A stretch of 64,000 bases of DNA from Methanoregula formicica SMSP. Its GTDB lineage: Archaea; Halobacteriota; Methanomicrobia; Methanomicrobiales; Methanospirillaceae. Of this stretch, positions 1-64,000 are shown one piece after another (the first letter of the stretch is position 1; each line of letters starts with the position of its first letter). The notes under the pieces are model-generated. The model saw nothing but the letters and a program-made list of their open reading frames with translations, ran no database searches and was not told the origin of the DNA. A program made the translations under genes and the position numbers. The stretch is taken from the NCBI RefSeq assembly GCF_000327485.1, contig NC_019943.1, positions 2,418,001 through 2,482,000 on the forward strand, given 5' to 3'.

Positions 1-1
1 G

Positions 2-994
2 CACCGGGGTCTCACAGCGGAAACAAAAGCGCTCCTGATCAACATCGGCAGTGCAGACATCGACCCCTGCCTGCTGCCAGCCGATTTCAGGACAACGGCT
101 ACCGCAGGACCGGGGGCCGGCGGAGTCTCATTTTTCCTTCGTTCGGGCGATCACCGGGTCCGGCTCTCAATAAAACCGGATTCCTCCCTGAAGGTGATCC
201 CCTGGAACGAGGGGGTGGCTGTACAGAAGGAGGGCAGGATCATTGCATACGGTACATTGGAGCTCCCGCTCTGCCACTGCCCGGAACAGGCCTATATTAC
301 GGTCAGTGAGCGCTGCATTTTTGACTGCAAATTCTGCCCGGTGCCGAAACTGAACGGGCATGTAAAGACGATTGCTGAGATCACCGGGCTCGTAGATGCT
401 GCACTGGCGCGGGGGACGGTACGGGCCATCTCCCTGACCAGCGGGGTCGCAGAATCCCCGGAAAAAGAGGCCGGGTACATGGCCGAGGTCGTCCGGCATC
501 TTGCAGCACAATTCGATTTGCCCATCGGCGTCTCGGTCTACCCGACTGCAACATCTACCGAAGATCTCCATGCGGCAGGAGCCATTGAGATAAAGTACAA
601 TGTCGAGACAATGGACCGTGCAATCTTTGAACGGGTCTGTCCCGGGCTCTCGCTGGATTATATCCTGTCTTCTCTTGAAAACGCAGTCCGGGTTTTCGGG
701 AAGAACCGGGTATCCTCGAACTTCATCATCGGCCTTGGTGAGACTGACGCGTGCGTTCAGGAGGGAATCGAGACTCTTACCTCAATGGGAGTCATCCCCA
801 ACCTGCGCCCGATCTCGCCGCATCCCTTAAGGAAAGGTGAGATCGCCGTGGACCGCCCGTCAGGGTACCGCCTCATGCTCCTTGCACGGCTCAACAAATC
901 CGCTCTCGAACGCCACGGGCTCGATATCCGGGTTGCACAGACCATGTGCCTGCCATGCACCGGCTGCGATCTGACTCCCCAGCGGGATCTGTGA
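2..994 (+). CDS. Radical SAM protein, 5' end outside window
   Basis: The frame is open from base 2, so the gene begins upstream and at least 330 residues are visible. About 95 residues without recognisable motifs precede a radical SAM core. The core carries the motif CIFDCKFC (CX3CX2C) after YITVSER, which would hold a [4Fe-4S] cluster for SAM cleavage. Later stretches (SLTSGVAESPE, IKYNVETMD, FIIGLGETD) resemble the BioB/HydE-like barrel. The C-terminus has a second cysteine group, CLPCTGCDL, that could bind another cluster. A T-rich run (995-1003) follows the stop. The substrate is unknown. The nearby marker 8 gene (1672) suggests cofactor maturation in methanogenesis, but that is inference. 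Confidence 0.85.
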   Translation, partial: HRGLTAETKALLINIGSADIDPCLLPADFRTTATAGPGAGGVSFFLRSGDHRVRLSIKPDSSLKVIPWNEGVAVQKEGRIIAYGTLELPLCHCPEQAYITVSERCIFDCKFCPVPKLNGHVKTIAEITGLVDAALARGTVRAISLTSGVAESPEKEAGYMAEVVRHLAAQFDLPIGVSVYPTATSTEDLHAAGAIEIKYNVETMDRAIFERVCPGLSLDYILSSLENAVRVFGKNRVSSNFIIGLGETDACVQEGIETLTSMGVIPNLRPISPHPLRKGEIAVDRPSGYRLMLLARLNKSALERHGLDIRVAQTMCLPCTGCDLTPQRDL

Positions 995-1057
995 ATCCTT
1001 TTTCAGGCATACTCTTTCATGTCCTGAACTTCCATTTTTTGCCAATATCGGGTAATT

Positions 1058-1383
1058 TCAGATTGCCAGCATCCGATCTATCGCCGCCCGCGCTTTTATG
1101 GCAACACTATCAGGGACGGTGATGCGGGAGCTGTTTTGGATAAGCGCGGCATATACCTTCGCGAGGTCGGTCTTTTTCATATTCCGGCAGATTGCGTGGT
1201 CCGAAAGGGGATAACACTGTTTATCCGGGCACTCTTTTTTGAGCCGGTGTAAGATCCCGACTTCGGTACCGATGACGAACTCGGGATCAACAGAAGTACA
1301 GACATGTCTGATGACTCCCGATGTACTGGCAACAGGATCCGCGAGGTCAATCACTTCCGGTCTGCATTCCGGGTGAATCTTGT
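1058..1383 (-). pseudogene. nadA: Remnant of quinolinate synthase (C-terminal third only)
   Basis: The minus strand encodes the C-terminal part of NadA: HPECRPEV (a cluster-ligand cysteine region), then STSGVIRHV, VIGTEVGILHRLKKECP and an SRITVPDSVAIKARAAIDRML tail, ending at a normal stop. A TAA codon lies in frame a few codons before HPECRPEV. No upstream NadA sequence is visible between it and the marker 8 gene, so roughly the first two thirds of the usual protein (about 300 residues) are gone. NadA condenses iminoaspartate with dihydroxyacetone phosphate and needs all three domains, so the remnant should be inactive. It is probably a decay product after gene loss or local rearrangement. 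Confidence 0.85.
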
Positions 1384-1513
1384 TTTATTTGTTGAATCTT
1401 CTCTGTGAGTTCCGTTGAATTCAGCATAGTGGAAATCCCCAATGGATTGTCTCTTGCTTACCTTCCCGGGGGAAAAACTCTGGCAGATACTGCCTATATC
1501 AAAATGTTTATGC

Positions 1514-1530
1514 ATTCACAATTGTTATTT
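1514..1530. promoter_or_regulatory. 17-nt upstream element, copy 1
   Basis: ATTCACAATTGTTATTT occurs here and again, identically, at 2655-2671. This copy lies about 140 nt before the marker 8 start. It may be an operator shared with the tRNA-Cys/SepCysS transcript. No regulator is identified. Confidence 0.45.
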
Positions 1531-1671
1531 ATTTGGTCAGGATTCCCTCGGTTGAACGTGCGATACTGCTGGTATGGCGTTGCTTGATATCCAGTGCATA
1601 TCAGCGCGTCCGGTTTCCGACAACAGTTCACGTGAAGGGCCCGGGAACATTTTACCAAGGCAGTGACGGTT

Positions 1672-2538
1672 ATGAAATCATCTTCTGTTAGTGACGAACA
1701 TATCATCGAGGCGATTGGCCGGTCCCGGATCGTTATCCGGGATGGTGTTATCGTGGAGATCGGCGAAGCACAGGTCAGGAAATGCCCGCTGGCAAAACGG
1801 TTTGCATACCCGGTGCCGGTGATTACCATAGATGCAGTGAAGGCAAACATCGAACACCGGATAAAGGCATTCGGCATGTGCACACCCGACCGTGATGTCA
1901 TCGATACCCGCGAGTTCGTGGGATTCGGAGCAACAGAATTGCTCAGTTTCGCGTCTCGTGCGGGTCTGATCGATGCAGCAGTGCTGGCATGCGATGGTGC
2001 CGGAACAGTTATTGTGAAGGACCCTGCCCTGATCCAGGGTATCGGGGGAAGGATGTCGGGCCTTGTCTCGACGAGTCCGATCGCGAAGGTCATCCGGCGC
2101 ATCGAGAAACATGGCGGTATAGTTGTGGATAAGAAGCATGCGTCGCTCGACCAGTTCGCCGGTGTGGAATGGGCATATGACGTGGGGTATACGAAGGTCG
2201 CCGTGACTGTTGCACGCCCCGAGGTGGCAGTGAAGATCCGGATTGCGTTCCCTGACACGCTCATCTTTGGTGTCCATGTCACCGGTCTCACCCGTGAAGA
2301 AGCTGAGTCAATGGTGGCCGCTGCAGACCTGATGACCTCCTGTGCATCCGGGACGGTGCGGGATGTTGCCGGGGCAAAGGCGTTGCTCCAGGCAGGTGTC
2401 TCGGTTCCGATCTTCGCTATCACGAAACGCGGAAAAGAGATCATCATCGAGAAGATACGGCAGACCGATGAACCGGTTCTGATAAAACCCACAAAACTCC
2501 CGGCCCTGGATGCAAACCAGCCTGACCCGCTGGTGTGA
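1672..2538 (+). CDS. Methanogenesis marker protein 8 (DUF2099 family)
   Basis: The 288-residue product matches the methanogen-specific marker 8 family, whose members are found essentially only in methanogens and whose role is still unknown. Recognisable stretches are an N-terminal segment with GVIVEIGEAQVRKCPLA, then FGMCTPDRDV, LACDGAGTVIV, GGRMSGLVSTSP and VTGLTREEAESM. There is no signal peptide or membrane segment, so it should be cytosolic. A GTG nine bases earlier (1663) is a possible start. I prefer the ATG because the AAGG at 1656-1659 is too close to the GTG. The gene stands alone. Its upstream region shares a 17-nt element with the tRNA-Cys operon. Confidence 0.88.
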   Translation: MKSSSVSDEHIIEAIGRSRIVIRDGVIVEIGEAQVRKCPLAKRFAYPVPVITIDAVKANIEHRIKAFGMCTPDRDVIDTREFVGFGATELLSFASRAGLIDAAVLACDGAGTVIVKDPALIQGIGGRMSGLVSTSPIAKVIRRIEKHGGIVVDKKHASLDQFAGVEWAYDVGYTKVAVTVARPEVAVKIRIAFPDTLIFGVHVTGLTREEAESMVAAADLMTSCASGTVRDVAGAKALLQAGVSVPIFAITKRGKEIIIEKIRQTDEPVLIKPTKLPALDANQPDPLV

Positions 2539-2647
2539 TCCCTTTCTTTCTGAGATATGATACAGAGGAAAAATACTCTTTTAATATTTTCACATCTGAT
2601 TGCGTTTTTTACTCCGGAAGCAGGTAAATCCTGCCGATGACCGAACC

Positions 2648-2655
2648 TATAAATA
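2648..2655 (+). promoter_or_regulatory. TATA box of the tRNA-Cys/SepCysS transcript
   Basis: TATAAATA lies 50 nt before the mature tRNA-Cys 5' end. It fits an archaeal TATA box, with a start expected near 2675-2680, and would allow one transcript to carry the tRNA and pscS. Confidence 0.55.
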
Positions 2656-2671
2656 TTCACAATTGTTATTT
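2655..2671. promoter_or_regulatory. 17-nt upstream element, copy 2
   Basis: This is an identical copy of the element at 1514-1530. It overlaps the last base of the TATA box and extends downstream, a position where a bound protein could block transcription. Confidence 0.5.
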
Positions 2672-2683
2672 GGTATGGTAAGA

Positions 2684-2697
2684 TTCACAATCGTGAA
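2684..2697. promoter_or_regulatory. Inverted repeat TTCACAATCGTGAA before tRNA-Cys
   Basis: TTCAC and GTGAA arms flank a 4-nt centre, giving an almost perfect palindrome. The left half repeats the start of the 17-nt element (TTCACAAT), so these may be strong and weak sites for one dimeric regulator. Confidence 0.45.
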
Positions 2698-2704
2698 CAA
2701 GAGT

Positions 2705-2776
2705 GCCAGTGTGGCAGAGTGGTTACGCGGCTGATTGCAGATCAGCTACATCCCGGTTCAATTCCGGGCGCTGGCT
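2705..2776 (+). tRNA. tRNA-Cys (anticodon GCA)
   Basis: The 72-nt sequence folds as a cloverleaf. Acceptor GCCAGTG pairs with CGCTGGC. Anticodon stem GCTGA/TCAGC holds loop TTGCAGA with GCA at 2737-2739. T stem CCCGG/CCGGG surrounds TTCAATT. The discriminator is T (2776), the cysteine identity base, and CCA is not encoded. Its 3' end is only 30 nt before pscS, whose product converts Sep-tRNA-Cys to Cys-tRNA-Cys, so the tRNA and its modifying enzyme are probably co-transcribed. Confidence 0.95.
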
Positions 2777-2806
2777 TAATTATGTACCAGAAACAGGTGA
2801 CACAGT

Positions 2807-4171
2807 ATGAGTATCCGTATACAGAAAACATTCGAAGCACTCTTCGCGCTTGAAGAGGTCCGGGGGCTCTTCCGCGAGTCGCTCCCGACCGGGTTCGACC
2901 CGGCTGAGGAGGCCGCATTCCGGCAGAAAATTGCCGAAGTGAAAGCCATCCTTGCGGATCTCGAAGCAGGCACCGGCACACCGAAGGTGACGAAGATTGC
3001 CGGCTCCATCGATCTCCGCACCCGGGAGGAAGAGGCAATCAACATCCAGCCCATCCAGGCTGCTGGAAGACTGACAACGGAAGCGAGGAAGGCCCTCATC
3101 TCCTATGGTGACGGGTACTCAACGTGCGACGCCTGCCGCAAACCGTTCCGGCTCGACAAGATCTCAAAGCCCGGCATCGCGGAGTTTCACGCAGACCTTG
3201 CAAAGTTTGTGGGCATGGACCATGCCCGGGTCGTGCCCGGAGCACGCCGCGGGTTCCAGGCAGTGACGGGGACGCTCGTCAACAAGGGTGACACGGTTAT
3301 CGTTTCCGCTCTCGCCCATTACACCGAGTTCCTCGCAGTCGAGAACGCCGGGGGTGTCGTAAGAGAAGTGCCGCTGAACGACAAAAACATCGTTACCGGC
3401 GAAGCAACGGCACAGAAGATCGAGGAGGTCAAAGCAGAGACCGGAAAATTCCCCGTTCTCGTCATGATCGACCACTTCGACTACCAGTTCGCCAACGAGC
3501 ACGAGATAAAAGAGATCGGAAAGGTCGCCCACCAGTACGACATCCCGTTCCTCTATAACGGCGCCTACACGGTCGGTGTGATGCCGGTCAATGGCAAGGC
3601 AATCGGGGCTGACTTCGTGGTCGGCTCCGGACACAAGAGTATGGCATCGGTCGCGCCGTCCGGAGTACTGGCGATGACCGAGGAATGGCTGCCCAAAGCC
3701 CTCCGCACCACATCAATGGTCGGAGATCTTACCAAACGCAAGTTCGGGATCAAGGAAGTCGAGATGCTCGGCTGCACCCTGATGGGCGGGACGCTGCTGT
3801 CCATGATGGCATCGTTCCCCACGGTAAAAGCGCGGACCCTTAAGTGGGAGGAGGAAGTACAACGCTCCAACTACTTCATCGGACGGCTGCTGAAGATCGC
3901 GGGCAGCCGGGTGCTCTCCGAGTACCCGAGAAAACACACCCTCACAAAAGTCGACACAACTGGCAGCTTCGACACGGTAGCCCAGACGCACAAGCGCCGG
4001 GGGTTTTACCTCAGTGACGAGCTCTCGTCCCGGGGGATCGTTGGCGAATTCGCCGGCGCAACCCGGACCTGGAAACTGAACACCTACGGCCTCTCGGATA
4101 AGAAAGTCCGCTACCTTGCGGATGCCTTCTGTGAAGTTGCAGAAAAACACGGCCTTGCGGTGGAAAAATAA
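2807..4171 (+). CDS. pscS: O-phospho-L-seryl-tRNA:Cys-tRNA synthase (SepCysS)
   Basis: This PLP enzyme converts phosphoseryl-tRNA-Cys, made by SepRS, to Cys-tRNA-Cys with a sulfur donor, the route by which many methanogens make cysteine. The PLP lysine is K277 in GSGHKSM. Conserved catalytic cysteines are C107 and C110 in STCDACRKPF and C323 in MLGCTLMGG. At 454 residues it is about 65 longer than minimal SepCysS. The extra N-terminal segment (about 1-70) resembles the extension in class II methanogens that has been compared to part of SepCysE, which bridges SepRS and SepCysS. That comparison is from memory. The gene follows tRNA-Cys and leads a sulfur-metabolism cluster. Confidence 0.96.
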   Translation: MSIRIQKTFEALFALEEVRGLFRESLPTGFDPAEEAAFRQKIAEVKAILADLEAGTGTPKVTKIAGSIDLRTREEEAINIQPIQAAGRLTTEARKALISYGDGYSTCDACRKPFRLDKISKPGIAEFHADLAKFVGMDHARVVPGARRGFQAVTGTLVNKGDTVIVSALAHYTEFLAVENAGGVVREVPLNDKNIVTGEATAQKIEEVKAETGKFPVLVMIDHFDYQFANEHEIKEIGKVAHQYDIPFLYNGAYTVGVMPVNGKAIGADFVVGSGHKSMASVAPSGVLAMTEEWLPKALRTTSMVGDLTKRKFGIKEVEMLGCTLMGGTLLSMMASFPTVKARTLKWEEEVQRSNYFIGRLLKIAGSRVLSEYPRKHTLTKVDTTGSFDTVAQTHKRRGFYLSDELSSRGIVGEFAGATRTWKLNTYGLSDKKVRYLADAFCEVAEKHGLAVEK

Positions 4172-4223
4172 CCCGAGAAAAATTCAAGGAAAATCCCGAT
4201 ACGAAACCAAATGAGGAACCACC

Positions 4224-5522
4224 ATGACAACAAAGAAATTCCATCTTGGAACAACCTCCCTCCATGCCGGGCAGGTACCCGATCCGACAACCGGGTCCCG
4301 GGTTGTACCGCTCTACCAGACATCGTCGTACGTGTTCAAAAATACGGAACACGCAGCCAATCTGTTCGGGCTCAAAGAGCTCGGGAACATCTACACCCGG
4401 CTCATGAACCCGACCACGGACGTTTTCGAGAAGCGGATCGCTGCTATCGAAGGAGGAACCGGTGCAATCGCCACCGCGTCAGGAGCCGCAGCCATCACGT
4501 ATGCGATCCTGAACATCACCCGTCCCGGTGACGAGATCGTTTCGGCCGACAACCTGTACGGTGGCACCTATGAGTTCTTCCACTACACGCTCCCGAAGTT
4601 CGGGCGGCATGTGGTATTCGTTGACTCAACGAACCCGGAGGCGTTCAAAGCGGCGATCACGCAAAAGACCAAAGCGATCTTTGCCGAGACAATCGGCAAC
4701 CCGAAACTGGATGTTGTGGACTTTGAGAAGATCGCGAAGATCGCCCACGATGCCGGTATCCCGCTCATCGTGGACAACACGACCGGTGTCGGGCTTGTCC
4801 GCCCCATCGAGTTTGGTGCGGATATCGTAGTCCACTCTGCCACCAAGTATATCGGGGGCCACGGGAACTCGCTCGGTGGGGTTATTGTCGATTCCGGAAA
4901 ATTTTCGTGGAACAACGGGAAGTTTCCCGAGTTCACCGAGCCGGACCCGAGCTACCATGGTCTGAAGTACTGGGATACGTTCGGGAACTTCCCGGGCCTC
5001 GGGAACGTTGCCTTTGTCTTCAAGATCCGCGTCTCACTCATGAGGGACACCGGCGCCGTGCTCAGCCCGTTCAATGCCTGGCTCTTCTTAATCGGCCTTG
5101 AAACTCTTCACCTGCGTGTTCCCCGCCATTCGGAGAATGCATTAGCTGTGGCGCAGTTCCTCAAAGACCACCCGAAAGTTGCCTGGGTGAACTATCCCGG
5201 ACTTCCCGACAACCCGAACCACGAGCTCACGAAGAAATATCTCACCGGAGGATACGGCCCCATTGTCGGTGTTGGCATCAGGGGCGGGGAAGCAGGATCG
5301 AGAAAATTCATCGACAACCTGAAACTCTTCAGCCAGCTTGCCAACATCGGGGACAGTAAAAGTCTCGTCATCCACCCATCATCCACGACCCACCAGCAGC
5401 TCACCACAGAAGAACAGAAGAAGACCGGGGTAACGCCGGAATTAGTCCGCCTCTCTATCGGTACCGAGGATATCGAAGATATCATCGCGGACTTGCAGCA
5501 GGCACTGGAAGCTGGTTCGTAA
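4224..5522 (+). CDS. metY: O-acetylhomoserine sulfhydrylase
   Basis: This is a cytosolic Cys/Met-metabolism PLP enzyme of the MetY type. It makes homocysteine from O-acetylhomoserine and sulfide, a route to methionine. The 432-residue length is typical. K208 in [11 protein letters not shown] is the expected Schiff-base lysine. [15 protein letters not shown] and ATASGAAAI are family motifs, and the long insertion after IVDSGKF separates MetY from cystathionine synthases. It lies 52 nt after pscS and 83 nt before metX, whose product supplies its substrate. Start ATG is preceded by a weak GAGG motif. Confidence 0.95.
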
Positions 5523-5605
5523 GGAAGAGCCCCCAACCACCTCCCTTTCAGGATATCCGGGATTGTTTTGCAGGACAAACGCTGGAAACAACATGGAGAG
5601 TACAG

Positions 5606-7081
5606 ATGATCAAAGGATCCGCAGGAATTGTTAAAACTCAGGAATACCACTATTCCTCCCCAATCGTGCTGGAAAGCGGGGAGACCCTTCCATCCCTTAC
5701 GCTTGCGTATGAGACCTATGGGAAACTCAACCGCGAGAAGAGCAATGCCATCCTCGTCTGCCACGCACTCTCCGGTGATGCCCATGTTGCCGGGTTCCAC
5801 GAAGGTGATACGAAACCCGGTTGGTGGGATTCCGTTATCGGGCCCGGCAAGGCACTCGACACGGACCGGTACTTCGTGATATGCTCGAACGTACTCGGGG
5901 GATGCAAGGGCTCAACCGGCCCGTCATCCATTAATCCGGAAACGGGTAAACCGTTCGGTGCAAAGTTCCCCGTCATCACGATCCGGGACATGGTGAACGC
6001 CCAGAAACTCCTCATCGATCATCTCGGCATCAGCCAGCTCTACGCAGTGGTGGGCGGTTCAATGGGCGGCATGCAGGTCCTGCAGTGGACCGTTTCATAC
6101 CCGGATGCCACGAGAAAGGCAGTAGTCATAGCCGCAACCGGTTACTCGACACCCCAGCAGATCGCGTTCAACGAAGTCGGCAGGAAGGCGATCATATCAG
6201 ATCCTCACTGGAACGGCGGCGATTATTACGGGAAGACACTCCCGACCCACGGTCTGGCACTCGCCCGGATGGTAGGCCATATCACATACCTCTCAAACGA
6301 GTCCATGCACGAGAAGTTCGGCCGGGCACTGCAGGGCAAGGACCGGATCGGGTTTGACTTCTCCACCGATTTCAAGATCGAGAGTTACCTCCACCACCAG
6401 GGCGATACCTTCACCAGAAGGTTCGATGCGAACTCCTATCTCTACATCACCAAGGCCATCGATTACTTCGACCTGACAAAAGACGGTTCGCTCACGACCG
6501 GCCTTGCCGGCGTGAATGCGGCGTTCCTCGTCATCTCGGTCTCGTCCGACTGGCTCTACCCACCTTACCAGTCGCAGGAGATAGTCTCGGCCCTGACAGC
6601 AAACGATGCAGAGATCCATTACTGCGAGATCCGCTCGAATTACGGCCACGACGCATTCCTCCTCGAATCCGGCCAGCTCAACTATATTGTGGGAAGGTTT
6701 CTCTCCCGCACCGTGGTACGGGACGTCATGATCACGGACGTCCATACCATCGAGGAAGGGACCACGATTGCTGTTACGGCACGTCGGATGGTCAACCAGG
6801 GCCTGAACCACCTGCCGGTACTTTCCGCAAATGGTCAGCTCGCAGGGATCGTCACCTCATGGGACATAGCAAAGGCGGTTGCATCCAACTTTCTCTGGCT
6901 GGACGAGATCATGTCCCGGGATGTGGTGACGACAACTCCGGATGAACCGATAGAAGCAGCAGCAAAGAGGATGGAAGAGCACGCCATCTCGGCGCTCCCG
7001 GTAATTGACGAGGAACAGCACGTGATCGGGCTCATCACGGCGGATGCAATCAGCGTGCTGGTCGGGAGAGCGAATCCATGA
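5606..7081 (+). CDS. metX: Homoserine O-acetyltransferase fused to a CBS-domain pair
   Basis: Residues 1-370 form a MetX alpha/beta hydrolase that transfers acetyl from acetyl-CoA to homoserine. The triad is visible as S152 (GGSMGG), D315 (SSDWLYP) and H348 (NYGHDAF). [11 protein letters not shown] and the HALSGDAH oxyanion region are family hallmarks. Residues about 372-491 form two CBS motifs, with [16 protein letters not shown] and [14 protein letters not shown], which often bind adenine nucleotides or SAM. The fusion, known from other methanogens, suggests feedback control of methionine synthesis by such a ligand. The stop overlaps the next start by 4 nt. Confidence 0.95.
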
Positions 7082-8100
7082 GGATCCTCTCTATCCACGC
7101 CGACTGCATGTGGTACCGTGTCACGAAAAAAACGAAGCTGGCCGAACCAGTGGATATTCTGGAGGACCGGATGGAGGAGTGCGTAGTGCTCTTCTGCTGC
7201 GTCGAAAAGCTTGATGAGAAAAATCCCGAGCATGTCGTCGAGAGCGCAAAGAAGAATGTGACGGCACGACTGGCAAAGCTGAAAGTCAGCCAGGTGATGA
7301 TCTATCCCTATGCGCACCTGACGAGCACACTCGGTTCACCGGAGTGTGCACTCGGCATTCTCAAAGGCCTTGAAAATAGTCTCCGGGCTGAATCCATCAG
7401 TGTCAGGCGGGCACCTTTTGGCTGGTACAAGGAGTTCGAGATCCGGGGGAAGGGGCACCCGCTCGCCGATCTCTCGATGACCATCTGTCCGTACGAGGGA
7501 ACGGAGTGTGACTTTACCTGCCCCTACTGCCACCACCCGGTCAGGGAGAGCGACATGAACCCTGTATGTCCCGGATCAGGATCCTGTCTCCGGAAAGACG
7601 ATACTTTCGGAAGAAGACCCGGGACAGACCCGGTTGAAAAACCCGTCGCATCAACGGCCCTGCTCGTCCCCGGTTGCCCGGAAGTCCCCGTGCAGCAGGC
7701 GCTCGCACTCCACATCTCCCACAATCTCAGGAAACGCGGTACGGCACTCACGGTCACGGGTAACCCGGCGGTCCTGAACCTCCTGAAGGTATCCGATCCG
7801 GAAAAACTGTACCTGCCGGAAACGATTGTCCTCGAAAAATGTATCGAAGAACTCGTAGAGAAGAAGCGGGACTGCAAGCTCTGCATCGTCTTTGCGCACA
7901 GCGATGCCGGGATCTCGTATGCAGCAACGATGCGCCATCTCCTGCCGGCTTCCCGTCTTATCGTGATAATCTTCGGAAAGGACCCGGAAGCACTGGCAGC
8001 ACTGATCGATTTCCCCTGCGAGAAGATCGTCGACAAGGCGGTGCACAACCCGATGCAGCTAAGAAAGAAGATCAACGAGGTGTTCGGATGGGTTGTATAG
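7078..8100 (+). CDS. Archaeal ThrRS-type editing domain fused to DUF1890
   Basis: Residues 1-135 match the archaeal threonyl-tRNA synthetase N-terminal editing domain, a D-aminoacyl-tRNA deacylase-like fold. It begins [10 protein letters not shown] and contains [12 protein letters not shown] and [20 protein letters not shown]. No catalytic synthetase core follows. Residues 137-170 carry eight cysteines ([19 protein letters not shown] then CPGSGSC), a likely metal site. Residues about 193-340 look like DUF1890, beginning [20 protein letters not shown], a methanogen-restricted domain. Editing domains remove Ser from tRNA-Thr, but whether this protein does so is unknown. It overlaps metX by 4 nt and the DUF1894 gene by 13 nt. 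Confidence 0.85.
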
Positions 8101-8375
8101 AGAACCTCCCGTACGAGATGATCCTGCCGCTCGGGGCATCATTTAAGGAGTGCCGCGAGTACGTGGAGAAGAATTATTCCGAATTCTGGTATGTCGACCC
8201 CGGCTATCGGATCTTTGACGAGTACCTTATCGGACTGCCGCCCATTGCGCTGGGTATCGACGGCAACAGGATCATTTTTCCTTACACAAAACCCTGCCAT
8301 GGCACATACCTGCTCGCGGTAGAGGATGCCGATGAAACGACACGTGTCCGGAAAACAGCGAGAAAGAAGAAGTAA
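8088..8375 (+). CDS. DUF1894 family protein
   Basis: The 95-residue product begins [20 protein letters not shown] and contains ECREYVEKNYSEFWYVDPGY, typical of the small DUF1894 family of methanogens. It has a basic tail (RKTARKKK). It starts inside the preceding DUF1890 gene (13-nt overlap) and the two families are frequent neighbours, so they probably act in one complex. Function is unknown. Many start codons lie upstream in this frame, but they fall in the neighbouring coding region and the family starts near here. Confidence 0.8.
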   Translation: MGCIENLPYEMILPLGASFKECREYVEKNYSEFWYVDPGYRIFDEYLIGLPPIALGIDGNRIIFPYTKPCHGTYLLAVEDADETTRVRKTARKKK

Positions 8376-8394
8376 ATTCTGGAGAGAGAGGAGC

Positions 8395-9507
8395 ATGAAG
8401 AACCAGTGGCTTGTCCGCTACTCTGAAATATTCTTAAAATCCGATCCTGTCCGAAGACAGTGGGAAAATACCCTGATCGCCAATATCCGCGAGGTCATGC
8501 CCGAAATCCACGTCCGGAACGAACGGGGCAGGATCTGGCTTGACGGGGATGTGAAACCAGGGCTCCTGAAAAATATCTTCGGCATCGTCTCGTTCTCGGA
8601 AGTCGAGCATATCCGGCTTGACGAGATCGGGACACATCTTCCCGGCTACTGCCACCGCCACGGGATCGGGACAGCAAAGACCTTCGCAATCAGGGTAAAG
8701 CGGGTCGGCAAGCACCCGTTCAGCTCGAACGACAAGGCGATTGAATACGGCAATCTCCTGCGAAACGAATTCCCTCATCTCAAGGTGAACCTCGCCCATC
8801 CCGATAAGGAGATCCATATCGAGATCCGGGCGAATGAAGCGTATCTCTATGACACGGTCATAAAGGCGGTTGGAGGACTTCCTCTCGGTGTCGAGGGCAC
8901 GCTCGTGGCCCTCGTGTCCGGGGGGATCGACTCCCCGGTTGCAGCATGGATGATGATGAAGCGCGGCTGCCGGATCCTGCCCCTCTACGTGGCACTCGAT
9001 ACGTTCCTTGACGAGACGACCCTTGCCCGGGCAGAGCGTGTTGTCCGGGAACTTGAACGTTACCAGCCGGGGATTGCCCTGACGGTCATCAGGGATTCCT
9101 ATCTTGCGGAGGCAAAACAGGAACTCGTGAAACTGCACCAGGAGAAGTATACCTGTATCTTCTGCAAGCGCCGGATGTACCGGGTGGCGACGGCCTTTGC
9201 ACAAGCGCACGGCGCACAGGGGATCGTGACCGGTGAGTCGCTCGGTCAGGTAGCGAGCCAGACGCTCGACAACCTTGTCGTCCTCACCGATGCGGCATCC
9301 GAAATCCCGATCCACCGCCCCCTGATCGGGTTCGACAAGGAGGATGCAATCCGGATTGCCCGGGAGATCGGGACATTTACTGAATCCATATCATCTGCAT
9401 CGGGTTGTAAGGCGGTACCGAACGGGCCGTCTACAAAAGCGAAACTGAAGACAATCCGGGAGTTGGAAGCAGAGATGACAGCAACGGATATGCCGCTACC
9501 GGTATAA
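8395..9507 (+). CDS. thiI: tRNA 4-thiouridine synthase ThiI
   Basis: The 370-residue enzyme adenylates U8 of tRNA and replaces its oxygen with sulfur. It has an N-terminal ferredoxin-like region, a THUMP domain (about 60-165) and a PP-loop ATPase with LVSGGIDSPVA at 173-183. C254 and C257 in KYTCIFCKRRM, with C403-type residue in SASGCKAVP near the C-terminus, fit the archaeal form that lacks a rhodanese domain and is thought to use a cluster-bound or free sulfide donor. The ATG at 8395 has AGAGAGGAG in front. It is the last gene of the pscS cluster, so tRNA thiolation and cysteine synthesis share a transcription unit or neighbourhood. Confidence 0.94.
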   Translation: MKNQWLVRYSEIFLKSDPVRRQWENTLIANIREVMPEIHVRNERGRIWLDGDVKPGLLKNIFGIVSFSEVEHIRLDEIGTHLPGYCHRHGIGTAKTFAIRVKRVGKHPFSSNDKAIEYGNLLRNEFPHLKVNLAHPDKEIHIEIRANEAYLYDTVIKAVGGLPLGVEGTLVALVSGGIDSPVAAWMMMKRGCRILPLYVALDTFLDETTLARAERVVRELERYQPGIALTVIRDSYLAEAKQELVKLHQEKYTCIFCKRRMYRVATAFAQAHGAQGIVTGESLGQVASQTLDNLVVLTDAASEIPIHRPLIGFDKEDAIRIAREIGTFTESISSASGCKAVPNGPSTKAKLKTIRELEAEMTATDMPLPV

Positions 9508-9559
9508 TGATGAAACCAGGAAAAATACCGGCTGGAGATCAGGAAACAGGGGGGTCGGC

Positions 9560-10843
9560 ATGCAGGAGCCGGTGAATCCCGGGCACCCCCTCAAATTGCC
9601 GCATGTTGTCGCCCTTTATACCGGCGCTGTCCTCGGCTCAGGAATCCTGATCCTTCCTGGCCTGGCCGCCGAACTTGCAGGGCCAGCTTCTCTTGTAGCA
9701 TGGGGGCTGATGGCAATTCTTGTCGTGCCGATGTCACTGGCAATGGCATTCCTGTCGGCCCGTTACCCGGATGCCGGCGGGGTCTCTGCATTTGTTTCGA
9801 AGGCCTTCAATCCGCAGATTGGTTCCCTTATCGGCTGGTTCTTCCTCCTTTCGGTTGTGGTCGGTGCCCCGGTCCTTGCCCTCACGGGATCGGGGTATAT
9901 CTGTGCAGCAGCGGATCTCGGTGACGGGGCGCGTCTCCTGATTGCCACGGCAATCCTTGTAGCGGGCATTCTGGTAAATTATCGCGGAATGAAGGTGACC
10001 GGACAGGTACAGGTAGCTGTGGTCCTGACCACGATTATCATCCTTATTATTACTTTTGCCGGGAGTATTGCCACGATCGACCCGGCAAACTTCACACCCT
10101 TCATGCCGAATGGCTGGGAAAGTATTGGTCATGCATCCGCGGTATTATTCTGGTGTTTCATCGGGTGGGAAGCCATCGCACATATTTCCGGTGATTTTGA
10201 AGATCCGCAGCGGGACGCTATCCGGGGAACCCTGATCGCTGCGGGAATTATCAGTATTCTCTATTTCCTTACTGCTTTCGTCGTTGTCGGAACCCAGAGT
10301 TATGGCCCAGCCATTTCCGACGTCTCCCTGATTGCTATCATCAAATCATCGTTTGGCCCGGCCGGTGCAATGGTTGCCGGTATTGCGGCCCTGTTCGTCT
10401 GTATGGCGCCAGCAATCGCTTATATCGGGGCTGCATCCCGTCTCGCATGCTCACTGGCCACCAACGGATTCGCACCACGCTATCTGGCCCGCAGATCGGA
10501 AAAATACCGTACCCCGCTGGGAGGGCTCATCTTCCTGTCCGTTTGTTTTGCAATCCTGCTCTTTATTTTCAGTACTCGCATCGTCTCGCTCTCCATGCTG
10601 ATCCAGGTCCCGAGCGCCACCTTCATCCTCACGTATATCGGCGGCTGCGCAGCCGGCATAGTCCTCTTGAGCGACAGCCGGCTCGGGGTGCTTGTCAGTA
10701 TCATCTCGCTGATCCTGACGGTAGCGATATTCCTGTTTGCCGGATGGGCAATCCTGTACCCGGTTGCTATTACCGTCATCTGGTCCCTGTTCCTGGTAAT
10801 CACCGGCCGGTTTCGCGGAATTTTCTCTCGTTCCCTCTCGTGA
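9560..10843 (+). CDS. APC-superfamily amino-acid permease, YjeH-like
   Basis: The 427-residue protein has about 12 hydrophobic segments. Its first reads YTGAVLGSGILILPGLAAEL, the helix-1 GSGI substrate-binding motif of APC transporters. The architecture (RYPDAGGVSAFVSKAF, GWFFLLSVVVGAPVLAL) resembles E. coli YjeH, an exporter of methionine and branched-chain amino acids. Its place after the methionine/cysteine genes makes export or uptake of such amino acids plausible, but the substrate is not visible. It starts 52 nt after thiI. Confidence 0.88.
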   Translation: MQEPVNPGHPLKLPHVVALYTGAVLGSGILILPGLAAELAGPASLVAWGLMAILVVPMSLAMAFLSARYPDAGGVSAFVSKAFNPQIGSLIGWFFLLSVVVGAPVLALTGSGYICAAADLGDGARLLIATAILVAGILVNYRGMKVTGQVQVAVVLTTIIILIITFAGSIATIDPANFTPFMPNGWESIGHASAVLFWCFIGWEAIAHISGDFEDPQRDAIRGTLIAAGIISILYFLTAFVVVGTQSYGPAISDVSLIAIIKSSFGPAGAMVAGIAALFVCMAPAIAYIGAASRLACSLATNGFAPRYLARRSEKYRTPLGGLIFLSVCFAILLFIFSTRIVSLSMLIQVPSATFILTYIGGCAAGIVLLSDSRLGVLVSIISLILTVAIFLFAGWAILYPVAITVIWSLFLVITGRFRGIFSRSLS

Positions 10844-11180
10844 TATACCCGGGAAAACGAGGAGTCTGGTATGATTGAACGAATAGGAAACTCGCGGTTT
10901 TATATCCATATTCCTCATTCGCCTGTTTTTTTATACCATCCGTTGGAAAACCCGGCCTTCGTATTCGCGTTCCGGCAGCCTTTTTCAGGTCCGGATGGGG
11001 AAAAGTAGGGGCCAAAAAACAGGGCTAAAGAAAGGGCCCCGGTGCCGTTTTAATGAAGTGCAATTCTGCCGTATTTTGGCAAACGGGGTTCATTTAAAGC
11101 GTATTTTTTAAGAGGTTGGAAAATCTCGATTTTACGGGGTTTTCCGGGAAGGGGATCAAGAAAAGGAGGCCAAATTGAGG
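10844..11180. other. Intergenic, 337 nt, probable left edge of mobile element
   Basis: No coding sequence or tRNA fragment is seen. The sequence changes from GC-rich to AT-rich near 11050, matching the change from chromosome to mobile element. No copy of the tRNA-Gln 3' end was found by eye, so the left attachment site is undefined. Confidence 0.5.
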
Positions 11181-11684
11181 TTATTTTTCCGTATGTACCA
11201 TCCGATGTAATTCAGGACCGAATATTTTCGAGATACAGACCTTCGTTTCAGTAAAAGAACAACCCGTATCGATAAAAATTGCCCCGATTAATGCTTCGAC
11301 AGTATCCGAATACAATTTATTTTCTCCAGTTTTTAGCTGATCGCCTTCCCCCATATGATGATAAATCAGATAATTTTCGAGAAGTTTCAGACGGGCTCCG
11401 ACTTCAGCTAATTTCAGATTTTTTTCCAGATCGGATTTGATAATGGTGATGTCCCCCTTGGTTTTTACACCCAGCTCCATCAACAGTAAGACAAAACCCG
11501 CCTTTAAAATTGCATCCCCCAATGTTGCGTAGGTTTCTTGATGAGGACAGTCTCGGGCATCGTTTTTCCGTTCTTTTTCTTCTTTCGCGAATGTCGGGTG
11601 TGTTAAAGCCCGGAATAATTCTCTTCTATCCTTGAAGGAATGTCCGAGATCATCTTCGAGCAATTTGATTTTGGCCGGGTCCAT
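11181..11684 (-). CDS. RNase III-domain protein without dsRNA-binding domain
   Basis: The 167-residue protein has an RNase III fold: LGHSFKDRRELFRALTHPTF, the signature region HQETYATLGDAIL (50-60), KSDLEKNLKLAEVGARL and SDTVEALIGAIFIDTG. Three of four metal-site acids align: E50, D57, D127 and E130 are present. However, A53 replaces the glutamate that matches E. coli E41, a direct Mg2+ ligand. No C-terminal dsRBD is present. RNase III is rare in archaea. It is AT-richer than the neighbouring primase gene and ends the mobile-element gene chain. It could be a degenerate nuclease, a dsRNA binder or an inhibitor. No Shine-Dalgarno site is clear. Confidence 0.82.
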   Translation of the reverse strand: MDPAKIKLLEDDLGHSFKDRRELFRALTHPTFAKEEKERKNDARDCPHQETYATLGDAILKAGFVLLLMELGVKTKGDITIIKSDLEKNLKLAEVGARLKLLENYLIYHHMGEGDQLKTGENKLYSDTVEALIGAIFIDTGCSFTETKVCISKIFGPELHRMVHTEK

Positions 11685-11714
11685 AGTAGGGTGAAGGATA
11701 GAATTGGATAAAAA

Positions 11715-11843
11715 TCAATCCTGTTTCCCTCTCTCTACCTTCTTTCGGTAATACTTCCTGCACTTCGCCCGGTTCCGTTCCCGGTTCGCCTTCTCGCGGG
11801 CCAGCCGCAGTGCCTCTCCGAGGTTGAGGCTTCCTTCGCTCAA
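11715..11843 (-). CDS. Possible 42-residue basic protein
   Basis: A TTG start overlaps the methyltransferase stop, and the frame encodes LSEGSLNLGEALRLAREKA followed by an arginine/lysine-rich tail ending ERGKQD. It would bridge the methyltransferase and the RNase III gene with no long gap, like the other genes of this chain. The composition suggests nucleic-acid binding. The TTG start and short length keep this uncertain. Confidence 0.35.
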   Translation of the reverse strand: MSEGSLNLGEALRLAREKANRERNRAKCRKYYRKKVERGKQD

Positions 11844-12385
11844 CTAACACCTCGCTCAGGATCCCGGCCCGCAGACTTTGGAGTGATCCAGACATCGCCA
11901 ATATGCCGAAACGCTTCTTCGAACCGCTCGGGACGGGGGCCAACGTAAAACAATGCAGGGGAGAACGTCGGGCTTTTCCGCTCATCGCTCCCGGGCCCGC
12001 CGAACCGGACCCGCGCCGAAGGGAAACAGACCCGGCACGAGAGCCGGGTGAGCGTCTTCCAAGCGGAGGTCTCGGTCGCTGACTTCCAGAGAATGATCGC
12101 TTCCGTGGTCCGGCCTTCCAGCGTTTCCAGGAATAACTTCGAGAACCAATCCTCGACTTCGTAACCGAACGGGGGATTGAGGAATACCCGGCCCACCCAG
12201 GGTCGCAGGAGACCATTGTCCTGAACTGTGTAGTGCCTCGCTGCCGGCACATTCGGGATCTTCCGGCTGTTGCTGCATGGATCAAGATCGATCGCTTCCA
12301 TGCAGGCAATTACGGCATCGAGGATGTACTGAGGGGTGTAATGCTCAGTACTGGCGTGAGAGAGAAGTGCTGCCGGGACCGTCAT
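11840..12385 (-). CDS. Phage-type DNA N6-adenine methyltransferase
   Basis: The 181-residue product has the short phage Dam-like layout: HYTPQYILDAVIACME, the LDPCSNS motif (34-40), HYTVQDNGLLRPW and the catalytic LNPPFGYE (NPPF at 70-73) that contacts the flipped adenine. It would methylate adenine in element or host DNA, often to evade restriction or regulate replication. The start ATG overlaps the primase stop (ATGA) and has GGTGAG five bases before it, so translation is coupled. Confidence 0.88.
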   Translation of the reverse strand: MTVPAALLSHASTEHYTPQYILDAVIACMEAIDLDPCSNSRKIPNVPAARHYTVQDNGLLRPWVGRVFLNPPFGYEVEDWFSKLFLETLEGRTTEAIILWKSATETSAWKTLTRLSCRVCFPSARVRFGGPGSDERKSPTFSPALFYVGPRPERFEEAFRHIGDVWITPKSAGRDPERGVS

Positions 12386-15300
12386 GGCTTCTCACCCACC
12401 CGTTTCTTCTGCGTCTGCTCCATTGCCTCCCGTGAATAGCAGGCTTCGCAGAGCCGGACACCGGTCCCGCGATCAAGATACACGGCCGGGGCCAGATCGC
12501 AGACCGAACACCGGCCCACGCTGCTGGAGATCCGCTCCATCGCTGCCAGGGCAATTGTCCCGGGCAGGGGCGGGGCTCCGGCCCGCTGCTTTTCGGCAGC
12601 CGCGAGATAACAGACTTTGCAGAGACACCGGGCATCCCGTTCCGCTTTCGGGCGGGCCTTGCGCTCTGCCGTCAGTTTCTCGACATACAAGGCACCCTTC
12701 CGTCCACAGCAGTAGCAGATGCTCCGCCCCTCATAGATCTCGAGCTTTTTGTAGTCCGAGGCCCGGACGGACCGGCGTTCCGTGATTTTTCCGGCCGCCG
12801 GCTTGTTTTCCTTCCCAGCTGAGGCCGGCACCGGTTTCCGTGAGGCAATCGGAGATGACCGGTCGTCCGGTTCACAATTCAGCGGGGCCGGTGCTGAATC
12901 CGGATCCGATCTCACGGAAGTTCCGGAGTCACCGTCGTACGTACTTGCGGACTGCTCAGCTGAGGCATTGTCATTTGTGTGATCCGCAGTTCCACCGGAT
13001 TTGCCATTTTGTACAGCTAAATGTGTGTTTGTACAAAGTACATCCAATTCCCCGCCGGAATCAGCGGCTTTCTGTCTCACGGAACCTTCCGTAATCCTGC
13101 TGCCGGACTGCCGTGATTCCACCGGCTCGTCCGGGTCCGGACCCGGGTCATCATCGAGCCAGACAGCGCCGCCGGCCATCCACTTCCCGTACAGGTCGTG
13201 ATCGAACGTGTAGGCGTTCGTCCTCCGACGGGTGGAGTGCCCGGTCATCTCATCTTCGGAGATGATCGTGCGGTCCGTGTACGCGATCGCGGGACATTTT
13301 TCCAGCAGCCCGGTGTATGCCGCACCCCGGCTCGTGTAACCGTGGATCAGCCGGTGCAGGACAGCATTCGAGAGCGCCGTGGCTTTCTGCAGCATAGGGA
13401 TCGTGAACTCGACCCAGTGCAGGGTAACGATGGAGTTGATCAGGTCAGACTCCATCTTCGTCAGTTTCGTGGTCTGGCCGCCCACCGATCCATTGAGGAG
13501 ACTGTAGAGCCGGGCCGCGCCGTCGAAGTCAGCCCGGGTCGCCATGATGCACGGCACGCCATTTACCTCTCGCCGCTCACGCTGGAGCGAAAAGAGAAGT
13601 GTGTGGGCTTTCACCAGGCCCAGCAACATCTCCGGATTCCGGCGATTAGTCTGGCTCTGGAACCGGATCCGCTTGGCAAAGGGAATAACGACATGCAGCC
13701 TCTCGCGCCCGAGCAGTTCCCACATGGCCCGGCAGAGCTGGACATCGGGCCGTTCCCCCTCAGCATGCTCCGGCAGGGCCTCGCTGTCTTCGAGAATCCG
13801 GGTGAGGACCCGGTTGTCCTGCTCGATCGTGTCGTCGATCCAGCAGGTGAGCATCCGGTTGAATACCTGGTCGTCGCCGCTCCCTTCGACCTTCGCCACC
13901 CACCAGACGCACCGCTCCGGGATTGTGCAGACGAAACCTTTCCGGTCCTTGTTCACGGTCCGGTACATGAACGGTTTCCGGAAGGAGGTCGTAACACCCT
14001 TGAGGATCTCAGACATATCGTCCGAGAGGCTTGTGTCATCGAGGACAATCACTGTGCCTGGCTGGAGGTTGTCGATGTAGAACAGGGCCTTGTTCGACAT
14101 CGAGCCGGAGAGCTGATGGCGCTCCGGGACCTGCCGGATCAATGTCGAGAACGTGTGTGACTTCCCCTTCCCGCTCTCTCCCGATACGGAGACGTGCAAT
14201 CCTGTCGTGTTGAGGACAGAGCGGGAGGCAAGCGACATGATCAGGCACTCGGCAACCGTGTCATCGCCTTCATGATCGAGGGCGAAGGTCCGGAGCATGG
14301 CCCGGAGTGGATCTCCGGACCGGAGGACCAGCAGAGCCTCCTCAGTAAATGTATCCCCGGGTCCCGGTGCGGGACCGGGCGGGATCCCCGGGGGCGGGCT
14401 CTCCGGCTTCGGGGCAGCCCGCTTCTTTCCCGGCTCGAACCGCTCCCGCAATTCCTGCCACCGCTGCGACCCGCCTCCGCAACTCTCGTGATGGCACCCG
14501 GCATGGATGGCGCCGTTTGCGAACTGGATCGCATAAGCTCCGTCCTTGTGCGCACCGGAGAATGGACATTGATCGAAGAGGAACAGCGTACCGCCCTGGT
14601 AGGGTTTCTCGGTCTGCACAGCTATGTGATGGTCCGAAAGCCAGCGCCGGAGATCCAGTGGGGCCCGGGCCGGCGGGTTCCCGGCTTTACCGGCGGGTCG
14701 GGCCGGGGCTGGCGCGGCCGGAGGTTCCGGAAGTACACCGGCCAACCGCACGAGCAGGGTTTGTTCTACAATTTCCGGAGCCTCCGGTGCCTCGATGATA
14801 GCGGCCCGACGGTGGGGCCGGTCCGCGGTGCTGTCACCCTTCCGGCTCATCGTACCGTAAAGCTTCCAGATCCGGGCCGCATTGAAGTTCGCGACATCGA
14901 CCTGAGCGACCGCATCATTGAACACGGAGGCGAGGACCTCGAGGCAGTGTTTCACCAGGTCCCGCGATCTGTCATCATTGGACAGATCGATGAGGTAGAG
15001 CAGGTGTGCACCGTTCCCGGAATCAGCCAGTACCGGGGCCGGCCAGCCCATACCGGTCAGGTACTCAGCTATCCGCCTCGCCTTCGCTATCGCTGCCGCG
15101 TGCTCCGTCCCGGTCGAGGAGACTCCCGAGGGCCGGACCGGGTCCACATCGACCGGCAGCCACCGGCGTCTTACGATATCAGCGTCCGATGTCGTAACAT
15201 CCTTCTTGCCAAGCCGTATCTTGATCCGGTTGGCCCGGCGGGAAAGCAACGCGGGATTGACCGGGTTGAGCGTGATGTAAATGCCCTGTACTGAGGGCAG

Positions 15301-15447
15301 TACATCCAGCGCCCCGACCTTTTCCGCAAGGTCTTCCGGCGAATCGAAATATCCGGAGGCTATCCCGTCATCGGTGATAGCCCGGACCTCGACTATCTGA
15401 CCGGGCGCGATAAGAATACAGGTGGCAGCAAGGACCTCATCCCCCAT
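12382..15447 (-). CDS. Primase-helicase replication protein with C-terminal zinc ribbons
   Basis: From ATG 15447 the protein has 1,021 residues. The N-terminal part looks like an archaeo-eukaryotic primase/PrimPol: VDVD at 99-102 (metal pair), SGNGAH at 143-148 and RIWKLYGTMSRKGD. A zinc-like group follows (C294, C318, C323), then a proline-rich linker. An ATPase domain has Walker A GESGKGKS (423-430) and Walker B VIVLDD (near 466-471). The last 120 residues carry two CxxC...CxxC ribbons (CYCC/CKVC and CSVC/CEAC). It should initiate replication of the element. A TTG at 15510 is an alternative start; I prefer the ATG because it cuts the overlap with the upstream gene to 11 nt. Confidence 0.85.
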   Translation of the reverse strand: MGDEVLAATCILIAPGQIVEVRAITDDGIASGYFDSPEDLAEKVGALDVLPSVQGIYITLNPVNPALLSRRANRIKIRLGKKDVTTSDADIVRRRWLPVDVDPVRPSGVSSTGTEHAAAIAKARRIAEYLTGMGWPAPVLADSGNGAHLLYLIDLSNDDRSRDLVKHCLEVLASVFNDAVAQVDVANFNAARIWKLYGTMSRKGDSTADRPHRRAAIIEAPEAPEIVEQTLLVRLAGVLPEPPAAPAPARPAGKAGNPPARAPLDLRRWLSDHHIAVQTEKPYQGGTLFLFDQCPFSGAHKDGAYAIQFANGAIHAGCHHESCGGGSQRWQELRERFEPGKKRAAPKPESPPPGIPPGPAPGPGDTFTEEALLVLRSGDPLRAMLRTFALDHEGDDTVAECLIMSLASRSVLNTTGLHVSVSGESGKGKSHTFSTLIRQVPERHQLSGSMSNKALFYIDNLQPGTVIVLDDTSLSDDMSEILKGVTTSFRKPFMYRTVNKDRKGFVCTIPERCVWWVAKVEGSGDDQVFNRMLTCWIDDTIEQDNRVLTRILEDSEALPEHAEGERPDVQLCRAMWELLGRERLHVVIPFAKRIRFQSQTNRRNPEMLLGLVKAHTLLFSLQRERREVNGVPCIMATRADFDGAARLYSLLNGSVGGQTTKLTKMESDLINSIVTLHWVEFTIPMLQKATALSNAVLHRLIHGYTSRGAAYTGLLEKCPAIAYTDRTIISEDEMTGHSTRRRTNAYTFDHDLYGKWMAGGAVWLDDDPGPDPDEPVESRQSGSRITEGSVRQKAADSGGELDVLCTNTHLAVQNGKSGGTADHTNDNASAEQSASTYDGDSGTSVRSDPDSAPAPLNCEPDDRSSPIASRKPVPASAGKENKPAAGKITERRSVRASDYKKLEIYEGRSICYCCGRKGALYVEKLTAERKARPKAERDARCLCKVCYLAAAEKQRAGAPPLPGTIALAAMERISSSVGRCSVCDLAPAVYLDRGTGVRLCEACYSREAMEQTQKKRVGEKP

Positions 15448-15667
15448 GTTCCCCCGGTACCGGTAACTGAACCGGCCCGTTCCCGGCTTGCTTTGGTTCG
15501 GGGCCGTCAATAATGGTACAGAACCAGAGGGTTTCCCCCATCAGGACCCGGGGATATGCCGAATAACAATTGCGCCCCTGGCACAATATCCGGCCTCCCG
15601 AGTCCGACATAATCGGGCAGATCTTCCGCTCGCTCATCTCCAGGGGGTCCTCCAACTCATGCCACAT
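15437..15667 (-). CDS. Small cysteine-containing element protein
   Basis: The 76-residue product has four cysteines (KICPIMSD, ILCQGRNCYSAY, WFCTIIDG) spaced like a small zinc-binding protein. AGGTGG lies seven bases before the ATG, a good ribosome site. The gene overlaps the one before it by 11 nt and the primase start by 11 nt, which supports it being a real member of the chain. No named family is recognised. Confidence 0.65.
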   Translation of the reverse strand: MWHELEDPLEMSERKICPIMSDSGGRILCQGRNCYSAYPRVLMGETLWFCTIIDGPEPKQAGNGPVQLPVPGEHGG

Positions 15668-16004
15668 GATTGGCCACCTGTTGGGAATCCGCGATCATCG
15701 AAGCCGCAACCCACTTCCCCTTCACGACAGAGATAAACGAGACATCTGCAATCGAGAATGACTGGGTCGCCGTGATGAAAATGATCCTCCTCTGGCCGTT
15801 GAATCCGGGTCGCTTTCCGTAAATGGTTGCTTCGCTTTCAGGACCACAATTGTCCCGGAAAACGGAAACGCGGTGCCCGTAGAAGAGGACATTCCGGATA
15901 TCCTCCTGGGAAAGAGGGTACAATCCTTCGGGGGTCTCGATGTTAACCTTGCCTCCGCTACTTCTGCGTATTATGACCTGATTTACCGTCGTAAAAATCA
16001 CCAA
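15657..16004 (-). CDS. Hypothetical element protein
   Basis: The frame encodes about 115 residues with a beta-rich look (VIFTTVNQVIIRRSSGG, IFITATQSFSIADVSFISV) and no recognised domain, signal or membrane segment. Starts are TTG 16004 or GTG 16001. Neither has a clear Shine-Dalgarno site, but both overlap the upstream gene's stop region, so reinitiation is likely. It overlaps the next gene by 11 nt. Confidence 0.6.
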   Translation of the reverse strand: MVIFTTVNQVIIRRSSGGKVNIETPEGLYPLSQEDIRNVLFYGHRVSVFRDNCGPESEATIYGKRPGFNGQRRIIFITATQSFSIADVSFISVVKGKWVAASMIADSQQVANHVA

Positions 16005-16147
16005 CAGGTCATGTCAATTTCGGCAGGGTTAACCGTCAAAAAATTAAATATGATCTGAGTAGAGCGATCTACTCCCCCTGTTCGTCTCATTGTGTAGTTG
16101 TGGTAGACTTGCATGTTAAGCGGGCAGGGGTTCAGGCTGTTTTGCAT
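15998..16147 (-). CDS. Small element protein, 49 residues
   Basis: ATG 16147 is preceded by GGAGG with a 7-nt gap, one of the best ribosome sites in the window. The frame encodes MQNSLNPCPLNMQ... and ends CW with the stop overlapping the next gene. Its start overlaps the upstream gene's last codons. The product is unrecognised. The position and the ribosome site are the main support. Confidence 0.5.
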   Translation of the reverse strand: MQNSLNPCPLNMQVYHNYTMRRTGGVDRSTQIIFNFLTVNPAEIDMTCW

Positions 16148-16266
16148 TGTTTTTCCTCCGCAAGTACGAACAGTCCTTTGTCGATCATAAATTGCCCGAG
16201 CCCGTCAAATCCTGTCCGGCGCTCATAGGCTTCGATAGCTTCACGTGTAACGCAAAGTTGGTCCAT
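16132..16266 (-). CDS. Small element protein, 44 residues, first of operon
   Basis: ATG 16266 follows GAGAGGTGA with an 8-nt gap. The product, MDQLCVTREAIEAYERRT then GFDGLGQFMIDKGLFVLAEE, has the acidic-helical look of a small regulator or protein-protein adaptor. It overlaps the next gene by 16 nt. It is the promoter-proximal gene of the element operon. No family is recognised. Confidence 0.6.
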   Translation of the reverse strand: MDQLCVTREAIEAYERRTGFDGLGQFMIDKGLFVLAEEKQCKTA

Positions 16267-16281
16267 AAAAGTTCACCTCTC

Positions 16282-16350
16282 TGTGCAAGCAAGGCTTTTC
16301 TAAAAGAATTGATTTATGTGAGCCTCAGCCCACGGTAGTTGGCTTGCACA
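16282..16350. promoter_or_regulatory. 9-nt inverted repeat upstream of element operon
   Basis: TGTGCAAGC (16282-16290) and GCTTGCACA (16342-16350) are perfect inverse complements 51 nt apart, between the integrase stop and the first operon gene. They bracket the expected promoter and could be operators or replication-protein sites. Confidence 0.5.
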
Positions 16351-16379
16351 ATTTTACTGATATACAGAACGTTATATAC

Positions 16380-17603
16380 TTACCGAATTTGAAGCGATTC
16401 GGAAGTTTTGTCTGCTTTTGATAAGAATTCACTCAGTTCCTTGCCATGCCGGATGATGAAACGCTTGATCGTCTCCTCGGTCGCGACGCTGTCCGGGCTC
16501 AGTGATTCCCCGCAACCGAAACACCAGGTTGTGGTCGGCGGGTTGATGTGCTGGCAGTGCGGGCACTGGCGCGGCGCGACCTGTGGCTCCTTCTTTTTCT
16601 CATCCGGCTTCACAATGCCATAGACACGCGAAATCTCGGAATCGATATCTTTTCCGGTCAGGTGCGCATAGGTTTCGAACATTGTGGTGTTGACGGTTCC
16701 CCACATCATCATCTTGATGACGCTCTCGCTCACTCCGTCATTTATCATGTGCGTAATCCTTGAGTGCCGGAACAGGTGCGGTGTAACGTGCTTGGTGATC
16801 CCGGCCCGCTCGACGATTCTTTGGATCCGCTTCGCGATCGTTGCGTGGATGAAGGGCTGGCCCCAGCTGTTCACAAAAACCAGTGCTGACCCTTCCGGTT
16901 TGCCCGGATAGTCCGCTTTCCAGTTCTGCAGGTACTGAGTGCACATGTATGCCCGCACATACCGCGGGAATTCTGTCTTGAATTTGATGCTGGTTGCGAC
17001 GCCGCCATTACTGAACGTGAGATCTTCCCATTTCATTTGACAGACCTCGCCAATCCGGAACCCGCCTTCATACAAAAGCATGATGAGGGCCCGGTCCGCG
17101 CTAGACTTGCATGATTGGATGATAGTTTTAATCTCATCCGGAGTCAGCAGGTCAGATGCTTTCTTGGTTACTTTATTTTTGGCCGGGGGTTTGAGGGCCC
17201 GGACCTTCTTCTCAGGGAGATTGCTATATCCGTTTTCTATAGCCCAGAGCAGGAACCGTTTCAGGATCACGACATGGTCCGCGAGTGTGTTTTGCTTGAA
17301 TGGCTTCCCTTTGTAGCTCTTCCCCGCCTTGAGTGCGTCGATTCCCGAATACACATCGCCCATGGTAAGCTCACGGAAGGGCTTGATGAACCGGCGCCAG
17401 CCGACCAGATTGAAGGTGAGCATGTTGGCCCGGCCGATGCAGATACCTACAGCGGCCCGCTTCTCTGCGATGAATTCAGAGATCAGGGCCGCATCATCCT
17501 GGGTTAAACGACCGGAAGCAAGACCGGCTGTGATCGTATGGCTCGAATACTCAGGTTTGATAGTTGAGAAAACATCTGACTGTGTAGCTGTTGGGGTAGA
17601 CAT
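16380..17603 (-). CDS. Tyrosine integrase with C-terminal zinc ribbon
   Basis: The 407-residue enzyme has a SAM-like core-binding domain (about 40-140) and a catalytic domain with R183 (GGFRIGEV), H276-R279 (HLFRHS), W301 in place of the second histidine (MMWGTVN) and nucleophile Y312 (FETYAHL). A C-terminal CPHC...CFGC ribbon follows (about 348-370). It should catalyse site-specific recombination of the element into tRNA-Gln. It is transcribed away from the tRNA and its start is 63 nt from the tRNA 3' end. No excisionase is adjacent. Confidence 0.93.
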   Translation of the reverse strand: MSTPTATQSDVFSTIKPEYSSHTITAGLASGRLTQDDAALISEFIAEKRAAVGICIGRANMLTFNLVGWRRFIKPFRELTMGDVYSGIDALKAGKSYKGKPFKQNTLADHVVILKRFLLWAIENGYSNLPEKKVRALKPPAKNKVTKKASDLLTPDEIKTIIQSCKSSADRALIMLLYEGGFRIGEVCQMKWEDLTFSNGGVATSIKFKTEFPRYVRAYMCTQYLQNWKADYPGKPEGSALVFVNSWGQPFIHATIAKRIQRIVERAGITKHVTPHLFRHSRITHMINDGVSESVIKMMMWGTVNTTMFETYAHLTGKDIDSEISRVYGIVKPDEKKKEPQVAPRQCPHCQHINPPTTTWCFGCGESLSPDSVATEETIKRFIIRHGKELSEFLSKADKTSESLQIR

Positions 17604-17665
17604 GAAAGAAGGTTGACCAAGACTACCTAAAAGAGTTATGATGCGATTCCAACTTTTGGTCTACA

Positions 17666-17738
17666 TACCCCCGACCAGATTCGAACTGGTGTCGCCGGAT
17701 CCAAAGTCCTGCATGATTGACCGCTACACTACGGGGGT
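17666..17738 (-). tRNA. tRNA-Gln (anticodon TTG)
   Basis: On the minus strand, acceptor ACCCCCG pairs with CGGGGGT and the discriminator is A. T stem ACCAG/CTGGT surrounds TTCGAAT. The anticodon loop is CTTTGGA with TTG (plus-strand 17702-17704). The anticodon stem CAGGA/TCCGG has one A-G mismatch at the second pair, which is unusual. The 3' end faces the integrase, making this the likely attachment site. Confidence 0.9.
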
Positions 17739-17748
17739 GGAAGTTGGG

Positions 17749-17773
17749 CAAATTTTCCGGCCCGGAAAATTTG
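17749..17773. promoter_or_regulatory. 25-nt perfect palindrome upstream of tRNA-Gln
   Basis: CAAATTTTCCGG and CCGGAAAATTTG are exact inverse complements around one C. The site is 10 nt upstream of the mature tRNA-Gln 5' end, and the gene at 17839 ends on its other side. It could be an operator or a bidirectional terminator. No T-run follows on the minus strand. Confidence 0.55.
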
Positions 17774-17838
17774 TGCTAATGATGTTGGTGCCGGAGATAT
17801 TAAAGTCAGCACGGCGTGTTAAAAACGACAGGACCGGG

Positions 17839-18312
17839 TCAGGACCCGATCATGATATCCGCACGGGGTTTTTCATGGGGTTTCTTTGCCGGCTCCTTGT
17901 GCTCTATTGTTACCGGAGTCTCTGTAACATTCTGCGGCGCCATAGCGTGGCCCAATTCTTCAGCCTTCTGGATCTGCTTTGGGAGCCGGGCCAGGATCTC
18001 TTTGCTCACCTTGATCTGCTCCTTCATGAGGGAGCTGAGCTCGGCAAGGATGCTGTTCTGTGCCTGGAGAGCCGCGGCCAGCTCGTGACCTGATGGGCTG
18101 TCTGTCACAAGCTCCGGGGTGAGTGCCTGCTGTTTCTTGATGAACTCTCCGCGCCGTTTCCAGATCTTGCTGATGCTGTCAATGCCTTTCTTCCGGGTAG
18201 GAAAAGTCTCGCGGTACCGCTCGTAGAATTCATGGCTGTCACTGCACTGGATGACAAGATCGATCTCAGCATCATCAATCTTTTCGTATTTTCGTTTCTG
18301 GACACGGGGCAT
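17839..18312 (-). CDS. Hypothetical basic coiled-coil protein
   Basis: The 157-residue product starts MPRVQKRKYEKIDDAEIDLV and continues with a helical N-terminal half that includes FPTRKKGIDSISKIWKRR, possibly a DNA-binding helix pair. A long amphipathic helix follows (AALQAQNSILAELSSLMKEQ, KVSKEILARL), probably a coiled coil, and then a charged tail. A TTG 57 nt upstream is another possible start. It lies between tRNA-Gln and the AT-rich island, so it may belong to an older inserted element. No family is recognised. Confidence 0.6.
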   Translation of the reverse strand: MPRVQKRKYEKIDDAEIDLVIQCSDSHEFYERYRETFPTRKKGIDSISKIWKRRGEFIKKQQALTPELVTDSPSGHELAAALQAQNSILAELSSLMKEQIKVSKEILARLPKQIQKAEELGHAMAPQNVTETPVTIEHKEPAKKPHEKPRADIMIGS

Positions 18313-19392
18313 GGTACTCTCGTAGTATGTCGTCAGGGATGCTAAAAAAGAATTGTGGTTGGCATCCAATTCATTTCAGTGCCCCGACATATAAAATGCC
18401 AGGATAGCCGTCAAATAAAAAACAAAGGCCGAAACTTATGTTTTCAGACAATTCTGATAAAAAGTCCAATCACGAAAGATGAAACAATGCACAATATTTC
18501 GATGATAATTGAATTTCCATTTTTTTCCAATGTATAATTATAATGAGAGAAAAAAGAAAGATTCGATTTATTGAGACATTATCTGTTTCATTCAGAAATT
18601 AAAGAGGTCTCGAAAATTTCAAAAATCTGGTTCGATTGCAGATTCCATTCCGGAAAACCATTAATGAGACTCCCACAAATATCCAATGTATCCATTTTAA
18701 GAGATAAAAATGAATGATTGGAAAAAAATAATTTTCTATTTTTCCACGGGAAACAAAGGGGTTAACCAACAATCATTTCGAGAAGCAGTACGGCGAATGG
18801 AGGGGATGTACTGTCCCCACTGTCGGGATCTGCAGAGCACATAATTGATTAGAATATTTAAAAAGTTGCTTTTTTCACACAGTAGATTATTATTCGAATT
18901 AATTTCCAATCTTCAACTCTCATCGAAAATATTCATAATTGGAAAACAATGAAAATTCAACCACGCCACAACAGCAATTAGGTTTCTAAAAAAATCGACA
19001 GTAGTTCTGATGACTGAATCAAGAAAGGTATGATAATTTTGATACGGGCTGCCACCGTTCCTTCCAGTTATCCCGCATCAGGTGTCGGCAGGAACACCAT
19101 ATCCCGGGCTGATATCCTGCATAATGCTCAGGCAAAAATGACACCCATTGGATAGAGTGCTCCGCCCCCATATGGCCGGATGGAATTATACTATTCCCCA
19201 TTTGCCAGCTTCCCCATAGGGAAGCTTACCAATGAATCCCATCAGCGGCAACCCGCAATCGCGTTTATGCCGCCCGATATTCCCCACAGGGTCATTTTTG
19301 CCCGCAGAATGGAAAACTCAAAGACCCATTTTATGTATAGCAATATATGGTTTATAAGAAGAATGAAATCAAAAAAGGAGCCCGAATCAGGC
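18313..19392. other. AT-rich intergenic tract, left of XerA
   Basis: About 1.1 kb has no convincing gene. From 18370 to 19020 it is very AT-rich with many short A and T runs. From about 19035 to 19320 the base composition rises to near half G+C and includes the hairpin AGCTTCCCCATAGGGAAGCT (19208-19227). This islet lies directly downstream of the 27-nt motif at 19331-19357, read leftward, and could be a small RNA gene or the XerA transcript end. Confidence 0.5.
19331..19357 (-). repeat. 27-nt motif near XerA, copy 1
   Basis: On the minus strand this reads TTATAAACCATATAT then TGCTATACATAA. It matches copy 2 (22302-22328) at 25 of 27 positions and copy 3 (23314-23340) at about 22. It lies just beyond the xerA stop in the same orientation as xerA. 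It may be a promoter (TTATAAA box) or a recombinase site. Confidence 0.6.
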
Positions 19393-20307
19393 TTATTCGT
19401 TCGACCCGGAGAGCGGGAAGTACTGCTGATAGACCTGCCGGCGTTCTTCGATATCGGTGTGCAGGTAGATCTCCGTTGTCTTGATGGACGTATGGCCGAG
19501 GTTCTCCTGGACCACCCGGAGGTTCTTTGAGCGTTTGTACAGCTCGCTTGCGTAGCTGTGGCGGATCTTGTGGGGAGTAATCCCCGACGGGGCATAGTGC
19601 TTGAAGATGTGCTGGATGGCACGGGAGGAGATATGCTTGCCCTGCTGACCGACAAAGAGGGGACCACTGGTACGGGTACCGATGAACGATAAGATCTCGG
19701 CAAGTGTGTCCTCGTCAACGAAAACAAGGCGGATCTTGTCACCTTTTCCCCGTATTCGGATCGTATGCTCATCAAAGTCAATGTCCTCGATGTTCATGTT
19801 GCAGAGCTCGGAGACACGGACACCGGTGGCATAGATGGTCCGGACGATGAGCTTGTCGCGGAGATCATCGATGGAGTCGATGAGCCGGAGGACCTGGTTG
19901 TGCTTAAGATATTTTATCTCCTGCTGCTTGATCCGGGGACGGTCGATTCCCAGCAGGGGGTTGATACTGACCACTCCCTGCGTTGAGAGAAACCGGTAAA
20001 ACGAGCTCAGGGTAGAGATGATCCGGTGAAAGGTCTTGGGCTTGTAGGTCTGCATCGATGAGACGAAAGCAAGAAAATCATTCACCATGACGGGCGTGAC
20101 ATCAACAGAAGTGTCAAGACGGGCATTTTCGAAGTCTTTCCAGTGGAAGACGAGCTTTGTCACATCCATATTCCGCCGGAGCCAGACATAATACCCGAAA
20201 TGCCGGATGACCTGTTCGTAACTGTCAAGAGTCCGCGGGGAATAGTTCCGCATCCGCAGGTAGTTCCGGTAGCTCTTGAGCCATTCCGAAAAATACCCGC
20301 TTTCCAT
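19393..20307 (-). CDS. xerA: XerA-type tyrosine recombinase
   Basis: The 304-residue protein has a SAM-like N-terminal domain (FSEWLKSYRNYLRMRNYSPR) and a full catalytic set: R164 (TGVRVSEL), K188 (RGKGDKIR), H246 and R249 (PHKIRHSYAS), H272 (LGHTSIKTT) and Y281. It fits archaeal XerA, which resolves chromosome dimers at a dif site, and also resembles element integrases of the XerCD class. It sits alone in an AT-rich gene-poor island, with a 27-nt repeated motif close to its 3' end. Confidence 0.9.
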   Translation of the reverse strand: MESGYFSEWLKSYRNYLRMRNYSPRTLDSYEQVIRHFGYYVWLRRNMDVTKLVFHWKDFENARLDTSVDVTPVMVNDFLAFVSSMQTYKPKTFHRIISTLSSFYRFLSTQGVVSINPLLGIDRPRIKQQEIKYLKHNQVLRLIDSIDDLRDKLIVRTIYATGVRVSELCNMNIEDIDFDEHTIRIRGKGDKIRLVFVDEDTLAEILSFIGTRTSGPLFVGQQGKHISSRAIQHIFKHYAPSGITPHKIRHSYASELYKRSKNLRVVQENLGHTSIKTTEIYLHTDIEERRQVYQQYFPLSGSNE

Positions 20308-20814
20308 GCTCTATTCTATTTTATCTCAAATAAATAAAGGTTTGCGCAGAATAACTGTTCTGCGAAACCCGGAAATCGCGAGATCTCCGCAGTTTTTCGG
20401 GCGATTTGTTTGGGCCACGGCAACAGTATTGTCTGACATTGAGCGTACAATTTGACTATTCTCGATGCACTGCAAGACCACTGGTTTCCAAAAACGGAAG
20501 AAAACTGTTGGGTAAAACAGGGGTTTTTTTCATTTTCCGCATCCGATGACCCACTTGTGCCGATAAACGCCCACAGAAACGCACTATGGCTGTTTTCAGG
20601 GATCACGGAGGCATGAGGAGCGATATAAGAGTGGTAAAAAGATAATTGATCCTGACCGGGATGAAAAAGAAAGTGGCAGATCAAGCGCAATGGATGACAA
20701 ACTACTGATCCTGTGAAATAATTCAGAATTAAAGAATAGAATGAGAAGTCGCGGAATTTTTTGGATAGCATGAATATCCTCGGGCTTTCCATCAGGTATC
20801 TTTGCCTCAGGGCG

Positions 20815-21045
20815 TTATAGAAGGCTCAGTTGAATTACAGTATGAACCCATCTCCACCTGATAGAGAGGCAGCCCATAGAAGAAAGCCCCCTTGACCCCC
20901 CTTTTTCAATTTTAAGGCCCGGATACGGCCGAGTTCCACGATCCGAATGATCGACACACCGTGAAAATGAGAAGAATCCGAAGGCTTCCTTACGGGGCGA
21001 GGGTTTGAAAACATCCAGCGCCCGTGGCGCCCACTATCCCGTACC
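20815..21045 (-). repeat. Dispersed hairpin-bearing repeat, copy A
   Basis: Read on the minus strand it shares GGGATAGTG, GCCACGGGCGCT, ACCCTCGCCCCG, CCTTCGGATTCTTCTCAT, TTCACGGT, TGTCGA, CGTAT and GGGCCTTAA in order with copy B at 23010. It carries a short internal insertion rich in G and C runs near 20885-20905. It is the most diverged of the three copies. Confidence 0.7.
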
Positions 21046-21320
21046 GTTTTTTCACATGGGTTTCCATCGCGGAAAGACCGCCTCGGGAGTCAGGGTAGTG
21101 GGATTGTGATTCCGCTGATTTTCGTATATGAGCAGCCAGAAGGGGGAGCTTTTCGAGAAGCCGGAGTAATTACGCCTGGCACCTGTCATGTTGATGTAAC
21201 TGGCAGGAAGAAATTAGGCAATTCAAATGAAGATATGCAGGATTGCTGATTCAGAACACCGCCGGGAAACGGATATATTTACACCAGCATCCGATCCATT
21301 CTAATTTGAACGCACCCACA

Positions 21321-21350
21321 CATAAACAGGATAAACATAAACAGGGTAAA
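21321..21350. repeat. Two tandem 15-nt units
   Basis: CATAAACAGGATAAA is followed directly by CATAAACAGGGTAAA, with one difference. Two units are too few to name as iterons. Confidence 0.6.
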
Positions 21351-22301
21351 AAATTCTGTTTGGCAGGAAATCCCAAGGTTTTTCCATACCATTTTCCGGC
21401 GATAATTGGTGAGATCGGAAAAGATTCCAAAAAAATCGATTTTATTTCAATTTTAAAGAGAAAAGAGGCCAAATATTTTTTTTATTATCCATTTTCCCCG
21501 ACAAGTACGAACGGGAAAATTCGCATGACAAAACGAATGAAATAATGGGAAACTTATCTCCATTCTTCAATTTTTCAGAGAGAGAAAGTTGCTCTTAGAA
21601 AATTTTCTGATTAATTTTTAAACTTATAAAACAATAAAAAATTGTCATTTTATCGTCATACAATGTGATATTTTGGAAAAAATTCGATTGGAAATTTGAC
21701 GAATCCACGGAGCATCTGAAGGACGTCTTTATCCCAGGGACTTCATCTTCGCAAAGAAAAGAATGCGTTATCATTGATACACAACGGCGAAGGTGTGAAA
21801 GTCCCAATATCCAAAAAATGTTGTTTTTAACAGGATTTCCGTATGTAATTAATATGTGAAATAATTGGGGATTTCATTTTACGAAGTAATTATTATAAAT
21901 TGGAAATATCACGAAAAATTTGTTTTTATCCAGAAAATTGGATTTCCACATATTATTAATTTAGGCATTTATGAAATAACCAAGGATCCATCCCGGCCAA
22001 ATATTCTCCCAGGCACTCTTTCGTCAGACTCGGATGCTACTGATGTGAAAGCCCGCCTATCCCAACATCCTGACGACAGGAAACACCCACGGGGAAATTG
22101 CAGCATTCCGGGAACCAATCCACTCTGAAAAAACAGACCGTGATGGCCTATTCGGACCGATTTCGATCACGATCACCTTTGGTTTGCTGAAAACCTTAAA
22201 GCCATAAGGCAACCACAAAAATCGCCATTTCAGACCCCAATTCCAAAAAAAGGAGCATATTTTCAATATCGTTATACTGTTGGGAAAAGTGTTCATCCTT
22301 A

Positions 22302-22328
22302 TTATAAACCAAATAATGCTATACATAA
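22302..22328 (+). repeat. 27-nt motif near XerA, copy 2
   Basis: It reads TTATAAACCAAATAA then TGCTATACATAA. It is 230 nt upstream of the HTH gene (22561) and points toward it, with AAGGAG at 22341-22346 downstream. Confidence 0.6.
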
Positions 22329-22560
22329 GAGCGGATATTTAAGGAGAATTGACAGGTTGATCCGTGGAAAACAGGTGCATACGAAAAACAACCGCCACGG
22401 CGTCGAATCTGATGGCACCCCGACAGAGAGGTAGGAAACACCCGTTGATGAGCACGCGATCCCTGCACATCCTCATCAATCAGATTCCCCTCAGGGCAAT
22501 CCCCGCAAGATTTCCGTATGAACAATTATATCCATTGGGAACCATTGGTAATGCTTGAGT

Positions 22561-22917
22561 ATGAAAGAAGAAACCCAGATGCTGAATCCCCGCCAGGTCG
22601 CTGAGATTCTTGGTGTTCACCAGAAAACTGTTCATCTCTGGCTCCGATCCGGAAGGCTCCAAGGAATCAAGATTTCCTACCGTGCCTGGAGAATACCACA
22701 ATCGGCACTTGACACCTTTCTTTCAAATAACAGTAATATCCGATCCCGACAGCAGAAAGACTCCCAAGGAAGTTTACCAGATCAAAAAGAGGCTGCACCA
22801 ACCGTGAAACAGAGCACCCTCATCACCGATCACCAGAAACATACCGATACCTCACCGCAGTCCCGGATGAAACAGTATCTCCGGGACATCATGGGTGAGC
22901 AGGCACCGGAAGAATAA
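22561..22917 (+). CDS. Excisionase-like helix-turn-helix protein
   Basis: The 118-residue product begins with a MerR/excisionase-type HTH (about 6-55): MLNPRQVAEILGVHQKTVHL, then LWLRSGRLQGIK and WRIPQSALDTFL. This is the HTH_17 pattern of Xis and phage regulators. The C-terminal half is polar and low in structure. A TTG two codons earlier is possible. It lies 2.3 kb from xerA with 27-nt motifs on both sides, so it could be a directionality factor or a regulator of the neighbouring recombinase. That link is inference. Confidence 0.75.
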   Translation: MKEETQMLNPRQVAEILGVHQKTVHLWLRSGRLQGIKISYRAWRIPQSALDTFLSNNSNIRSRQQKDSQGSLPDQKEAAPTVKQSTLITDHQKHTDTSPQSRMKQYLRDIMGEQAPEE

Positions 22918-23009
22918 ATCCCCACAGACCGTTTCACCTTCAAAAACACCACCAGGGTACGCGTAGCGCGTGTATCATCATGATCTTTTTTTAAGACATC
23001 ACCGTTTTG

Positions 23010-23245
23010 GCTCTGCAGAAAACCTGAATGGGATAGTGTTAGATCGGATGGAGCCATGGGCGCTCGGGATCTTCCGACCCTCGCACCGCGAAGAATCCTT
23101 CGGATTCTTCTCATCCTCACGGTCTGTCGACTGTTCGGACAGGGTAACTTGACCGTATGCGGGCCTTAAGGAAAATAAAAACAGCGGGTCACACTCGTAA
23201 TTCCGCTGAGTCTGTTGTTAGAAGGTTTCCTTCAGAGACATTGGT
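23010..23245 (+). repeat. Dispersed hairpin-bearing repeat, copy B
   Basis: It begins CTCTGCAGAAAACCTG and GGGATAGTGTTAG, continues through GATGGAGCC and CGACCCTCGC, and holds a perfect 9-bp hairpin GAAGAATCC-TTC-GGATTCTTC (23090-23110). It ends in TCACACTCGTAATTCC and AGAAGG. Copies A and C share these blocks in order. Confidence 0.8.
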
Positions 23246-23313
23246 TCCCTATTTTTTGTTTTTCTGCATTTTACGTCGGAGAAATCAGGTATTTTTCCCC
23301 ACAATATTTTTTA

Positions 23314-23340
23314 CAATAAACCACATACTGCTATACAGAA
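23314..23340 (+). repeat. 27-nt motif near XerA, copy 3; possible promoter of DUF5806 gene
   Basis: CAATAAACCACATAC then TGCTATACAGAA. It is the most diverged copy and lies 66 nt before the GTG start of the next gene, in the same direction, which suits a promoter. Confidence 0.5.
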
Positions 23341-23405
23341 GAACGAGAATTACTTCACTTCTTTCAGGTTTTTCCCTTTACAGCCACAGGAACAGGTGTT
23401 TGACA

Positions 23406-24116
23406 GTGGACGATACCAGCGAACAACAGGAGATCAACAAGTATAAGAAATTCAAAAAGGTCGATGGTGCAACCTACCGTAAAGTAAACCAGTTTCTGCG
23501 GAAGAGAACCTACATTACAGCCCGCGAATGGGCGCTTGCCCGATTGTGCACCGACTTCCGCACATCCGGGGGTGCCGAGATGACGTTTATCGGCAGGCAC
23601 CTCCCGGAACTCGTCCCATTCATGGAGGACTCCTATACTCCCCAGGCGGTGAACCAGGCAAGAAACTCGTTCAAGCGCAAGGTGAGAAAGGCAAGCGCCA
23701 CATTCTTCTACGGGGCAATGTGCGGCTTCTTTACCACGGACGAACTTGACGACCTCCTCTTCGAGGCAAGCGAGGTCTCCCGGTTTCTCCTCGAGGTTGA
23801 AGGCACAACTCTCGATATTGATGAAGAGATCGATATTGAAGACCGCATCACGAACGTGATGCGGAGTGTCGGCGAAGCGGCAAAGACGGTCTTAAAAGCA
23901 CGCAATGATGAAAGGACCACCGAGCCCTCAGCTGCAACAGATCTCCCTGAACCGGTGCAGGAAGAGAATCTCCCGAAAAATACCTCATCACTGCAGGTAA
24001 GAGTCCCTGATAAGTCACCTATTCATGAGGATCCCGATAAGGTGGTACCTGTCGTTCCAATCCCTGACATTTCTCCGGTTAATAAAAATCTGAATACAGA
24101 GCGTGATACTCAATGA
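23406..24116 (+). CDS. DUF5806-like protein
   Basis: From GTG 23406 (AGGTG seven bases earlier) the product has 236 residues. The core (about 15-150) includes YRKVNQFLRKRTYITAREWA, ALARLCTDFRTSGGAEMTFI and LPELVPFMEDSYTPQAVNQA. This is a conserved family shared by haloarchaea and methanogens that I recall as DUF5806, of unknown function. The last 85 residues are polar and disordered. Codons upstream of the GTG belong to repeat B and are not part of the protein. It overlaps mobB by 4 nt. Confidence 0.8.
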   Translation: MDDTSEQQEINKYKKFKKVDGATYRKVNQFLRKRTYITAREWALARLCTDFRTSGGAEMTFIGRHLPELVPFMEDSYTPQAVNQARNSFKRKVRKASATFFYGAMCGFFTTDELDDLLFEASEVSRFLLEVEGTTLDIDEEIDIEDRITNVMRSVGEAAKTVLKARNDERTTEPSAATDLPEPVQEENLPKNTSSLQVRVPDKSPIHEDPDKVVPVVPIPDISPVNKNLNTERDTQ

Positions 24117-24526
24117 AGATCATCCAGGTTGCCGGCAGGTCCAATTCCGGGAAAACAACCTTTATCAGAAAACTTATTCCGGAACTGAAGAAGATAGGTC
24201 CTGTTGGAGTAATCAAGCATCTCGGCGATCACGAGTATCACCTTGAAGACGGGAAAGACACGACGTTTTTCTACGAGGCAGGCGCAGACATTTCAACAGG
24301 GATTGATAGTGAAAAGACCGTATGCACGCTGCACCATACCGATCTGGATTCAACCCTGAAAATGTATGCCGGGCACGGGATCCATTTCGCCGTGATCGAG
24401 GGATATAAGCAGCGATCCTACGCAAAGATCGTGATCGGCTCCCTGGAGATCGACCGGTGTGTCCTCAAAGACCCCACTCCAACTGAAGTGATAGGGGCAC
24501 TCCACCTTTTTGACGATTATAAATAA
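24113..24526 (+). CDS. mobB: Molybdopterin-guanine dinucleotide biosynthesis protein B
   Basis: The 137-residue P-loop protein begins MKIIQVAGRSNSGKTTFIRK (Walker A GRSNSGKT) and includes VIKHLGDHEYHLEDGKDTTF, the MobB histidine/asparagine region. MobB is a GTP-binding partner of MobA, which attaches GMP to molybdopterin for tungsten or molybdenum enzymes such as formylmethanofuran dehydrogenase. It is translationally coupled to the DUF5806-like gene. Confidence 0.92.
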   Translation: MKIIQVAGRSNSGKTTFIRKLIPELKKIGPVGVIKHLGDHEYHLEDGKDTTFFYEAGADISTGIDSEKTVCTLHHTDLDSTLKMYAGHGIHFAVIEGYKQRSYAKIVIGSLEIDRCVLKDPTPTEVIGALHLFDDYK

Positions 24527-24540
24527 AGGTACGACACCAT

Positions 24541-25947
24541 GTGGTATGGACTATGCCAGTAAAGAAGATGCAGAAGCGGTTATTCGGGACCAACGGGGTG
24601 AGAGGGGTAGTCGGAAAGGATCTCACCCCGGATCTGGTCATGGTGATCGGGCAGTCCCTCGGGTCCATGAGAAAGGGCCGGATTGCAGTAGGTCGTGACA
24701 CGAGGACATCCGGAGAAATGTTTATCCGTGCCCTTAAAGCCGGGCTCCTCTCCGTAGGTTGTGATGTTGTCGACTGCGGGATCCTCCCGACACCAGCACT
24801 CCAGTACATCGTGAAAGAGGGATTTGCGGCTGGCGCCATAATAACCGCATCCCACAATCCCCCGGAATATAATGGCGTAAAAATTATCGAGCCTGACGGA
24901 ACGGAAATGGGAGACGAGGAAACGGTGAAACTCGAAGATAAGATTTTTAGCAGGGCTTTCTCCGTTGAGCCATGGGACCGGACCGGGAAAGAGACTCAGG
25001 GGCCGGAACTTCTTACAAATTATATCACTGCGATAACAGGATCGTTTTCCGGAAAGCCGGGGGAGGGCATGACTGTTGTTGTGGATCCCGGCTCGGGGCC
25101 GGCAAGCCTCACCACCCCGAGGATTTTAACGGACCTGGGGTGCCGGGTATTAACTATCAATGCGATCATGGACGGGACATTTCCCGGCAGGTTGCCGGAA
25201 CCTTCGTTGGAAGGCCTGATGAATTGTGCTGCGCTGGTCACAGGGAGTGGTGCGGCATTTGGCGTGGCGCATGACGGAGATGCCGACCGGGCCGTTTTTA
25301 TCGACGAGAAAGGACGGTTTGTTGAAGAGAATCTGCAGTTTGCCCTTATCGCAAGTCACATCTGTCGCCGGAAACAGGGAATCGTTGTCACGCCGGTGAG
25401 TACCGGGCAGGTTGCGGAAGACGTTGTAACCAGGGCGCGTTCATCCATTGAATATACACCGGTCGGGAGCATTTACGTTGCAAGGACCATGCGCTCGCTC
25501 CTTGATCAGGGAAAGCCAGTCATTTTCGGCGGCGAAGGAAATGGCGGGTTGATCTTTCCGGAACACCAGTTCTGCCGCGATGGCGGAATGACCGCTGCGA
25601 TGATGGTCTCCCTCCTAGCATCTACCGGGAAAAAACTCTCCGAGCTTGTTGACGAACTTCCACCCCGCACCATTATTAAGGAAAAGATTGTCACACAAAA
25701 AGGAGCGGAGATAATCGGGAGGCTGAAGAATGCCTATTCCTCTGAAAAAATAGATGAGACCGACGGGGTGAAGATCTTCAGGAATGGGTCATGGGCGCTC
25801 ATCCGCGCTTCCGGAACCGAACCTATAATCCGAGTAATCATTGATTCCCCATTACCAGAAGATGGACAGGCGTTTCATACAGAGATCATGAACTGTATTC
25901 GCAAGGCTGTTGATTCGGGGGGGCTTGAGGCCTCCCTTCATCTATAG
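24541..25947 (+). CDS. glmM: Phosphoglucosamine mutase / phosphohexomutase
   Basis: The product of up to 468 residues is an alpha-D-phosphohexomutase. It has RLFGTNGVRG at the N-terminus, the phosphoserine loop TASHNPPEYNG (S104), the metal loop DGDADR and the phosphate-binding RASGTEP near the end. GlmM converts glucosamine-6-P to glucosamine-1-P for UDP-GlcNAc. Some archaeal members also use mannose or glucose phosphates. GTG 24541 has AAAGGT ten bases before it. ATG 24553 and 24568 are alternative starts. Confidence 0.92.
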   Translation: MVWTMPVKKMQKRLFGTNGVRGVVGKDLTPDLVMVIGQSLGSMRKGRIAVGRDTRTSGEMFIRALKAGLLSVGCDVVDCGILPTPALQYIVKEGFAAGAIITASHNPPEYNGVKIIEPDGTEMGDEETVKLEDKIFSRAFSVEPWDRTGKETQGPELLTNYITAITGSFSGKPGEGMTVVVDPGSGPASLTTPRILTDLGCRVLTINAIMDGTFPGRLPEPSLEGLMNCAALVTGSGAAFGVAHDGDADRAVFIDEKGRFVEENLQFALIASHICRRKQGIVVTPVSTGQVAEDVVTRARSSIEYTPVGSIYVARTMRSLLDQGKPVIFGGEGNGGLIFPEHQFCRDGGMTAAMMVSLLASTGKKLSELVDELPPRTIIKEKIVTQKGAEIIGRLKNAYSSEKIDETDGVKIFRNGSWALIRASGTEPIIRVIIDSPLPEDGQAFHTEIMNCIRKAVDSGGLEASLHL

Positions 25948-26148
25948 TCATGATCGCGGTGGAAAACAGCCCCCTGTGCCAGAGTTTCCCAAATCGATGA
26001 CAGGGCACCTCGTTTTAAGCAAAATACTCAATTTTGTAACCTATAATACAAAAATAATCAAAAATCAAGCGAATGCATTTTCGAAATTCTTTTAAAGGTG
26101 TTAGTCAAATTCAGATCACCGATCATCCGCTGGTTCGTGTGATGAGCC

Positions 26149-29100
26149 ATGGTCCAGACCATCGATATACTGCACAATATCAAAAAAGGCCTTTCCGTAG
26201 AAGACTGGAAGGTGCTGGAACCGGTTATCGCAGTCTTTGATAATCCCCAGAACCGGCGGGCACGGAAAAACCTTGTAATAGATCTCAACAAGCTTATCCT
26301 TGATACCGCAATCCGGGAGAACAGGCCCTCCCTTCCTGCGGCCCTCCAGGAGATCGAGCGAAGTGACAATGAAGAATTATTCTCGCGGATAATCAGGCAA
26401 TATATCCTCACAAAAGACCGTCGCTGGCTGGAGACTGTTTTCCTCCTGTCCGACAAGATCAGCAAAAAAAGCAACCAGTCCCGGGTGTTTGCCATGCTTG
26501 CCCGTGACCTGATCGATGCCGGAGTATCTGACGCTGCCCCGGACCTGATCGATCAGGGACTCCTCCTCCTCGACCGCATCAGTTTCCGGAAATACCGGTC
26601 AGATATCATGATCGATATCATCCCGCTGCTGATTGTCTGGGCGATTACCACACGCAGCCAGAACCTGCTCCGCACATCGCTCCTTCTCATCGAAGAGATA
26701 GGAGATATCTCCAAAAGGGCGGTATTGCATGCGGAGCTTGCTAAAGCTCTGGCTACCGTTGCCATTCTCGACAAGGACAGGCCCTTATTTTTAGACAGCA
26801 TCCGCAGTGCAACCAGCATCCACCAGAAAATAAGGAGACAAAATTGTATCTCCGAGATTGTCGGAAAAGGCGCAAAGACGGTGTTTGGCAAGGATATGGC
26901 GGATATTCCCCGCTTCCTCGAGCGTTTTTCCGAAGTCCCCCCCGATGCATTCCTTGAGATCGTGAGCGCGTTAACCGAACAGTTGCTCGAACGGGTCAAG
27001 GACAAACAACAGATTATCACCATTCTCCAGCAGTTATGCCATGACAAACCGGAAGTCACGGGAACGCTGGTTATCGATCTGCTCAAAAAAGCGGAGCGCT
27101 CCGGAGACCAGTGGTTCTTATCCACGGCAATGGATCTTCAGCAACACATCTCTGACAAGGAGAACTTCCCGATACGGGAGATGGTCCATGCAGGGGTTGC
27201 CGTGGCGAACAATGCAAATGACATGCAGGTCCTCACCGAACTCATCCCGATCCTTGAACGCCACTGCAATCCTGACATTCTTTCGAGGATCTATCTCCAG
27301 TTCTCGCAGATTATGCTGGCCTCGGGAAACTTCAGCTATGCCCTGGGAATATTCGGGAAGATCAACCATGAGATCGAGAATGCAGCGCAATATACGGACT
27401 GCCTCACCCAGCTGCTGAAGGAAGGGGTGTTAAATGACAGCATCCCCCTGATCCATAACAACATCCTCACAAAACTGCACCCTGATGTCGTCAGCACTGC
27501 GGTATACCGGGCTACGATCGAACTGAGCAGGGAATCCAGTTACCACGACCTTATCCTTCACATCCTTTCGATCCGGAACCTTATCCTGCTCCATCCAAAA
27601 CAGGACCACCTTATCCTAGAAAGTATAACCATCCTCGTAGACAGGGGATTTTTAGACTCCCATGATCCGGGGATCCTTATCCGGTTTGCAGAGTCCATCC
27701 GGGAACAGGCACTCAAGGAGCGCGCGATATCGAATATCGTTATCAAGATTGCAAAGATCGGGGTAAAGATCAAAAACCGGGACTTCCTTCAGAGAGCGGT
27801 CGGGCTGACATGCGAGATTGAAGGTCAGAACACCCGGTCTGCAGCCCTGAGCAGCATCATCGATGAGGCGTCAATCCTTGCAGCCCAGCAGGGCGATCTC
27901 GACCTGCTGCTCAGGATGAAAGCCTGGAGCAATTCCCTTCTTGAAAAAGACCTGGTCTCCTATGCAATGGCCAATATCATCGATGGGGTAATAAAATACG
28001 CTATTGATAAGCAATCCTGCGACGCACTCGAAGAGGCGTATCTCATCGCAGGCGAGATAAACGATCCCTCATTAAAAGGTCAGCTGTTCGAACGCATTGC
28101 GGAGTGTTTTGTGAAGATAGGATGCGCTCTATTAAACGATCCCTCGTTTGTCTCCTCCACACAGGAATTCGGGGTGAAATATTCACCGTTTGTCCGGGGA
28201 AGGGAAATCATCAGGAACCATGTAAAACCCCAGCAGGCGTCGCTGAAAATTGCCGGGATAATCGACATTATCCTGTCCTGTTCCAAAACAAGCGCAAGCC
28301 TGGACTACATCATACCACTCGCCCTGTTCGCAACTGAGATAGAGAACACCTTTGAACGCGATGCCATGCTGTCAAGGATAGTCTCAAACCTGAATGATGA
28401 GATTACGCATCCCAATTCAACAGATCCGTACGAGACGATGGCATTTCTCTTACGGAGGAATGAACTCGTCCATTCGAGCCCGGAAGTCATAGCGCTGATC
28501 CACAAGGTTCTCCTTCTGATATTTGATCCCTACGTCAGGCTCACGGGGTTATGCAATTTGGCTGACCTCTTTTCGCGATTGCAGAAAACTGAGGATGCCC
28601 GCCACATCCTTCAGGAGGTAGAGAAGAACCTGGACATCATCCTCAATTCCGGCTACCATAAAGTCCTTGTCCAGTCATACCTTGCATCATCATACACTCA
28701 GGTTGATGAGACGATTGCGGAAAAGAACCTCGCACGTGCAATCCAACAACTGGATGAAACCGAATTTGACAAGGACTCACAGGCCCGCCGACAGGTCATA
28801 AAAACCATTGTCCGGTTCAATACAATTCACCCGGATTCCCGTTGGTTCACCACCGCATTGCAGATAGCACAGAAGATCAAAGATCCAGCAGAGTATGCCA
28901 GCTCCCTGATTTCAGTGTATCGCATGGTCCGCAGGGATCCTGAAAAGCGCAGGGACCTGATACGCGCAATGGAAGCAGCTGCAGATAACGTTATTACCCC
29001 GTATGAGAAGGCTTCAGTAATCCTCTCCATTGTCAGGCTAACCCTCCAGAATGCGGATGGGGAACTGACGCTCAAACTCTTAAAAAAAGCAGAATCGCTC

Positions 29101-29709
29101 ACAAAAAAGATCAACATCCCCTCAATTGCAGATACCATCAGGAACAATATCGCTGATATCTACAGCGGTCTGTATGAACAGTCGCATGATAGAAAAATGC
29201 GGGATCTTGCGATCCAGGTGATCAAAACAATCGATGCGGATGAGGTGCGTCTCTTCCGGCTGGAGCAGCTGGGATATACCGAGATGTATGAGATCACGCC
29301 CCAGTTTGTGAAGATCAAGTCGGTTTCCGAGAGAATGATAAAAGAGGGCATTCACCCGAGCTCCGTTGCAACACTGGAGAGACTGGTCAGGGCCGTGGCA
29401 GACAGGGGGAAGGAGGCGATATTCTTCTGTTACCTTTCTGTGTATTTCAAGAAAGAAGGTCAGGATAAACTGTCCCGGAAGATGCTCCAGAATTCAATCA
29501 AGGAGGCAAGAATCATCCGCCCGTTATCCCGGAGGGCTTTTGTGATGTGCGATATCGCGTTGAAAATCTCTGCCGCAGGCTGTGAGCATTCCGCGCAGGA
29601 AATCCTGGACTATGCAATCGATGCGGCGACAAATATCCGGCAGTCGACATTGAGAGAGGAGGTATTCGATGAACTGGGCCTTGCCATTAAAATTATGCAG
29701 AGGATGTAA
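26149..29709 (+). CDS. Large alpha-helical repeat (TPR/HEAT-like) protein
   Basis: The 1,186-residue protein has no signal peptide, no membrane span and no catalytic motif. From end to end it alternates amphipathic helices in roughly 35-45-residue units, with repeated patterns such as ISKRAVLHAELAKALATVA, ERAISNIVIKIAKIG, TRSAALSSIIDEASIL and YASSLISVYRMVRR. This is the look of a TPR/HEAT solenoid that binds other proteins. It lies upstream of acylphosphatase and overlaps it by one base, so the two are co-transcribed. No named family is recognised and the partner is unknown. Confidence 0.8.
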   Translation: MVQTIDILHNIKKGLSVEDWKVLEPVIAVFDNPQNRRARKNLVIDLNKLILDTAIRENRPSLPAALQEIERSDNEELFSRIIRQYILTKDRRWLETVFLLSDKISKKSNQSRVFAMLARDLIDAGVSDAAPDLIDQGLLLLDRISFRKYRSDIMIDIIPLLIVWAITTRSQNLLRTSLLLIEEIGDISKRAVLHAELAKALATVAILDKDRPLFLDSIRSATSIHQKIRRQNCISEIVGKGAKTVFGKDMADIPRFLERFSEVPPDAFLEIVSALTEQLLERVKDKQQIITILQQLCHDKPEVTGTLVIDLLKKAERSGDQWFLSTAMDLQQHISDKENFPIREMVHAGVAVANNANDMQVLTELIPILERHCNPDILSRIYLQFSQIMLASGNFSYALGIFGKINHEIENAAQYTDCLTQLLKEGVLNDSIPLIHNNILTKLHPDVVSTAVYRATIELSRESSYHDLILHILSIRNLILLHPKQDHLILESITILVDRGFLDSHDPGILIRFAESIREQALKERAISNIVIKIAKIGVKIKNRDFLQRAVGLTCEIEGQNTRSAALSSIIDEASILAAQQGDLDLLLRMKAWSNSLLEKDLVSYAMANIIDGVIKYAIDKQSCDALEEAYLIAGEINDPSLKGQLFERIAECFVKIGCALLNDPSFVSSTQEFGVKYSPFVRGREIIRNHVKPQQASLKIAGIIDIILSCSKTSASLDYIIPLALFATEIENTFERDAMLSRIVSNLNDEITHPNSTDPYETMAFLLRRNELVHSSPEVIALIHKVLLLIFDPYVRLTGLCNLADLFSRLQKTEDARHILQEVEKNLDIILNSGYHKVLVQSYLASSYTQVDETIAEKNLARAIQQLDETEFDKDSQARRQVIKTIVRFNTIHPDSRWFTTALQIAQKIKDPAEYASSLISVYRMVRRDPEKRRDLIRAMEAAADNVITPYEKASVILSIVRLTLQNADGELTLKLLKKAESLTKKINIPSIADTIRNNIADIYSGLYEQSHDRKMRDLAIQVIKTIDADEVRLFRLEQLGYTEMYEITPQFVKIKSVSERMIKEGIHPSSVATLERLVRAVADRGKEAIFFCYLSVYFKKEGQDKLSRKMLQNSIKEARIIRPLSRRAFVMCDIALKISAAGCEHSAQEILDYAIDAATNIRQSTLREEVFDELGLAIKIMQRM

Positions 29710-30005
29710 TGATGAAGACACTCAAAATAATCATCACCGGCAGGGTTCAGAAGGTCGGTTTTCGGGCATGCATCCGGAGAATAGCATCAGACCTGAATAT
29801 CACAGGAACAGTTCTTAATCTTGAAGACGGAAAGGTGCAGGTTTATGCAACGGGTGAAGCGATAGTGCTTGAGAAATTCACCTCTATGGTTTACAGCTGT
29901 CCACGGGCTGTAATACGGGATCTCCAGATCACGGAGATGCCCTTGACAGTGTTCGATGGGTTCTCTGTTCTGAAACTGGAGAACAGGTTCAATACAGAAT
30001 TTTAA
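29709..30005 (+). CDS. acyP: Acylphosphatase
   Basis: The 98-residue protein carries the acylphosphatase signature GRVQKVGFRACIRR, with the phosphate-binding arginine in GFR, and the catalytic asparagine in TVLNLEDGKV. It hydrolyses acyl phosphates such as carbamoyl phosphate. A second ATG is the next codon. Its last 17 nt overlap the 3' end of the convergent cas1 gene. Confidence 0.93.
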   Translation: MMKTLKIIITGRVQKVGFRACIRRIASDLNITGTVLNLEDGKVQVYATGEAIVLEKFTSMVYSCPRAVIRDLQITEMPLTVFDGFSVLKLENRFNTEF

Positions 30006-30918
30006 AATCCGTTCCGGTCACAAGGGCCCGGGAAAAATTGTACACCTGTTCATTGACCCGGTCGGAGATATTTGCGGCGTAAAATGACTTAATCATAGCG
30101 CTTATCAGGGTATCTGACAGCATACACCGGTCGTTCGTAAGTTCAAAATCAGAATCTGTCAGGGATCCCCCTGCCATGTTCAGGACTATGGGATCAACCG
30201 TCCCTGCTTTTAATGGTTCGATGAGATCGTAGACGAGACCACCTTTTCCCTCATGGAGAAGCCCCACGTCCGGATTGAGGAGAGCTCCGATAACAGCAAC
30301 AGTACAATTGCCAAAGAGCATAGCATACCCAAAAGAGAGCATCGCATTGACGGGGTCGGCCTGTGGTCGGAGGGTCCTCCTCCGAAATCCCAGTTCCGGT
30401 GGAAGACTCCGTGAGAGGATCTCATAATACATATCGGAAGAGAGTTTGTGCAGGCGGCGAATTTCGTCCAGTTTTATCAGATATTCCAGTTCATCCAGGG
30501 ATTTGTGGAGCAAATCCAGTTCACCCTCATAAAACAGGCTGGATTGCCGGGATTCCTGAATTCGTTCGATCGCAAAGAGCCGGGACTTAATCGAGGCCTG
30601 TGCAATCCGGATCGCATACCGCTGGCGGGGAAGGGAACGCTGGTGTTCAGAACTCTCTTCACCATTGTCAGCGGAAAAAGGCCGTATCGTCCCAACAGGA
30701 GTTCCGTCCGAATCAAAAAAGGTGATATATACCCCATTCCTCACCAGCTGAGAGATGGTTGCAGAATGGATCGTATGCCCGCCAACAACAAGAAGGTGGG
30801 AAATATCTTCGAGAGGGTATTGTTCCGTGCTGGTTTTCTTCTGGATAATCAGGTGCTTCCGGGTTGACTTGATATGGGCTCCAAAGCCGCTGACAGAAAC
30901 CCAAGGATAATCCACCAT
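29989..30918 (-). CDS. cas1: Stand-alone Cas1 integrase homologue
   Basis: From ATG 30918 the protein has 309 residues, a normal Cas1 length. The N-terminal beta domain reads WVSVSGFGAHIKSTRKHLII, LLVVGGHTIHSATI and NGVYITFFDSDGTPVG. The helical domain has DPVNAMLSFGYAML and the active-site stretch LLHEGKGGLVYDLIEPLK with H222 and D231. The third metal ligand, a glutamate in most Cas1 (G-I-E-G-x-A), aligns with H157 in RRLHKLSSDMYY. The H-to-D loop is about three residues shorter than usual. No cas2, other cas gene, repeat array or PolB is in the window. The frame extends to 31098, but those 60 codons do not look like protein. Confidence 0.9.
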   Translation of the reverse strand: MVDYPWVSVSGFGAHIKSTRKHLIIQKKTSTEQYPLEDISHLLVVGGHTIHSATISQLVRNGVYITFFDSDGTPVGTIRPFSADNGEESSEHQRSLPRQRYAIRIAQASIKSRLFAIERIQESRQSSLFYEGELDLLHKSLDELEYLIKLDEIRRLHKLSSDMYYEILSRSLPPELGFRRRTLRPQADPVNAMLSFGYAMLFGNCTVAVIGALLNPDVGLLHEGKGGLVYDLIEPLKAGTVDPIVLNMAGGSLTDSDFELTNDRCMLSDTLISAMIKSFYAANISDRVNEQVYNFSRALVTGTDFKILY

Positions 30919-31104
30919 ACTCCGCACCAGGACATACGCGTCCGACTGTGTAAATACTACCACAGTGAGACGGATTAATTCATCGTTTTGAATGACATGG
31001 TGCTGCAGATCCCAAAAGAGAGGAAAATAACACGTTTTCAAGTGGGCAGAGAACAATTTTCGGTGGATATAAACCCCAGCAAACCGATATACATACACTC
31101 GTCA

Positions 31105-31119
31105 TGTTATAGCATAACA
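31105..31119. promoter_or_regulatory. Palindrome between cas1 and paaK
   Basis: TGTTAT and ATAACA flank AGC, giving a perfect 6-bp inverted repeat that ends next to the AGGGTG ribosome site of the paaK start. It could be an operator for the divergent genes. Confidence 0.4.
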
Positions 31120-31130
31120 GGGTGCGAACA

Positions 31131-32420
31131 ATGTTCTGGGATAAAAAAATCGAGACGCTGAAACCAACGGAACTCAAAGAACTCCAGCTCAAACGCTTGA
31201 AAAAGACACTGAACCAGGCACATAACGTAGGTTTTTACCAAAACCTCCTTGCCGGAGCCGGGATCAAACCAGCGTCCATAAAGACATTGGAGGATATACG
31301 AAAAATCCCGTTTACAAAGAAACAGGATCTCCGAAGCGGGTATCCTTTTGGTTTTTTTGCTGTCCCCATGAAGAAGATCGTGCGGATTCACACCACTTCG
31401 GGAACCACCGGGAAGCCCACGGTTGTGGGATATACCCGCAATGACCTGGATGCATGGTCAGACCTCATTGCCCGGAACATGACAATGGTCGGCATAACCG
31501 AGGATGATGTTTTCCAGAATATGGTGAATTACGGGATGTTCACAGGAGGCCTTGGTTTCCACTACGGCGCCGAGAAGATCGGGATGACCGTCATTCCCAG
31601 TGCAACCGGCAACACGAAACGCCAGATCGAGATGATCCAGGATTTTAACGTAACGACAATACACTGCACGCCCAGTTATGCCATGCACCTCTCTGAAGTT
31701 GCAGAGGAGATGGGAGCGGGTCTTGAAACCCTGAAGACGGCGATCTTTGGTGCGGAACCCTGGTCGGAAAGCACACGAAAGACCCTCGAGGACCGACTGG
31801 GCGTTACCGCATATGACTCTTATGGAATGAGTGAACTGTTCGGCCCGGGAGTTGCCTTCGAATGCCCCGAACGTGACGGCCTCCATATCTGGCATGACAG
31901 TTATCTGGTAGAGATCATTGATCCTCTCAATGGCGAACCTGTTGCCGATGGAGAACGTGGAGAACTGGTGGTTACTCCGCTTGTCAAGGAAGCCATGCCG
32001 CTACTCCGGTACCGGACAGGGGATGTCACCATGCTCATGGAAGACGGATGTCTCTGCAGGAGAGGGAAAAAGATCACGCGGATCACCGGGAGAAGCGACG
32101 ATATGCTCGTTATCCGTGGCATTAATGTGTTCCCGTCCCAGATCGAGCATGTGCTCCTCGGGATTCCTGAGGTAGGCAATCAATTTATGGTCTATATCGA
32201 CAGAATCAATCATCTGGATGAGATGACAGTCGACGTGGAGATCAACAGGGAACACTTCAGCGGAGAACTATCCGATCTTGCCCGGCTCCAGAAAAAAGTC
32301 GTCAAGGAGCTTCGGGATGCACTTGAGTTGCGTACAACAGTAAAACTGGTTGAACCGGGTTCCCTGCCACGGTTTGAAGGAAAAGCCAAAAGAGTTATTG
32401 ATCGAAGAGAGGGATTGTAA
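31131..32420 (+). CDS. paaK: Phenylacetate-CoA ligase, first copy
   Basis: The 429-residue enzyme belongs to the adenylate-forming PaaK family: HTTSGTTGKPTVVGYT (P-loop), YGMSELFGPG, LLRYRTGDV, GRSDDMLVIRGINVFPSQIE and a C-terminal LPRFEGKAKRVIDRR with the adenylation lysine. It activates aryl acids to CoA thioesters. In methanogens this may serve the recapture of arylacetates for aromatic amino acids or the reverse reaction. ATG 31131 follows AGGGTG. GTG 31122 is less likely. It overlaps the second copy by one base. Confidence 0.93.
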   Translation: MFWDKKIETLKPTELKELQLKRLKKTLNQAHNVGFYQNLLAGAGIKPASIKTLEDIRKIPFTKKQDLRSGYPFGFFAVPMKKIVRIHTTSGTTGKPTVVGYTRNDLDAWSDLIARNMTMVGITEDDVFQNMVNYGMFTGGLGFHYGAEKIGMTVIPSATGNTKRQIEMIQDFNVTTIHCTPSYAMHLSEVAEEMGAGLETLKTAIFGAEPWSESTRKTLEDRLGVTAYDSYGMSELFGPGVAFECPERDGLHIWHDSYLVEIIDPLNGEPVADGERGELVVTPLVKEAMPLLRYRTGDVTMLMEDGCLCRRGKKITRITGRSDDMLVIRGINVFPSQIEHVLLGIPEVGNQFMVYIDRINHLDEMTVDVEINREHFSGELSDLARLQKKVVKELRDALELRTTVKLVEPGSLPRFEGKAKRVIDRREGL

Positions 32421-33721
32421 TGGCCTTATGGGATCCCCGTATTGAAGAGATGCCCCAAGAGGATCTCCGGAAAATGCAGTATAAACTGCTGAAAAGTCTT
32501 GCTTACCGATTGTACAGTTTTTCCCCGTTCTATCACGACCGGATGAAAGAGCAGAATGTCCATCCGGATGATATCCGCGAGCTTGCCGATGTGAAAAAAC
32601 TCCCGTTCATGTTCAAGCGGGACCTCAGGGATAATTATCCCGACCGCATCTTTACCGCAACGCAGGACGAACTGGTCCGGTACCATGTCTCAAGCGGGAC
32701 CACCGGGAAACCAACGGTTGTCGGGTACACGCAGAAGGATCTGGACCTGTGGACTACCTCGCTTGCACGGGGCTTGACATCCATCGGCCTTGGGCGGGGC
32801 GATGTCATCCAGGTCAGTTACGGGTACGGCCTCTTCACCGGAGGGCTCGGGATGCATTATGGGGCAGAACGGATCGGTGCAACGGTCCTGCCGACAAGTG
32901 TTGGTAATACCGAGCGCCAGATCGAACTGATGCAGGACCTGGGCGCAACGGCGATAGCCTGCACTCCCTCGTATCTCCTGCATATGGGCGAAGTTGCCGA
33001 GAAGATGGGCATGAGTATCCGGAAAGATACCCGGCTGCGAACGGGTATTCTTGGGGCAGAACCCTGGACCGAGAAGATGCGGGTCAGGATTGAGGACTGG
33101 CTCGGGATCAAGGCATATGATATCTATGGTACCAGTGAGTTGTCCGGTCCGATGTTCACTGAATGCAGCGAACAGAACGGATTCCATGTCTGGTCCGATC
33201 TTGCTCTCGTCGAAATTATCGATCCCAAGACAGAAGAGCCGCTGGAGCCAGGAGAGAGCGGGGAAGTCACCATCACCATCCTGCAGAAAGAAGCGCTCCC
33301 CATGATTCGCTACCGGATCGGGGATATCGCAGCAATGGACGATGCCGTCTGTGCCTGCGGAAGGACCAACCCGCGGATTCACCGGATCCAGGGCCGCGTC
33401 GATGACATGCTGATCATCCGGGGGATCAATGTCTTCCCCTCGCAGGTAGAACATGCACTGATGGCGATTCCCGAAGTCGGGCAGCACTTCCAGATCGTCG
33501 TAGAGCGGAAAGGCGCACTTGACGATATGCTTGTCAGGGTTGAACTGAAAAAGGAGTCATTCAGCGACAAGATAACGGACCTGATGAAGATCCGCCAGAA
33601 TGTTGAACACCGGCTCAGGAACTCCCTGAACGTGAACGCCGATGTGGAGCTTGTCGAACCCGGCTCACTCCCGAGGTTTGAAGGAAAATCCAAGAAAGTT
33701 ATTGATAAGAGGTCGTTATAA
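32420..33721 (+). CDS. paaK: Phenylacetate-CoA ligase, second copy
   Basis: The 433-residue paralogue has the same motifs as the first: VSSGTTGKPTVVGYTQK, YGTSELSGPM, MIRYRIGDIA, GRVDDMLIIRGINVFPSQVE and LPRFEGKSKKVID. The two are clearly diverged and so probably differ in substrate. The start overlaps the previous stop by one base, and the ACT protein follows after one base. This is a three-gene operon. Confidence 0.93.
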   Translation: MALWDPRIEEMPQEDLRKMQYKLLKSLAYRLYSFSPFYHDRMKEQNVHPDDIRELADVKKLPFMFKRDLRDNYPDRIFTATQDELVRYHVSSGTTGKPTVVGYTQKDLDLWTTSLARGLTSIGLGRGDVIQVSYGYGLFTGGLGMHYGAERIGATVLPTSVGNTERQIELMQDLGATAIACTPSYLLHMGEVAEKMGMSIRKDTRLRTGILGAEPWTEKMRVRIEDWLGIKAYDIYGTSELSGPMFTECSEQNGFHVWSDLALVEIIDPKTEEPLEPGESGEVTITILQKEALPMIRYRIGDIAAMDDAVCACGRTNPRIHRIQGRVDDMLIIRGINVFPSQVEHALMAIPEVGQHFQIVVERKGALDDMLVRVELKKESFSDKITDLMKIRQNVEHRLRNSLNVNADVELVEPGSLPRFEGKSKKVIDKRSL

Positions 33722-33722
33722 C

Positions 33723-34157
33723 ATGGACGCGAAAAAATACCTGATCAAACAGATCTCGATATTCTCGGAAAATCGCCCGGGCCGCCTCGCGGCTATCGCC
33801 CACGCCCTGGGAGAAGAGAAGGTGAACATTCTTGCATTCAGCATTGCTGAGGCAAATGGTTTTGGTGTTGTCAGGGCACTTGTGGATCACCCGCAGAAAG
33901 CCCATGATACGCTGCAGGCGCTCGGATTCAACATCGCATTCACTGACGTGATCGCGGTAAAGATGAAAGACCAGCCCGGCGGTCTCTACGAAGTCGCGAA
34001 GATTCTCGGGGATTCCGGGATCAACATTGAGTATTCGTACGCATACTCCGGGAAAGATGGCGCAGTCCTCATCCTCCGTGTCGATCAGGTTGAGGATGCA
34101 ATAAAAAAGATCCAGCAGTCAGGTGCGACCCTGATCGAGAGATCGGTCTTTCACTGA
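33723..34157 (+). CDS. Tandem ACT-domain protein
   Basis: The 144-residue protein has two ACT domains, about 5-70 (QISIFSENRPGRLAAIAHAL) and 73-140 (VKMKDQPGGLYEVAKIL, GINIEYSYAYSG). ACT pairs bind amino acids. Their repeated linkage with PaaK in archaea suggests control of the ligases by an aromatic amino acid. It follows paaK directly. Confidence 0.9.
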   Translation: MDAKKYLIKQISIFSENRPGRLAAIAHALGEEKVNILAFSIAEANGFGVVRALVDHPQKAHDTLQALGFNIAFTDVIAVKMKDQPGGLYEVAKILGDSGINIEYSYAYSGKDGAVLILRVDQVEDAIKKIQQSGATLIERSVFH

Positions 34158-34167
34158 CCAGTCACTG

Positions 34168-35454
34168 TTATCTTTTTTCCCACTTTTCCAGATGCGCGAT
34201 TTGAGCAAGAGTGCTTCCCCGCTGGATCTCTTCGCGGATTCGTTCTTCGGTTTTCCGGATCTCCAGTGCCCTCCGTGCCACCTCGTATGCCTGCTCTGCA
34301 GGGATCACGACAACCCCGCTCTCATCGCCAACAATCCAGTCACCGGGACGGACCCATTGCCCGCAACACCGGATCTCGGCATTGATCTCCCCCATTCCTT
34401 TGGGCTCTCCGGCATTGGGCACGGTCGATTTTGCAAAGACCGGATACTTCAACGCACGGATATCATCAACATCCCTGACTGCGCCATCGATGACTACACC
34501 TGAAATTCCTTTTTTTATGCAACTCAGGGTGGCAAGCTCCCCCCACGGGGCTACATGCGTCCCCCCATCGTTGTTGATGACGATGACATCCCCGGGCATT
34601 CCAACATCGATAGCCTCCACGGGTTTTGCCCAGTCACCGGCAAATGTCTGCACGGTGACAGCCTTTCCCACCAGTTTCACGGTACCGCAAATAGAGACGA
34701 TCCCGTTCATTGCTCCTTTCCGGTGCATTGCATCGGTGATATTGGGCGCTGAAACCTGCATAAAAATGTCATGTGTCTCTTCCTCTTTCGACCTGCTGCG
34801 GCGGACATCCCCCCTCCCTGTGTTCATTCCGCGCCGGATCTCCTTTGTGGAACCCATCACATCAGCAGAACGCACAATATTGCCACCAACGATCACAATC
34901 TCCGCTCCGTTCCGGATAGCGTCACCAGCACCCGAAGCATCGATTCCCCCGGCAACTGCCAGGGGGATGTTAATCTGACCGGATAGTGTGGAGAGGAGGT
35001 TCAAGGACTCTTTTCCGGTCATCTGCTGATCAATGCCCACATGGGCGCAGATAATGTGGACGCCAAAAGATTCCAGTTGCTGAGCGCGGGCGAGAGGATC
35101 TGCCACGTTGATCAGGTCTGCCATGATCTTCACGCCATAGAGCCGAGCAGCCCGGACAGATTCAGCAATCACCGCGTCATCCGCATCCGCAAGGATCCCG
35201 ATGACATCTGCGCCGGCTTTTGCCGCCATCTCCACCTCAAGAGCCCCGGTATCGGCCACTTTCATGTCTGCAACGATGACTGCATGAGGAAACTGCTGGC
35301 GCAATGTCCGGACAGCGTGCATGCCTTCGCTCTTGATGAGCGGGGTTCCTGCTTCGATCCAGTCAGCACCGCCTTCGACAGCTTCCTGCGCAATCTTCAC
35401 AGCACGATCCAGATCGAGAAGGTCAAGCGCCACCTGCAGGATCCCATGGTTCAT
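34168..35454 (-). CDS. 3-Hexulose-6-phosphate synthase fused to RraA-like domain
   Basis: From ATG 35454 the protein has 428 residues. The first 210 are an OMP decarboxylase/HPS barrel: LQVALDLLDLDRAVKIA, GADWIEAGTPLIKSEG, VIVADMKVADTG and AVAGGIDASGAGDAI. The remainder, after a short charged linker, is RraA-like, with GKAVTVQTFAGDWAKPVEA, GDVIVINNDGG and GVVIDGAVRDVDDIR. Many methanogens lack the oxidative pentose pathway and use HPS in reverse to make ribulose-5-P. The RraA half may act as an aldolase or RNase E regulator-like protein; its role is unclear. An N-terminal extension is open but unlike the family. Confidence 0.9.
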   Translation of the reverse strand: MNHGILQVALDLLDLDRAVKIAQEAVEGGADWIEAGTPLIKSEGMHAVRTLRQQFPHAVIVADMKVADTGALEVEMAAKAGADVIGILADADDAVIAESVRAARLYGVKIMADLINVADPLARAQQLESFGVHIICAHVGIDQQMTGKESLNLLSTLSGQINIPLAVAGGIDASGAGDAIRNGAEIVIVGGNIVRSADVMGSTKEIRRGMNTGRGDVRRSRSKEEETHDIFMQVSAPNITDAMHRKGAMNGIVSICGTVKLVGKAVTVQTFAGDWAKPVEAIDVGMPGDVIVINNDGGTHVAPWGELATLSCIKKGISGVVIDGAVRDVDDIRALKYPVFAKSTVPNAGEPKGMGEINAEIRCCGQWVRPGDWIVGDESGVVVIPAEQAYEVARRALEIRKTEERIREEIQRGSTLAQIAHLEKWEKR

Positions 35455-35639
35455 GACTAATGATCTGATGCGCCGGAGATTAAGCATTACCCGATCATGG
35501 GCGGATGCAAGTGAACAGGGTAGCAGTATTGTTTTATGCCGGGGATGCATTCCCCGTTCCTGCAATGAGGAACAAAACGGGTGTAATTATGGGTGTATAA
35601 TAGTGCAAAAAAAGAGCGGGAATAAAGGACAATGCCCGG

Positions 35640-36146
35640 CTATTCCTTTTTGTATTGTTCAAAGAACACAAGTTTTTTCAAGGGTTTCTTTGGTGCAATC
35701 GTGACTTCGGCAGGAATACCGGCCGCAACAAGGGAGACGAGGGTATAGGTTTCCGGCACATTCAGTAATTTCCTGACAGGCTCTGCGTACTCTTTCTTGT
35801 CTCCCGCCACCCAGCATGACGAGATACCATAGGCCTGGAGGGCAAGGATCAGGTTCTCGGTTGCAGCGCAGCCATCCTCCAGGTAGTAGAGCTCCTTCCT
35901 TTCACAGAAAACGAAAAAGCATGCTGCACAATCAGCAATGAACGGCCCGTTCGCTGCAAGCCCGGCAATAGTCTTCAGCACATGTTTGTCGCGCACTACA
36001 CCAAACAGCCATGGCTGGACATTCCGCGCCGTGGGTGCAAGGGCGGCGCATTCGAGAGCGTCCTGGATTGCCCGCTCATCGAGAGGATCCGGTTTGTATT
36101 TCCGGACACTGTGACGGGACTTTATCAGTGTGGTAACAACATTCAT
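35640..36146 (-). CDS. Nitroreductase-family flavoprotein
   Basis: The 168-residue protein begins with the FMN-binding SRHSVRKYKPDPLD and includes APTARNVQPWLFGVV, DCAACFFVFCERK and GCAATENLILALQAYGISSC. This short form of the nitroreductase fold probably reduces a small flavin-dependent substrate. The exact reaction cannot be seen. It is flanked by unrelated genes. Confidence 0.9.
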   Translation of the reverse strand: MNVVTTLIKSRHSVRKYKPDPLDERAIQDALECAALAPTARNVQPWLFGVVRDKHVLKTIAGLAANGPFIADCAACFFVFCERKELYYLEDGCAATENLILALQAYGISSCWVAGDKKEYAEPVRKLLNVPETYTLVSLVAAGIPAEVTIAPKKPLKKLVFFEQYKKE

Positions 36147-36192
36147 GCACCGGAATGGGAGACCCGGGTAATAAAAACTTACGAAGGAAAAA

Positions 36193-37242
36193 TTAGTGCT
36201 TTTTCAGGAAGAGCGCAAGACAGGCACAAAGAGAAAGAACAACCAGTCCGGTCCCGAAACCAGGGGTATGGGTGGTCGGGACTGCAGGGACGGCCGCAGT
36301 TGCCGGCAGCGTCGTTGCTGCCGAGGATTCGGCCGTTGCTGTTGCGGCCGGGGTTGAGACGGTGGTGGGGGGAGGGCTTGTCGTAACTGCCGTGCTAACA
36401 GTCGGCGTCGGAGTCCGGGTTGTCGCCACTGGCGTTGATGTCGTCGGGTTCGTGACATATCCCTTGTTGCCGATGAGCGGGTTCTGGTCCTGGTTGAGAA
36501 CCGTAACCGTTGAACTCACGGCTTTTCCGGTCTGGCCATAATTGTCTTTTATTGAATTGACATTGCATTCAACCCAGACAGAGTATGTGCCCGGAGGGTA
36601 CATTGCCCGGTTGCTCGTGCCCCAGATAGCATTGGTATACTGGGGAGAGGTTGTCAACTGGTAATCCACCAGCGATGTGGTTTGTCCAGATTTACTCGTT
36701 AGTCCGCTGAACAATGTTCCGTCAGGGCCACGCACCTTGATGGTGACCGGAACAGAGTTCACGTTTGCCCGCTGGAGCATCTGGACAAAATTGGTATCAA
36801 TCCTGAACCGGAGTTCGTCATCCGAGGGTACCCATTTGTTCGTAACGTCCGTGCTGACTGTCGTATCCTCGATCCGGATATCAATATAGGGGTCGGCAAC
36901 CGTGAACGCTGTTCCGTTCGGCGTACTCGGACCGGAAAGATGGTACCAACTTCCGATATGTGTCTGGAAATCCGAAGGATAGATCGAGAAACTCCCCGGA
37001 TTCGGGACAGAGATCGTCTTATCCGGTGAAGCGGACGCAATGGGGGCTCCGGATGCCCACCATCCCAGCGTTGAATCTCCATCCATTGCAGCACGGATGT
37101 CCAGTCCCTGCTCACCGATAAAGACGGTATTTCCGGCTGAGATCGTGCTGATCGCATCAGCTGCAGAAACCGGACAGAACATCAGGAAAAGCCCGGTTAC
37201 CATGATGAAACACACTACTATGGAATTATCCGCCATTTTCAT
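36193..37242 (-). CDS. Secreted surface protein with PGF-CTERM-like anchor (DUF3821-like)
   Basis: The 349-residue protein has a signal peptide (MKMADNSIVVCFIMVTGLFL to VSAADA), a beta-rich domain with GNTVFIGEQGLDIRA typical of DUF3821, then a Thr/Pro/Ala-rich linker (about 268-322) probably glycosylated. It ends TPGFGTGLVVLSLCACLALF LKKH, a PGF-CTERM-like tail (PGF, membrane span, basic end) recognised by archaeosortase A. It should be lipid-anchored in the S-layer envelope. The start has GAGGG before it. Function is unknown. Confidence 0.85.
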   Translation of the reverse strand: MKMADNSIVVCFIMVTGLFLMFCPVSAADAISTISAGNTVFIGEQGLDIRAAMDGDSTLGWWASGAPIASASPDKTISVPNPGSFSIYPSDFQTHIGSWYHLSGPSTPNGTAFTVADPYIDIRIEDTTVSTDVTNKWVPSDDELRFRIDTNFVQMLQRANVNSVPVTIKVRGPDGTLFSGLTSKSGQTTSLVDYQLTTSPQYTNAIWGTSNRAMYPPGTYSVWVECNVNSIKDNYGQTGKAVSSTVTVLNQDQNPLIGNKGYVTNPTTSTPVATTRTPTPTVSTAVTTSPPPTTVSTPAATATAESSAATTLPATAAVPAVPTTHTPGFGTGLVVLSLCACLALFLKKH

Positions 37243-37290
37243 CCCTCTCTTCTCATCAGAGAGAAAGGTTGCCGGATAAGGATAAAGTGT

Positions 37291-37863
37291 TTATGGGTTA
37301 TCGGCAATGATCCGGAGGAAATTTTCAAAAACGCGTTTCCCTTCAAAGGTATGGCTGACCTCGGGATGCCACTGGAGCCCGAAAACCGGTTTTTCCAAAT
37401 GGGCAATCGCCTCGTGGTTGCAGATAGACGATTGTGCGAGAACACAAAAATCCTCCGGCACCCGGGATACTTCATCGGCATGGGATGCCCAGACATTCAT
37501 CGTTTTAGGATATCCCGCGAGGATCTCGCTGTCCCGGCAAACCTCAATCTCGACCGGGCCGTACCCGCCGCTCTGGCCGGTTGTCACGGTTCCCCCGTAT
37601 TTCCTGGCAATGATGTGAAGCCCAAGACATATTCCCAGTACCGGTATTCCCAGGTCGAGATACTGCTCACAGTTCCCGGCACGTTCGATCGATGGTCCCC
37701 CACCAAGGATGACCCCCCGACAGTCCGCCCCTACATCGGCAGCCGGAGTGGTATTGGGGATCAGGGCCACATCAATGCCAAGATCCCGCAGACCTCGGTG
37801 AATAAGGTGGTTGAACTGCCCATGGTTATTCACAACATAAATGGGAAGCATTGCTGTACTCAT
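37291..37863 (-). CDS. guaAA: GMP synthase glutaminase subunit
   Basis: The 190-residue class I amidotransferase begins YVVNNHGQFNHLIHRGLRDL and has the catalytic C79 (LGICLGLH) with H166 and E168 (LQWHPEVS). It supplies ammonia to the separate ATP-pyrophosphatase subunit in archaeal GMP synthesis. It is not next to that subunit here. Confidence 0.95.
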   Translation of the reverse strand: MSTAMLPIYVVNNHGQFNHLIHRGLRDLGIDVALIPNTTPAADVGADCRGVILGGGPSIERAGNCEQYLDLGIPVLGICLGLHIIARKYGGTVTTGQSGGYGPVEIEVCRDSEILAGYPKTMNVWASHADEVSRVPEDFCVLAQSSICNHEAIAHLEKPVFGLQWHPEVSHTFEGKRVFENFLRIIADNP

Positions 37864-37889
37864 TTTTTTCTTGAATCGTATAAGCCTGC

Positions 37890-38900
37890 TTAGCTGCAGA
37901 CATGTGCAGCAGATAAAATTTTTTCCCGGATCACTTCTTCGGAGTGGCCCATAAGATAGGCAAGATACATTGCTCCCCCGGCACCAAATCCTTCCTTAAC
38001 CTCCCCGATACAGTACCGTGCAAGGCCGGGATGTCCAAGATCCCCGAACCCGGGATCGACATAATACACCGGGCAACCGATCCGGTCAGCAAGATCCGTA
38101 ACATTCGCAGTCGGATCATCTCGAACATAAGAAGTCGTGACAACGACCGGGGGTTTCTGGCCGAGTGCCTTTGCCAGTGCTGCTACCGATAACATCTGGG
38201 TACCACCCGCAAGGAGGAGGGTTCCGGTATATGCTTGTATCATTCCTGCAGCCACTGGCATCATGGGATCTCCAGTATACCGGACAATGTCAAGGGGGTC
38301 TGTTATGTTATCGGATGAGATCCGTGCAAGCGCTTTTGAACAGATCTCTTCTTTTATCGATACGGGGTTTTCAACAAAACTGCTGCTTACCGATGCCTCA
38401 TATCCCAATGCCCGCAAAACACAGAGTGCCGTTGTGGTTCCCCCCGGCACACATTCTGCAACAACAAGGAGATCGCATGCCTGCGAAAGAATTTTTCCGA
38501 GCGTCTCTCCGCGGCTGAAGAGCGCCCGCGCTTCCGGAACGGCATCCCGGATACGGGGATCATCTCCAACCTTACCGTAAAGATCGTAGCAGGGAACCGT
38601 CGGAGTATGCCGCAGGCCTGCGTTAACAAAGAAGGGCTGGAGCCTGCAGAGGGAGATCATCGCCCGTGTTATGGTAGATGGAGTGGGACAGCCGGTCGGG
38701 GTATCCGGCTTGAAGGGATGGCTGGAAACTTTTCCGGTTGCTATCAGCTCTGCATCAAGAACCGGGGTCAGGAGTGTTTTTTCGGGACTCGGACCGGCAC
38801 CCGAAACCCCGGGAACCGTGGATAGTAAGGTGTTTGCAAGAATGCCACAAAAAAATGGTTTTTTAAACCGTATGGGAATTGTTCCGGAGATAAACGCCAT
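37890..38900 (-). CDS. cobT: CobT-like nicotinate-nucleotide-benzimidazole phosphoribosyltransferase
   Basis: The 336-residue product, from ATG 38900, matches the archaeal CobT-like (UPF0284/TIGR00303) family: TPTVPCYDLYGKVGDDPRIR, ECVPGGTTTALCVLRALGYE, AGGTQMLSVAALA and YYVDPGFGDLGHPGLARYC. It would prepare the lower-ligand nucleotide of cobamides. The frame is open for another 150 codons upstream, but that part overlaps the divergent cobZ gene in an unlikely way. It is divergent from cobZ-cobS, so cobamide assembly genes cluster here. Confidence 0.88.
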   Translation of the reverse strand: MAFISGTIPIRFKKPFFCGILANTLLSTVPGVSGAGPSPEKTLLTPVLDAELIATGKVSSHPFKPDTPTGCPTPSTITRAMISLCRLQPFFVNAGLRHTPTVPCYDLYGKVGDDPRIRDAVPEARALFSRGETLGKILSQACDLLVVAECVPGGTTTALCVLRALGYEASVSSSFVENPVSIKEEICSKALARISSDNITDPLDIVRYTGDPMMPVAAGMIQAYTGTLLLAGGTQMLSVAALAKALGQKPPVVVTTSYVRDDPTANVTDLADRIGCPVYYVDPGFGDLGHPGLARYCIGEVKEGFGAGGAMYLAYLMGHSEEVIREKILSAAHVCS

Positions 38901-39002
38901 GATACTCAGAGCAACTGATTTCTCATTAAAAACCATTGAATTTATCGCTGGCGGGATAATCCACAATGGTATAATACCCTTGTCATCACAACACCTAATG
39001 AC

Positions 39003-39437
39003 ATGTTTGAGATCGAACAACGGCTCCAGAAACTGGGCATCACTATCGATGACATGGTCTCTGCGGCAATGGGTTTGTATGTCTCCCATGGGATACCGGA
39101 TGACCAGGCAGCCATGGAGATTAAGAAAAAGATAAAAAAATACCTTGCAGATCCCAACGTTGCGTCCCTGCTTCTTGGTGCAATCCTTCTTGAGGACGAA
39201 CTGTACACGAAACGGAAAAATTCCGAGATCGCTGACGACCCCATTTTCCTGCTCAGCGATGAGATCCTTGGCATGGCAATCGCAGAATGCATCGGGGGCA
39301 CGTATGCGAGGTTTGAGTTTACCCGGTACGACCAGAAAAAGCCGGGTATCCTTGCACACCTCGGGCCGTTCCTTGATGATGCAATCGCCGGCCTGATCGC
39401 CGGGTGCACATCACGGCTCTATTCCGAATCATTATGA
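39003..39437 (+). CDS. cobZ: Alpha-ribazole phosphatase CobZ
   Basis: The 144-residue product matches the PgpA-related archaeal CobZ: LGITIDDMVSAAMGLYV, LLLGAILLEDELYTKR, PIFLLSDEILGMAIAE and GTYARFEFTRYDQKK. CobZ of Methanosarcina mazei replaces bacterial CobC and removes phosphate from the last cobamide intermediate. It overlaps cobS (ATGA). Confidence 0.87.
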   Translation: MFEIEQRLQKLGITIDDMVSAAMGLYVSHGIPDDQAAMEIKKKIKKYLADPNVASLLLGAILLEDELYTKRKNSEIADDPIFLLSDEILGMAIAECIGGTYARFEFTRYDQKKPGILAHLGPFLDDAIAGLIAGCTSRLYSESL

Positions 39438-40144
39438 AGACACTCCGGTCCCTGCTCCAGTTCACCACAACACTTCCTCTCGGAAAACCGCAGGATCTCG
39501 AACATTTCGCCAGACACTCTTATCTTTACCCGATTGCCGGTTATATAATCGGTGCCCTGGTTGCTCTGCCGGTGTTTTTCATCACGAATACCACGATTGC
39601 CGCGGCAGTTGCAGTCGCACTTCTCATCCTTGTTACCGGGGCCCACCATTTCGATGGCCTGATGGATTTTGGCGACGGACTGATGGCACACGGGGATAAG
39701 GAAAAACGGATCCGTGCACTGACCGACAGGAACGTGGGTGCCGGTGCGGTTGCCCTCGCACTCATCATTACACTACTCCTCTTCGCAGGCCTTCAGGAAT
39801 CCGCTTCACTCATCTCCGCGATAATAATCGGGGAGGTCTGTGGCAAATTCTCTATGGCATTCCTGACTGCGTACGGCACACCGTTCCATGAAGGCATGCA
39901 GAGTTATCTTCACGGGTATTCGCAGCCATATTTCCCGGCAATTTCTTTCCTGCTCTGCCTGCCGCTTCTCCTTCTTCCGGTTGATCCGATAAAAATATTC
40001 GGAGCGTTTCTCCTGATGATCATCTGCCCGGCGCTGCTGCTCGCAGTATCCCGCCGGCTTTTCGGTGGCGTGAACGGGGATGTTGTCGGTGCGTCCAATG
40101 AGATCACGCGGGCACTGGTAGTTGTTGGGATTGCACTAATCTAA
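39434..40144 (+). CDS. cobS: Adenosylcobinamide-GDP ribazoletransferase
   Basis: The 236-residue membrane enzyme has several spans and the cobalamin synthase motif HHFDGLMDFGDGLMAHGDKEKR (acidic metal-binding loop), then DRNVGAGAVALAL and FGGVNGDVVGASNEITR. It joins the GDP-activated corrinoid to alpha-ribazole in the membrane. Start ATG overlaps the cobZ stop by 4 nt. Confidence 0.95.
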   Translation: MKTLRSLLQFTTTLPLGKPQDLEHFARHSYLYPIAGYIIGALVALPVFFITNTTIAAAVAVALLILVTGAHHFDGLMDFGDGLMAHGDKEKRIRALTDRNVGAGAVALALIITLLLFAGLQESASLISAIIIGEVCGKFSMAFLTAYGTPFHEGMQSYLHGYSQPYFPAISFLLCLPLLLLPVDPIKIFGAFLLMIICPALLLAVSRRLFGGVNGDVVGASNEITRALVVVGIALI

Positions 40145-40534
40145 TCCCTATGCGGGATCCGGACCCGATACGAAATTCTCACTCTTTTCATCCGGACCAT
40201 CCTACCCCTCTCACATCCCTGACTTTCACCTCCCATTAGCGTACATTAGCGTTTTACAGCGCCACGCAAATCGTCCCGTTCAGCGCGAATTCGAAGGAGC
40301 AAGCGTGTTTCCGGATCGCTGAGTAAAACTGCATCCGTTTTTGCAGAAATTGATCAAAAAATAGGATATCGAAGCCCGCTACGAGCCCGGATTCCCTCAT
40401 CCATAAACTTCCTGAACAGAGAGATTATGATGGTCAGAAAGGTTTTTAAAAAAATTCAACGGGGAACTTATTCCGGAAAAAGAGAACCGATGAACATCCA
40501 TGCAGGGATTTTCGAATATGGATTGATTTTTGGA
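40145..40534. other. Intergenic after cobS
   Basis: No gene is supported in these 390 nt. A 10-nt tandem repeat, CATTAGCGTA then CATTAGCGTT, lies at 40234-40253. The rest is unremarkable. Confidence 0.5.
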
Positions 40535-40831
40535 TTAGAACATTCCCAGAAAACCATGGTTCCCATCATCATCGCACTCAATCCCCGAACCATCCCGTAC
40601 CAGGGTATTGAACATCATTGCAGCGTTCATGAGATTGTCATCCGATGCAACTCCCCTGCGGACATCACTCAGAGCTTGCTGTTGGGGTGTTGGAACAATC
40701 CGGTTCCCCGCCTTTATCCCTTTACAGTGCCGGCAATACGCGCATCGGCTGTACACGGAGAGATCTCCATCGGCACAGGCAACAGTCACGCGGTTTTTTT
40801 TCTCATCACGCTGGAATGGCAATGACTTCAT
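40535..40831 (-). CDS. Possible small cysteine-cluster protein
   Basis: The 98-residue frame starts MKSLPFQRDEKKNRVTVACA and holds SRCAYCRHCKGIKAGN, a CxxCxxC group that could bind a metal or cluster. The composition is protein-like throughout and ends GNHGFLGMF. It is divergent from EF-1alpha with a 165-nt spacer. The ribosome site is weak, and the frame is open upstream, so both start and reality are uncertain. No family is named. Confidence 0.55.
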   Translation of the reverse strand: MKSLPFQRDEKKNRVTVACADGDLSVYSRCAYCRHCKGIKAGNRIVPTPQQQALSDVRRGVASDDNLMNAAMMFNTLVRDGSGIECDDDGNHGFLGMF

Positions 40832-40911
40832 GACAAGTGATCTTTTTCGATCTGATATGATGCTGCCGATGTAATTATCACCATCGTAAATAAGGTCGGC
40901 CAATCGAAATA

Positions 40912-40920
40912 TTTTAAATA
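40912..40920 (+). promoter_or_regulatory. TATA box for EF-1alpha
   Basis: TTTTAAATA with GAAAT before it lies 77 nt upstream of the EF-1alpha ATG. A start near 40945 would leave a 50-nt leader. Confidence 0.55.
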
Positions 40921-40954
40921 GTTGGGTCTCATATAAGTAATACTCGCATAACCA

Positions 40955-40972
40955 GACTGTAAGCGGACAGTC
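40955..40972 (+). promoter_or_regulatory. Hairpin in EF-1alpha leader
   Basis: GACTGT-AAGCGG-ACAGTC forms a perfect 6-bp stem with a 6-nt loop just downstream of the expected transcript start and ahead of the GGAGG ribosome site (40982). Confidence 0.45.
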
Positions 40973-40996
40973 TCTATGTTTTGGAGGATCACATAA

Positions 40997-42274
40997 ATGG
41001 CATCTGACAAACCTCACATGAATCTGGCCGTTATCGGCCACATCGACCACGGAAAGTCAACCACCGTCGGACGGATGATGTTCGAGACCGGCGCTGTACC
41101 GGCCCACATCATTGAAGGGTACCGCAAGGAGGCTGAGACCAAGGGTAAGGCAACCTTTGAGTTTGCATGGGTTATGGACAACCTCAAGGAAGAGCGTGAG
41201 AGAGGTATCACCATCGATATCGCTCACAAGAGGTTCGACACCCCCAAGTACTACTTCACCGTTGTGGACTGCCCCGGGCACAGGGACTTCGTCAAGAACA
41301 TGATCACCGGTGCATCTCAGGCTGATGCAGCAGTTCTCGTTGTCGCAGCTCCTGATGGTGTCATGGAGCAGACCAAGGAGCACGTTTTCCTCTCAAGAAC
41401 CCTTGGCATTACCCAGATCATCATCGCCGTCAACAAGATGGACGCTGTCAAGTACGACGAGAAGCGGTTCAACGAAGTCAAGAAGGATCTCTCCGATCTC
41501 ATCAAGATGGTCGGTTACAAGCCCGAAGAAACCCTTTTCATCCCGATCAGTTCCCTGCAGGGCGTAAACTTCAAAGCCAACAGCCCCGAGACTCCCTGGT
41601 ACAAGGGCCCGGCACTCATTCCGGCACTCGACACCTTCAAGGAGCCCGACAAACCGACCGACAAGCCCTTCCGGCTCCCGATCCAGGATGTGTACAGCAT
41701 CAGCGGTATCGGCACTGTTCCGGTCGGCCGCGTTGAGACCGGTATCATGAAGAAGGGAATGAAGGTCAGCTTCATGCCCGCCAACAAGGATGGGGAAATC
41801 AAGTCCATCGAGATGCATCACGAAGAGATCCCGCAGGCACTCCCTGGCGACAACGTAGGGTTCAACGTCCGCGGTATCGGCAAGGGCGACATCCGCCGCG
41901 GCGATGTTTGCGGCCCTGTTGAAGCACCCCCGACCGTTGCAGATGAATTCACTGCACAGATCGTCGTGCTCCAGCACCCGAGCGCACTGACCGTCGGTTA
42001 CACTCCGGTCTTCCACTGCCACACCACCCAGACAGCCTGCACATTCATCGAGCTCAAGAAGAAACTCGACCCCCGCTCCGGCCAGACCAAGGAAGAGAAC
42101 CCGACCTTCCTCAAATCCGGTGACGCAGCCATTGTCGTCATCAAGCCCACAAAGCCGATGGTCATTGAGAACGTCAAGGAACTCCCGCAGCTCGGCAGGT
42201 TCGCCGTCCGCGATATGGGTTCAACGATCGCCGCCGGTATGTGCATCGCAATCCAGCCAAAACAGATGAGATAA
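40997..42274 (+). CDS. tuf: Elongation factor 1-alpha
   Basis: The 425-residue GTPase delivers aminoacyl-tRNA to the ribosome. It has G1 GHIDHGKST, the EERERGITI switch, DCPGHRDF and NKMD, and later [11 protein letters not shown] and the C-terminal barrel [21 protein letters not shown] precedes the ATG by 9 nt. S10 follows at once, the usual archaeal pairing. Codon use is strongly biased, as expected for a highly expressed gene. Confidence 0.98.
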
Positions 42275-42292
42275 ATTTTTTTGGTGGGGATC

Positions 42293-42601
42293 ATGCAGAA
42301 AGCCAGAATTCGCCTGACAGGAACCGACTTTCAGAAAGTAGAGATGGTCTGTGACAGGATAAGGGAGATCGCAGAACGCACAGGTGTTAATCTGGCCGGC
42401 CCGATACCGCTCCCGACCAAAAGACTGGTCGTACCAATCCGCAAGAGCCCTGATGGAGAGGGGACCGCAACATGGGACCGCTGGCAGCTGCGTGTCCACA
42501 AACGCCTTATTGATATCGATGCGGATGAGCGTGCTCTTCGCCAGCTGATGCGCATCCAGGTGCCAAAGGATATCGGCATTGAGATTGTCTTAGAGAGTTG
42601 A
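42293..42601 (+). CDS. rpsJ: Ribosomal protein S10 (uS10)
   Basis: The 102-residue protein begins [20 protein letters not shown] and includes [16 protein letters not shown] and [18 protein letters not shown], the S10 core. The ATG has GGTGGGG before it. A GTG four codons earlier is unlikely because S10 has about 102 residues. It is 18 nt after EF-1alpha. Confidence 0.97.
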
Positions 42602-42610
42602 AGGTGCGGC

Positions 42611-44272
42611 GTGCAGCAGGCCGCTCTTTTTTCTCAAAGACTCAAAACTCTTTTTACCTTCGAGCGAATTTTTCTCTTACTTCTGATTATCGCATTTGTT
42701 CTCCGGTTCTTGCTGCTTGACTTCAAGCTGTTGCACCATGACGAGGCAATCCATTCATGGTTCTCGTACCAGCTGCTGACAGAGAGTACCTGGGCATATG
42801 ATCCGAGTTACCATGGCCCGTTCCTCTATTTCGTCACAGCAGGGATGTTCTCGGCTTTCGGGGCTTCCGACCTCGTGGCAAGGCTGCTCCCGTCATTGTT
42901 CGGTCTCCTGTTAATCCCGCTCGTTTACAGTATTTACCGGCTGGGATATATCAGCAAAAACCAGACATTGCTCGCCAGCCTGTTCATCGCCATATCTCCC
43001 GATATGGTCTATTTTTCCCGGTTCCTCCGGCATGACATTTTCATGCTGTTCTTTACCTTTCTGCTCGTTGTCGCATTATTCTATTATTTCGAGCGGAAAC
43101 AATCACGGTTTGCCATCATCGCCGCGATAGCAACAGCGGGTGCCCTCTGCTGCAAGGAGGAGATGCCGATCCTTCTGATCATTATCGGATCGTTCTTCTT
43201 CATCACACTCTGGCAGGGGCGTTTCTCACTCCCGGCACCGTGGAAAAAGGATCTTGTCATCTGCATTCTACTCGTGATTGCACTCTGCTGCACGCTTTAT
43301 ACGGGATTCGGCGGACACCCGGACACAATCATCGGGAAGGATACTGTCCTTTCCCCCGCCGGATTCCATTTCGACATGAAAACCACGGGATGGTATCAGG
43401 CCGTTGAGCACTGGACAGACATGCACAAGCAGCAGCGCCTTGGCGGGCCCTGGTTTTATTATATTCCCCTGAACCTGCTCTATGAACTGCCGATCTTCAT
43501 TCTGGCACTCATCGGCACGATCCAGATCCTCATTTCCGGCACGACCCTGTCCGTCGTTTACCGGCGCTTGAAAAATGTCCTGCGGTTGCGCCGGTTCACG
43601 CTGACAGTAGAGGATCTTGCCCAGGTAAGCAGCCGTCAGCTGAAAGCAGCACAGGCAACGACTCCTAAATCCGATACGTTCTTCCGGTTTAGTGTCTGGT
43701 GGATGATCCTGACCATGGCATTCTATGCCTATGTCGGGGAGAAAGTTCCCTGGCTCATCATCCCCCAGTTGCTCCCGATGTGTTTTGTTGCCGTATACAA
43801 ACTGAACTGGCAGAAGACTGTTATTGCCCTTGTCGGGTGCATATTCCTTTGCCTAATGGTATGGCATGTTGCCTTTGTTCCCGCGGATATCAATGAACCC
43901 ATTGTCCAAGTCCAGAATTCCGAAGAAATGCGTGATGTCATGCGGATCATGGAACAGTCAGATACGATTGTGATTGCGTCCAAGGATTACTGGCCGCTTC
44001 CCTGGTATTTCCGCGATACCTGGAACGATAAGATCACCTTATACAGTACAGTCCCGGAGGAATCAGTACTGACCGAAGACAACGCCCAGGTTATCATCCT
44101 CCATGACGCAGAAAGCCTGCCTTCCATCAGCGGGTACGAGAAGGAAACCCACAAGTTATCCTATTGGTTCTCCATCTATGACAACAACAAGCGTCTGCCC
44201 GAATACTATCTCCTCCGTGACGGAAAGATGGGCAGTATCAACATTGACGTGTTTACGCTTCGAAACTTTTGA
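42611..44272 (+). CDS. GT39/TIGR03663-type membrane glycosyltransferase
   Basis: The 553-residue protein has about 10-12 membrane spans. Its first external loop contains LHHDEAIHSWFSYQLL, the acidic motif of dolichyl-phosphate-mannose-type transferases (D44, E45). PSYHGPFLYFVTAGMFSAFG and FSRFLRHDIFMLFFTF are also typical. It probably transfers a sugar from a lipid carrier to a protein or glycan at the cell surface. GTG start has AAGGTG five bases before it. It follows S10 closely. Confidence 0.88.
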   Translation: MQQAALFSQRLKTLFTFERIFLLLLIIAFVLRFLLLDFKLLHHDEAIHSWFSYQLLTESTWAYDPSYHGPFLYFVTAGMFSAFGASDLVARLLPSLFGLLLIPLVYSIYRLGYISKNQTLLASLFIAISPDMVYFSRFLRHDIFMLFFTFLLVVALFYYFERKQSRFAIIAAIATAGALCCKEEMPILLIIIGSFFFITLWQGRFSLPAPWKKDLVICILLVIALCCTLYTGFGGHPDTIIGKDTVLSPAGFHFDMKTTGWYQAVEHWTDMHKQQRLGGPWFYYIPLNLLYELPIFILALIGTIQILISGTTLSVVYRRLKNVLRLRRFTLTVEDLAQVSSRQLKAAQATTPKSDTFFRFSVWWMILTMAFYAYVGEKVPWLIIPQLLPMCFVAVYKLNWQKTVIALVGCIFLCLMVWHVAFVPADINEPIVQVQNSEEMRDVMRIMEQSDTIVIASKDYWPLPWYFRDTWNDKITLYSTVPEESVLTEDNAQVIILHDAESLPSISGYEKETHKLSYWFSIYDNNKRLPEYYLLRDGKMGSINIDVFTLRNF

Positions 44273-44949
44273 AAACTCAATTCGTTTTTTCGGTGTAGTT
44301 AATTTTCTTCAAATGTCCTTTAAGGGATCCTGCCATTTTCTCAAGACAACAACCGTTTCATAAACAGGATCCATTCCCCCTTGAGCCTCTTTGTGGTTCA
44401 GGAGAAACAAAACGATGAGAATACTACTCTGGAGAAAACCTGTGTGGGATAATGTTAGTTAGGGATGGAGCCACGGGTGCTCGGGGTCTGCCGACCCTCG
44501 CCCCGCGAAGAATCCTTCGGATTCTTCTGCGTCCTCGGATCCTGTTGGACCATTCGGACTCCCCCTCTGGGGATCGACCGTAGGGAGGTCGCAGAATGCC
44601 ACAGGTCATCAGACCTGCGGCAGGAGAAAGTCGGTGACCTTCTCCTGAACGCATCAGCGTTCTTCGAGGAGAGTGGGAGTCACATTCGTTATTCCACCGA
44701 GTGCGTTGTGAGAAGGATATCTCCAGAGAGCCAGAATAACCATTGACATTTTTCGAAAGATCCAGTTCGAAGAAACTTGCAGCTTTTTCTCATACCTCAT
44801 CTGTGATGAGATTCGATAAGAAAATTATACTTTTCTTCTAGGAATAGATCGAACACTCACGGTAGCACTTTGTGAATCACAGAGTCCTAGTGACGCAGGC
44901 ATTAGCTCAATTACAAAAAAAGTGTCAGGAAAAAAGGAAGTATCTGGAA
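44273..44949. other. Intergenic with dispersed-repeat copy C
   Basis: Apart from the repeat at 44425-44735 I see no gene. The flanks are AT-rich with T runs that may end transcription of the GT39-like gene. Confidence 0.6.
44425..44735 (+). repeat. Dispersed hairpin-bearing repeat, copy C
   Basis: It is the longest copy and shares with B, in order, CTCTGGAGAAAACCTG, GGGATAATGTTAG, GATGGAGCCACGGG, the hairpin GAAGAATCC-TTC-GGATTCTTC (44508-44528), CTCGG, TTCGGAC and a 3' block TCACATTCGTTATTCCACC with GAGAAGGATATCTCCAGAGA. An extra segment with its own hairpins (near 44600-44660) is missing from B. Confidence 0.8.
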
Positions 44950-46107
44950 TTATCCGAGTTCATCCCAGCTGGAACGCCTGCGGTAAATGATTACCCCGAC
45001 AACAACAAGGACTACCACAATTATGCCGATGATAAGGAAAATCCCGCCCGGTAATTTAATATTACTCGGCAGAATGTTCGGGAACTGGAACCCGGATGAC
45101 AATTGTTTCTGGCGTACCAGGGCATCGGTATAGGACTCATTTGCTTTGGCGAATGCTTCAGCAGCCTTGGTCCGGGCCTGCTGGTAGTTCCCGCTGTTGA
45201 TCGCATCATTCGCATTGGAGAGATACGTTACCGCCGATTCACGTTTTGCAACAATTGCTGATAATTGCGTATCGCTTGCGGTACTCTGGTTGCCCTTGAA
45301 CCATGCAATAACACCATCAACCCGGTCGATGGGAACCTGCGCACTCGCAACTTCCATCTCAGCCCACGCAAGTTCGACTGCGGTGTTACCTGCATCAATG
45401 GATGTCTGGGCAGAGGTCAGGTCTGCAATCGCCTCGGTATATTGCGTTGCGGGCCGGGACGATGCGGTTGAGATCTTCGACTGTGCATCGTTAAAGTATG
45501 CCTCGGCGGAAGATGTGTCAACGCCCATGGCACTTTTCTCATCGATCTGTGCCTGGAGTGCCTGAAGGTTGGAGTTCTTCTCCGAGACCTGCTTTGATAC
45601 ATCACCCGTGTTTATGACAAGGGCTGTCTTGGTAACAGCGGAACTTGCCACGGTATTCCCGTTCGAGTCCACTTCTTTTACATTGAGGATGGTCTTTTCC
45701 GAGGTGGCGTCAACACTCGGGGCAGTCCCCTTGAGGGTTACACGGATAACCTCACTCACATCGGAAGGATAGGATAGTTCAAAGCCGCTTAATTCCAGCG
45801 TCTTTCCCCCGACAGGATTACGGGGATTTTCCACATCGTTCAGAAGGATTGTGTAACTCCATGAAGGATCTTTAAGATCCGTGGTCATCACAAGGTCGCT
45901 ACCTTCGGGGAATGTCAGACTCGATGATGCTGAAAACCCGATCTTAAAGGAAGCAGTGACTGTTGTACCCGGTGTAAGCGAACCGGAAGGTTCGATCGTC
46001 ATTCCTTCAACTGAGAATGCCGATACCGCGGGAATGCAAAAAAACAAAGCAACTACTGCAAGGATAATTATTTTTGTTACCTTCATCATCAACCTCATCA
46101 ACCTCAC
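44950..46107 (-). CDS. Secreted membrane-anchored protein with coiled coil
   Basis: The protein of about 379-385 residues has a signal peptide (VTKIIILAVVALFFCIPAVS to AFS), a beta-sandwich ectodomain (20-150) and a long helical region (about 165-340) with repeated Ala/Gln/Asn heptads (SKQVSEKNSNLQALQAQIDE, YFNDAQSKI, RTKAAEAFAKANESY). A C-terminal span FLIIGIIVVVLVVVGVIIY ends in a short basic tail. Starts at GTG 46107, ATG 46098, 46089 and 46086 are possible. GAGGTTG repeats before each of the ATGs. The gene overlaps the cetZ stop, so the two are coupled. It may link a surface structure to the CetZ system. Confidence 0.8.
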   Translation of the reverse strand: MRLMRLMMKVTKIIILAVVALFFCIPAVSAFSVEGMTIEPSGSLTPGTTVTASFKIGFSASSSLTFPEGSDLVMTTDLKDPSWSYTILLNDVENPRNPVGGKTLELSGFELSYPSDVSEVIRVTLKGTAPSVDATSEKTILNVKEVDSNGNTVASSAVTKTALVINTGDVSKQVSEKNSNLQALQAQIDEKSAMGVDTSSAEAYFNDAQSKISTASSRPATQYTEAIADLTSAQTSIDAGNTAVELAWAEMEVASAQVPIDRVDGVIAWFKGNQSTASDTQLSAIVAKRESAVTYLSNANDAINSGNYQQARTKAAEAFAKANESYTDALVRQKQLSSGFQFPNILPSNIKLPGGIFLIIGIIVVVLVVVGVIIYRRRSSWDELG

Positions 46108-47282
46108 TCAAACAAGGGATCAATCCCTTCTTCAAACATACTCGTTTTTTTCTCCTTTGACTTTATAACATCTTCTTTTGTTTCCTTGGCGATATCAAGG
46201 AGTTCCTTTATCCTGGGCGCATTGCCAACGGTTGCCAGCATGACAACAGCGGCAACGTATTCGCTATTGACCGGGTAGTCGCCGCCACGAACTTCGACAC
46301 CGGCAATATTCTCTTCCACCCAGCTCTTCGCTTTCTCCACGCCCTTTCTGTCCATCTCATCCGGAGGGCCGGCAAGGAGGACCAGCGCCCGCTCGGCAGT
46401 GGAATAATCGCAGGGAAGAGTCAGCCGTCCAAGCATTGCCCGCCGGACCAGGGCGACGATCTTTGCAGACCTGTCTTCGCCCAGCAGAACCTCCTCATTT
46501 GCTTCCCTCTTTGCCCCGAACTTGTCTTTTAAGCCCCCGAGAAATCCCTTCCTCTCCTTGGTGGTCTTGCTCTGCACCTCGCTTATCGCATAACCGACAG
46601 AGGTGATACCCCCGCCCCGGAGGGTGTTGATGATCTCGCTGGAATCAACGACCATCTCGCCAACGCCCATCCTGCCGACTTCTCCGGCACGGAAGAGGAC
46701 ACCAAACCTTCTCACAACCTCGTTGTTCAGGCGCTGGAACGCGGTCTTGACACTCTCGCCCTCGTTTTTCCAGGCGCTGTTATCGAAAATGAATGTATTG
46801 TCCGCTTCATTCACAAGAGTTGTCAGGCTTCTTGCCGCATTGTAGGAGTAAAGCCTGCCTTCTTCCGGTGCAGGGATGATACCAAGAGCATATACCGGTT
46901 CGCGGTAAATCCGCTTGAGGTGGCGTGCGAGGACCGGGGAACCCCCGGAGCCCGTCCCTCCACCAAGTCCCGCCACGATGACAAAGGCATCCACATCATG
47001 AGTGCCCCTGCTGTCGATGGCGCTGATGATGCTGTCGATCTCATCTGCGGTAACCCGGGCCCCGGTCACGTTGTCGGTGCCTACCCCATGACCCTTGACC
47101 ATCGTCTGGCCAATAAGAATCCGGTCCCTCAGTTCGATATTTTTCAGTCCCATCAGGTCGGTTCTGGCAGTATTGACGGCAATACCCCTGAAACTGTTTG
47201 CACCGAGCTTCTTGTCCTGCTCGATGAACATATCAACAATTTTGCCGCCCGCCTGGCCAAATCCTATGAAAAATACCCGCAT
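46104..47282 (-). CDS. cetZ: CetZ/FtsZ-like tubulin-superfamily GTPase
   Basis: The 392-residue protein has the tubulin signature GGGTGSGG (107-114), N-terminal FFIGFGQAGGKIVD and a nucleotide-binding VNEADNTFIFDNSAWK region. It matches the CetZ group, which controls cell shape in haloarchaea, better than FtsZ. It polymerises with GTP at the inner membrane. The gene overlaps the secreted coiled-coil gene by 4 nt. Confidence 0.9.
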   Translation of the reverse strand: MRVFFIGFGQAGGKIVDMFIEQDKKLGANSFRGIAVNTARTDLMGLKNIELRDRILIGQTMVKGHGVGTDNVTGARVTADEIDSIISAIDSRGTHDVDAFVIVAGLGGGTGSGGSPVLARHLKRIYREPVYALGIIPAPEEGRLYSYNAARSLTTLVNEADNTFIFDNSAWKNEGESVKTAFQRLNNEVVRRFGVLFRAGEVGRMGVGEMVVDSSEIINTLRGGGITSVGYAISEVQSKTTKERKGFLGGLKDKFGAKREANEEVLLGEDRSAKIVALVRRAMLGRLTLPCDYSTAERALVLLAGPPDEMDRKGVEKAKSWVEENIAGVEVRGGDYPVNSEYVAAVVMLATVGNAPRIKELLDIAKETKEDVIKSKEKKTSMFEEGIDPLFE

Positions 47283-47475
47283 CCGGTGACACCATCCAAT
47301 GGGCTAACAGATAACTAATTTCTTTTAATTCTTTTAAGTCCTTTTGCTGATATGAACCTTTTATTTCGGCAGTTCAAAAACTTTGTTATGAGATTACGAG
47401 GTAATTGGACGAAATCCGGCGCTTTATCCGGAGCCTTTTTCATTTCGCCCCCAAAAGTACTATAGATTGCCAGCC

Positions 47476-48711
47476 ATGAAGATCGGCATTATCGGGGGGG
47501 GATTGACCGGCCTTGTTGCAGCGGACGCTCTTGCCGGAGACCACGAGATCCATCTTTTCGAGAAACTGCCCTATCTCGGGGGATGCCTCTCTTCCTATAA
47601 CATGAACGATTACTGGATCGAGCGGTATTATCATCACTGCTTTGCCACCGATACTGCATTGTTCTCACTTATGGATCGGCTCGGCCTTTCAAAAAAGCTG
47701 GAATGGATCACCGGAACGAGCGGGTATTATGCAAGGGGCAGGATTTTTCCGCTCAACACGCCAGGGCAGATCCTCACCTACCCGGAACTCACTCTCATCG
47801 ATAAGGCAAAACTGGCCTTGCTTACCGTTAAGGCAAAAAAAATCGATCTTGCCGGGCTGGACTCTGTCCCTGCAGATCAGTATATCATCGAGAACCTGGG
47901 TTCCAATCTCTATTCGTCATTTTTCGAGCCACTGCTGAAAAGCAAATTCGGCGACAGGAGAAACGAGGTCTCGGCCGCATGGCTCATCAGCCGTATTGCC
48001 ATCCGATCGAACCGCGGCATTTCCGGGGAGAGACTGGGCTACCTGAACGGGGGATTCCACCAGATAATCTCAGCACTCGAATCTTCCATAACGGCAAAAG
48101 GCGGACTGATCCAGAAGCAGGTTCCGGCTGCATCCCTCGAAAAACAGGGGGATAGATGGACGCTTAATGGCATTCCCTTCGATGCGATCGTCTCAACAAT
48201 ACCCCCTCATGAACTGGAACGGATGGGCGGGCCGGCTCTCCCGCATATCCCCTACCAGGGTGCTGCCTGCATGACCCTTGCCCTGGATCGCCAGGTTACA
48301 GAAGGAGTCTACTGGCTCAATATGAAAGATTCAGCGCCGTATGGCGCTGTCGTCTCGCATACAAACTTCATCCCGAAAGAACGCTACGGAGAGCACATCG
48401 TCTACCTTGCCTCCTATTTCTCCGGGACAGTCCCCCACCAGCACGATGAACGGATGCTCGCAGACTTCTGCAGGAGATTTGCTGTCCCCGAACGGGAGAT
48501 CCACTGGCACCGGATGGCTGTCGACCCGTGGGCCGGGCCAGTCTATACAGTGGGGTACCGGAGCCTCCTGCCGGCATACGAGCAGTCAGGGCTCTTCATG
48601 GCAGGAATGTTTTCCCGGACGAACTATCCCGAACGGAGCATGGAGGGATCGGTGCGGGCGGGTCTTGAGGTTGCGGAGTGCATCAGGAGAAGGACCCATG
48701 GCACCACCTGA
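47476..48711 (+). CDS. FAD-dependent amine-oxidase-like oxidoreductase
   Basis: The 411-residue protein begins MKIGIIGGGLTGLVAADALA, a dinucleotide-binding GXGXXG, then HLFEKLPYLGGCLSS. Its C-terminus (PAYEQSGLFMAGMFSRTNYP) matches the FAD end of protoporphyrinogen-oxidase-like or UDP-galactopyranose-mutase-like enzymes. Next to GT2, flippase-like and GT genes it probably modifies a lipid- or nucleotide-linked sugar. ATG 47476 is preferred over TTG 47467. It overlaps the next gene by 14 nt. Confidence 0.87.
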   Translation: MKIGIIGGGLTGLVAADALAGDHEIHLFEKLPYLGGCLSSYNMNDYWIERYYHHCFATDTALFSLMDRLGLSKKLEWITGTSGYYARGRIFPLNTPGQILTYPELTLIDKAKLALLTVKAKKIDLAGLDSVPADQYIIENLGSNLYSSFFEPLLKSKFGDRRNEVSAAWLISRIAIRSNRGISGERLGYLNGGFHQIISALESSITAKGGLIQKQVPAASLEKQGDRWTLNGIPFDAIVSTIPPHELERMGGPALPHIPYQGAACMTLALDRQVTEGVYWLNMKDSAPYGAVVSHTNFIPKERYGEHIVYLASYFSGTVPHQHDERMLADFCRRFAVPEREIHWHRMAVDPWAGPVYTVGYRSLLPAYEQSGLFMAGMFSRTNYPERSMEGSVRAGLEVAECIRRRTHGTT

Positions 48712-49414
48712 AGTCACAGCAATCATCCCGGTCTACAATGACCGGGAATCCCTTGAGAGGGCCCTTCCCGCATCTGTCGGAATTCTCTCAACTATTTCCC
48801 CCTCTTTTGAGATCATTGTGGCGGAGGACGGGAGCACCGATGGGAGTGCAGCGATCGTTGAAGCATTCAGCAGGACGGAGTCACGGGTCCGGCTCCTCCA
48901 CAGCGATAAGAGGCAGGGGCGAGGCAGGGCACTCAACCGTGCAATACGGGAAGCTCAGGGATCGATTGTCTGCTATTTTGATGTTGATCTTGCAACGGAT
49001 ATGCAGCACCTTCCGGAACTAATAGGGGCGATACGCGATGGCTATGACATGGCAACAGGATCAAGGCTCATGCCGGACAGTGACATTGTCCGGACAGGGG
49101 GCCGGGAAATCGCGAGCCGTTCCTACAATTTCCTCGTGCGGTTGTTCTTATCCAGCACAATCTTCGACCACCAGTGCGGGTTCAAGGCATTCAACCGGGA
49201 ACGCATCCTGACCATCATCCCGACTGTCCGTGACACCCACTGGTTCTGGGACACGGAGCTCCTTGTGAGGGGCCAGCGGAAGGGTTTCCGCGTAAAGGAA
49301 TTTGCAGTCCGCTGGCGGGCAGGCAAAGGGACAACCGTAAAGGCTAAAGATATTTTTTCGATGGGCAGGGCGATCCTCCGGTTATGGTGGCAGATCCATG
49401 TATCGAAAGATTAG
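48698..49414 (+). CDS. GT2 dolichyl-phosphate glycosyltransferase
   Basis: The 238-residue GT-A enzyme begins VTAIIPVYNDRESLERALPA and includes AEDGSTDGSA, GRGRALNRAI, the DxD motif CYFDVDLATD and FDHQCGFKAFNRERI. This is the dolichyl-phosphate mannose/glucose synthase type that loads a sugar on a lipid carrier. It overlaps its neighbours by 14 and 17 nt. The frame is open upstream only because of the preceding gene. Confidence 0.92.
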   Translation: MAPPEVTAIIPVYNDRESLERALPASVGILSTISPSFEIIVAEDGSTDGSAAIVEAFSRTESRVRLLHSDKRQGRGRALNRAIREAQGSIVCYFDVDLATDMQHLPELIGAIRDGYDMATGSRLMPDSDIVRTGGREIASRSYNFLVRLFLSSTIFDHQCGFKAFNRERILTIIPTVRDTHWFWDTELLVRGQRKGFRVKEFAVRWRAGKGTTVKAKDIFSMGRAILRLWWQIHVSKD

Positions 49415-50372
49415 CGCCATCGTCGTCCCGACACTGTTTGCTGCGGGCATCATCGGGTACATGCTGTATAGTGTGTGGGATGATCTGCTTGTTGCACTCC
49501 AGCACATCATACCGGAGTTTCTCCTCCTTGGAATCGCCATCTGCCTTGTGGCATGGGTCCTTCGCGGGTGGAGGTACCGGAAAATCCTTGCCGGCCTGAA
49601 CTACTCCGTGAAGATGACGGTTTCCATGGCATGCATCTTCGTCAGCCAGACGGTCAACCTTGTCGTGCCTGCACGGCTCGGTGACTTTATCCGCGTCTTC
49701 ATCCTGAAACACGAGTACAACACGACCTATTCTGAAGGCGTCTCATCGATTGTCGTGGAACGGATCTTTGATATTTTCACCGTTGCCCTGCTTGGGGCTA
49801 TCTCGATCTTCTTTGTCATCAATGCACCGTCATGGTTCCTGACACTCATCATCGTCCCGCTTGTTGCCGGGGTGGCATTCTTCGCGTTCCTGGTCGTTGT
49901 CGGCAGGTTCTCTTCCGGGAATAAGTACATTGCCATCATCCTCAACATGCTCCACGAGATCAAACGGGCCTCGCTCACCCCCCGGTCTATCGTGCTGCTC
50001 GGGTCCTCATCCATTGTCATCTGGCTCCTCGACATCCTTGTCTGTTATGCGGTTGTCATGATGTTTGAACAGCAGATCCCCTTTGCTGTTGTCGTGCTTG
50101 CTGTCGTCATCGGGAACCTCGTAAAAGCAGTCCCGCTTACGCCCGGGGGAATGGGGACGTACGAACTCGCCCTTGCCCTGACATTCGGGCTCGCCGGAGT
50201 GAGCCCGGCTGTTGCAACACTGATTGCGGTCATCGATCACCTGATCAAGAACCTTGTAACCCTGATTGGGGGGATAATTTCGATTTACTATCTCGGGGAC
50301 TGGGTCATTCCCAGTATCAAAGAGGCAATCAACACAAAGTTCAACGGGGGTAAGAGACCTGACGGCTCCTGA
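49398..50372 (+). CDS. Lysylphosphatidylglycerol-synthase-like/UPF0104 flippase-like membrane protein
   Basis: The 324-residue protein has about eight membrane spans and the family motifs VNLVVPARLGDFIRVFIL, SIVVERIFDIFTVALLG and AVPLTPGGMGTYELALAL. UPF0104 proteins are linked to moving or flipping lipid-linked intermediates. The position between a GT2 and a DUF2298 protein fits a role in glycan assembly. It overlaps the GT2 gene by 17 nt and the next gene by 14. Confidence 0.88.
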   Translation: MYRKISAIVVPTLFAAGIIGYMLYSVWDDLLVALQHIIPEFLLLGIAICLVAWVLRGWRYRKILAGLNYSVKMTVSMACIFVSQTVNLVVPARLGDFIRVFILKHEYNTTYSEGVSSIVVERIFDIFTVALLGAISIFFVINAPSWFLTLIIVPLVAGVAFFAFLVVVGRFSSGNKYIAIILNMLHEIKRASLTPRSIVLLGSSSIVIWLLDILVCYAVVMMFEQQIPFAVVVLAVVIGNLVKAVPLTPGGMGTYELALALTFGLAGVSPAVATLIAVIDHLIKNLVTLIGGIISIYYLGDWVIPSIKEAINTKFNGGKRPDGS

Positions 50373-52374
50373 ACAGCAGATCATCGCCGTACTCAGCTGG
50401 CTTGCGGTCCTTACATTCCTGCAGCTCTCACTGTATCCGTCCCTGAAAAAGACCTTTGGCCGCTTCGCGTTTCCTGTTGCATTCCCTGCATCGCTTCTTG
50501 CCTTTACTATCCTGTCCTGGTATTGCGGACTCGTCCGGATCCCCATCCATTCAGCCCTTATTCCCTTCATCTTTCTTGCAGCATGGCACCTTTACCAGCG
50601 GAACTACCAGATCCCTGACCTGAAAGAACAGTGGCGCTGGGAAGCCCTCTTCCTGGTTACCTTCCTCATCATGCTGGATGTCCGGTTTGTGAACCCGACA
50701 ATCTCCTATGCCGAGAAGTTCATGGACCACGGGTTCCTTGCCTCAGTGATCCTGAACCCGGTTGTCCCCCCGCTGGATCCCTGGTTTGCCGGGGGCACCC
50801 TCAATGTCTATTACTATCTTGGGTACTGGATGCTCGGCTGCCTTGCCATCATCAGCGGGGTTCCTTCTGCGATCGCATTCAACCTGTCCCTTCCTACCGT
50901 GTTCGCCCTATCCGCGATCAGCCTGTATGCCATCGGCTCGCTGCTGCTCGATCGTTTCCGCTGGCTCCCGCTTACTGTCCTCATCCTCCCCAACCCGGCA
51001 CTCATTTGCCAGCTCGTCACCGGATCAGCGGTGAATCCGGCCTATGATGCATCCCTTTCGTGGCTGGGAACACGGACCATCACCAACACCATCAACGAGT
51101 ATCCCCTCTTCTCCTTTGTCTGGGGCGATGTCCATGCCCATGTTGTCTCGATCTTCAACCAGCTCTTCCTTATCCTGCTCCTCTTTTTTGTTTACCGGAA
51201 CTGGGAGTCCCTGGACAAGGTTCAAAAAGCCATAGTAACGATCCTGGTTTCCCTCAGTCTTGGTTCGATGCCGCTCTTTAACACCTGGGACGTCCTCATC
51301 TATGCGCCGCTCGTGCTTATTGTCGCATTTCTCCTTATCTGGAGAAACCGGGCATCGCCGGGAAGAGACACCTGGGCATTCCTGTTCACCGTGCCACCCC
51401 TTTCTATTCTCTTATATCTTCCCTTCTATCTCCAGCTGCAGACACAGACCGGGGCGATAGCATTTGTCAGGACACCATCGGATCCGGTCGAGTTCCTCTG
51501 GGTGAATGGCATCTTCATCGCCATCTTTATCGCGCTGCTTGTTCCGGAGTTCCGGAAACGGCCATGGCTCCTCATTGCCTGCCTGCCCTTTGCCCTTACC
51601 GGGTACATCGCTGCAGCGATTGCCATCATCCCCCTCGTCTACCTCATTGCCAAAGCCGACCGCGATTTTCCCGATATTCTTGCGGCATTCGGTCTTGCCA
51701 TCCTCGTGATCTGCGAACTCGTGTACATGAAGGACAACATGGGGGAGACCTTCTTCCGCATGAACACGGTCTTCAAGTGCTATCTCCCCGCATGGCTGAT
51801 GCTCGGTACCGCTGCACTTGTCATGATCGGACAGTGGCTTGGAAGATGGGGGCGCATCCCGGTTTTTTCTGCCCGGCTCACGACAGCAGCAACTCTCGGG
51901 ATCGTTCTTTTCCTCCTTGCTGCCCCGTTCATGATATCCTACAATTCCGGATACGGTACCAACACTCTTGACGGCCTGGAGTATCTCACTGCTTCGCACC
52001 CGGGCGATGCCGGGGCGGTTGCCTTCCTCCGTACGCTTCCACCGGGCGAGATCCTTGTCGAGGCAGAAAACGGGGACTATTCGTATTCCTCCCGGGTGTC
52101 CTCGTTCACGGGGATTCCGGCAATCATCGGCCAGCCATTCCATGAATACATGTGGAGGGGGGACGAGAGCGGCTGGTTCTCTGAACGAAAATCCGATATC
52201 CGGGAGATCTATGAGCGGCCGGAACTGACCGTTCCGCTCATGAAAAAATACAATGCAACCCTGCTCTATGTCGGGGATTCTGAATACGAACGATACGACG
52301 TCTCCCTTCCCGGAACCGGATTAACAAAGGTCTATTCGGAAGGAACGACCACAATATATCGGATTTCTGCATAA
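50359..52374 (+). CDS. DUF2298 membrane glycosyltransferase-like protein
   Basis: The frame runs from a CTG at 50359 and gives 671 residues with about 13 spans. AAFNLSLP-like topology, then LSWLGTRTITNTINEYPLFS, WGDVHAHVVSIF and MKDNMGETFFRMNTVFK are the DUF2298 signature, seen in putative mannosyl transferases. The first ATG in frame (50671) would remove at least two hydrophobic segments (VLSWLAVLTFLQL, FPVAFPASLLAFTIL). No ATG, GTG or TTG lies between the preceding in-frame stop and that ATG. GGGGGT seven bases before the CTG supports initiation there, or a near-cognate start, but it is unproven. Confidence 0.75.
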   Translation: MTAPEQQIIAVLSWLAVLTFLQLSLYPSLKKTFGRFAFPVAFPASLLAFTILSWYCGLVRIPIHSALIPFIFLAAWHLYQRNYQIPDLKEQWRWEALFLVTFLIMLDVRFVNPTISYAEKFMDHGFLASVILNPVVPPLDPWFAGGTLNVYYYLGYWMLGCLAIISGVPSAIAFNLSLPTVFALSAISLYAIGSLLLDRFRWLPLTVLILPNPALICQLVTGSAVNPAYDASLSWLGTRTITNTINEYPLFSFVWGDVHAHVVSIFNQLFLILLLFFVYRNWESLDKVQKAIVTILVSLSLGSMPLFNTWDVLIYAPLVLIVAFLLIWRNRASPGRDTWAFLFTVPPLSILLYLPFYLQLQTQTGAIAFVRTPSDPVEFLWVNGIFIAIFIALLVPEFRKRPWLLIACLPFALTGYIAAAIAIIPLVYLIAKADRDFPDILAAFGLAILVICELVYMKDNMGETFFRMNTVFKCYLPAWLMLGTAALVMIGQWLGRWGRIPVFSARLTTAATLGIVLFLLAAPFMISYNSGYGTNTLDGLEYLTASHPGDAGAVAFLRTLPPGEILVEAENGDYSYSSRVSSFTGIPAIIGQPFHEYMWRGDESGWFSERKSDIREIYERPELTVPLMKKYNATLLYVGDSEYERYDVSLPGTGLTKVYSEGTTTIYRISA

Positions 52375-52438
52375 TCCCCAGGTACACGTTCCGGGTAGCA
52401 GGCCGCTATGCGTGCACATTACCCGTCGTGGCACAAAC

Positions 52439-52446
52439 CTTTATTT
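52439..52446 (+). promoter_or_regulatory. TATA box for ribosomal operon
   Basis: CTTTATTT lies 83 nt before the L7Ae ATG and fits an archaeal TATA box with a start near 52470. Confidence 0.45.
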
Positions 52447-52485
52447 CCGTTCCTGTCGAACTGATATGGCTACATCATTGCTTAC

Positions 52486-52516
52486 TGATGAGTAATGAAG
52501 GAGCATACACTCCTGA
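52486..52516 (+). promoter_or_regulatory. Candidate K-turn-like leader element of L7Ae gene
   Basis: TGATGA (52486-52491) and CTGA (52513-52516) resemble box C and box D, with AGGAG/CTCCT able to pair between them, right in front of the GGTGAG ribosome site (52521). L7Ae binds such K-turns and is known to regulate its own mRNA in another archaeon. Confidence 0.4.
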
Positions 52517-52528
52517 ATGAGGTGAGTT

Positions 52529-52897
52529 ATGGCAAAAGGTTACGTTAAGACAGAAGCTCCCGAGGAGCTCCAGAACAAGGCGCTCGAAGCCCTTGAAGTT
52601 GCAAGAGACACCGGAAAGATCAAGAAGGGATCCAACGAGGCAACAAAAGCCATCGAACGCGGTATCGCCGCCCTCGTGGTCATCGGTGCCGATGTAGAGC
52701 CTGAAGAGATCGTTATGCACCTTGGACCGCTCTGCGACGAGAAGAAGGTCCCTTATATCTTCATCAACAAGCAGAACGACATCGGCGCTGCAAGCGGCCT
52801 TGACGTAGGCTCTGCCGCGGCAGCAATCGTCAAGCCCGGGAAAGCAAAAGAGACGATCGACGACCTTGCCAAGCAGCTTGCCGCGCTGAAGGCGTGA
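52529..52897 (+). CDS. rpl7ae: Ribosomal protein L7Ae (eL8)
   Basis: The 122-residue protein binds K-turns in rRNA and box C/D RNAs. It has the L7Ae motifs [14 protein letters not shown] and [26 protein letters not shown] precedes the ATG. First gene of a four-gene set with S28e, L24e and ndk, the standard archaeal order. Confidence 0.98.
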
Positions 52898-52907
52898 GGT
52901 TCTTACC

Positions 52908-53117
52908 ATGGCAGACGATGCAACGCCGGCAGAAGTAATCGAGGTCGTTGGCTCAACCGGCATGCACGGTGAGGCAATGCAGGTCAAGTGCCGTATCCTC
53001 GACGGCAACAACAAGGGACGGATCATCACCCGCAACACCGTGGGCCCGATCCGTGAAGGAGACATCATCATGCTCCTTGAGACCGAGCGCGAAGCAAAGA
53101 AACTCTCGAGGCGGTAA
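52908..53117 (+). CDS. rps28e: Ribosomal protein S28e
   Basis: The 69-residue protein has the S28e core [20 protein letters not shown] and [20 protein letters not shown]. It lies 10 nt after L7Ae and 3 nt before L24e. Confidence 0.97.
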
Positions 53118-53120
53118 ACG

Positions 53121-53312
53121 ATGGTAGAACAGCATGTCTGCAGTTTCTGCGGCAGCCAGCTCGAGCCCGGTACCGGCAAGATGTTTGTGAAGAGGGACGG
53201 TACCATCTTTTACTTCTGCAGCACCAAGTGCCAGAACAACCACAAGCTCGGCCGGGTCCCGCGCCGTGTCCAGTGGACAAACGCCGGCAGGAAAGCACTC
53301 GGCAAGGAGTGA
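53121..53312 (+). CDS. rpl24e: Ribosomal protein L24e
   Basis: The 63-residue zinc protein has CSFCG and CSTKCQ, the four metal cysteines, and [16 protein letters not shown]. It belongs to the L7Ae set. Confidence 0.97.
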
Positions 53313-53317
53313 TCCCC

Positions 53318-53773
53318 ATGCCGGATCGCACCTTTGTGATGGTCAAGCCCGACGGGGTCCAGCGCGGCCTCGTGGGCGAGATCGTCTCCCGGCTCGAGGC
53401 AAAAGGCCTCAAGCTCGTGGCAGCCCGCTTCGAGAAGTTACCGGAGCAGCGGGTGACAGAACATTACAAGGAACACCTTTCAAAACCCTTCTTCCCTTCG
53501 ATGAAGGAATATATCATGAGCGGCCCGGTCTTCCTCATGGTGTGGGAGGGGAGGAATGTGGCAGCGATCGTCAGAAAGGTGGTCGGCTCCACTAACCCCC
53601 AGGAAGCCGCGCCGGGAACAATCCGCGGCGACTTCGGTATCGACATCGGCAGGAATGTTATCCATGCCGCCGATTCACCGGAGAGTGCGGCCCGCGAGAT
53701 CGGGATCCATTTCAAAACCACTGAAGTATTCGACTACAAGCGGATAGACGAGTCCGTGTTGTACGAATACTGA
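53318..53773 (+). CDS. ndk: Nucleoside diphosphate kinase
   Basis: The 151-residue kinase has the phosphorylated H116 in [12 protein letters not shown], and begins [23 protein letters not shown] 53318 gives the standard length. A T-run (53775-53784) follows and probably ends the operon. Initiation factor genes often found downstream are absent here. Confidence 0.97.
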
Positions 53774-53982
53774 TCCTTTTTTGTTCCGTTTATTCAGAAC
53801 CCGGATTTGCAGGACCACGGCAGGGTCCGCGCCTTATGATTGCCGATCCGGTAAAAGCATACGTGGCTGGAGATCACCGTGATGAACTGCCGGGTTTTTT
53901 AAACCACTCATTTCTGCCCGTGTACCACAGGTTATATGATGCCTGATTCAGATTATATCATGAAACAAACGGGGAAGAGAAA

Positions 53983-54183
53983 ATGAGTGACTGGGACATT
54001 GCATCGGTCGGGCATGTGCTGATTGGCAGCAGCATCACGGTTGCCGGGATTATCATCGCTGCACTGCTGATCGGTATGAATATCCCGATGGCATCATTCC
54101 TGCTCATTACAACGACTGTCCTCATCGTCATGAGCGCTGTTCTCATCATCTACAAGGTTCCAAGGAGTCCCCCTCCCATCTGA
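53983..54183 (+). CDS. Small two-span membrane protein
   Basis: The 66-residue product has two hydrophobic segments (VLIGSSITVAGIIIAALLIG and SFLLITTTVLIVMSAVLIIY) and a short basic/proline tail. GGGGAAGAG lies before the ATG. It stands 12 nt before the nitrilase gene. No family is recognised. Confidence 0.55.
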   Translation: MSDWDIASVGHVLIGSSITVAGIIIAALLIGMNIPMASFLLITTTVLIVMSAVLIIYKVPRSPPPI

Positions 54184-54195
54184 GCGAGGCCTTGC

Positions 54196-55005
54196 ATGGA
54201 TGAGCAGCAACCGGTCCGGATATGCAGCGCCCAGATCGCCGGCATCTGGGACAATCCAGCAGCGACACTGGAGAAGATCCGGCCGCTCGTTCACCATGCA
54301 GCGGCATCCGGTGCCCGCCTGATCTGTTTTCCGGAGCAGTTTGCAACCGGCTGGGACCCCGGTTCCACGAACCATACTGAAGAGCTGAACAGCACGATCG
54401 TATCAGCCCTGCGGGTAATGGCACAAGAGAACAGGATCGCGATTCTTGGCTCACTCCGGCAAAAGAGTGCAGGGCACCCAAAGAACACCGCACTGGTCAT
54501 CGGGGACAACAGGGAGATTCTTGCAACGTATTCAAAGATCCATCTGTTCAGCCCCGGGGGTGAAGACCGGCAGTTCTCTCCGGGATCTGATCTGGGTATT
54601 TTCCGGCTGGGGCAACTTACCTGCGGCCTTGCCATCTGTTATGACCTCAGGTTCCCGGAACTCTTCCGCATCTATGCCCGGCACGGCGTCCAGGCCATGT
54701 TTGTCCCGTCAGCATGGCCGGCCAGCCGCAGGAAACACTGGGAACTCTTCGTTACCGCACGTGCCTGCGAGAACCAGATGTATGTGACCGGCATCAATAC
54801 CACCGGAACGACTCCGGTTGATTCCTATTCCGGCGGTTCCATGACTGTCGACCCGAACGGAACGATCATAGCACAGGCAAACGAGGCAGAACAGCTGCTC
54901 TTCTGCGATCTCGACCCTGCACTTGTTACATCCGTCCGCACCGCCTTCCCGGTTGCAAAGGACTGCAAAAGCGAGCTCTATCCTGTTTTGTACGGCAGGA
55001 AATAA
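54196..55005 (+). CDS. Carbon-nitrogen hydrolase (nitrilase family)
   Basis: The 269-residue hydrolase has the triad E47 (CFPEQFATGW), K114 (YSKIHLF) and C148 (AICYDLRFPELFR). The form resembles omega-amidase or related amidases that act on small amides. The exact substrate cannot be read. The start is near a weak GCGAGG. Confidence 0.9.
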   Translation: MDEQQPVRICSAQIAGIWDNPAATLEKIRPLVHHAAASGARLICFPEQFATGWDPGSTNHTEELNSTIVSALRVMAQENRIAILGSLRQKSAGHPKNTALVIGDNREILATYSKIHLFSPGGEDRQFSPGSDLGIFRLGQLTCGLAICYDLRFPELFRIYARHGVQAMFVPSAWPASRRKHWELFVTARACENQMYVTGINTTGTTPVDSYSGGSMTVDPNGTIIAQANEAEQLLFCDLDPALVTSVRTAFPVAKDCKSELYPVLYGRK

Positions 55006-55089
55006 CAGGGACAATTAACCCACTGCCCGTTAAGGATTTTCTTTCCATAACCGCACGCCTATATGTGATCACGTAACCAACACTATACC

Positions 55090-56295
55090 ATGTACCATCT
55101 CGTGTGCGTCAACTGTGGAGCCACCTATCCCGCTGACGAGATCCTCTATAATTGTACAAAATGCGGCCACCTTCTTGCGGTAAAATACCCGCTCGATTCA
55201 TTGAATATCAACAAGGCGGTCTGGGACAAGCGGCCTCTCGGTGTCTGGCGTTATAAGGAACTCCTGCCGGTGCACGGGGAGCCGGTGACCCTCCAGGAAG
55301 GGGGGACACAGATGTACCACCTCAAGAGACTGGGTGAGGAAATGGGGATCCCTCATCTCTATGCAAAACACGAGGGGATGAACCCCTCCGGTTCCTTCAA
55401 GGACCGGGGCATGACCGTGGGGGTTTCGATGGCGCTCCAGCTGGGAAAGAAGAGCGTTGCCTGCGCAAGCACCGGCAACACCTCCGCCAGTCTCGCGGTG
55501 TACGCAGCGAAGGCCGGGATCCCCGCCGTTGTCCTCCTCCCTGCCGGCAAGGTGGCCGTCGGCAAGGTGGCCCAGGCACTGATGCATGGCGCAAAGGTCA
55601 TATCCATACGCGGGAACTTTGACCGGGCCCTCGAGATGGTCCACGATCTCTGCCTTTCCCACGGGCTGTACCTGCTGAACTCCATCAACCCCTACCGGCT
55701 TGAAGGCCAGAAGACGATCGGATTCGAGGCAGTCGACCAGCTTGGCGGTGTCCCGGACCGGTTCGTTCTCCCAGTAGGAAATGCCGGCAACATATCCGCG
55801 GTATACAAGGGGCTCCTGGAACTCCAGGAACTCGGGTTCATCGACAGGCTTCCGATGATGACCGGGATCCAGGCAGCAGGTTCGAGCCCGGTGGTCCGTG
55901 CAGTCCGCGAGAACCTCCCTGAAGTCGTTCCCGAAATGCAGCCCGAGACCGTCGCAACCGCAATCCGGATCGGTGCACCGGTCAATGCCGAGAAAGCCCT
56001 CACAGCCATCCGCAAGACCGGGGGCCTTGCCGAATCCGTTACGGACGAAGAAATCCTGCGGATGCAGCGCGACCTCGCCCGCAAGGAGGGCATCGGTGTC
56101 GAGCCGGCATCGGCTGCGTCGGTTGCCGGTATCAGGAAGCTGGCAGAGATGGGTATGATTGACCGGGACGAGCGGATCGTCTGCGTTGTCACCGGCCACC
56201 TCTTGAAAGACCCGGACACGGTGATCAAACAATGCGAACCCCCGACAGAGATCGATGCAAACCTGCCCTCGCTGCTCTCTGCGCTGCACTTGTAA
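55090..56295 (+). CDS. thrC: Threonine synthase
   Basis: The 401-residue PLP enzyme has an N-terminal zinc ribbon (C6, C9, C22, C25) and the PLP lysine K104 in NPSGSFKDRGMT, with ASTGNTSASLAVYAAKAG and the GNAGNISAVYKG glycine loop. It makes threonine from O-phosphohomoserine. It shares homoserine-derived precursors with metX in this window. The gene overlaps the next by 64 nt. Confidence 0.94.
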   Translation: MYHLVCVNCGATYPADEILYNCTKCGHLLAVKYPLDSLNINKAVWDKRPLGVWRYKELLPVHGEPVTLQEGGTQMYHLKRLGEEMGIPHLYAKHEGMNPSGSFKDRGMTVGVSMALQLGKKSVACASTGNTSASLAVYAAKAGIPAVVLLPAGKVAVGKVAQALMHGAKVISIRGNFDRALEMVHDLCLSHGLYLLNSINPYRLEGQKTIGFEAVDQLGGVPDRFVLPVGNAGNISAVYKGLLELQELGFIDRLPMMTGIQAAGSSPVVRAVRENLPEVVPEMQPETVATAIRIGAPVNAEKALTAIRKTGGLAESVTDEEILRMQRDLARKEGIGVEPASAASVAGIRKLAEMGMIDRDERIVCVVTGHLLKDPDTVIKQCEPPTEIDANLPSLLSALHL

Positions 56296-56870
56296 TTGCC
56301 CTTGTGGGAATACCTGCGGCGGGAGCGCTCTCGGCTGAGTATGTCGTCCTGCCAAATGGCACGGCGTACCAAGCCACCATTGAAATAGCGGATGCCTCAC
56401 GCTATGAATTTGCTGATGTCGGCTTTATGGGAGAGAAAGTCCCGCTGCAGGTGGGGAATGTGACGCTCAATGGCACCTGCTCTCCCTGTAATTTTACCTG
56501 GAGCCGCCCCTGGGGCGCCCCTTCTGTCATCACGTTCGACAAGGGAAATTATACCGTCTCTTATCTCGCCCCGCTCTCCAACAATAACCTCCAGGGACAA
56601 TTCATCCGTCCTTATTCAGTTGCAGTGACAATCCCCGGGGAATTTTCCGTGCAAAACCCGCTCCTTGCCGGGATAAGCCAGGGTGCAAATGTGACACATC
56701 ATGCTGACAACGCCACTTCTGTCCGGTGGGATAAGACCACTGCGTTCAATGTCCGGTTCTATGACCAATGGCACGAAAACATGCTCTGGTTCTTCTTCCA
56801 GTTCATGGCAATCCTTGCCCTCATCCTCGTTGTCGTCCCCTATCTTCTCTCGACGAAGAGGGGAGAATAA
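56232..56870 (+). CDS. Secreted membrane protein of unknown function
   Basis: The 212-residue protein has a signal peptide (PALAALCAALVIALVGIPAA), a beta-rich ectodomain with three cysteines and several N-glycosylation-type NxT/S sites (NGT, NFT, NYT, NVT, NAT), and a C-terminal span MLWFFFQFMAILALILVVVP. Only this ATG or a GTG in the signal peptide can start it, so a 64-nt overlap with thrC is real. No family is assigned. Confidence 0.75.
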   Translation: MRTPDRDRCKPALAALCAALVIALVGIPAAGALSAEYVVLPNGTAYQATIEIADASRYEFADVGFMGEKVPLQVGNVTLNGTCSPCNFTWSRPWGAPSVITFDKGNYTVSYLAPLSNNNLQGQFIRPYSVAVTIPGEFSVQNPLLAGISQGANVTHHADNATSVRWDKTTAFNVRFYDQWHENMLWFFFQFMAILALILVVVPYLLSTKRGE

Positions 56871-56978
56871 TCCCGCCACAATTCTTTTTTGTCTCTGGTG
56901 TTTTCATGGCACGACAACGTGAAAAGAAACGTATATACAGCCCGATGCGTAATGAAATAGAGAAAAAGAGGTTAATGT

Positions 56979-57479
56979 ATGCTTCTTGAAAATGCAATCG
57001 TTGGAATCGTTCAGCTGGTCGTTGCTATCGTCTTTGCCGTGGTAGCGCTCTACATCGGTTTTTCGGTGCTGGGCAAGATCAGCAAGGGAATGGATGAAGA
57101 GAAGGAACTTGCCAAGGGCAATGTTGCCGTAGGTATCATTGTTGCAGCAGTCTTCGTTGCCATCGCTATGGTTGTCGAGTCCGGGGTCAGTGGCCTCTCC
57201 GCCGGCATCAGCAAGGCACTTGCAGCCGGCCTCTTCTCAGCCGATGGAATGATTACGATTGGCCTTGCATTCTTCCAGCTCATCGCTGGTATCGTCCTTG
57301 CAGTCGGTGCAATCTACCTTGCCCTGAACATCCTTGACAAGCTCACCTCGGGCGTTGAGGAATTCGAAGAACTCAAGAAAGGCAATGTCGCAGTTGCACT
57401 CGAGATGGGCGGTGTGATCATCGCCGTTGCTTGGATCATCCAGTCCGGTGTCATCGGCATCACTGCTGCCCTTATCTGA
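56979..57479 (+). CDS. DUF350-family membrane protein
   Basis: The 166-residue protein has two similar halves, each with a pair of membrane spans and a charged GMDEEKELAKGNVAVGI or VEEFEELKKGNVAVALEMG stretch, typical of DUF350. The role is unknown. A short frame just upstream (56907-56990) ends inside this start and probably is not expressed. Confidence 0.85.
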   Translation: MLLENAIVGIVQLVVAIVFAVVALYIGFSVLGKISKGMDEEKELAKGNVAVGIIVAAVFVAIAMVVESGVSGLSAGISKALAAGLFSADGMITIGLAFFQLIAGIVLAVGAIYLALNILDKLTSGVEEFEELKKGNVAVALEMGGVIIAVAWIIQSGVIGITAALI

Positions 57480-57868
57480 AACCTTTTTTCTTCATATTCA
57501 GGATAGTGTTTATTCTTACCAGCGGATGCTAATCCCATGGTCTGCGGCAGGAGCAGGTATTCTGCCTGACAATTGTCTGCCACTTACCATCGATATCCAC
57601 AGCCTTTCAGAGAGCGTGGATTTTTCCGCGCTCTGCAGGGATCAGGATCTGCTGGCACGGTAAAATATCCCTGTAAATCCATGAATTGAAAATCGTTCAT
57701 TTTATCCCCGTAATGACTAAACGAACATTCCTGAACGGTTTCATTGCAGAAGATACTGTTGGGGACAACCTGAATGTACCTGAACGCTCGCGGCCCTTAT
57801 TGCAGGGAATTTCCCATATCTCATTGCGGCACACAGAGCCGAACCATGAGAATACCAATGGAGAATCA
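57480..57868. other. Intergenic, 389 nt
   Basis: A T-rich stretch after the DUF350 stop (57483-57495) may end transcription. The rest has no gene I can support. The open frame leading into the next gene lacks protein-like composition before ATG 57869. Confidence 0.5.
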
Positions 57869-58828
57869 ATGATGAGAACACGATATGGATTCATACTCTG
57901 CCTTACACTGCTCGCCCTCGCGGGCTGTGCGGGAGTGGCAGCTGCAGCACCTGCCGAAGCCGGGCAGGCGGATACCATCCAGCCCTATAACGGTGTTATC
58001 GGCCCCGGTAATTCGTTGTACGGACTGAAACTTGCATTTGAAGATCTCGATGAATCATTCACCGTTAACCAGAGCGAGAGACTGCAAAAACAGATCCGGC
58101 ACGCGGATCTCCGGCTTGCCGAACTGAAACGTGAACTCTCAGAGAACAAAACAGATACTGCCGACATTGCCCTGGAACACTACCGGTTGAAAATCAACCA
58201 GACCGCCGACATCCTGGAACCCGTGCCGGTCAATGGCACAGGCCCTGTACCGGAGATCGATGAGACGGGACTCCTGCATGCACGGGAGATGATTGCCAAG
58301 CACCAGCGGGTCCTGGGAGATCTCATCCAGAGCCACCCGAATAATACCGGCCTCGAGCGTGCTTACAACAATAGTGTCCGGCTCGAACAAAAGTTCGAAA
58401 ACAAGATACAGAATATCAGGACAGTTCAGCAACAGGCAAGGCAGAACCTGTCGTTACGCCCGGACCTTCAGGATAACCAGACACCCCAGACACCCGGGCC
58501 CGCGGATGAAAACGCGTTGAAAGACAGGAACAAATTCACGGGAAATACCACGCAGAATAAGGACCGGAATGAGCTGGGGATAAACCAGTCACCCGGAGAC
58601 CTGAATCGCCGGCAGGCGGATAGCGCCACAGGGAGGGAGCAGCAGGGACAGAACGGGCAGCAGACAAATACCGGGAACCACAAAGACGCTGCGGGAGATA
58701 ACCAGCAAATAACTCCCGATCAGACCCAGAACACCAGGACCAACAACAATAATCCCAAGCCGGTGGAAACCATCAACAAGAATGCCAACGGCAATGGTAA
58801 TGGAAATACCCGGCCTGCCGGCAGGTAA
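57869..58828 (+). CDS. Secreted DUF5667-type protein with disordered tail
   Basis: From ATG 57869 the protein has 319 residues. A signal peptide reads RYGFILCLTLLALAGCAGVA, with a lipobox-like LAGC that may be lipid-modified. A DUF5667-like helical domain follows (YGLKLAFEDLDESFTVNQSE, RHADLRLAELKRELSEN). The C-terminal 130 residues are rich in Gln, Asn, Asp and Gly, and disordered. The neighbour at 58922 is a membrane regulator, so they may act together at the surface. Confidence 0.8.
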   Translation: MMRTRYGFILCLTLLALAGCAGVAAAAPAEAGQADTIQPYNGVIGPGNSLYGLKLAFEDLDESFTVNQSERLQKQIRHADLRLAELKRELSENKTDTADIALEHYRLKINQTADILEPVPVNGTGPVPEIDETGLLHAREMIAKHQRVLGDLIQSHPNNTGLERAYNNSVRLEQKFENKIQNIRTVQQQARQNLSLRPDLQDNQTPQTPGPADENALKDRNKFTGNTTQNKDRNELGINQSPGDLNRRQADSATGREQQGQNGQQTNTGNHKDAAGDNQQITPDQTQNTRTNNNNPKPVETINKNANGNGNGNTRPAGR

Positions 58829-58921
58829 TAACCAGGTCCTGTCTGCTGAATGAATTCCGGAGAGATACCCCCGGTTATATTTTTATTCCAGCCATGATAC
58901 CTATCAACAGAAAGGTGCACC

Positions 58922-59884
58922 ATGAATAGACCGTTCCCGGCAAGGATGCTCGTTACCGGAGCACTCCTTCTGCTCTGCATCCTGCCGTCAGTACAGGCAG
59001 CATCCGATACGGGCTATTCCACGACCTATACTATTTCTATCACAAAGGACGGTTCTGCACACTGGCAGATCGAGTACCGTACCCCGCTTCTTTCCGAAGA
59101 AGACCTGGCAGGTTTTGAGAACTACTCGCGGGGGATAAATACGGTCTACCTGCCGGAACTCCGCGACCTGATGCAGCGATCCGCTGAGCAGGCAGCTCTT
59201 GGCACTTCCCGGGACATGACGGTTACCGGTTTCACCGGCAATGCCCTTGTCCAGACGTCCCCGACCGGCAGGTTCGGCGTTGTCACATATACGTTCGAAT
59301 GGACGCATTTTGCGCAGATTGACGACGGAATTGTTGTCGGTGATGCCTTTGTCGGGGGAATGTACCTTGCACGGGACAATACCCTGATCATCAGGTATCC
59401 CGAGGGTTACACCGTGGCATCCGTCAGTCCAGTACCGGACCGTACCAGCGACGCACTTACATGGTATGGCCTGCGTTCCTTCGGGCCCGGGCAGCCTTCC
59501 ATTGTGCTGAACGATTCCTCCCTTCCGTTCCTCCCGGTGATGGGAGGGATAGCGGTCCTTGTGATCATTATCATGACCGCAATCATTCTTTACCGCAGGA
59601 GGAATGCAGGGAGCCGTCCTGAAGAGGAGTTTCCAGAGGCGGATGATGCGGAAGAGCCGCCAATATCCCTTTCAAAAGTCGACCTTGAGACACTTGAGGA
59701 GAAGATCCTCCAGCTGCTCATATCACACAACGGGGAGGTGTTCCAGTCAGAGATTGTCAAAGTTTTGGGACTCCCGAAATCGACGGTAAGTACGACGCTC
59801 AACGACCTTCACCAGAGAGGGATTATCCAGAAGGTGAGGAAGGGCAGGGAGAACCTGATCCGGCTGGTAAAAGACAGGGAATGA
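58922..59884 (+). CDS. Membrane-anchored helix-turn-helix regulator
   Basis: The 320-residue protein has a signal peptide (MLVTGALLLLCILPSVQAAS), a beta-rich external domain, a span FLPVMGGIAVLVIIIMTAII and a cytosolic winged HTH (about 255-318: EKILQLLISHNGEVFQSEIV, GLPKSTVSTTLNDLHQRGII). Such single-pass proteins sense outside and bind DNA inside. The gene follows the secreted DUF5667 gene, which may be its partner or target. Confidence 0.85.
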   Translation: MNRPFPARMLVTGALLLLCILPSVQAASDTGYSTTYTISITKDGSAHWQIEYRTPLLSEEDLAGFENYSRGINTVYLPELRDLMQRSAEQAALGTSRDMTVTGFTGNALVQTSPTGRFGVVTYTFEWTHFAQIDDGIVVGDAFVGGMYLARDNTLIIRYPEGYTVASVSPVPDRTSDALTWYGLRSFGPGQPSIVLNDSSLPFLPVMGGIAVLVIIIMTAIILYRRRNAGSRPEEEFPEADDAEEPPISLSKVDLETLEEKILQLLISHNGEVFQSEIVKVLGLPKSTVSTTLNDLHQRGIIQKVRKGRENLIRLVKDRE

Positions 59885-60038
59885 ACCTTTCATTCCCGGT
59901 CTTATGCGATACAAACACCATCTCATTTTTTGTACTGATCTCCCGACCTGCGGGAGAGCACAAACCGTCCCGGCAACGGGAAGTAGGATGAGAAAGGCCT
60001 GCAGTAACGGAAATTGATGAGAAAAAAGTATAGTGAAA

Positions 60039-60983
60039 TTACTCGTACCCGAATGACTTTATGACAACGTCCGGGTTGACTGCACCGACATGGTAGACAG
60101 CACCCGAGGAAAGCTCATTGATGGTGACCTCAGCCGGTGAGAAGAGCGACGTATCGATCTTGTAGAAGTCATAGCCGGCTTCCTTGAAGATGTCATTGAA
60201 AGGCTTCCCGTAGCCCTTGGACTTGTTGCTGGGGATCTTGTCGAGATAGTCCTTGATCTCGGGGGCATTCATGGTCAGGGATATCCTGCCGTGGTAAATG
60301 GTTGCATCGTTTGTCACGCCCATGGCGAGTTTTGCACCGCGGACCGGCGGGACAGGCGCGGTTCCCATTGCTGCAATGACTTTCCTAGTGTCGAACCCGA
60401 GCTCGTTGAGCTTGTAGATTGCGGTCTCGACACACCGGCCGGCGACCTGGATCGATCCGACCATCGAGGCAGTCGGTGCGACAACAGCGCAGACGTTTGC
60501 GACGTCAACATGGCACTCCTCGGCGATCTTGTTCATGACCTCAGCGTTCGGGAGGTGGTCGCTCTCAAGGCAGATGACGGCACAGTCATAGTCGTCCTCG
60601 TACTCGATGACCTCGAAAGTGTGCTTCGGCTTGAGGGAGAGCGCCCGGGCCGGGCCGCTGCCCATCGCAAAGTAGTTGCCGACCTTGACAGTCCAGCCTG
60701 CCTTCTGTGCGCCAAGGCAGGAGATAGACGGGAAGTCGGTATTCACATCGATGAAGGGCATCGGGATACCCTTGATCTCGCCGTTGCGGAAGTTGACCTC
60801 GCCAAGACCGCCCATGCAGATCTCGGTGAAGGCCCGCCCTGCCGCATAGCCGCCGCGGACACTTACCCCGCAGTCGACGATGCGGGCGCCGTTATCAAGT
60901 TCATGGTAGGCGCAGTTGAATTCTTCGGCCAGATCTGCCAGATTGTCAAAAATTTCCAGTGCCAGTTCGTTAACACTCAGCAT
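60039..60983 (-). CDS. mch: Methenyltetrahydromethanopterin cyclohydrolase
   Basis: The 314-residue enzyme interconverts N5-formyl- and N5,N10-methenyl-H4MPT in methanogenesis. It begins MLSVNELALEIFDNLADLAE and includes GGLGEVNFRN, PSISCLGAQKAGWTVKVG and MGTAPVPPVRGAKLAMGVTN. Length and sequence are typical. No other methanogenesis operon genes adjoin it. A TATA-like AAATAGATAATA lies just upstream on the minus strand. Confidence 0.97.
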   Translation of the reverse strand: MLSVNELALEIFDNLADLAEEFNCAYHELDNGARIVDCGVSVRGGYAAGRAFTEICMGGLGEVNFRNGEIKGIPMPFIDVNTDFPSISCLGAQKAGWTVKVGNYFAMGSGPARALSLKPKHTFEVIEYEDDYDCAVICLESDHLPNAEVMNKIAEECHVDVANVCAVVAPTASMVGSIQVAGRCVETAIYKLNELGFDTRKVIAAMGTAPVPPVRGAKLAMGVTNDATIYHGRISLTMNAPEIKDYLDKIPSNKSKGYGKPFNDIFKEAGYDFYKIDTSLFSPAEVTINELSSGAVYHVGAVNPDVVIKSFGYE

Positions 60984-61082
60984 AAGAGAAAACCCCTGTA
61001 GTACATACTACCAATGGTCTGGAAATAGATAATATTTTTCAAATCTTACACCGTGACGGCAGAAAATGTGGGACCGTGAGGT

Positions 61083-62207
61083 TCAGGAGAGGTATTCGAT
61101 GACCTTCGCCGGGTCGTACCGGAGCGTGATGATCCGGGTCCTGCCCTTCCCCTCGCGGTACTGGAGGTTGATAAGCCGCATTGCATCCAGTTTCTTAACA
61201 ACCTCGTAGAACCGCGTATAGCCGATGGGAACGTTCTCCTTGAAGGATTTATACACATCCCCGGCATTCATCTCATGCTCCTTGTTGCTCCGCTCCGCGA
61301 TCAGTTTCAGGATCTCCCGCTCTTCACCCTTGAGCGTCTTCGTCGTAAAGGCAAGGTGAAGATACTTGGATATCTCGTACGCACCGCAGATATCGTCCCG
61401 CTCGATGCTCCGCCGCGCCGCTCGTTCTGCCGAGAGCGTTGCACGCTTGAGGAGGTCGATACCGACTCGCAGGTCACCGCTCTTCAAGGTCTGGCTGACG
61501 ACAAGGTCCAGCAGTTCCTCGGAAAGGACGCCCGAGAAGAGGCCCTGCATCACGCGGGCCTTCATGATCTCCCGCACTTCGGCATCACCGTAGGGAGCGA
61601 AGTAGATCTCCGTGGGCCGGAATACCGAGGCAACCCGGGCATCCACAGCACGACTGAGGTCCACATCCATGTCGCTGATGATGACAATGACACCGATGCG
61701 GGTCCCTTCATAGGTCTCGTGCGAGCGGAGCAGGGTGTAGAGAACCTTGTTGATCTCGTTCTCGTACAGGAGGTAGTTTGCATCGTCGAGAGCAACCAGC
61801 AGGACGATCTCTTCTTTTGCGATATGGCGGGCCACAGCATCGAAGACCTGCTTGAACGAGGTGCCGGAAGAAGGGGGGAGGTGGCCGATGAGTTTTTTGT
61901 AGATCTGGGAGATGATGGCGAACTTGGTATTGTCGATCTGGCAGTTGATGTAGACCGGCACCAGTTTCTTTGTCGTCTCCTCGATCTCCTGGAAGAGCTT
62001 CCTTATACTCGTGGTCTTCCCGGTACCGGGAAGACCCTTGCAGACGCTGTTCATCGGCCTGCCACCACGGAGGCCGGGCTTGATCTGGAACGCCAGCTCG
62101 CGCATCTGGTCGTCGCGGAACTCGAACTGCTCGGGAACATAATCGATCTCCAGCACCTCGGGGTCCCGGAACAGCGTCTCGTCCCACATCAGCAGGTTCT
62201 TCTTCAT
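61083..62207 (-). CDS. cdc6: Orc1/Cdc6 replication initiator
   Basis: The 374-residue AAA+ protein has Walker A GLPGTGKTTS (58-67), a Walker B-like LLVALDDANYLL (D141-D142) and a C-terminal winged helix with GYTRFYEVVKKLD. The Walker B reads DDAN where DExD is usual. It binds origin boxes. The short region upstream (62208-62335) has no clear origin box pattern. Confidence 0.93.
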   Translation of the reverse strand: MKKNLLMWDETLFRDPEVLEIDYVPEQFEFRDDQMRELAFQIKPGLRGGRPMNSVCKGLPGTGKTTSIRKLFQEIEETTKKLVPVYINCQIDNTKFAIISQIYKKLIGHLPPSSGTSFKQVFDAVARHIAKEEIVLLVALDDANYLLYENEINKVLYTLLRSHETYEGTRIGVIVIISDMDVDLSRAVDARVASVFRPTEIYFAPYGDAEVREIMKARVMQGLFSGVLSEELLDLVVSQTLKSGDLRVGIDLLKRATLSAERAARRSIERDDICGAYEISKYLHLAFTTKTLKGEEREILKLIAERSNKEHEMNAGDVYKSFKENVPIGYTRFYEVVKKLDAMRLINLQYREGKGRTRIITLRYDPAKVIEYLS

Positions 62208-62335
62208 CTCTCTACACCTCTACGCAATCGGTATTAACTGCATTGATTATTGTCCCTGGCAAAAACAAAAGTTTCGTGAATGGACTGTCTCGATCATGGA
62301 CATACTGCATCTCCCGCATCCGGGTCCCGGCCGGT

Positions 62336-63433
62336 TCATGGCGGGCGGCCGGGATCCCATTTCAAAGAGACAAGCTGGTTTGCCTTTCCGACTGCCTCAT
62401 CAGCACTTGCAGCTCCCGCATCAGCTCCAATACACTTCCAGAGGTTAGGCACGAGACTGAAAGGGTACCCGCCTGCGATGACAGGTGTTCGCGCAGTACC
62501 AGGATCTGCCCTGATTGCCCGGACCAGTTCGTACACCCGGGAAACATGGACGGGTAGTGTGGCTGAAATGGCGATTGCATCCGCATGATGGTCCCGTATC
62601 ATCGCAACAACCGAGGGCGCGGGGGTGTTTGCACCGGTATACAGCGTGTCCCACCCGTCCATCTCAAAGAAATCTGCAACCATCCGGATACCGATATCGT
62701 GGAATTCGCCGGAGACGGACGATGCAACGAGGCGCCTGCCTTTCCTTGCCTGTTTCCTGCTCTCTTCCCTCATCCGGGTATAGAGAAGTGCAATGAACAG
62801 CCGGGTCGTATCGGTGATATAATGTTCCTCCGCCACACTGACCTGGTGGATCTGCCAGAGCCTTCCGGTCTCCTGCAATACCGGCTGGAATATATGCCGG
62901 TAAAGGTCGCGGACAGGAACACCCCGATCGAGCATCCCCATGAGGAGGACCCGGGCATCCTCCCGGTTTGCGGCAACCAGAGCAGAAAGATATGCGCGGG
63001 CCTGGGCTCCAAGAGGATTGTCATCCCTGATGAAGGAGAGATCTTCCCGCGGGGGGGCAGAGAGGAGGGCGCGGGCTCTCGTGATGTACTCCTGTGCCTT
63101 CGAACCCTGTTCTTCCGGTAGTTCCTGGTGCAGGACATCGCTGAACGCAACAAGGCTTCTTTCAAGGATCCTGGGAGGTAAATGAAGCGATTCACGGAAT
63201 ATCCGGGCCCAGCGGATATAGTCAAGGAAGAATGCATCATCATCGACCGCGAGCGATTCCTGCAGGTGCCTTGCATACGACCGGAAATGTTCATCGAGCA
63301 GGGATTTTTCGTAATCGCTGGATTTTAAAAATAATTCAGGATACCGTTCACTATAACGACTGAACCCCTTTGCCGCAAGATTTTCTTCGTCCAGCGATAC
63401 AGGCCGGTACAGGCAATCTCCTCCGGAACTCAT
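62336..63433 (-). CDS. Corrinoid (B12)-binding domain protein
   Basis: The 365-residue protein has an N-terminal helical part of about 130 residues, a B12 cap region (VLQETGRLWQIHQVSVAEEH, W193) and a Rossmann cobalamin domain. The signature DxHxxG appears as EFHDIG (243-248), with H245 as possible cobalt ligand and E in place of the first D. ISATLPVHVSR and GGYPF follow. It may sense light or corrinoid, or act as a methyl carrier. No methyltransferase partner is nearby. Confidence 0.85.
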   Translation of the reverse strand: MSSGGDCLYRPVSLDEENLAAKGFSRYSERYPELFLKSSDYEKSLLDEHFRSYARHLQESLAVDDDAFFLDYIRWARIFRESLHLPPRILERSLVAFSDVLHQELPEEQGSKAQEYITRARALLSAPPREDLSFIRDDNPLGAQARAYLSALVAANREDARVLLMGMLDRGVPVRDLYRHIFQPVLQETGRLWQIHQVSVAEEHYITDTTRLFIALLYTRMREESRKQARKGRRLVASSVSGEFHDIGIRMVADFFEMDGWDTLYTGANTPAPSVVAMIRDHHADAIAISATLPVHVSRVYELVRAIRADPGTARTPVIAGGYPFSLVPNLWKCIGADAGAASADEAVGKANQLVSLKWDPGRPP

Positions 63434-63736
63434 GTCTCCAGGTCCCTCTTTCCCTGATATAACCAGATCTCACCGGCTACCTGTAACATTATTATTGTTT
63501 GGCTGAAATGGCTGTATCATAAAGACCGGAACCTGTATACCAGCCAGAAGTACGTGTGAGGGAGGGCAGATTCCGGCTCCTCGTTCTCCTTTGAAAATCC
63601 GGATTCGTATGCTGGTAACCGGGGAAGGGACGAATTGATAAACAATCATAGAGAAAAATAGTGCTACTTTGCGGCAGATGATGAAAGTTACCCCCACTGA
63701 TCCATGATGATGCACGGGTGCTGATGCCGCACTGCT
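63434..63736. other. Intergenic, 303 nt
   Basis: No gene is visible between apgM and the corrinoid protein. There is nothing repeated and no clear palindrome. Confidence 0.5.
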
Positions 63737-64000
63737 TCAGGAAAACAGGAAGTCGAGGAAGTCGACTGCGTTTTTCATCCCGAGACCTCCTGAACGTGCA
63801 GCCTTTTCTGAATATTCTGTCGTTGTGTCGGTTCCTTTGCCCCGGACAACGAACGGTACCGGATCCCTTGTATGCGTCTTTGCCCGGATCGGCGTCGGGT
63901 GATCGGGCAGTACAGCGACAACGCCATCAAACCCGTCCAGGATCGTTCCCACGACTTCATCGACCTTCTCGATCGCCTTCACCTTCTCTTCAATGCTCCC
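63737..64000 (-). CDS. apgM: 2,3-Bisphosphoglycerate-independent phosphoglycerate mutase, 3' part
   Basis: The last 87 residues are in view and the frame continues past the window edge. VLPDHPTPIRAKTHTRDPVP and the final GGLGMKNAVDFLDFLF match the archaeal ApgM C-terminus, which supplies metal-binding D and H residues (PDHPTP). ApgM interconverts 3- and 2-phosphoglycerate in glycolysis and gluconeogenesis. Confidence 0.93.
   Translation of the reverse strand, partial: GSIEEKVKAIEKVDEVVGTILDGFDGVVAVLPDHPTPIRAKTHTRDPVPFVVRGKGTDTTTEYSEKAARSGGLGMKNAVDFLDFLFS

Follow-up and report, generated by a model that had tools for sequence, protein, structure and literature searches.

What is the role of a Cas1 protein whose gene stands apart from every CRISPR array and cas2 gene of its genome? 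The question is raised by solo cas1, which encodes 309 aa on the (-) strand at 30918-29989 of the 64-kb window (the whole stretch of Methanoregula formicica SMSP DNA analysed, 64,000 nucleotides). The open frame extends upstream to 31098, and homologue starts lie mostly near 30918.

The gene and its place in the genome

The initial annotation had read the product as a full-length Cas1, and this was confirmed by sequence searches of Pfam, NCBIfam, PADLOC and the PDB. Pfam Cas_Cas1 (PF01867) matched residues 9-279 (E = 8.6e-55), a whole-domain match as family membership demands; NCBIfam TIGR00287 scored 144 bits (cut-off 71.7), and the PDB sequence search returned Cas1 structures (best 4N06, 1.4e-17). 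The name given by the NCBIfam and PADLOC models is 'CRISPR-associated endonuclease Cas1'. For structure prediction, an AlphaFold2 input of 6 close homologues gave a pLDDT of 54.8 and was discarded; the model used, with Cas1 rows from viral contigs added (22 sequences), reached pLDDT 87.8 and pTM 0.85. Its matches in the PDB were Cas1 structures, and the Cas1 fold is, by prediction, retained.

The source genome is a complete single contig of 2,820,858 bases with four Cas1 genes, two of which adjoin cas2 and an array of about 70 units. The nearest other Cas1, in a cas1-cas2-array locus, is 200 kb from solo cas1, and the rest lie at least 200 kb away. The window contains no CRISPR-like direct repeat, and solo cas1 is not flanked by extended terminal inverted repeats. 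A CRISPR adaptation module was rejected, as there is no adjacent cas2 or array and E157 is replaced by H; a casposon was rejected with PolB absent nearby, terminal inverted repeats absent and the four-residue active site not intact. The earlier statement that the locus is neither of these two therefore stands. As for the proposed whole-genome search for arrays and cas2, the two cas1-cas2-array loci do exist, but neither is close.

Compared with its relatives, the protein shares with CRISPR Cas1 (e.g. Archaeoglobus fulgidus, 4N06) the fold and D231, Y164, R181, N191 and D242, and differs in having no cas2 or array, no E/H ligand pair, an acidic pI and a shorter C-terminus. The fold is likewise shared with casposases (Cas1-solo group 2): among the matches listed, casposase chain 6OPM_B has the highest TM-score when normalised to query length (0.82). 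Casposases, however, keep four catalytic residues, adjoin PolB and lie within terminal repeats, all of which the solo gene lacks.

A casposon-like locus was seen elsewhere in the genome, 480 kb from solo cas1 (L198, C1:1962000-1976000). Its Cas1, of 413 aa (6431-7672 of that locus), has the catalytic residues. An 893-aa product carries motifs read as those of a family B DNA polymerase, and a further product of 613 aa was judged by eye to be possibly an HNH protein; the locus lacks both cas2 and an array.

Group membership, distribution and neighbours

Two groups of cas1 without CRISPR have been reported (Krupovic 2014, PMC4046053, citing Makarova, Wolf and Koonin 2013). In that paper, Cas1-solo group 1 is exclusive to Methanomicrobiales, horizontal transfer is not evident, every member lacks a complete active site and the proteins are judged unlikely to be active endonucleases; the casposons, which are group 2, are then taken up. 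The group 1 description is restated in a review of 2023 (PMC9939771), and no later functional work on group 1 was found in the literature searched. Assigned by taxon, context and active site, the present gene is a member of this group, described in 2013-2014. Its family is confined to Methanomicrobiales, unlinked to CRISPR and incomplete in the catalytic tetrad, and the solo proteins form one clade of their own (SH-aLRT 100) with shared synteny. Against the published description, the gene is alike in order, CRISPR non-association, incomplete active site and lack of signs of horizontal transfer, and no difference was found other than the larger number of genomes measured here. The solo Cas1 is accordingly not the novelty it was first taken for, as a group without a complete active site appears in that text already.

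Of 135 good Methanomicrobiales genomes, 133 have solo cas1, and of all 232 genomes of the order searched, 217 do. The two absences are of different kinds: one (G093) is an assembly gap, the contig stopping 2 bases past the neighbouring 1186-aa gene, and in the other (G160) the neighbouring genes are gone too, i.e. the whole locus. Outside the order, the solo profile found no solo-like Cas1 in about 310 sampled genomes of the same phylum; every sampled member scored at least 341 bits, and no other Cas1 of the phylum exceeded 158. Viral contigs were searched as well, and none carried a solo-type Cas1. Within the clade, some inner groupings (the genera of family f3 beside genus g1) disagree with family labels. 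Selection on the gene is strongly purifying, with dN/dS mostly 0.05-0.24 in close pairs. In one further genome (G144), contigs C67 and C101 each have a solo Cas1 match with 49% identity to the window protein; the pair is either assembly redundancy or a duplication.

Many genomes, including this one, also have cas1-cas2-array loci, and a solo protein modulating CRISPR adaptation in trans, e.g. as a heterodimer with CRISPR Cas1, was considered on that ground. This reading is quite improbable, as 46 of the 133 good genomes that carry the solo gene have no second Cas1 and still keep it. With solo Cas1 as the only Cas1 in these genomes, its retention is independent of a CRISPR adaptation module.

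The surroundings of the gene were compared across 61 neighbourhoods. The acylphosphatase gene acyP (29709..30005, (+)) is convergent with solo cas1 and overlaps its 3' end by 17 nt; it lies directly downstream in this convergent arrangement in 43/61, frequently with an overlap. On the other side, a paaK-like AMP ligase gene (31122..32420, (+)) is divergent from cas1 and forms a conserved flank, being upstream and divergent in 35/61, and glmM occurs in 36/61. The next gene beyond acyP (26149..29709, (+)), a downstream neighbour of cas1 in 30/61 loci, encodes a 1186-aa protein that had no Pfam or PADLOC match and looks helical-repeat-like by eye. The recurrence of the gene and its neighbours in Methanomicrobiales, which the initial annotation had proposed to check, was thus confirmed by these counts. 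The paaK-cas1-acyP order is found in three families (f1, f4 and f6), which suggests that the slot is old and was inherited vertically.

The same neighbours do not look like functional partners of solo Cas1, because they are lost or broken where cas1 stays. Genera g13 and g25 keep cas1 with neither acyP nor paaK beside it, and at one locus (L046, genome G189) the paaK and 1186-aa genes are fragmented, as if decaying, while the solo cas1 beside them is intact. The idea that acyP or paaK forms an operon with cas1 was rejected, since both genes run opposite to cas1 and neither lies beside it in g13 and g25. None of the 61 neighbourhoods gave a match to Cas2 or PolB, and the longest array-like run was 3 (one locus) vs. 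71-72 in controls. The suggestion that solo cas1 is the centre of an undescribed system was not sustained: its neighbours are housekeeping genes in conserved synteny, and cas1 persists where they are broken or gone.

Metal-site positions and conserved residues

Four positions correspond to the metal ligands of Cas1. In the alignment with CRISPR and casposon Cas1 and with PDB Cas1, the glutamate of GxEG falls on H157 (codon 30448..30450, (-)), and H222 (30253..30255, (-)) and D231 and E234 (30217..30228, (-)) occupy the other ligand positions, all codon coordinates being computed. The Glu-to-His change first noted by hand alignment was in this way reproduced, as were the persistence of H222 and D231 and the shortened loop between them (8 residues vs. 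11 in close CRISPR Cas1 relatives, i.e. 3 fewer). H157 is flanked by the invariant R155 and by a basic residue 158 that replaces the Gly of GxEG.

Across 86 solo proteins, position 157 is H, S, Y, F, N, Q, E, D or L, and position 222 is H, Y, N, S, R, K and others; D231 is near-invariant and 234 mostly acidic. E157 and H222 occur together in 0/86, so that the tetrad is incomplete in every member, while E, H, D and E are all kept in 45/45 CRISPR and casposon Cas1 compared. His157 may be ancestral in the family, since it is the sole state in 19/32 genus entries, and yet it is dispensable. One option first offered was that the protein is still active as a nuclease or integrase but uses metal differently, with His157 standing in for Glu; in its favour, H157, H222, D231 and E234 all sit at ligand positions in the window protein and His is the commonest residue at 157 (23/32 genera). 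The protein is still retained, however, where 157 is S, Y, F, N, Q, D, E or L and where 222 is Y, R, S, N, K or others. Because both positions drift freely across the family, this reading was rejected as the main one and is very unlikely. Some metal binding may nevertheless occur, because D231 and an acidic 234 persist in most members. Another of the options first offered, a domesticated or inactive relative, agrees with the explanation preferred below.

Conservation has moved elsewhere. New invariants in the 86 proteins are E133, R155, M163, E166 and R170, with R264 and C265 nearly invariant; the first Gly of GxEG (position 155) is Arg in 32/32 genera. On helix 150-170 the conserved face is rotated by about 160 degrees vs. 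CRISPR Cas1 (difference vector 14.1, permutation p = 0.001; each direction singly not significant, p = 0.11 and 0.06). A new, metal-independent enzyme on the Cas1 fold, with E133, R155, E166 and R170 or Y164 as active residues, was also considered, and several polar residues are indeed invariant in 86/86 members and not so in other Cas1. Such an enzyme is nonetheless improbable, as no metabolic or operon partner recurs and the invariant charged residues may be just a buried salt-bridge network.

The charge of the protein has changed as well. Eight of 11 conserved basic columns of CRISPR-type Cas1 are now <50% basic in the solo family (18, 103, 122, 183, 243, 272, 273 and 282), and the median pI is 6.1 vs. 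8.0 in CRISPR-type Cas1. Seven positions are newly basic (R154, R155, 158, R170, R179, R180 and R264) and could help a new surface to bind nucleic acid. One rival reading is a Cas1 without catalysis whose groove still binds DNA at branched ends or junctions, in repair or replication. It fits the retained fold in the AlphaFold2 model and PDB comparison, the arginines gained in and around the former catalytic helix, and the action of E. coli CRISPR Cas1 on branched DNA (PMC4046053). The loss of most conserved basic columns and the fall in pI from about 8 to about 6 speak against it, and we regard it as a serious but unlikely alternative.

Proposed role and its meaning

The explanation we prefer, with a probability of about 75%, is an exapted, metal-independent Cas1 pseudo-integrase that most likely serves as a binding or scaffold protein outside CRISPR. 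A Cas1 would have been captured into the chromosome before the Methanomicrobiales radiation and would have become a single-gene, CRISPR-independent core gene. Metal-dependent nuclease and strand-transfer chemistry would then have been lost, GxEG giving way to R-x-[H/other]-[R/K] and H222 not being kept, and with it most of the conserved basic residues of CRISPR-type Cas1, leaving an acidic protein. Selection would have moved to another face of the former catalytic helix and to the nearby E133, E152, R155, M163, E166, R170, R180 and R264, so that the protein could act as a non-catalytic binder or scaffold for another protein or a specific nucleic-acid structure. Both the absence of catalysis and the binding role are what we infer from the sequences. 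More tentatively, and at slightly less than even odds, the inactivated Cas1 would be an essential or near-essential core protein of the whole order with a function outside CRISPR and transposition, e.g. as a scaffold in the chromosome or in repair, or as a new enzyme, exercised via a conserved surface absent from studied Cas1.

What is added to the known group is a measurement, over many more genomes, of where the gene occurs, its synteny, the selection on it and its pattern of substitutions; its retention in nearly all genomes of the order, its frequent independence of CRISPR and its altered conserved face were not found in the literature searched. For annotation, about 1/3 of good Methanomicrobiales genomes would be scored as cas1-positive without any other Cas1, because the NCBIfam and PADLOC models name the solo gene Cas1. 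The data also point to residues and CRISPR-free genomes suited to functional tests of solo Cas1. If true, the exaptation of a CRISPR-type integrase as a core gene that is universal and unconnected with CRISPR would be a clear example of a host domesticating the Cas1 fold.
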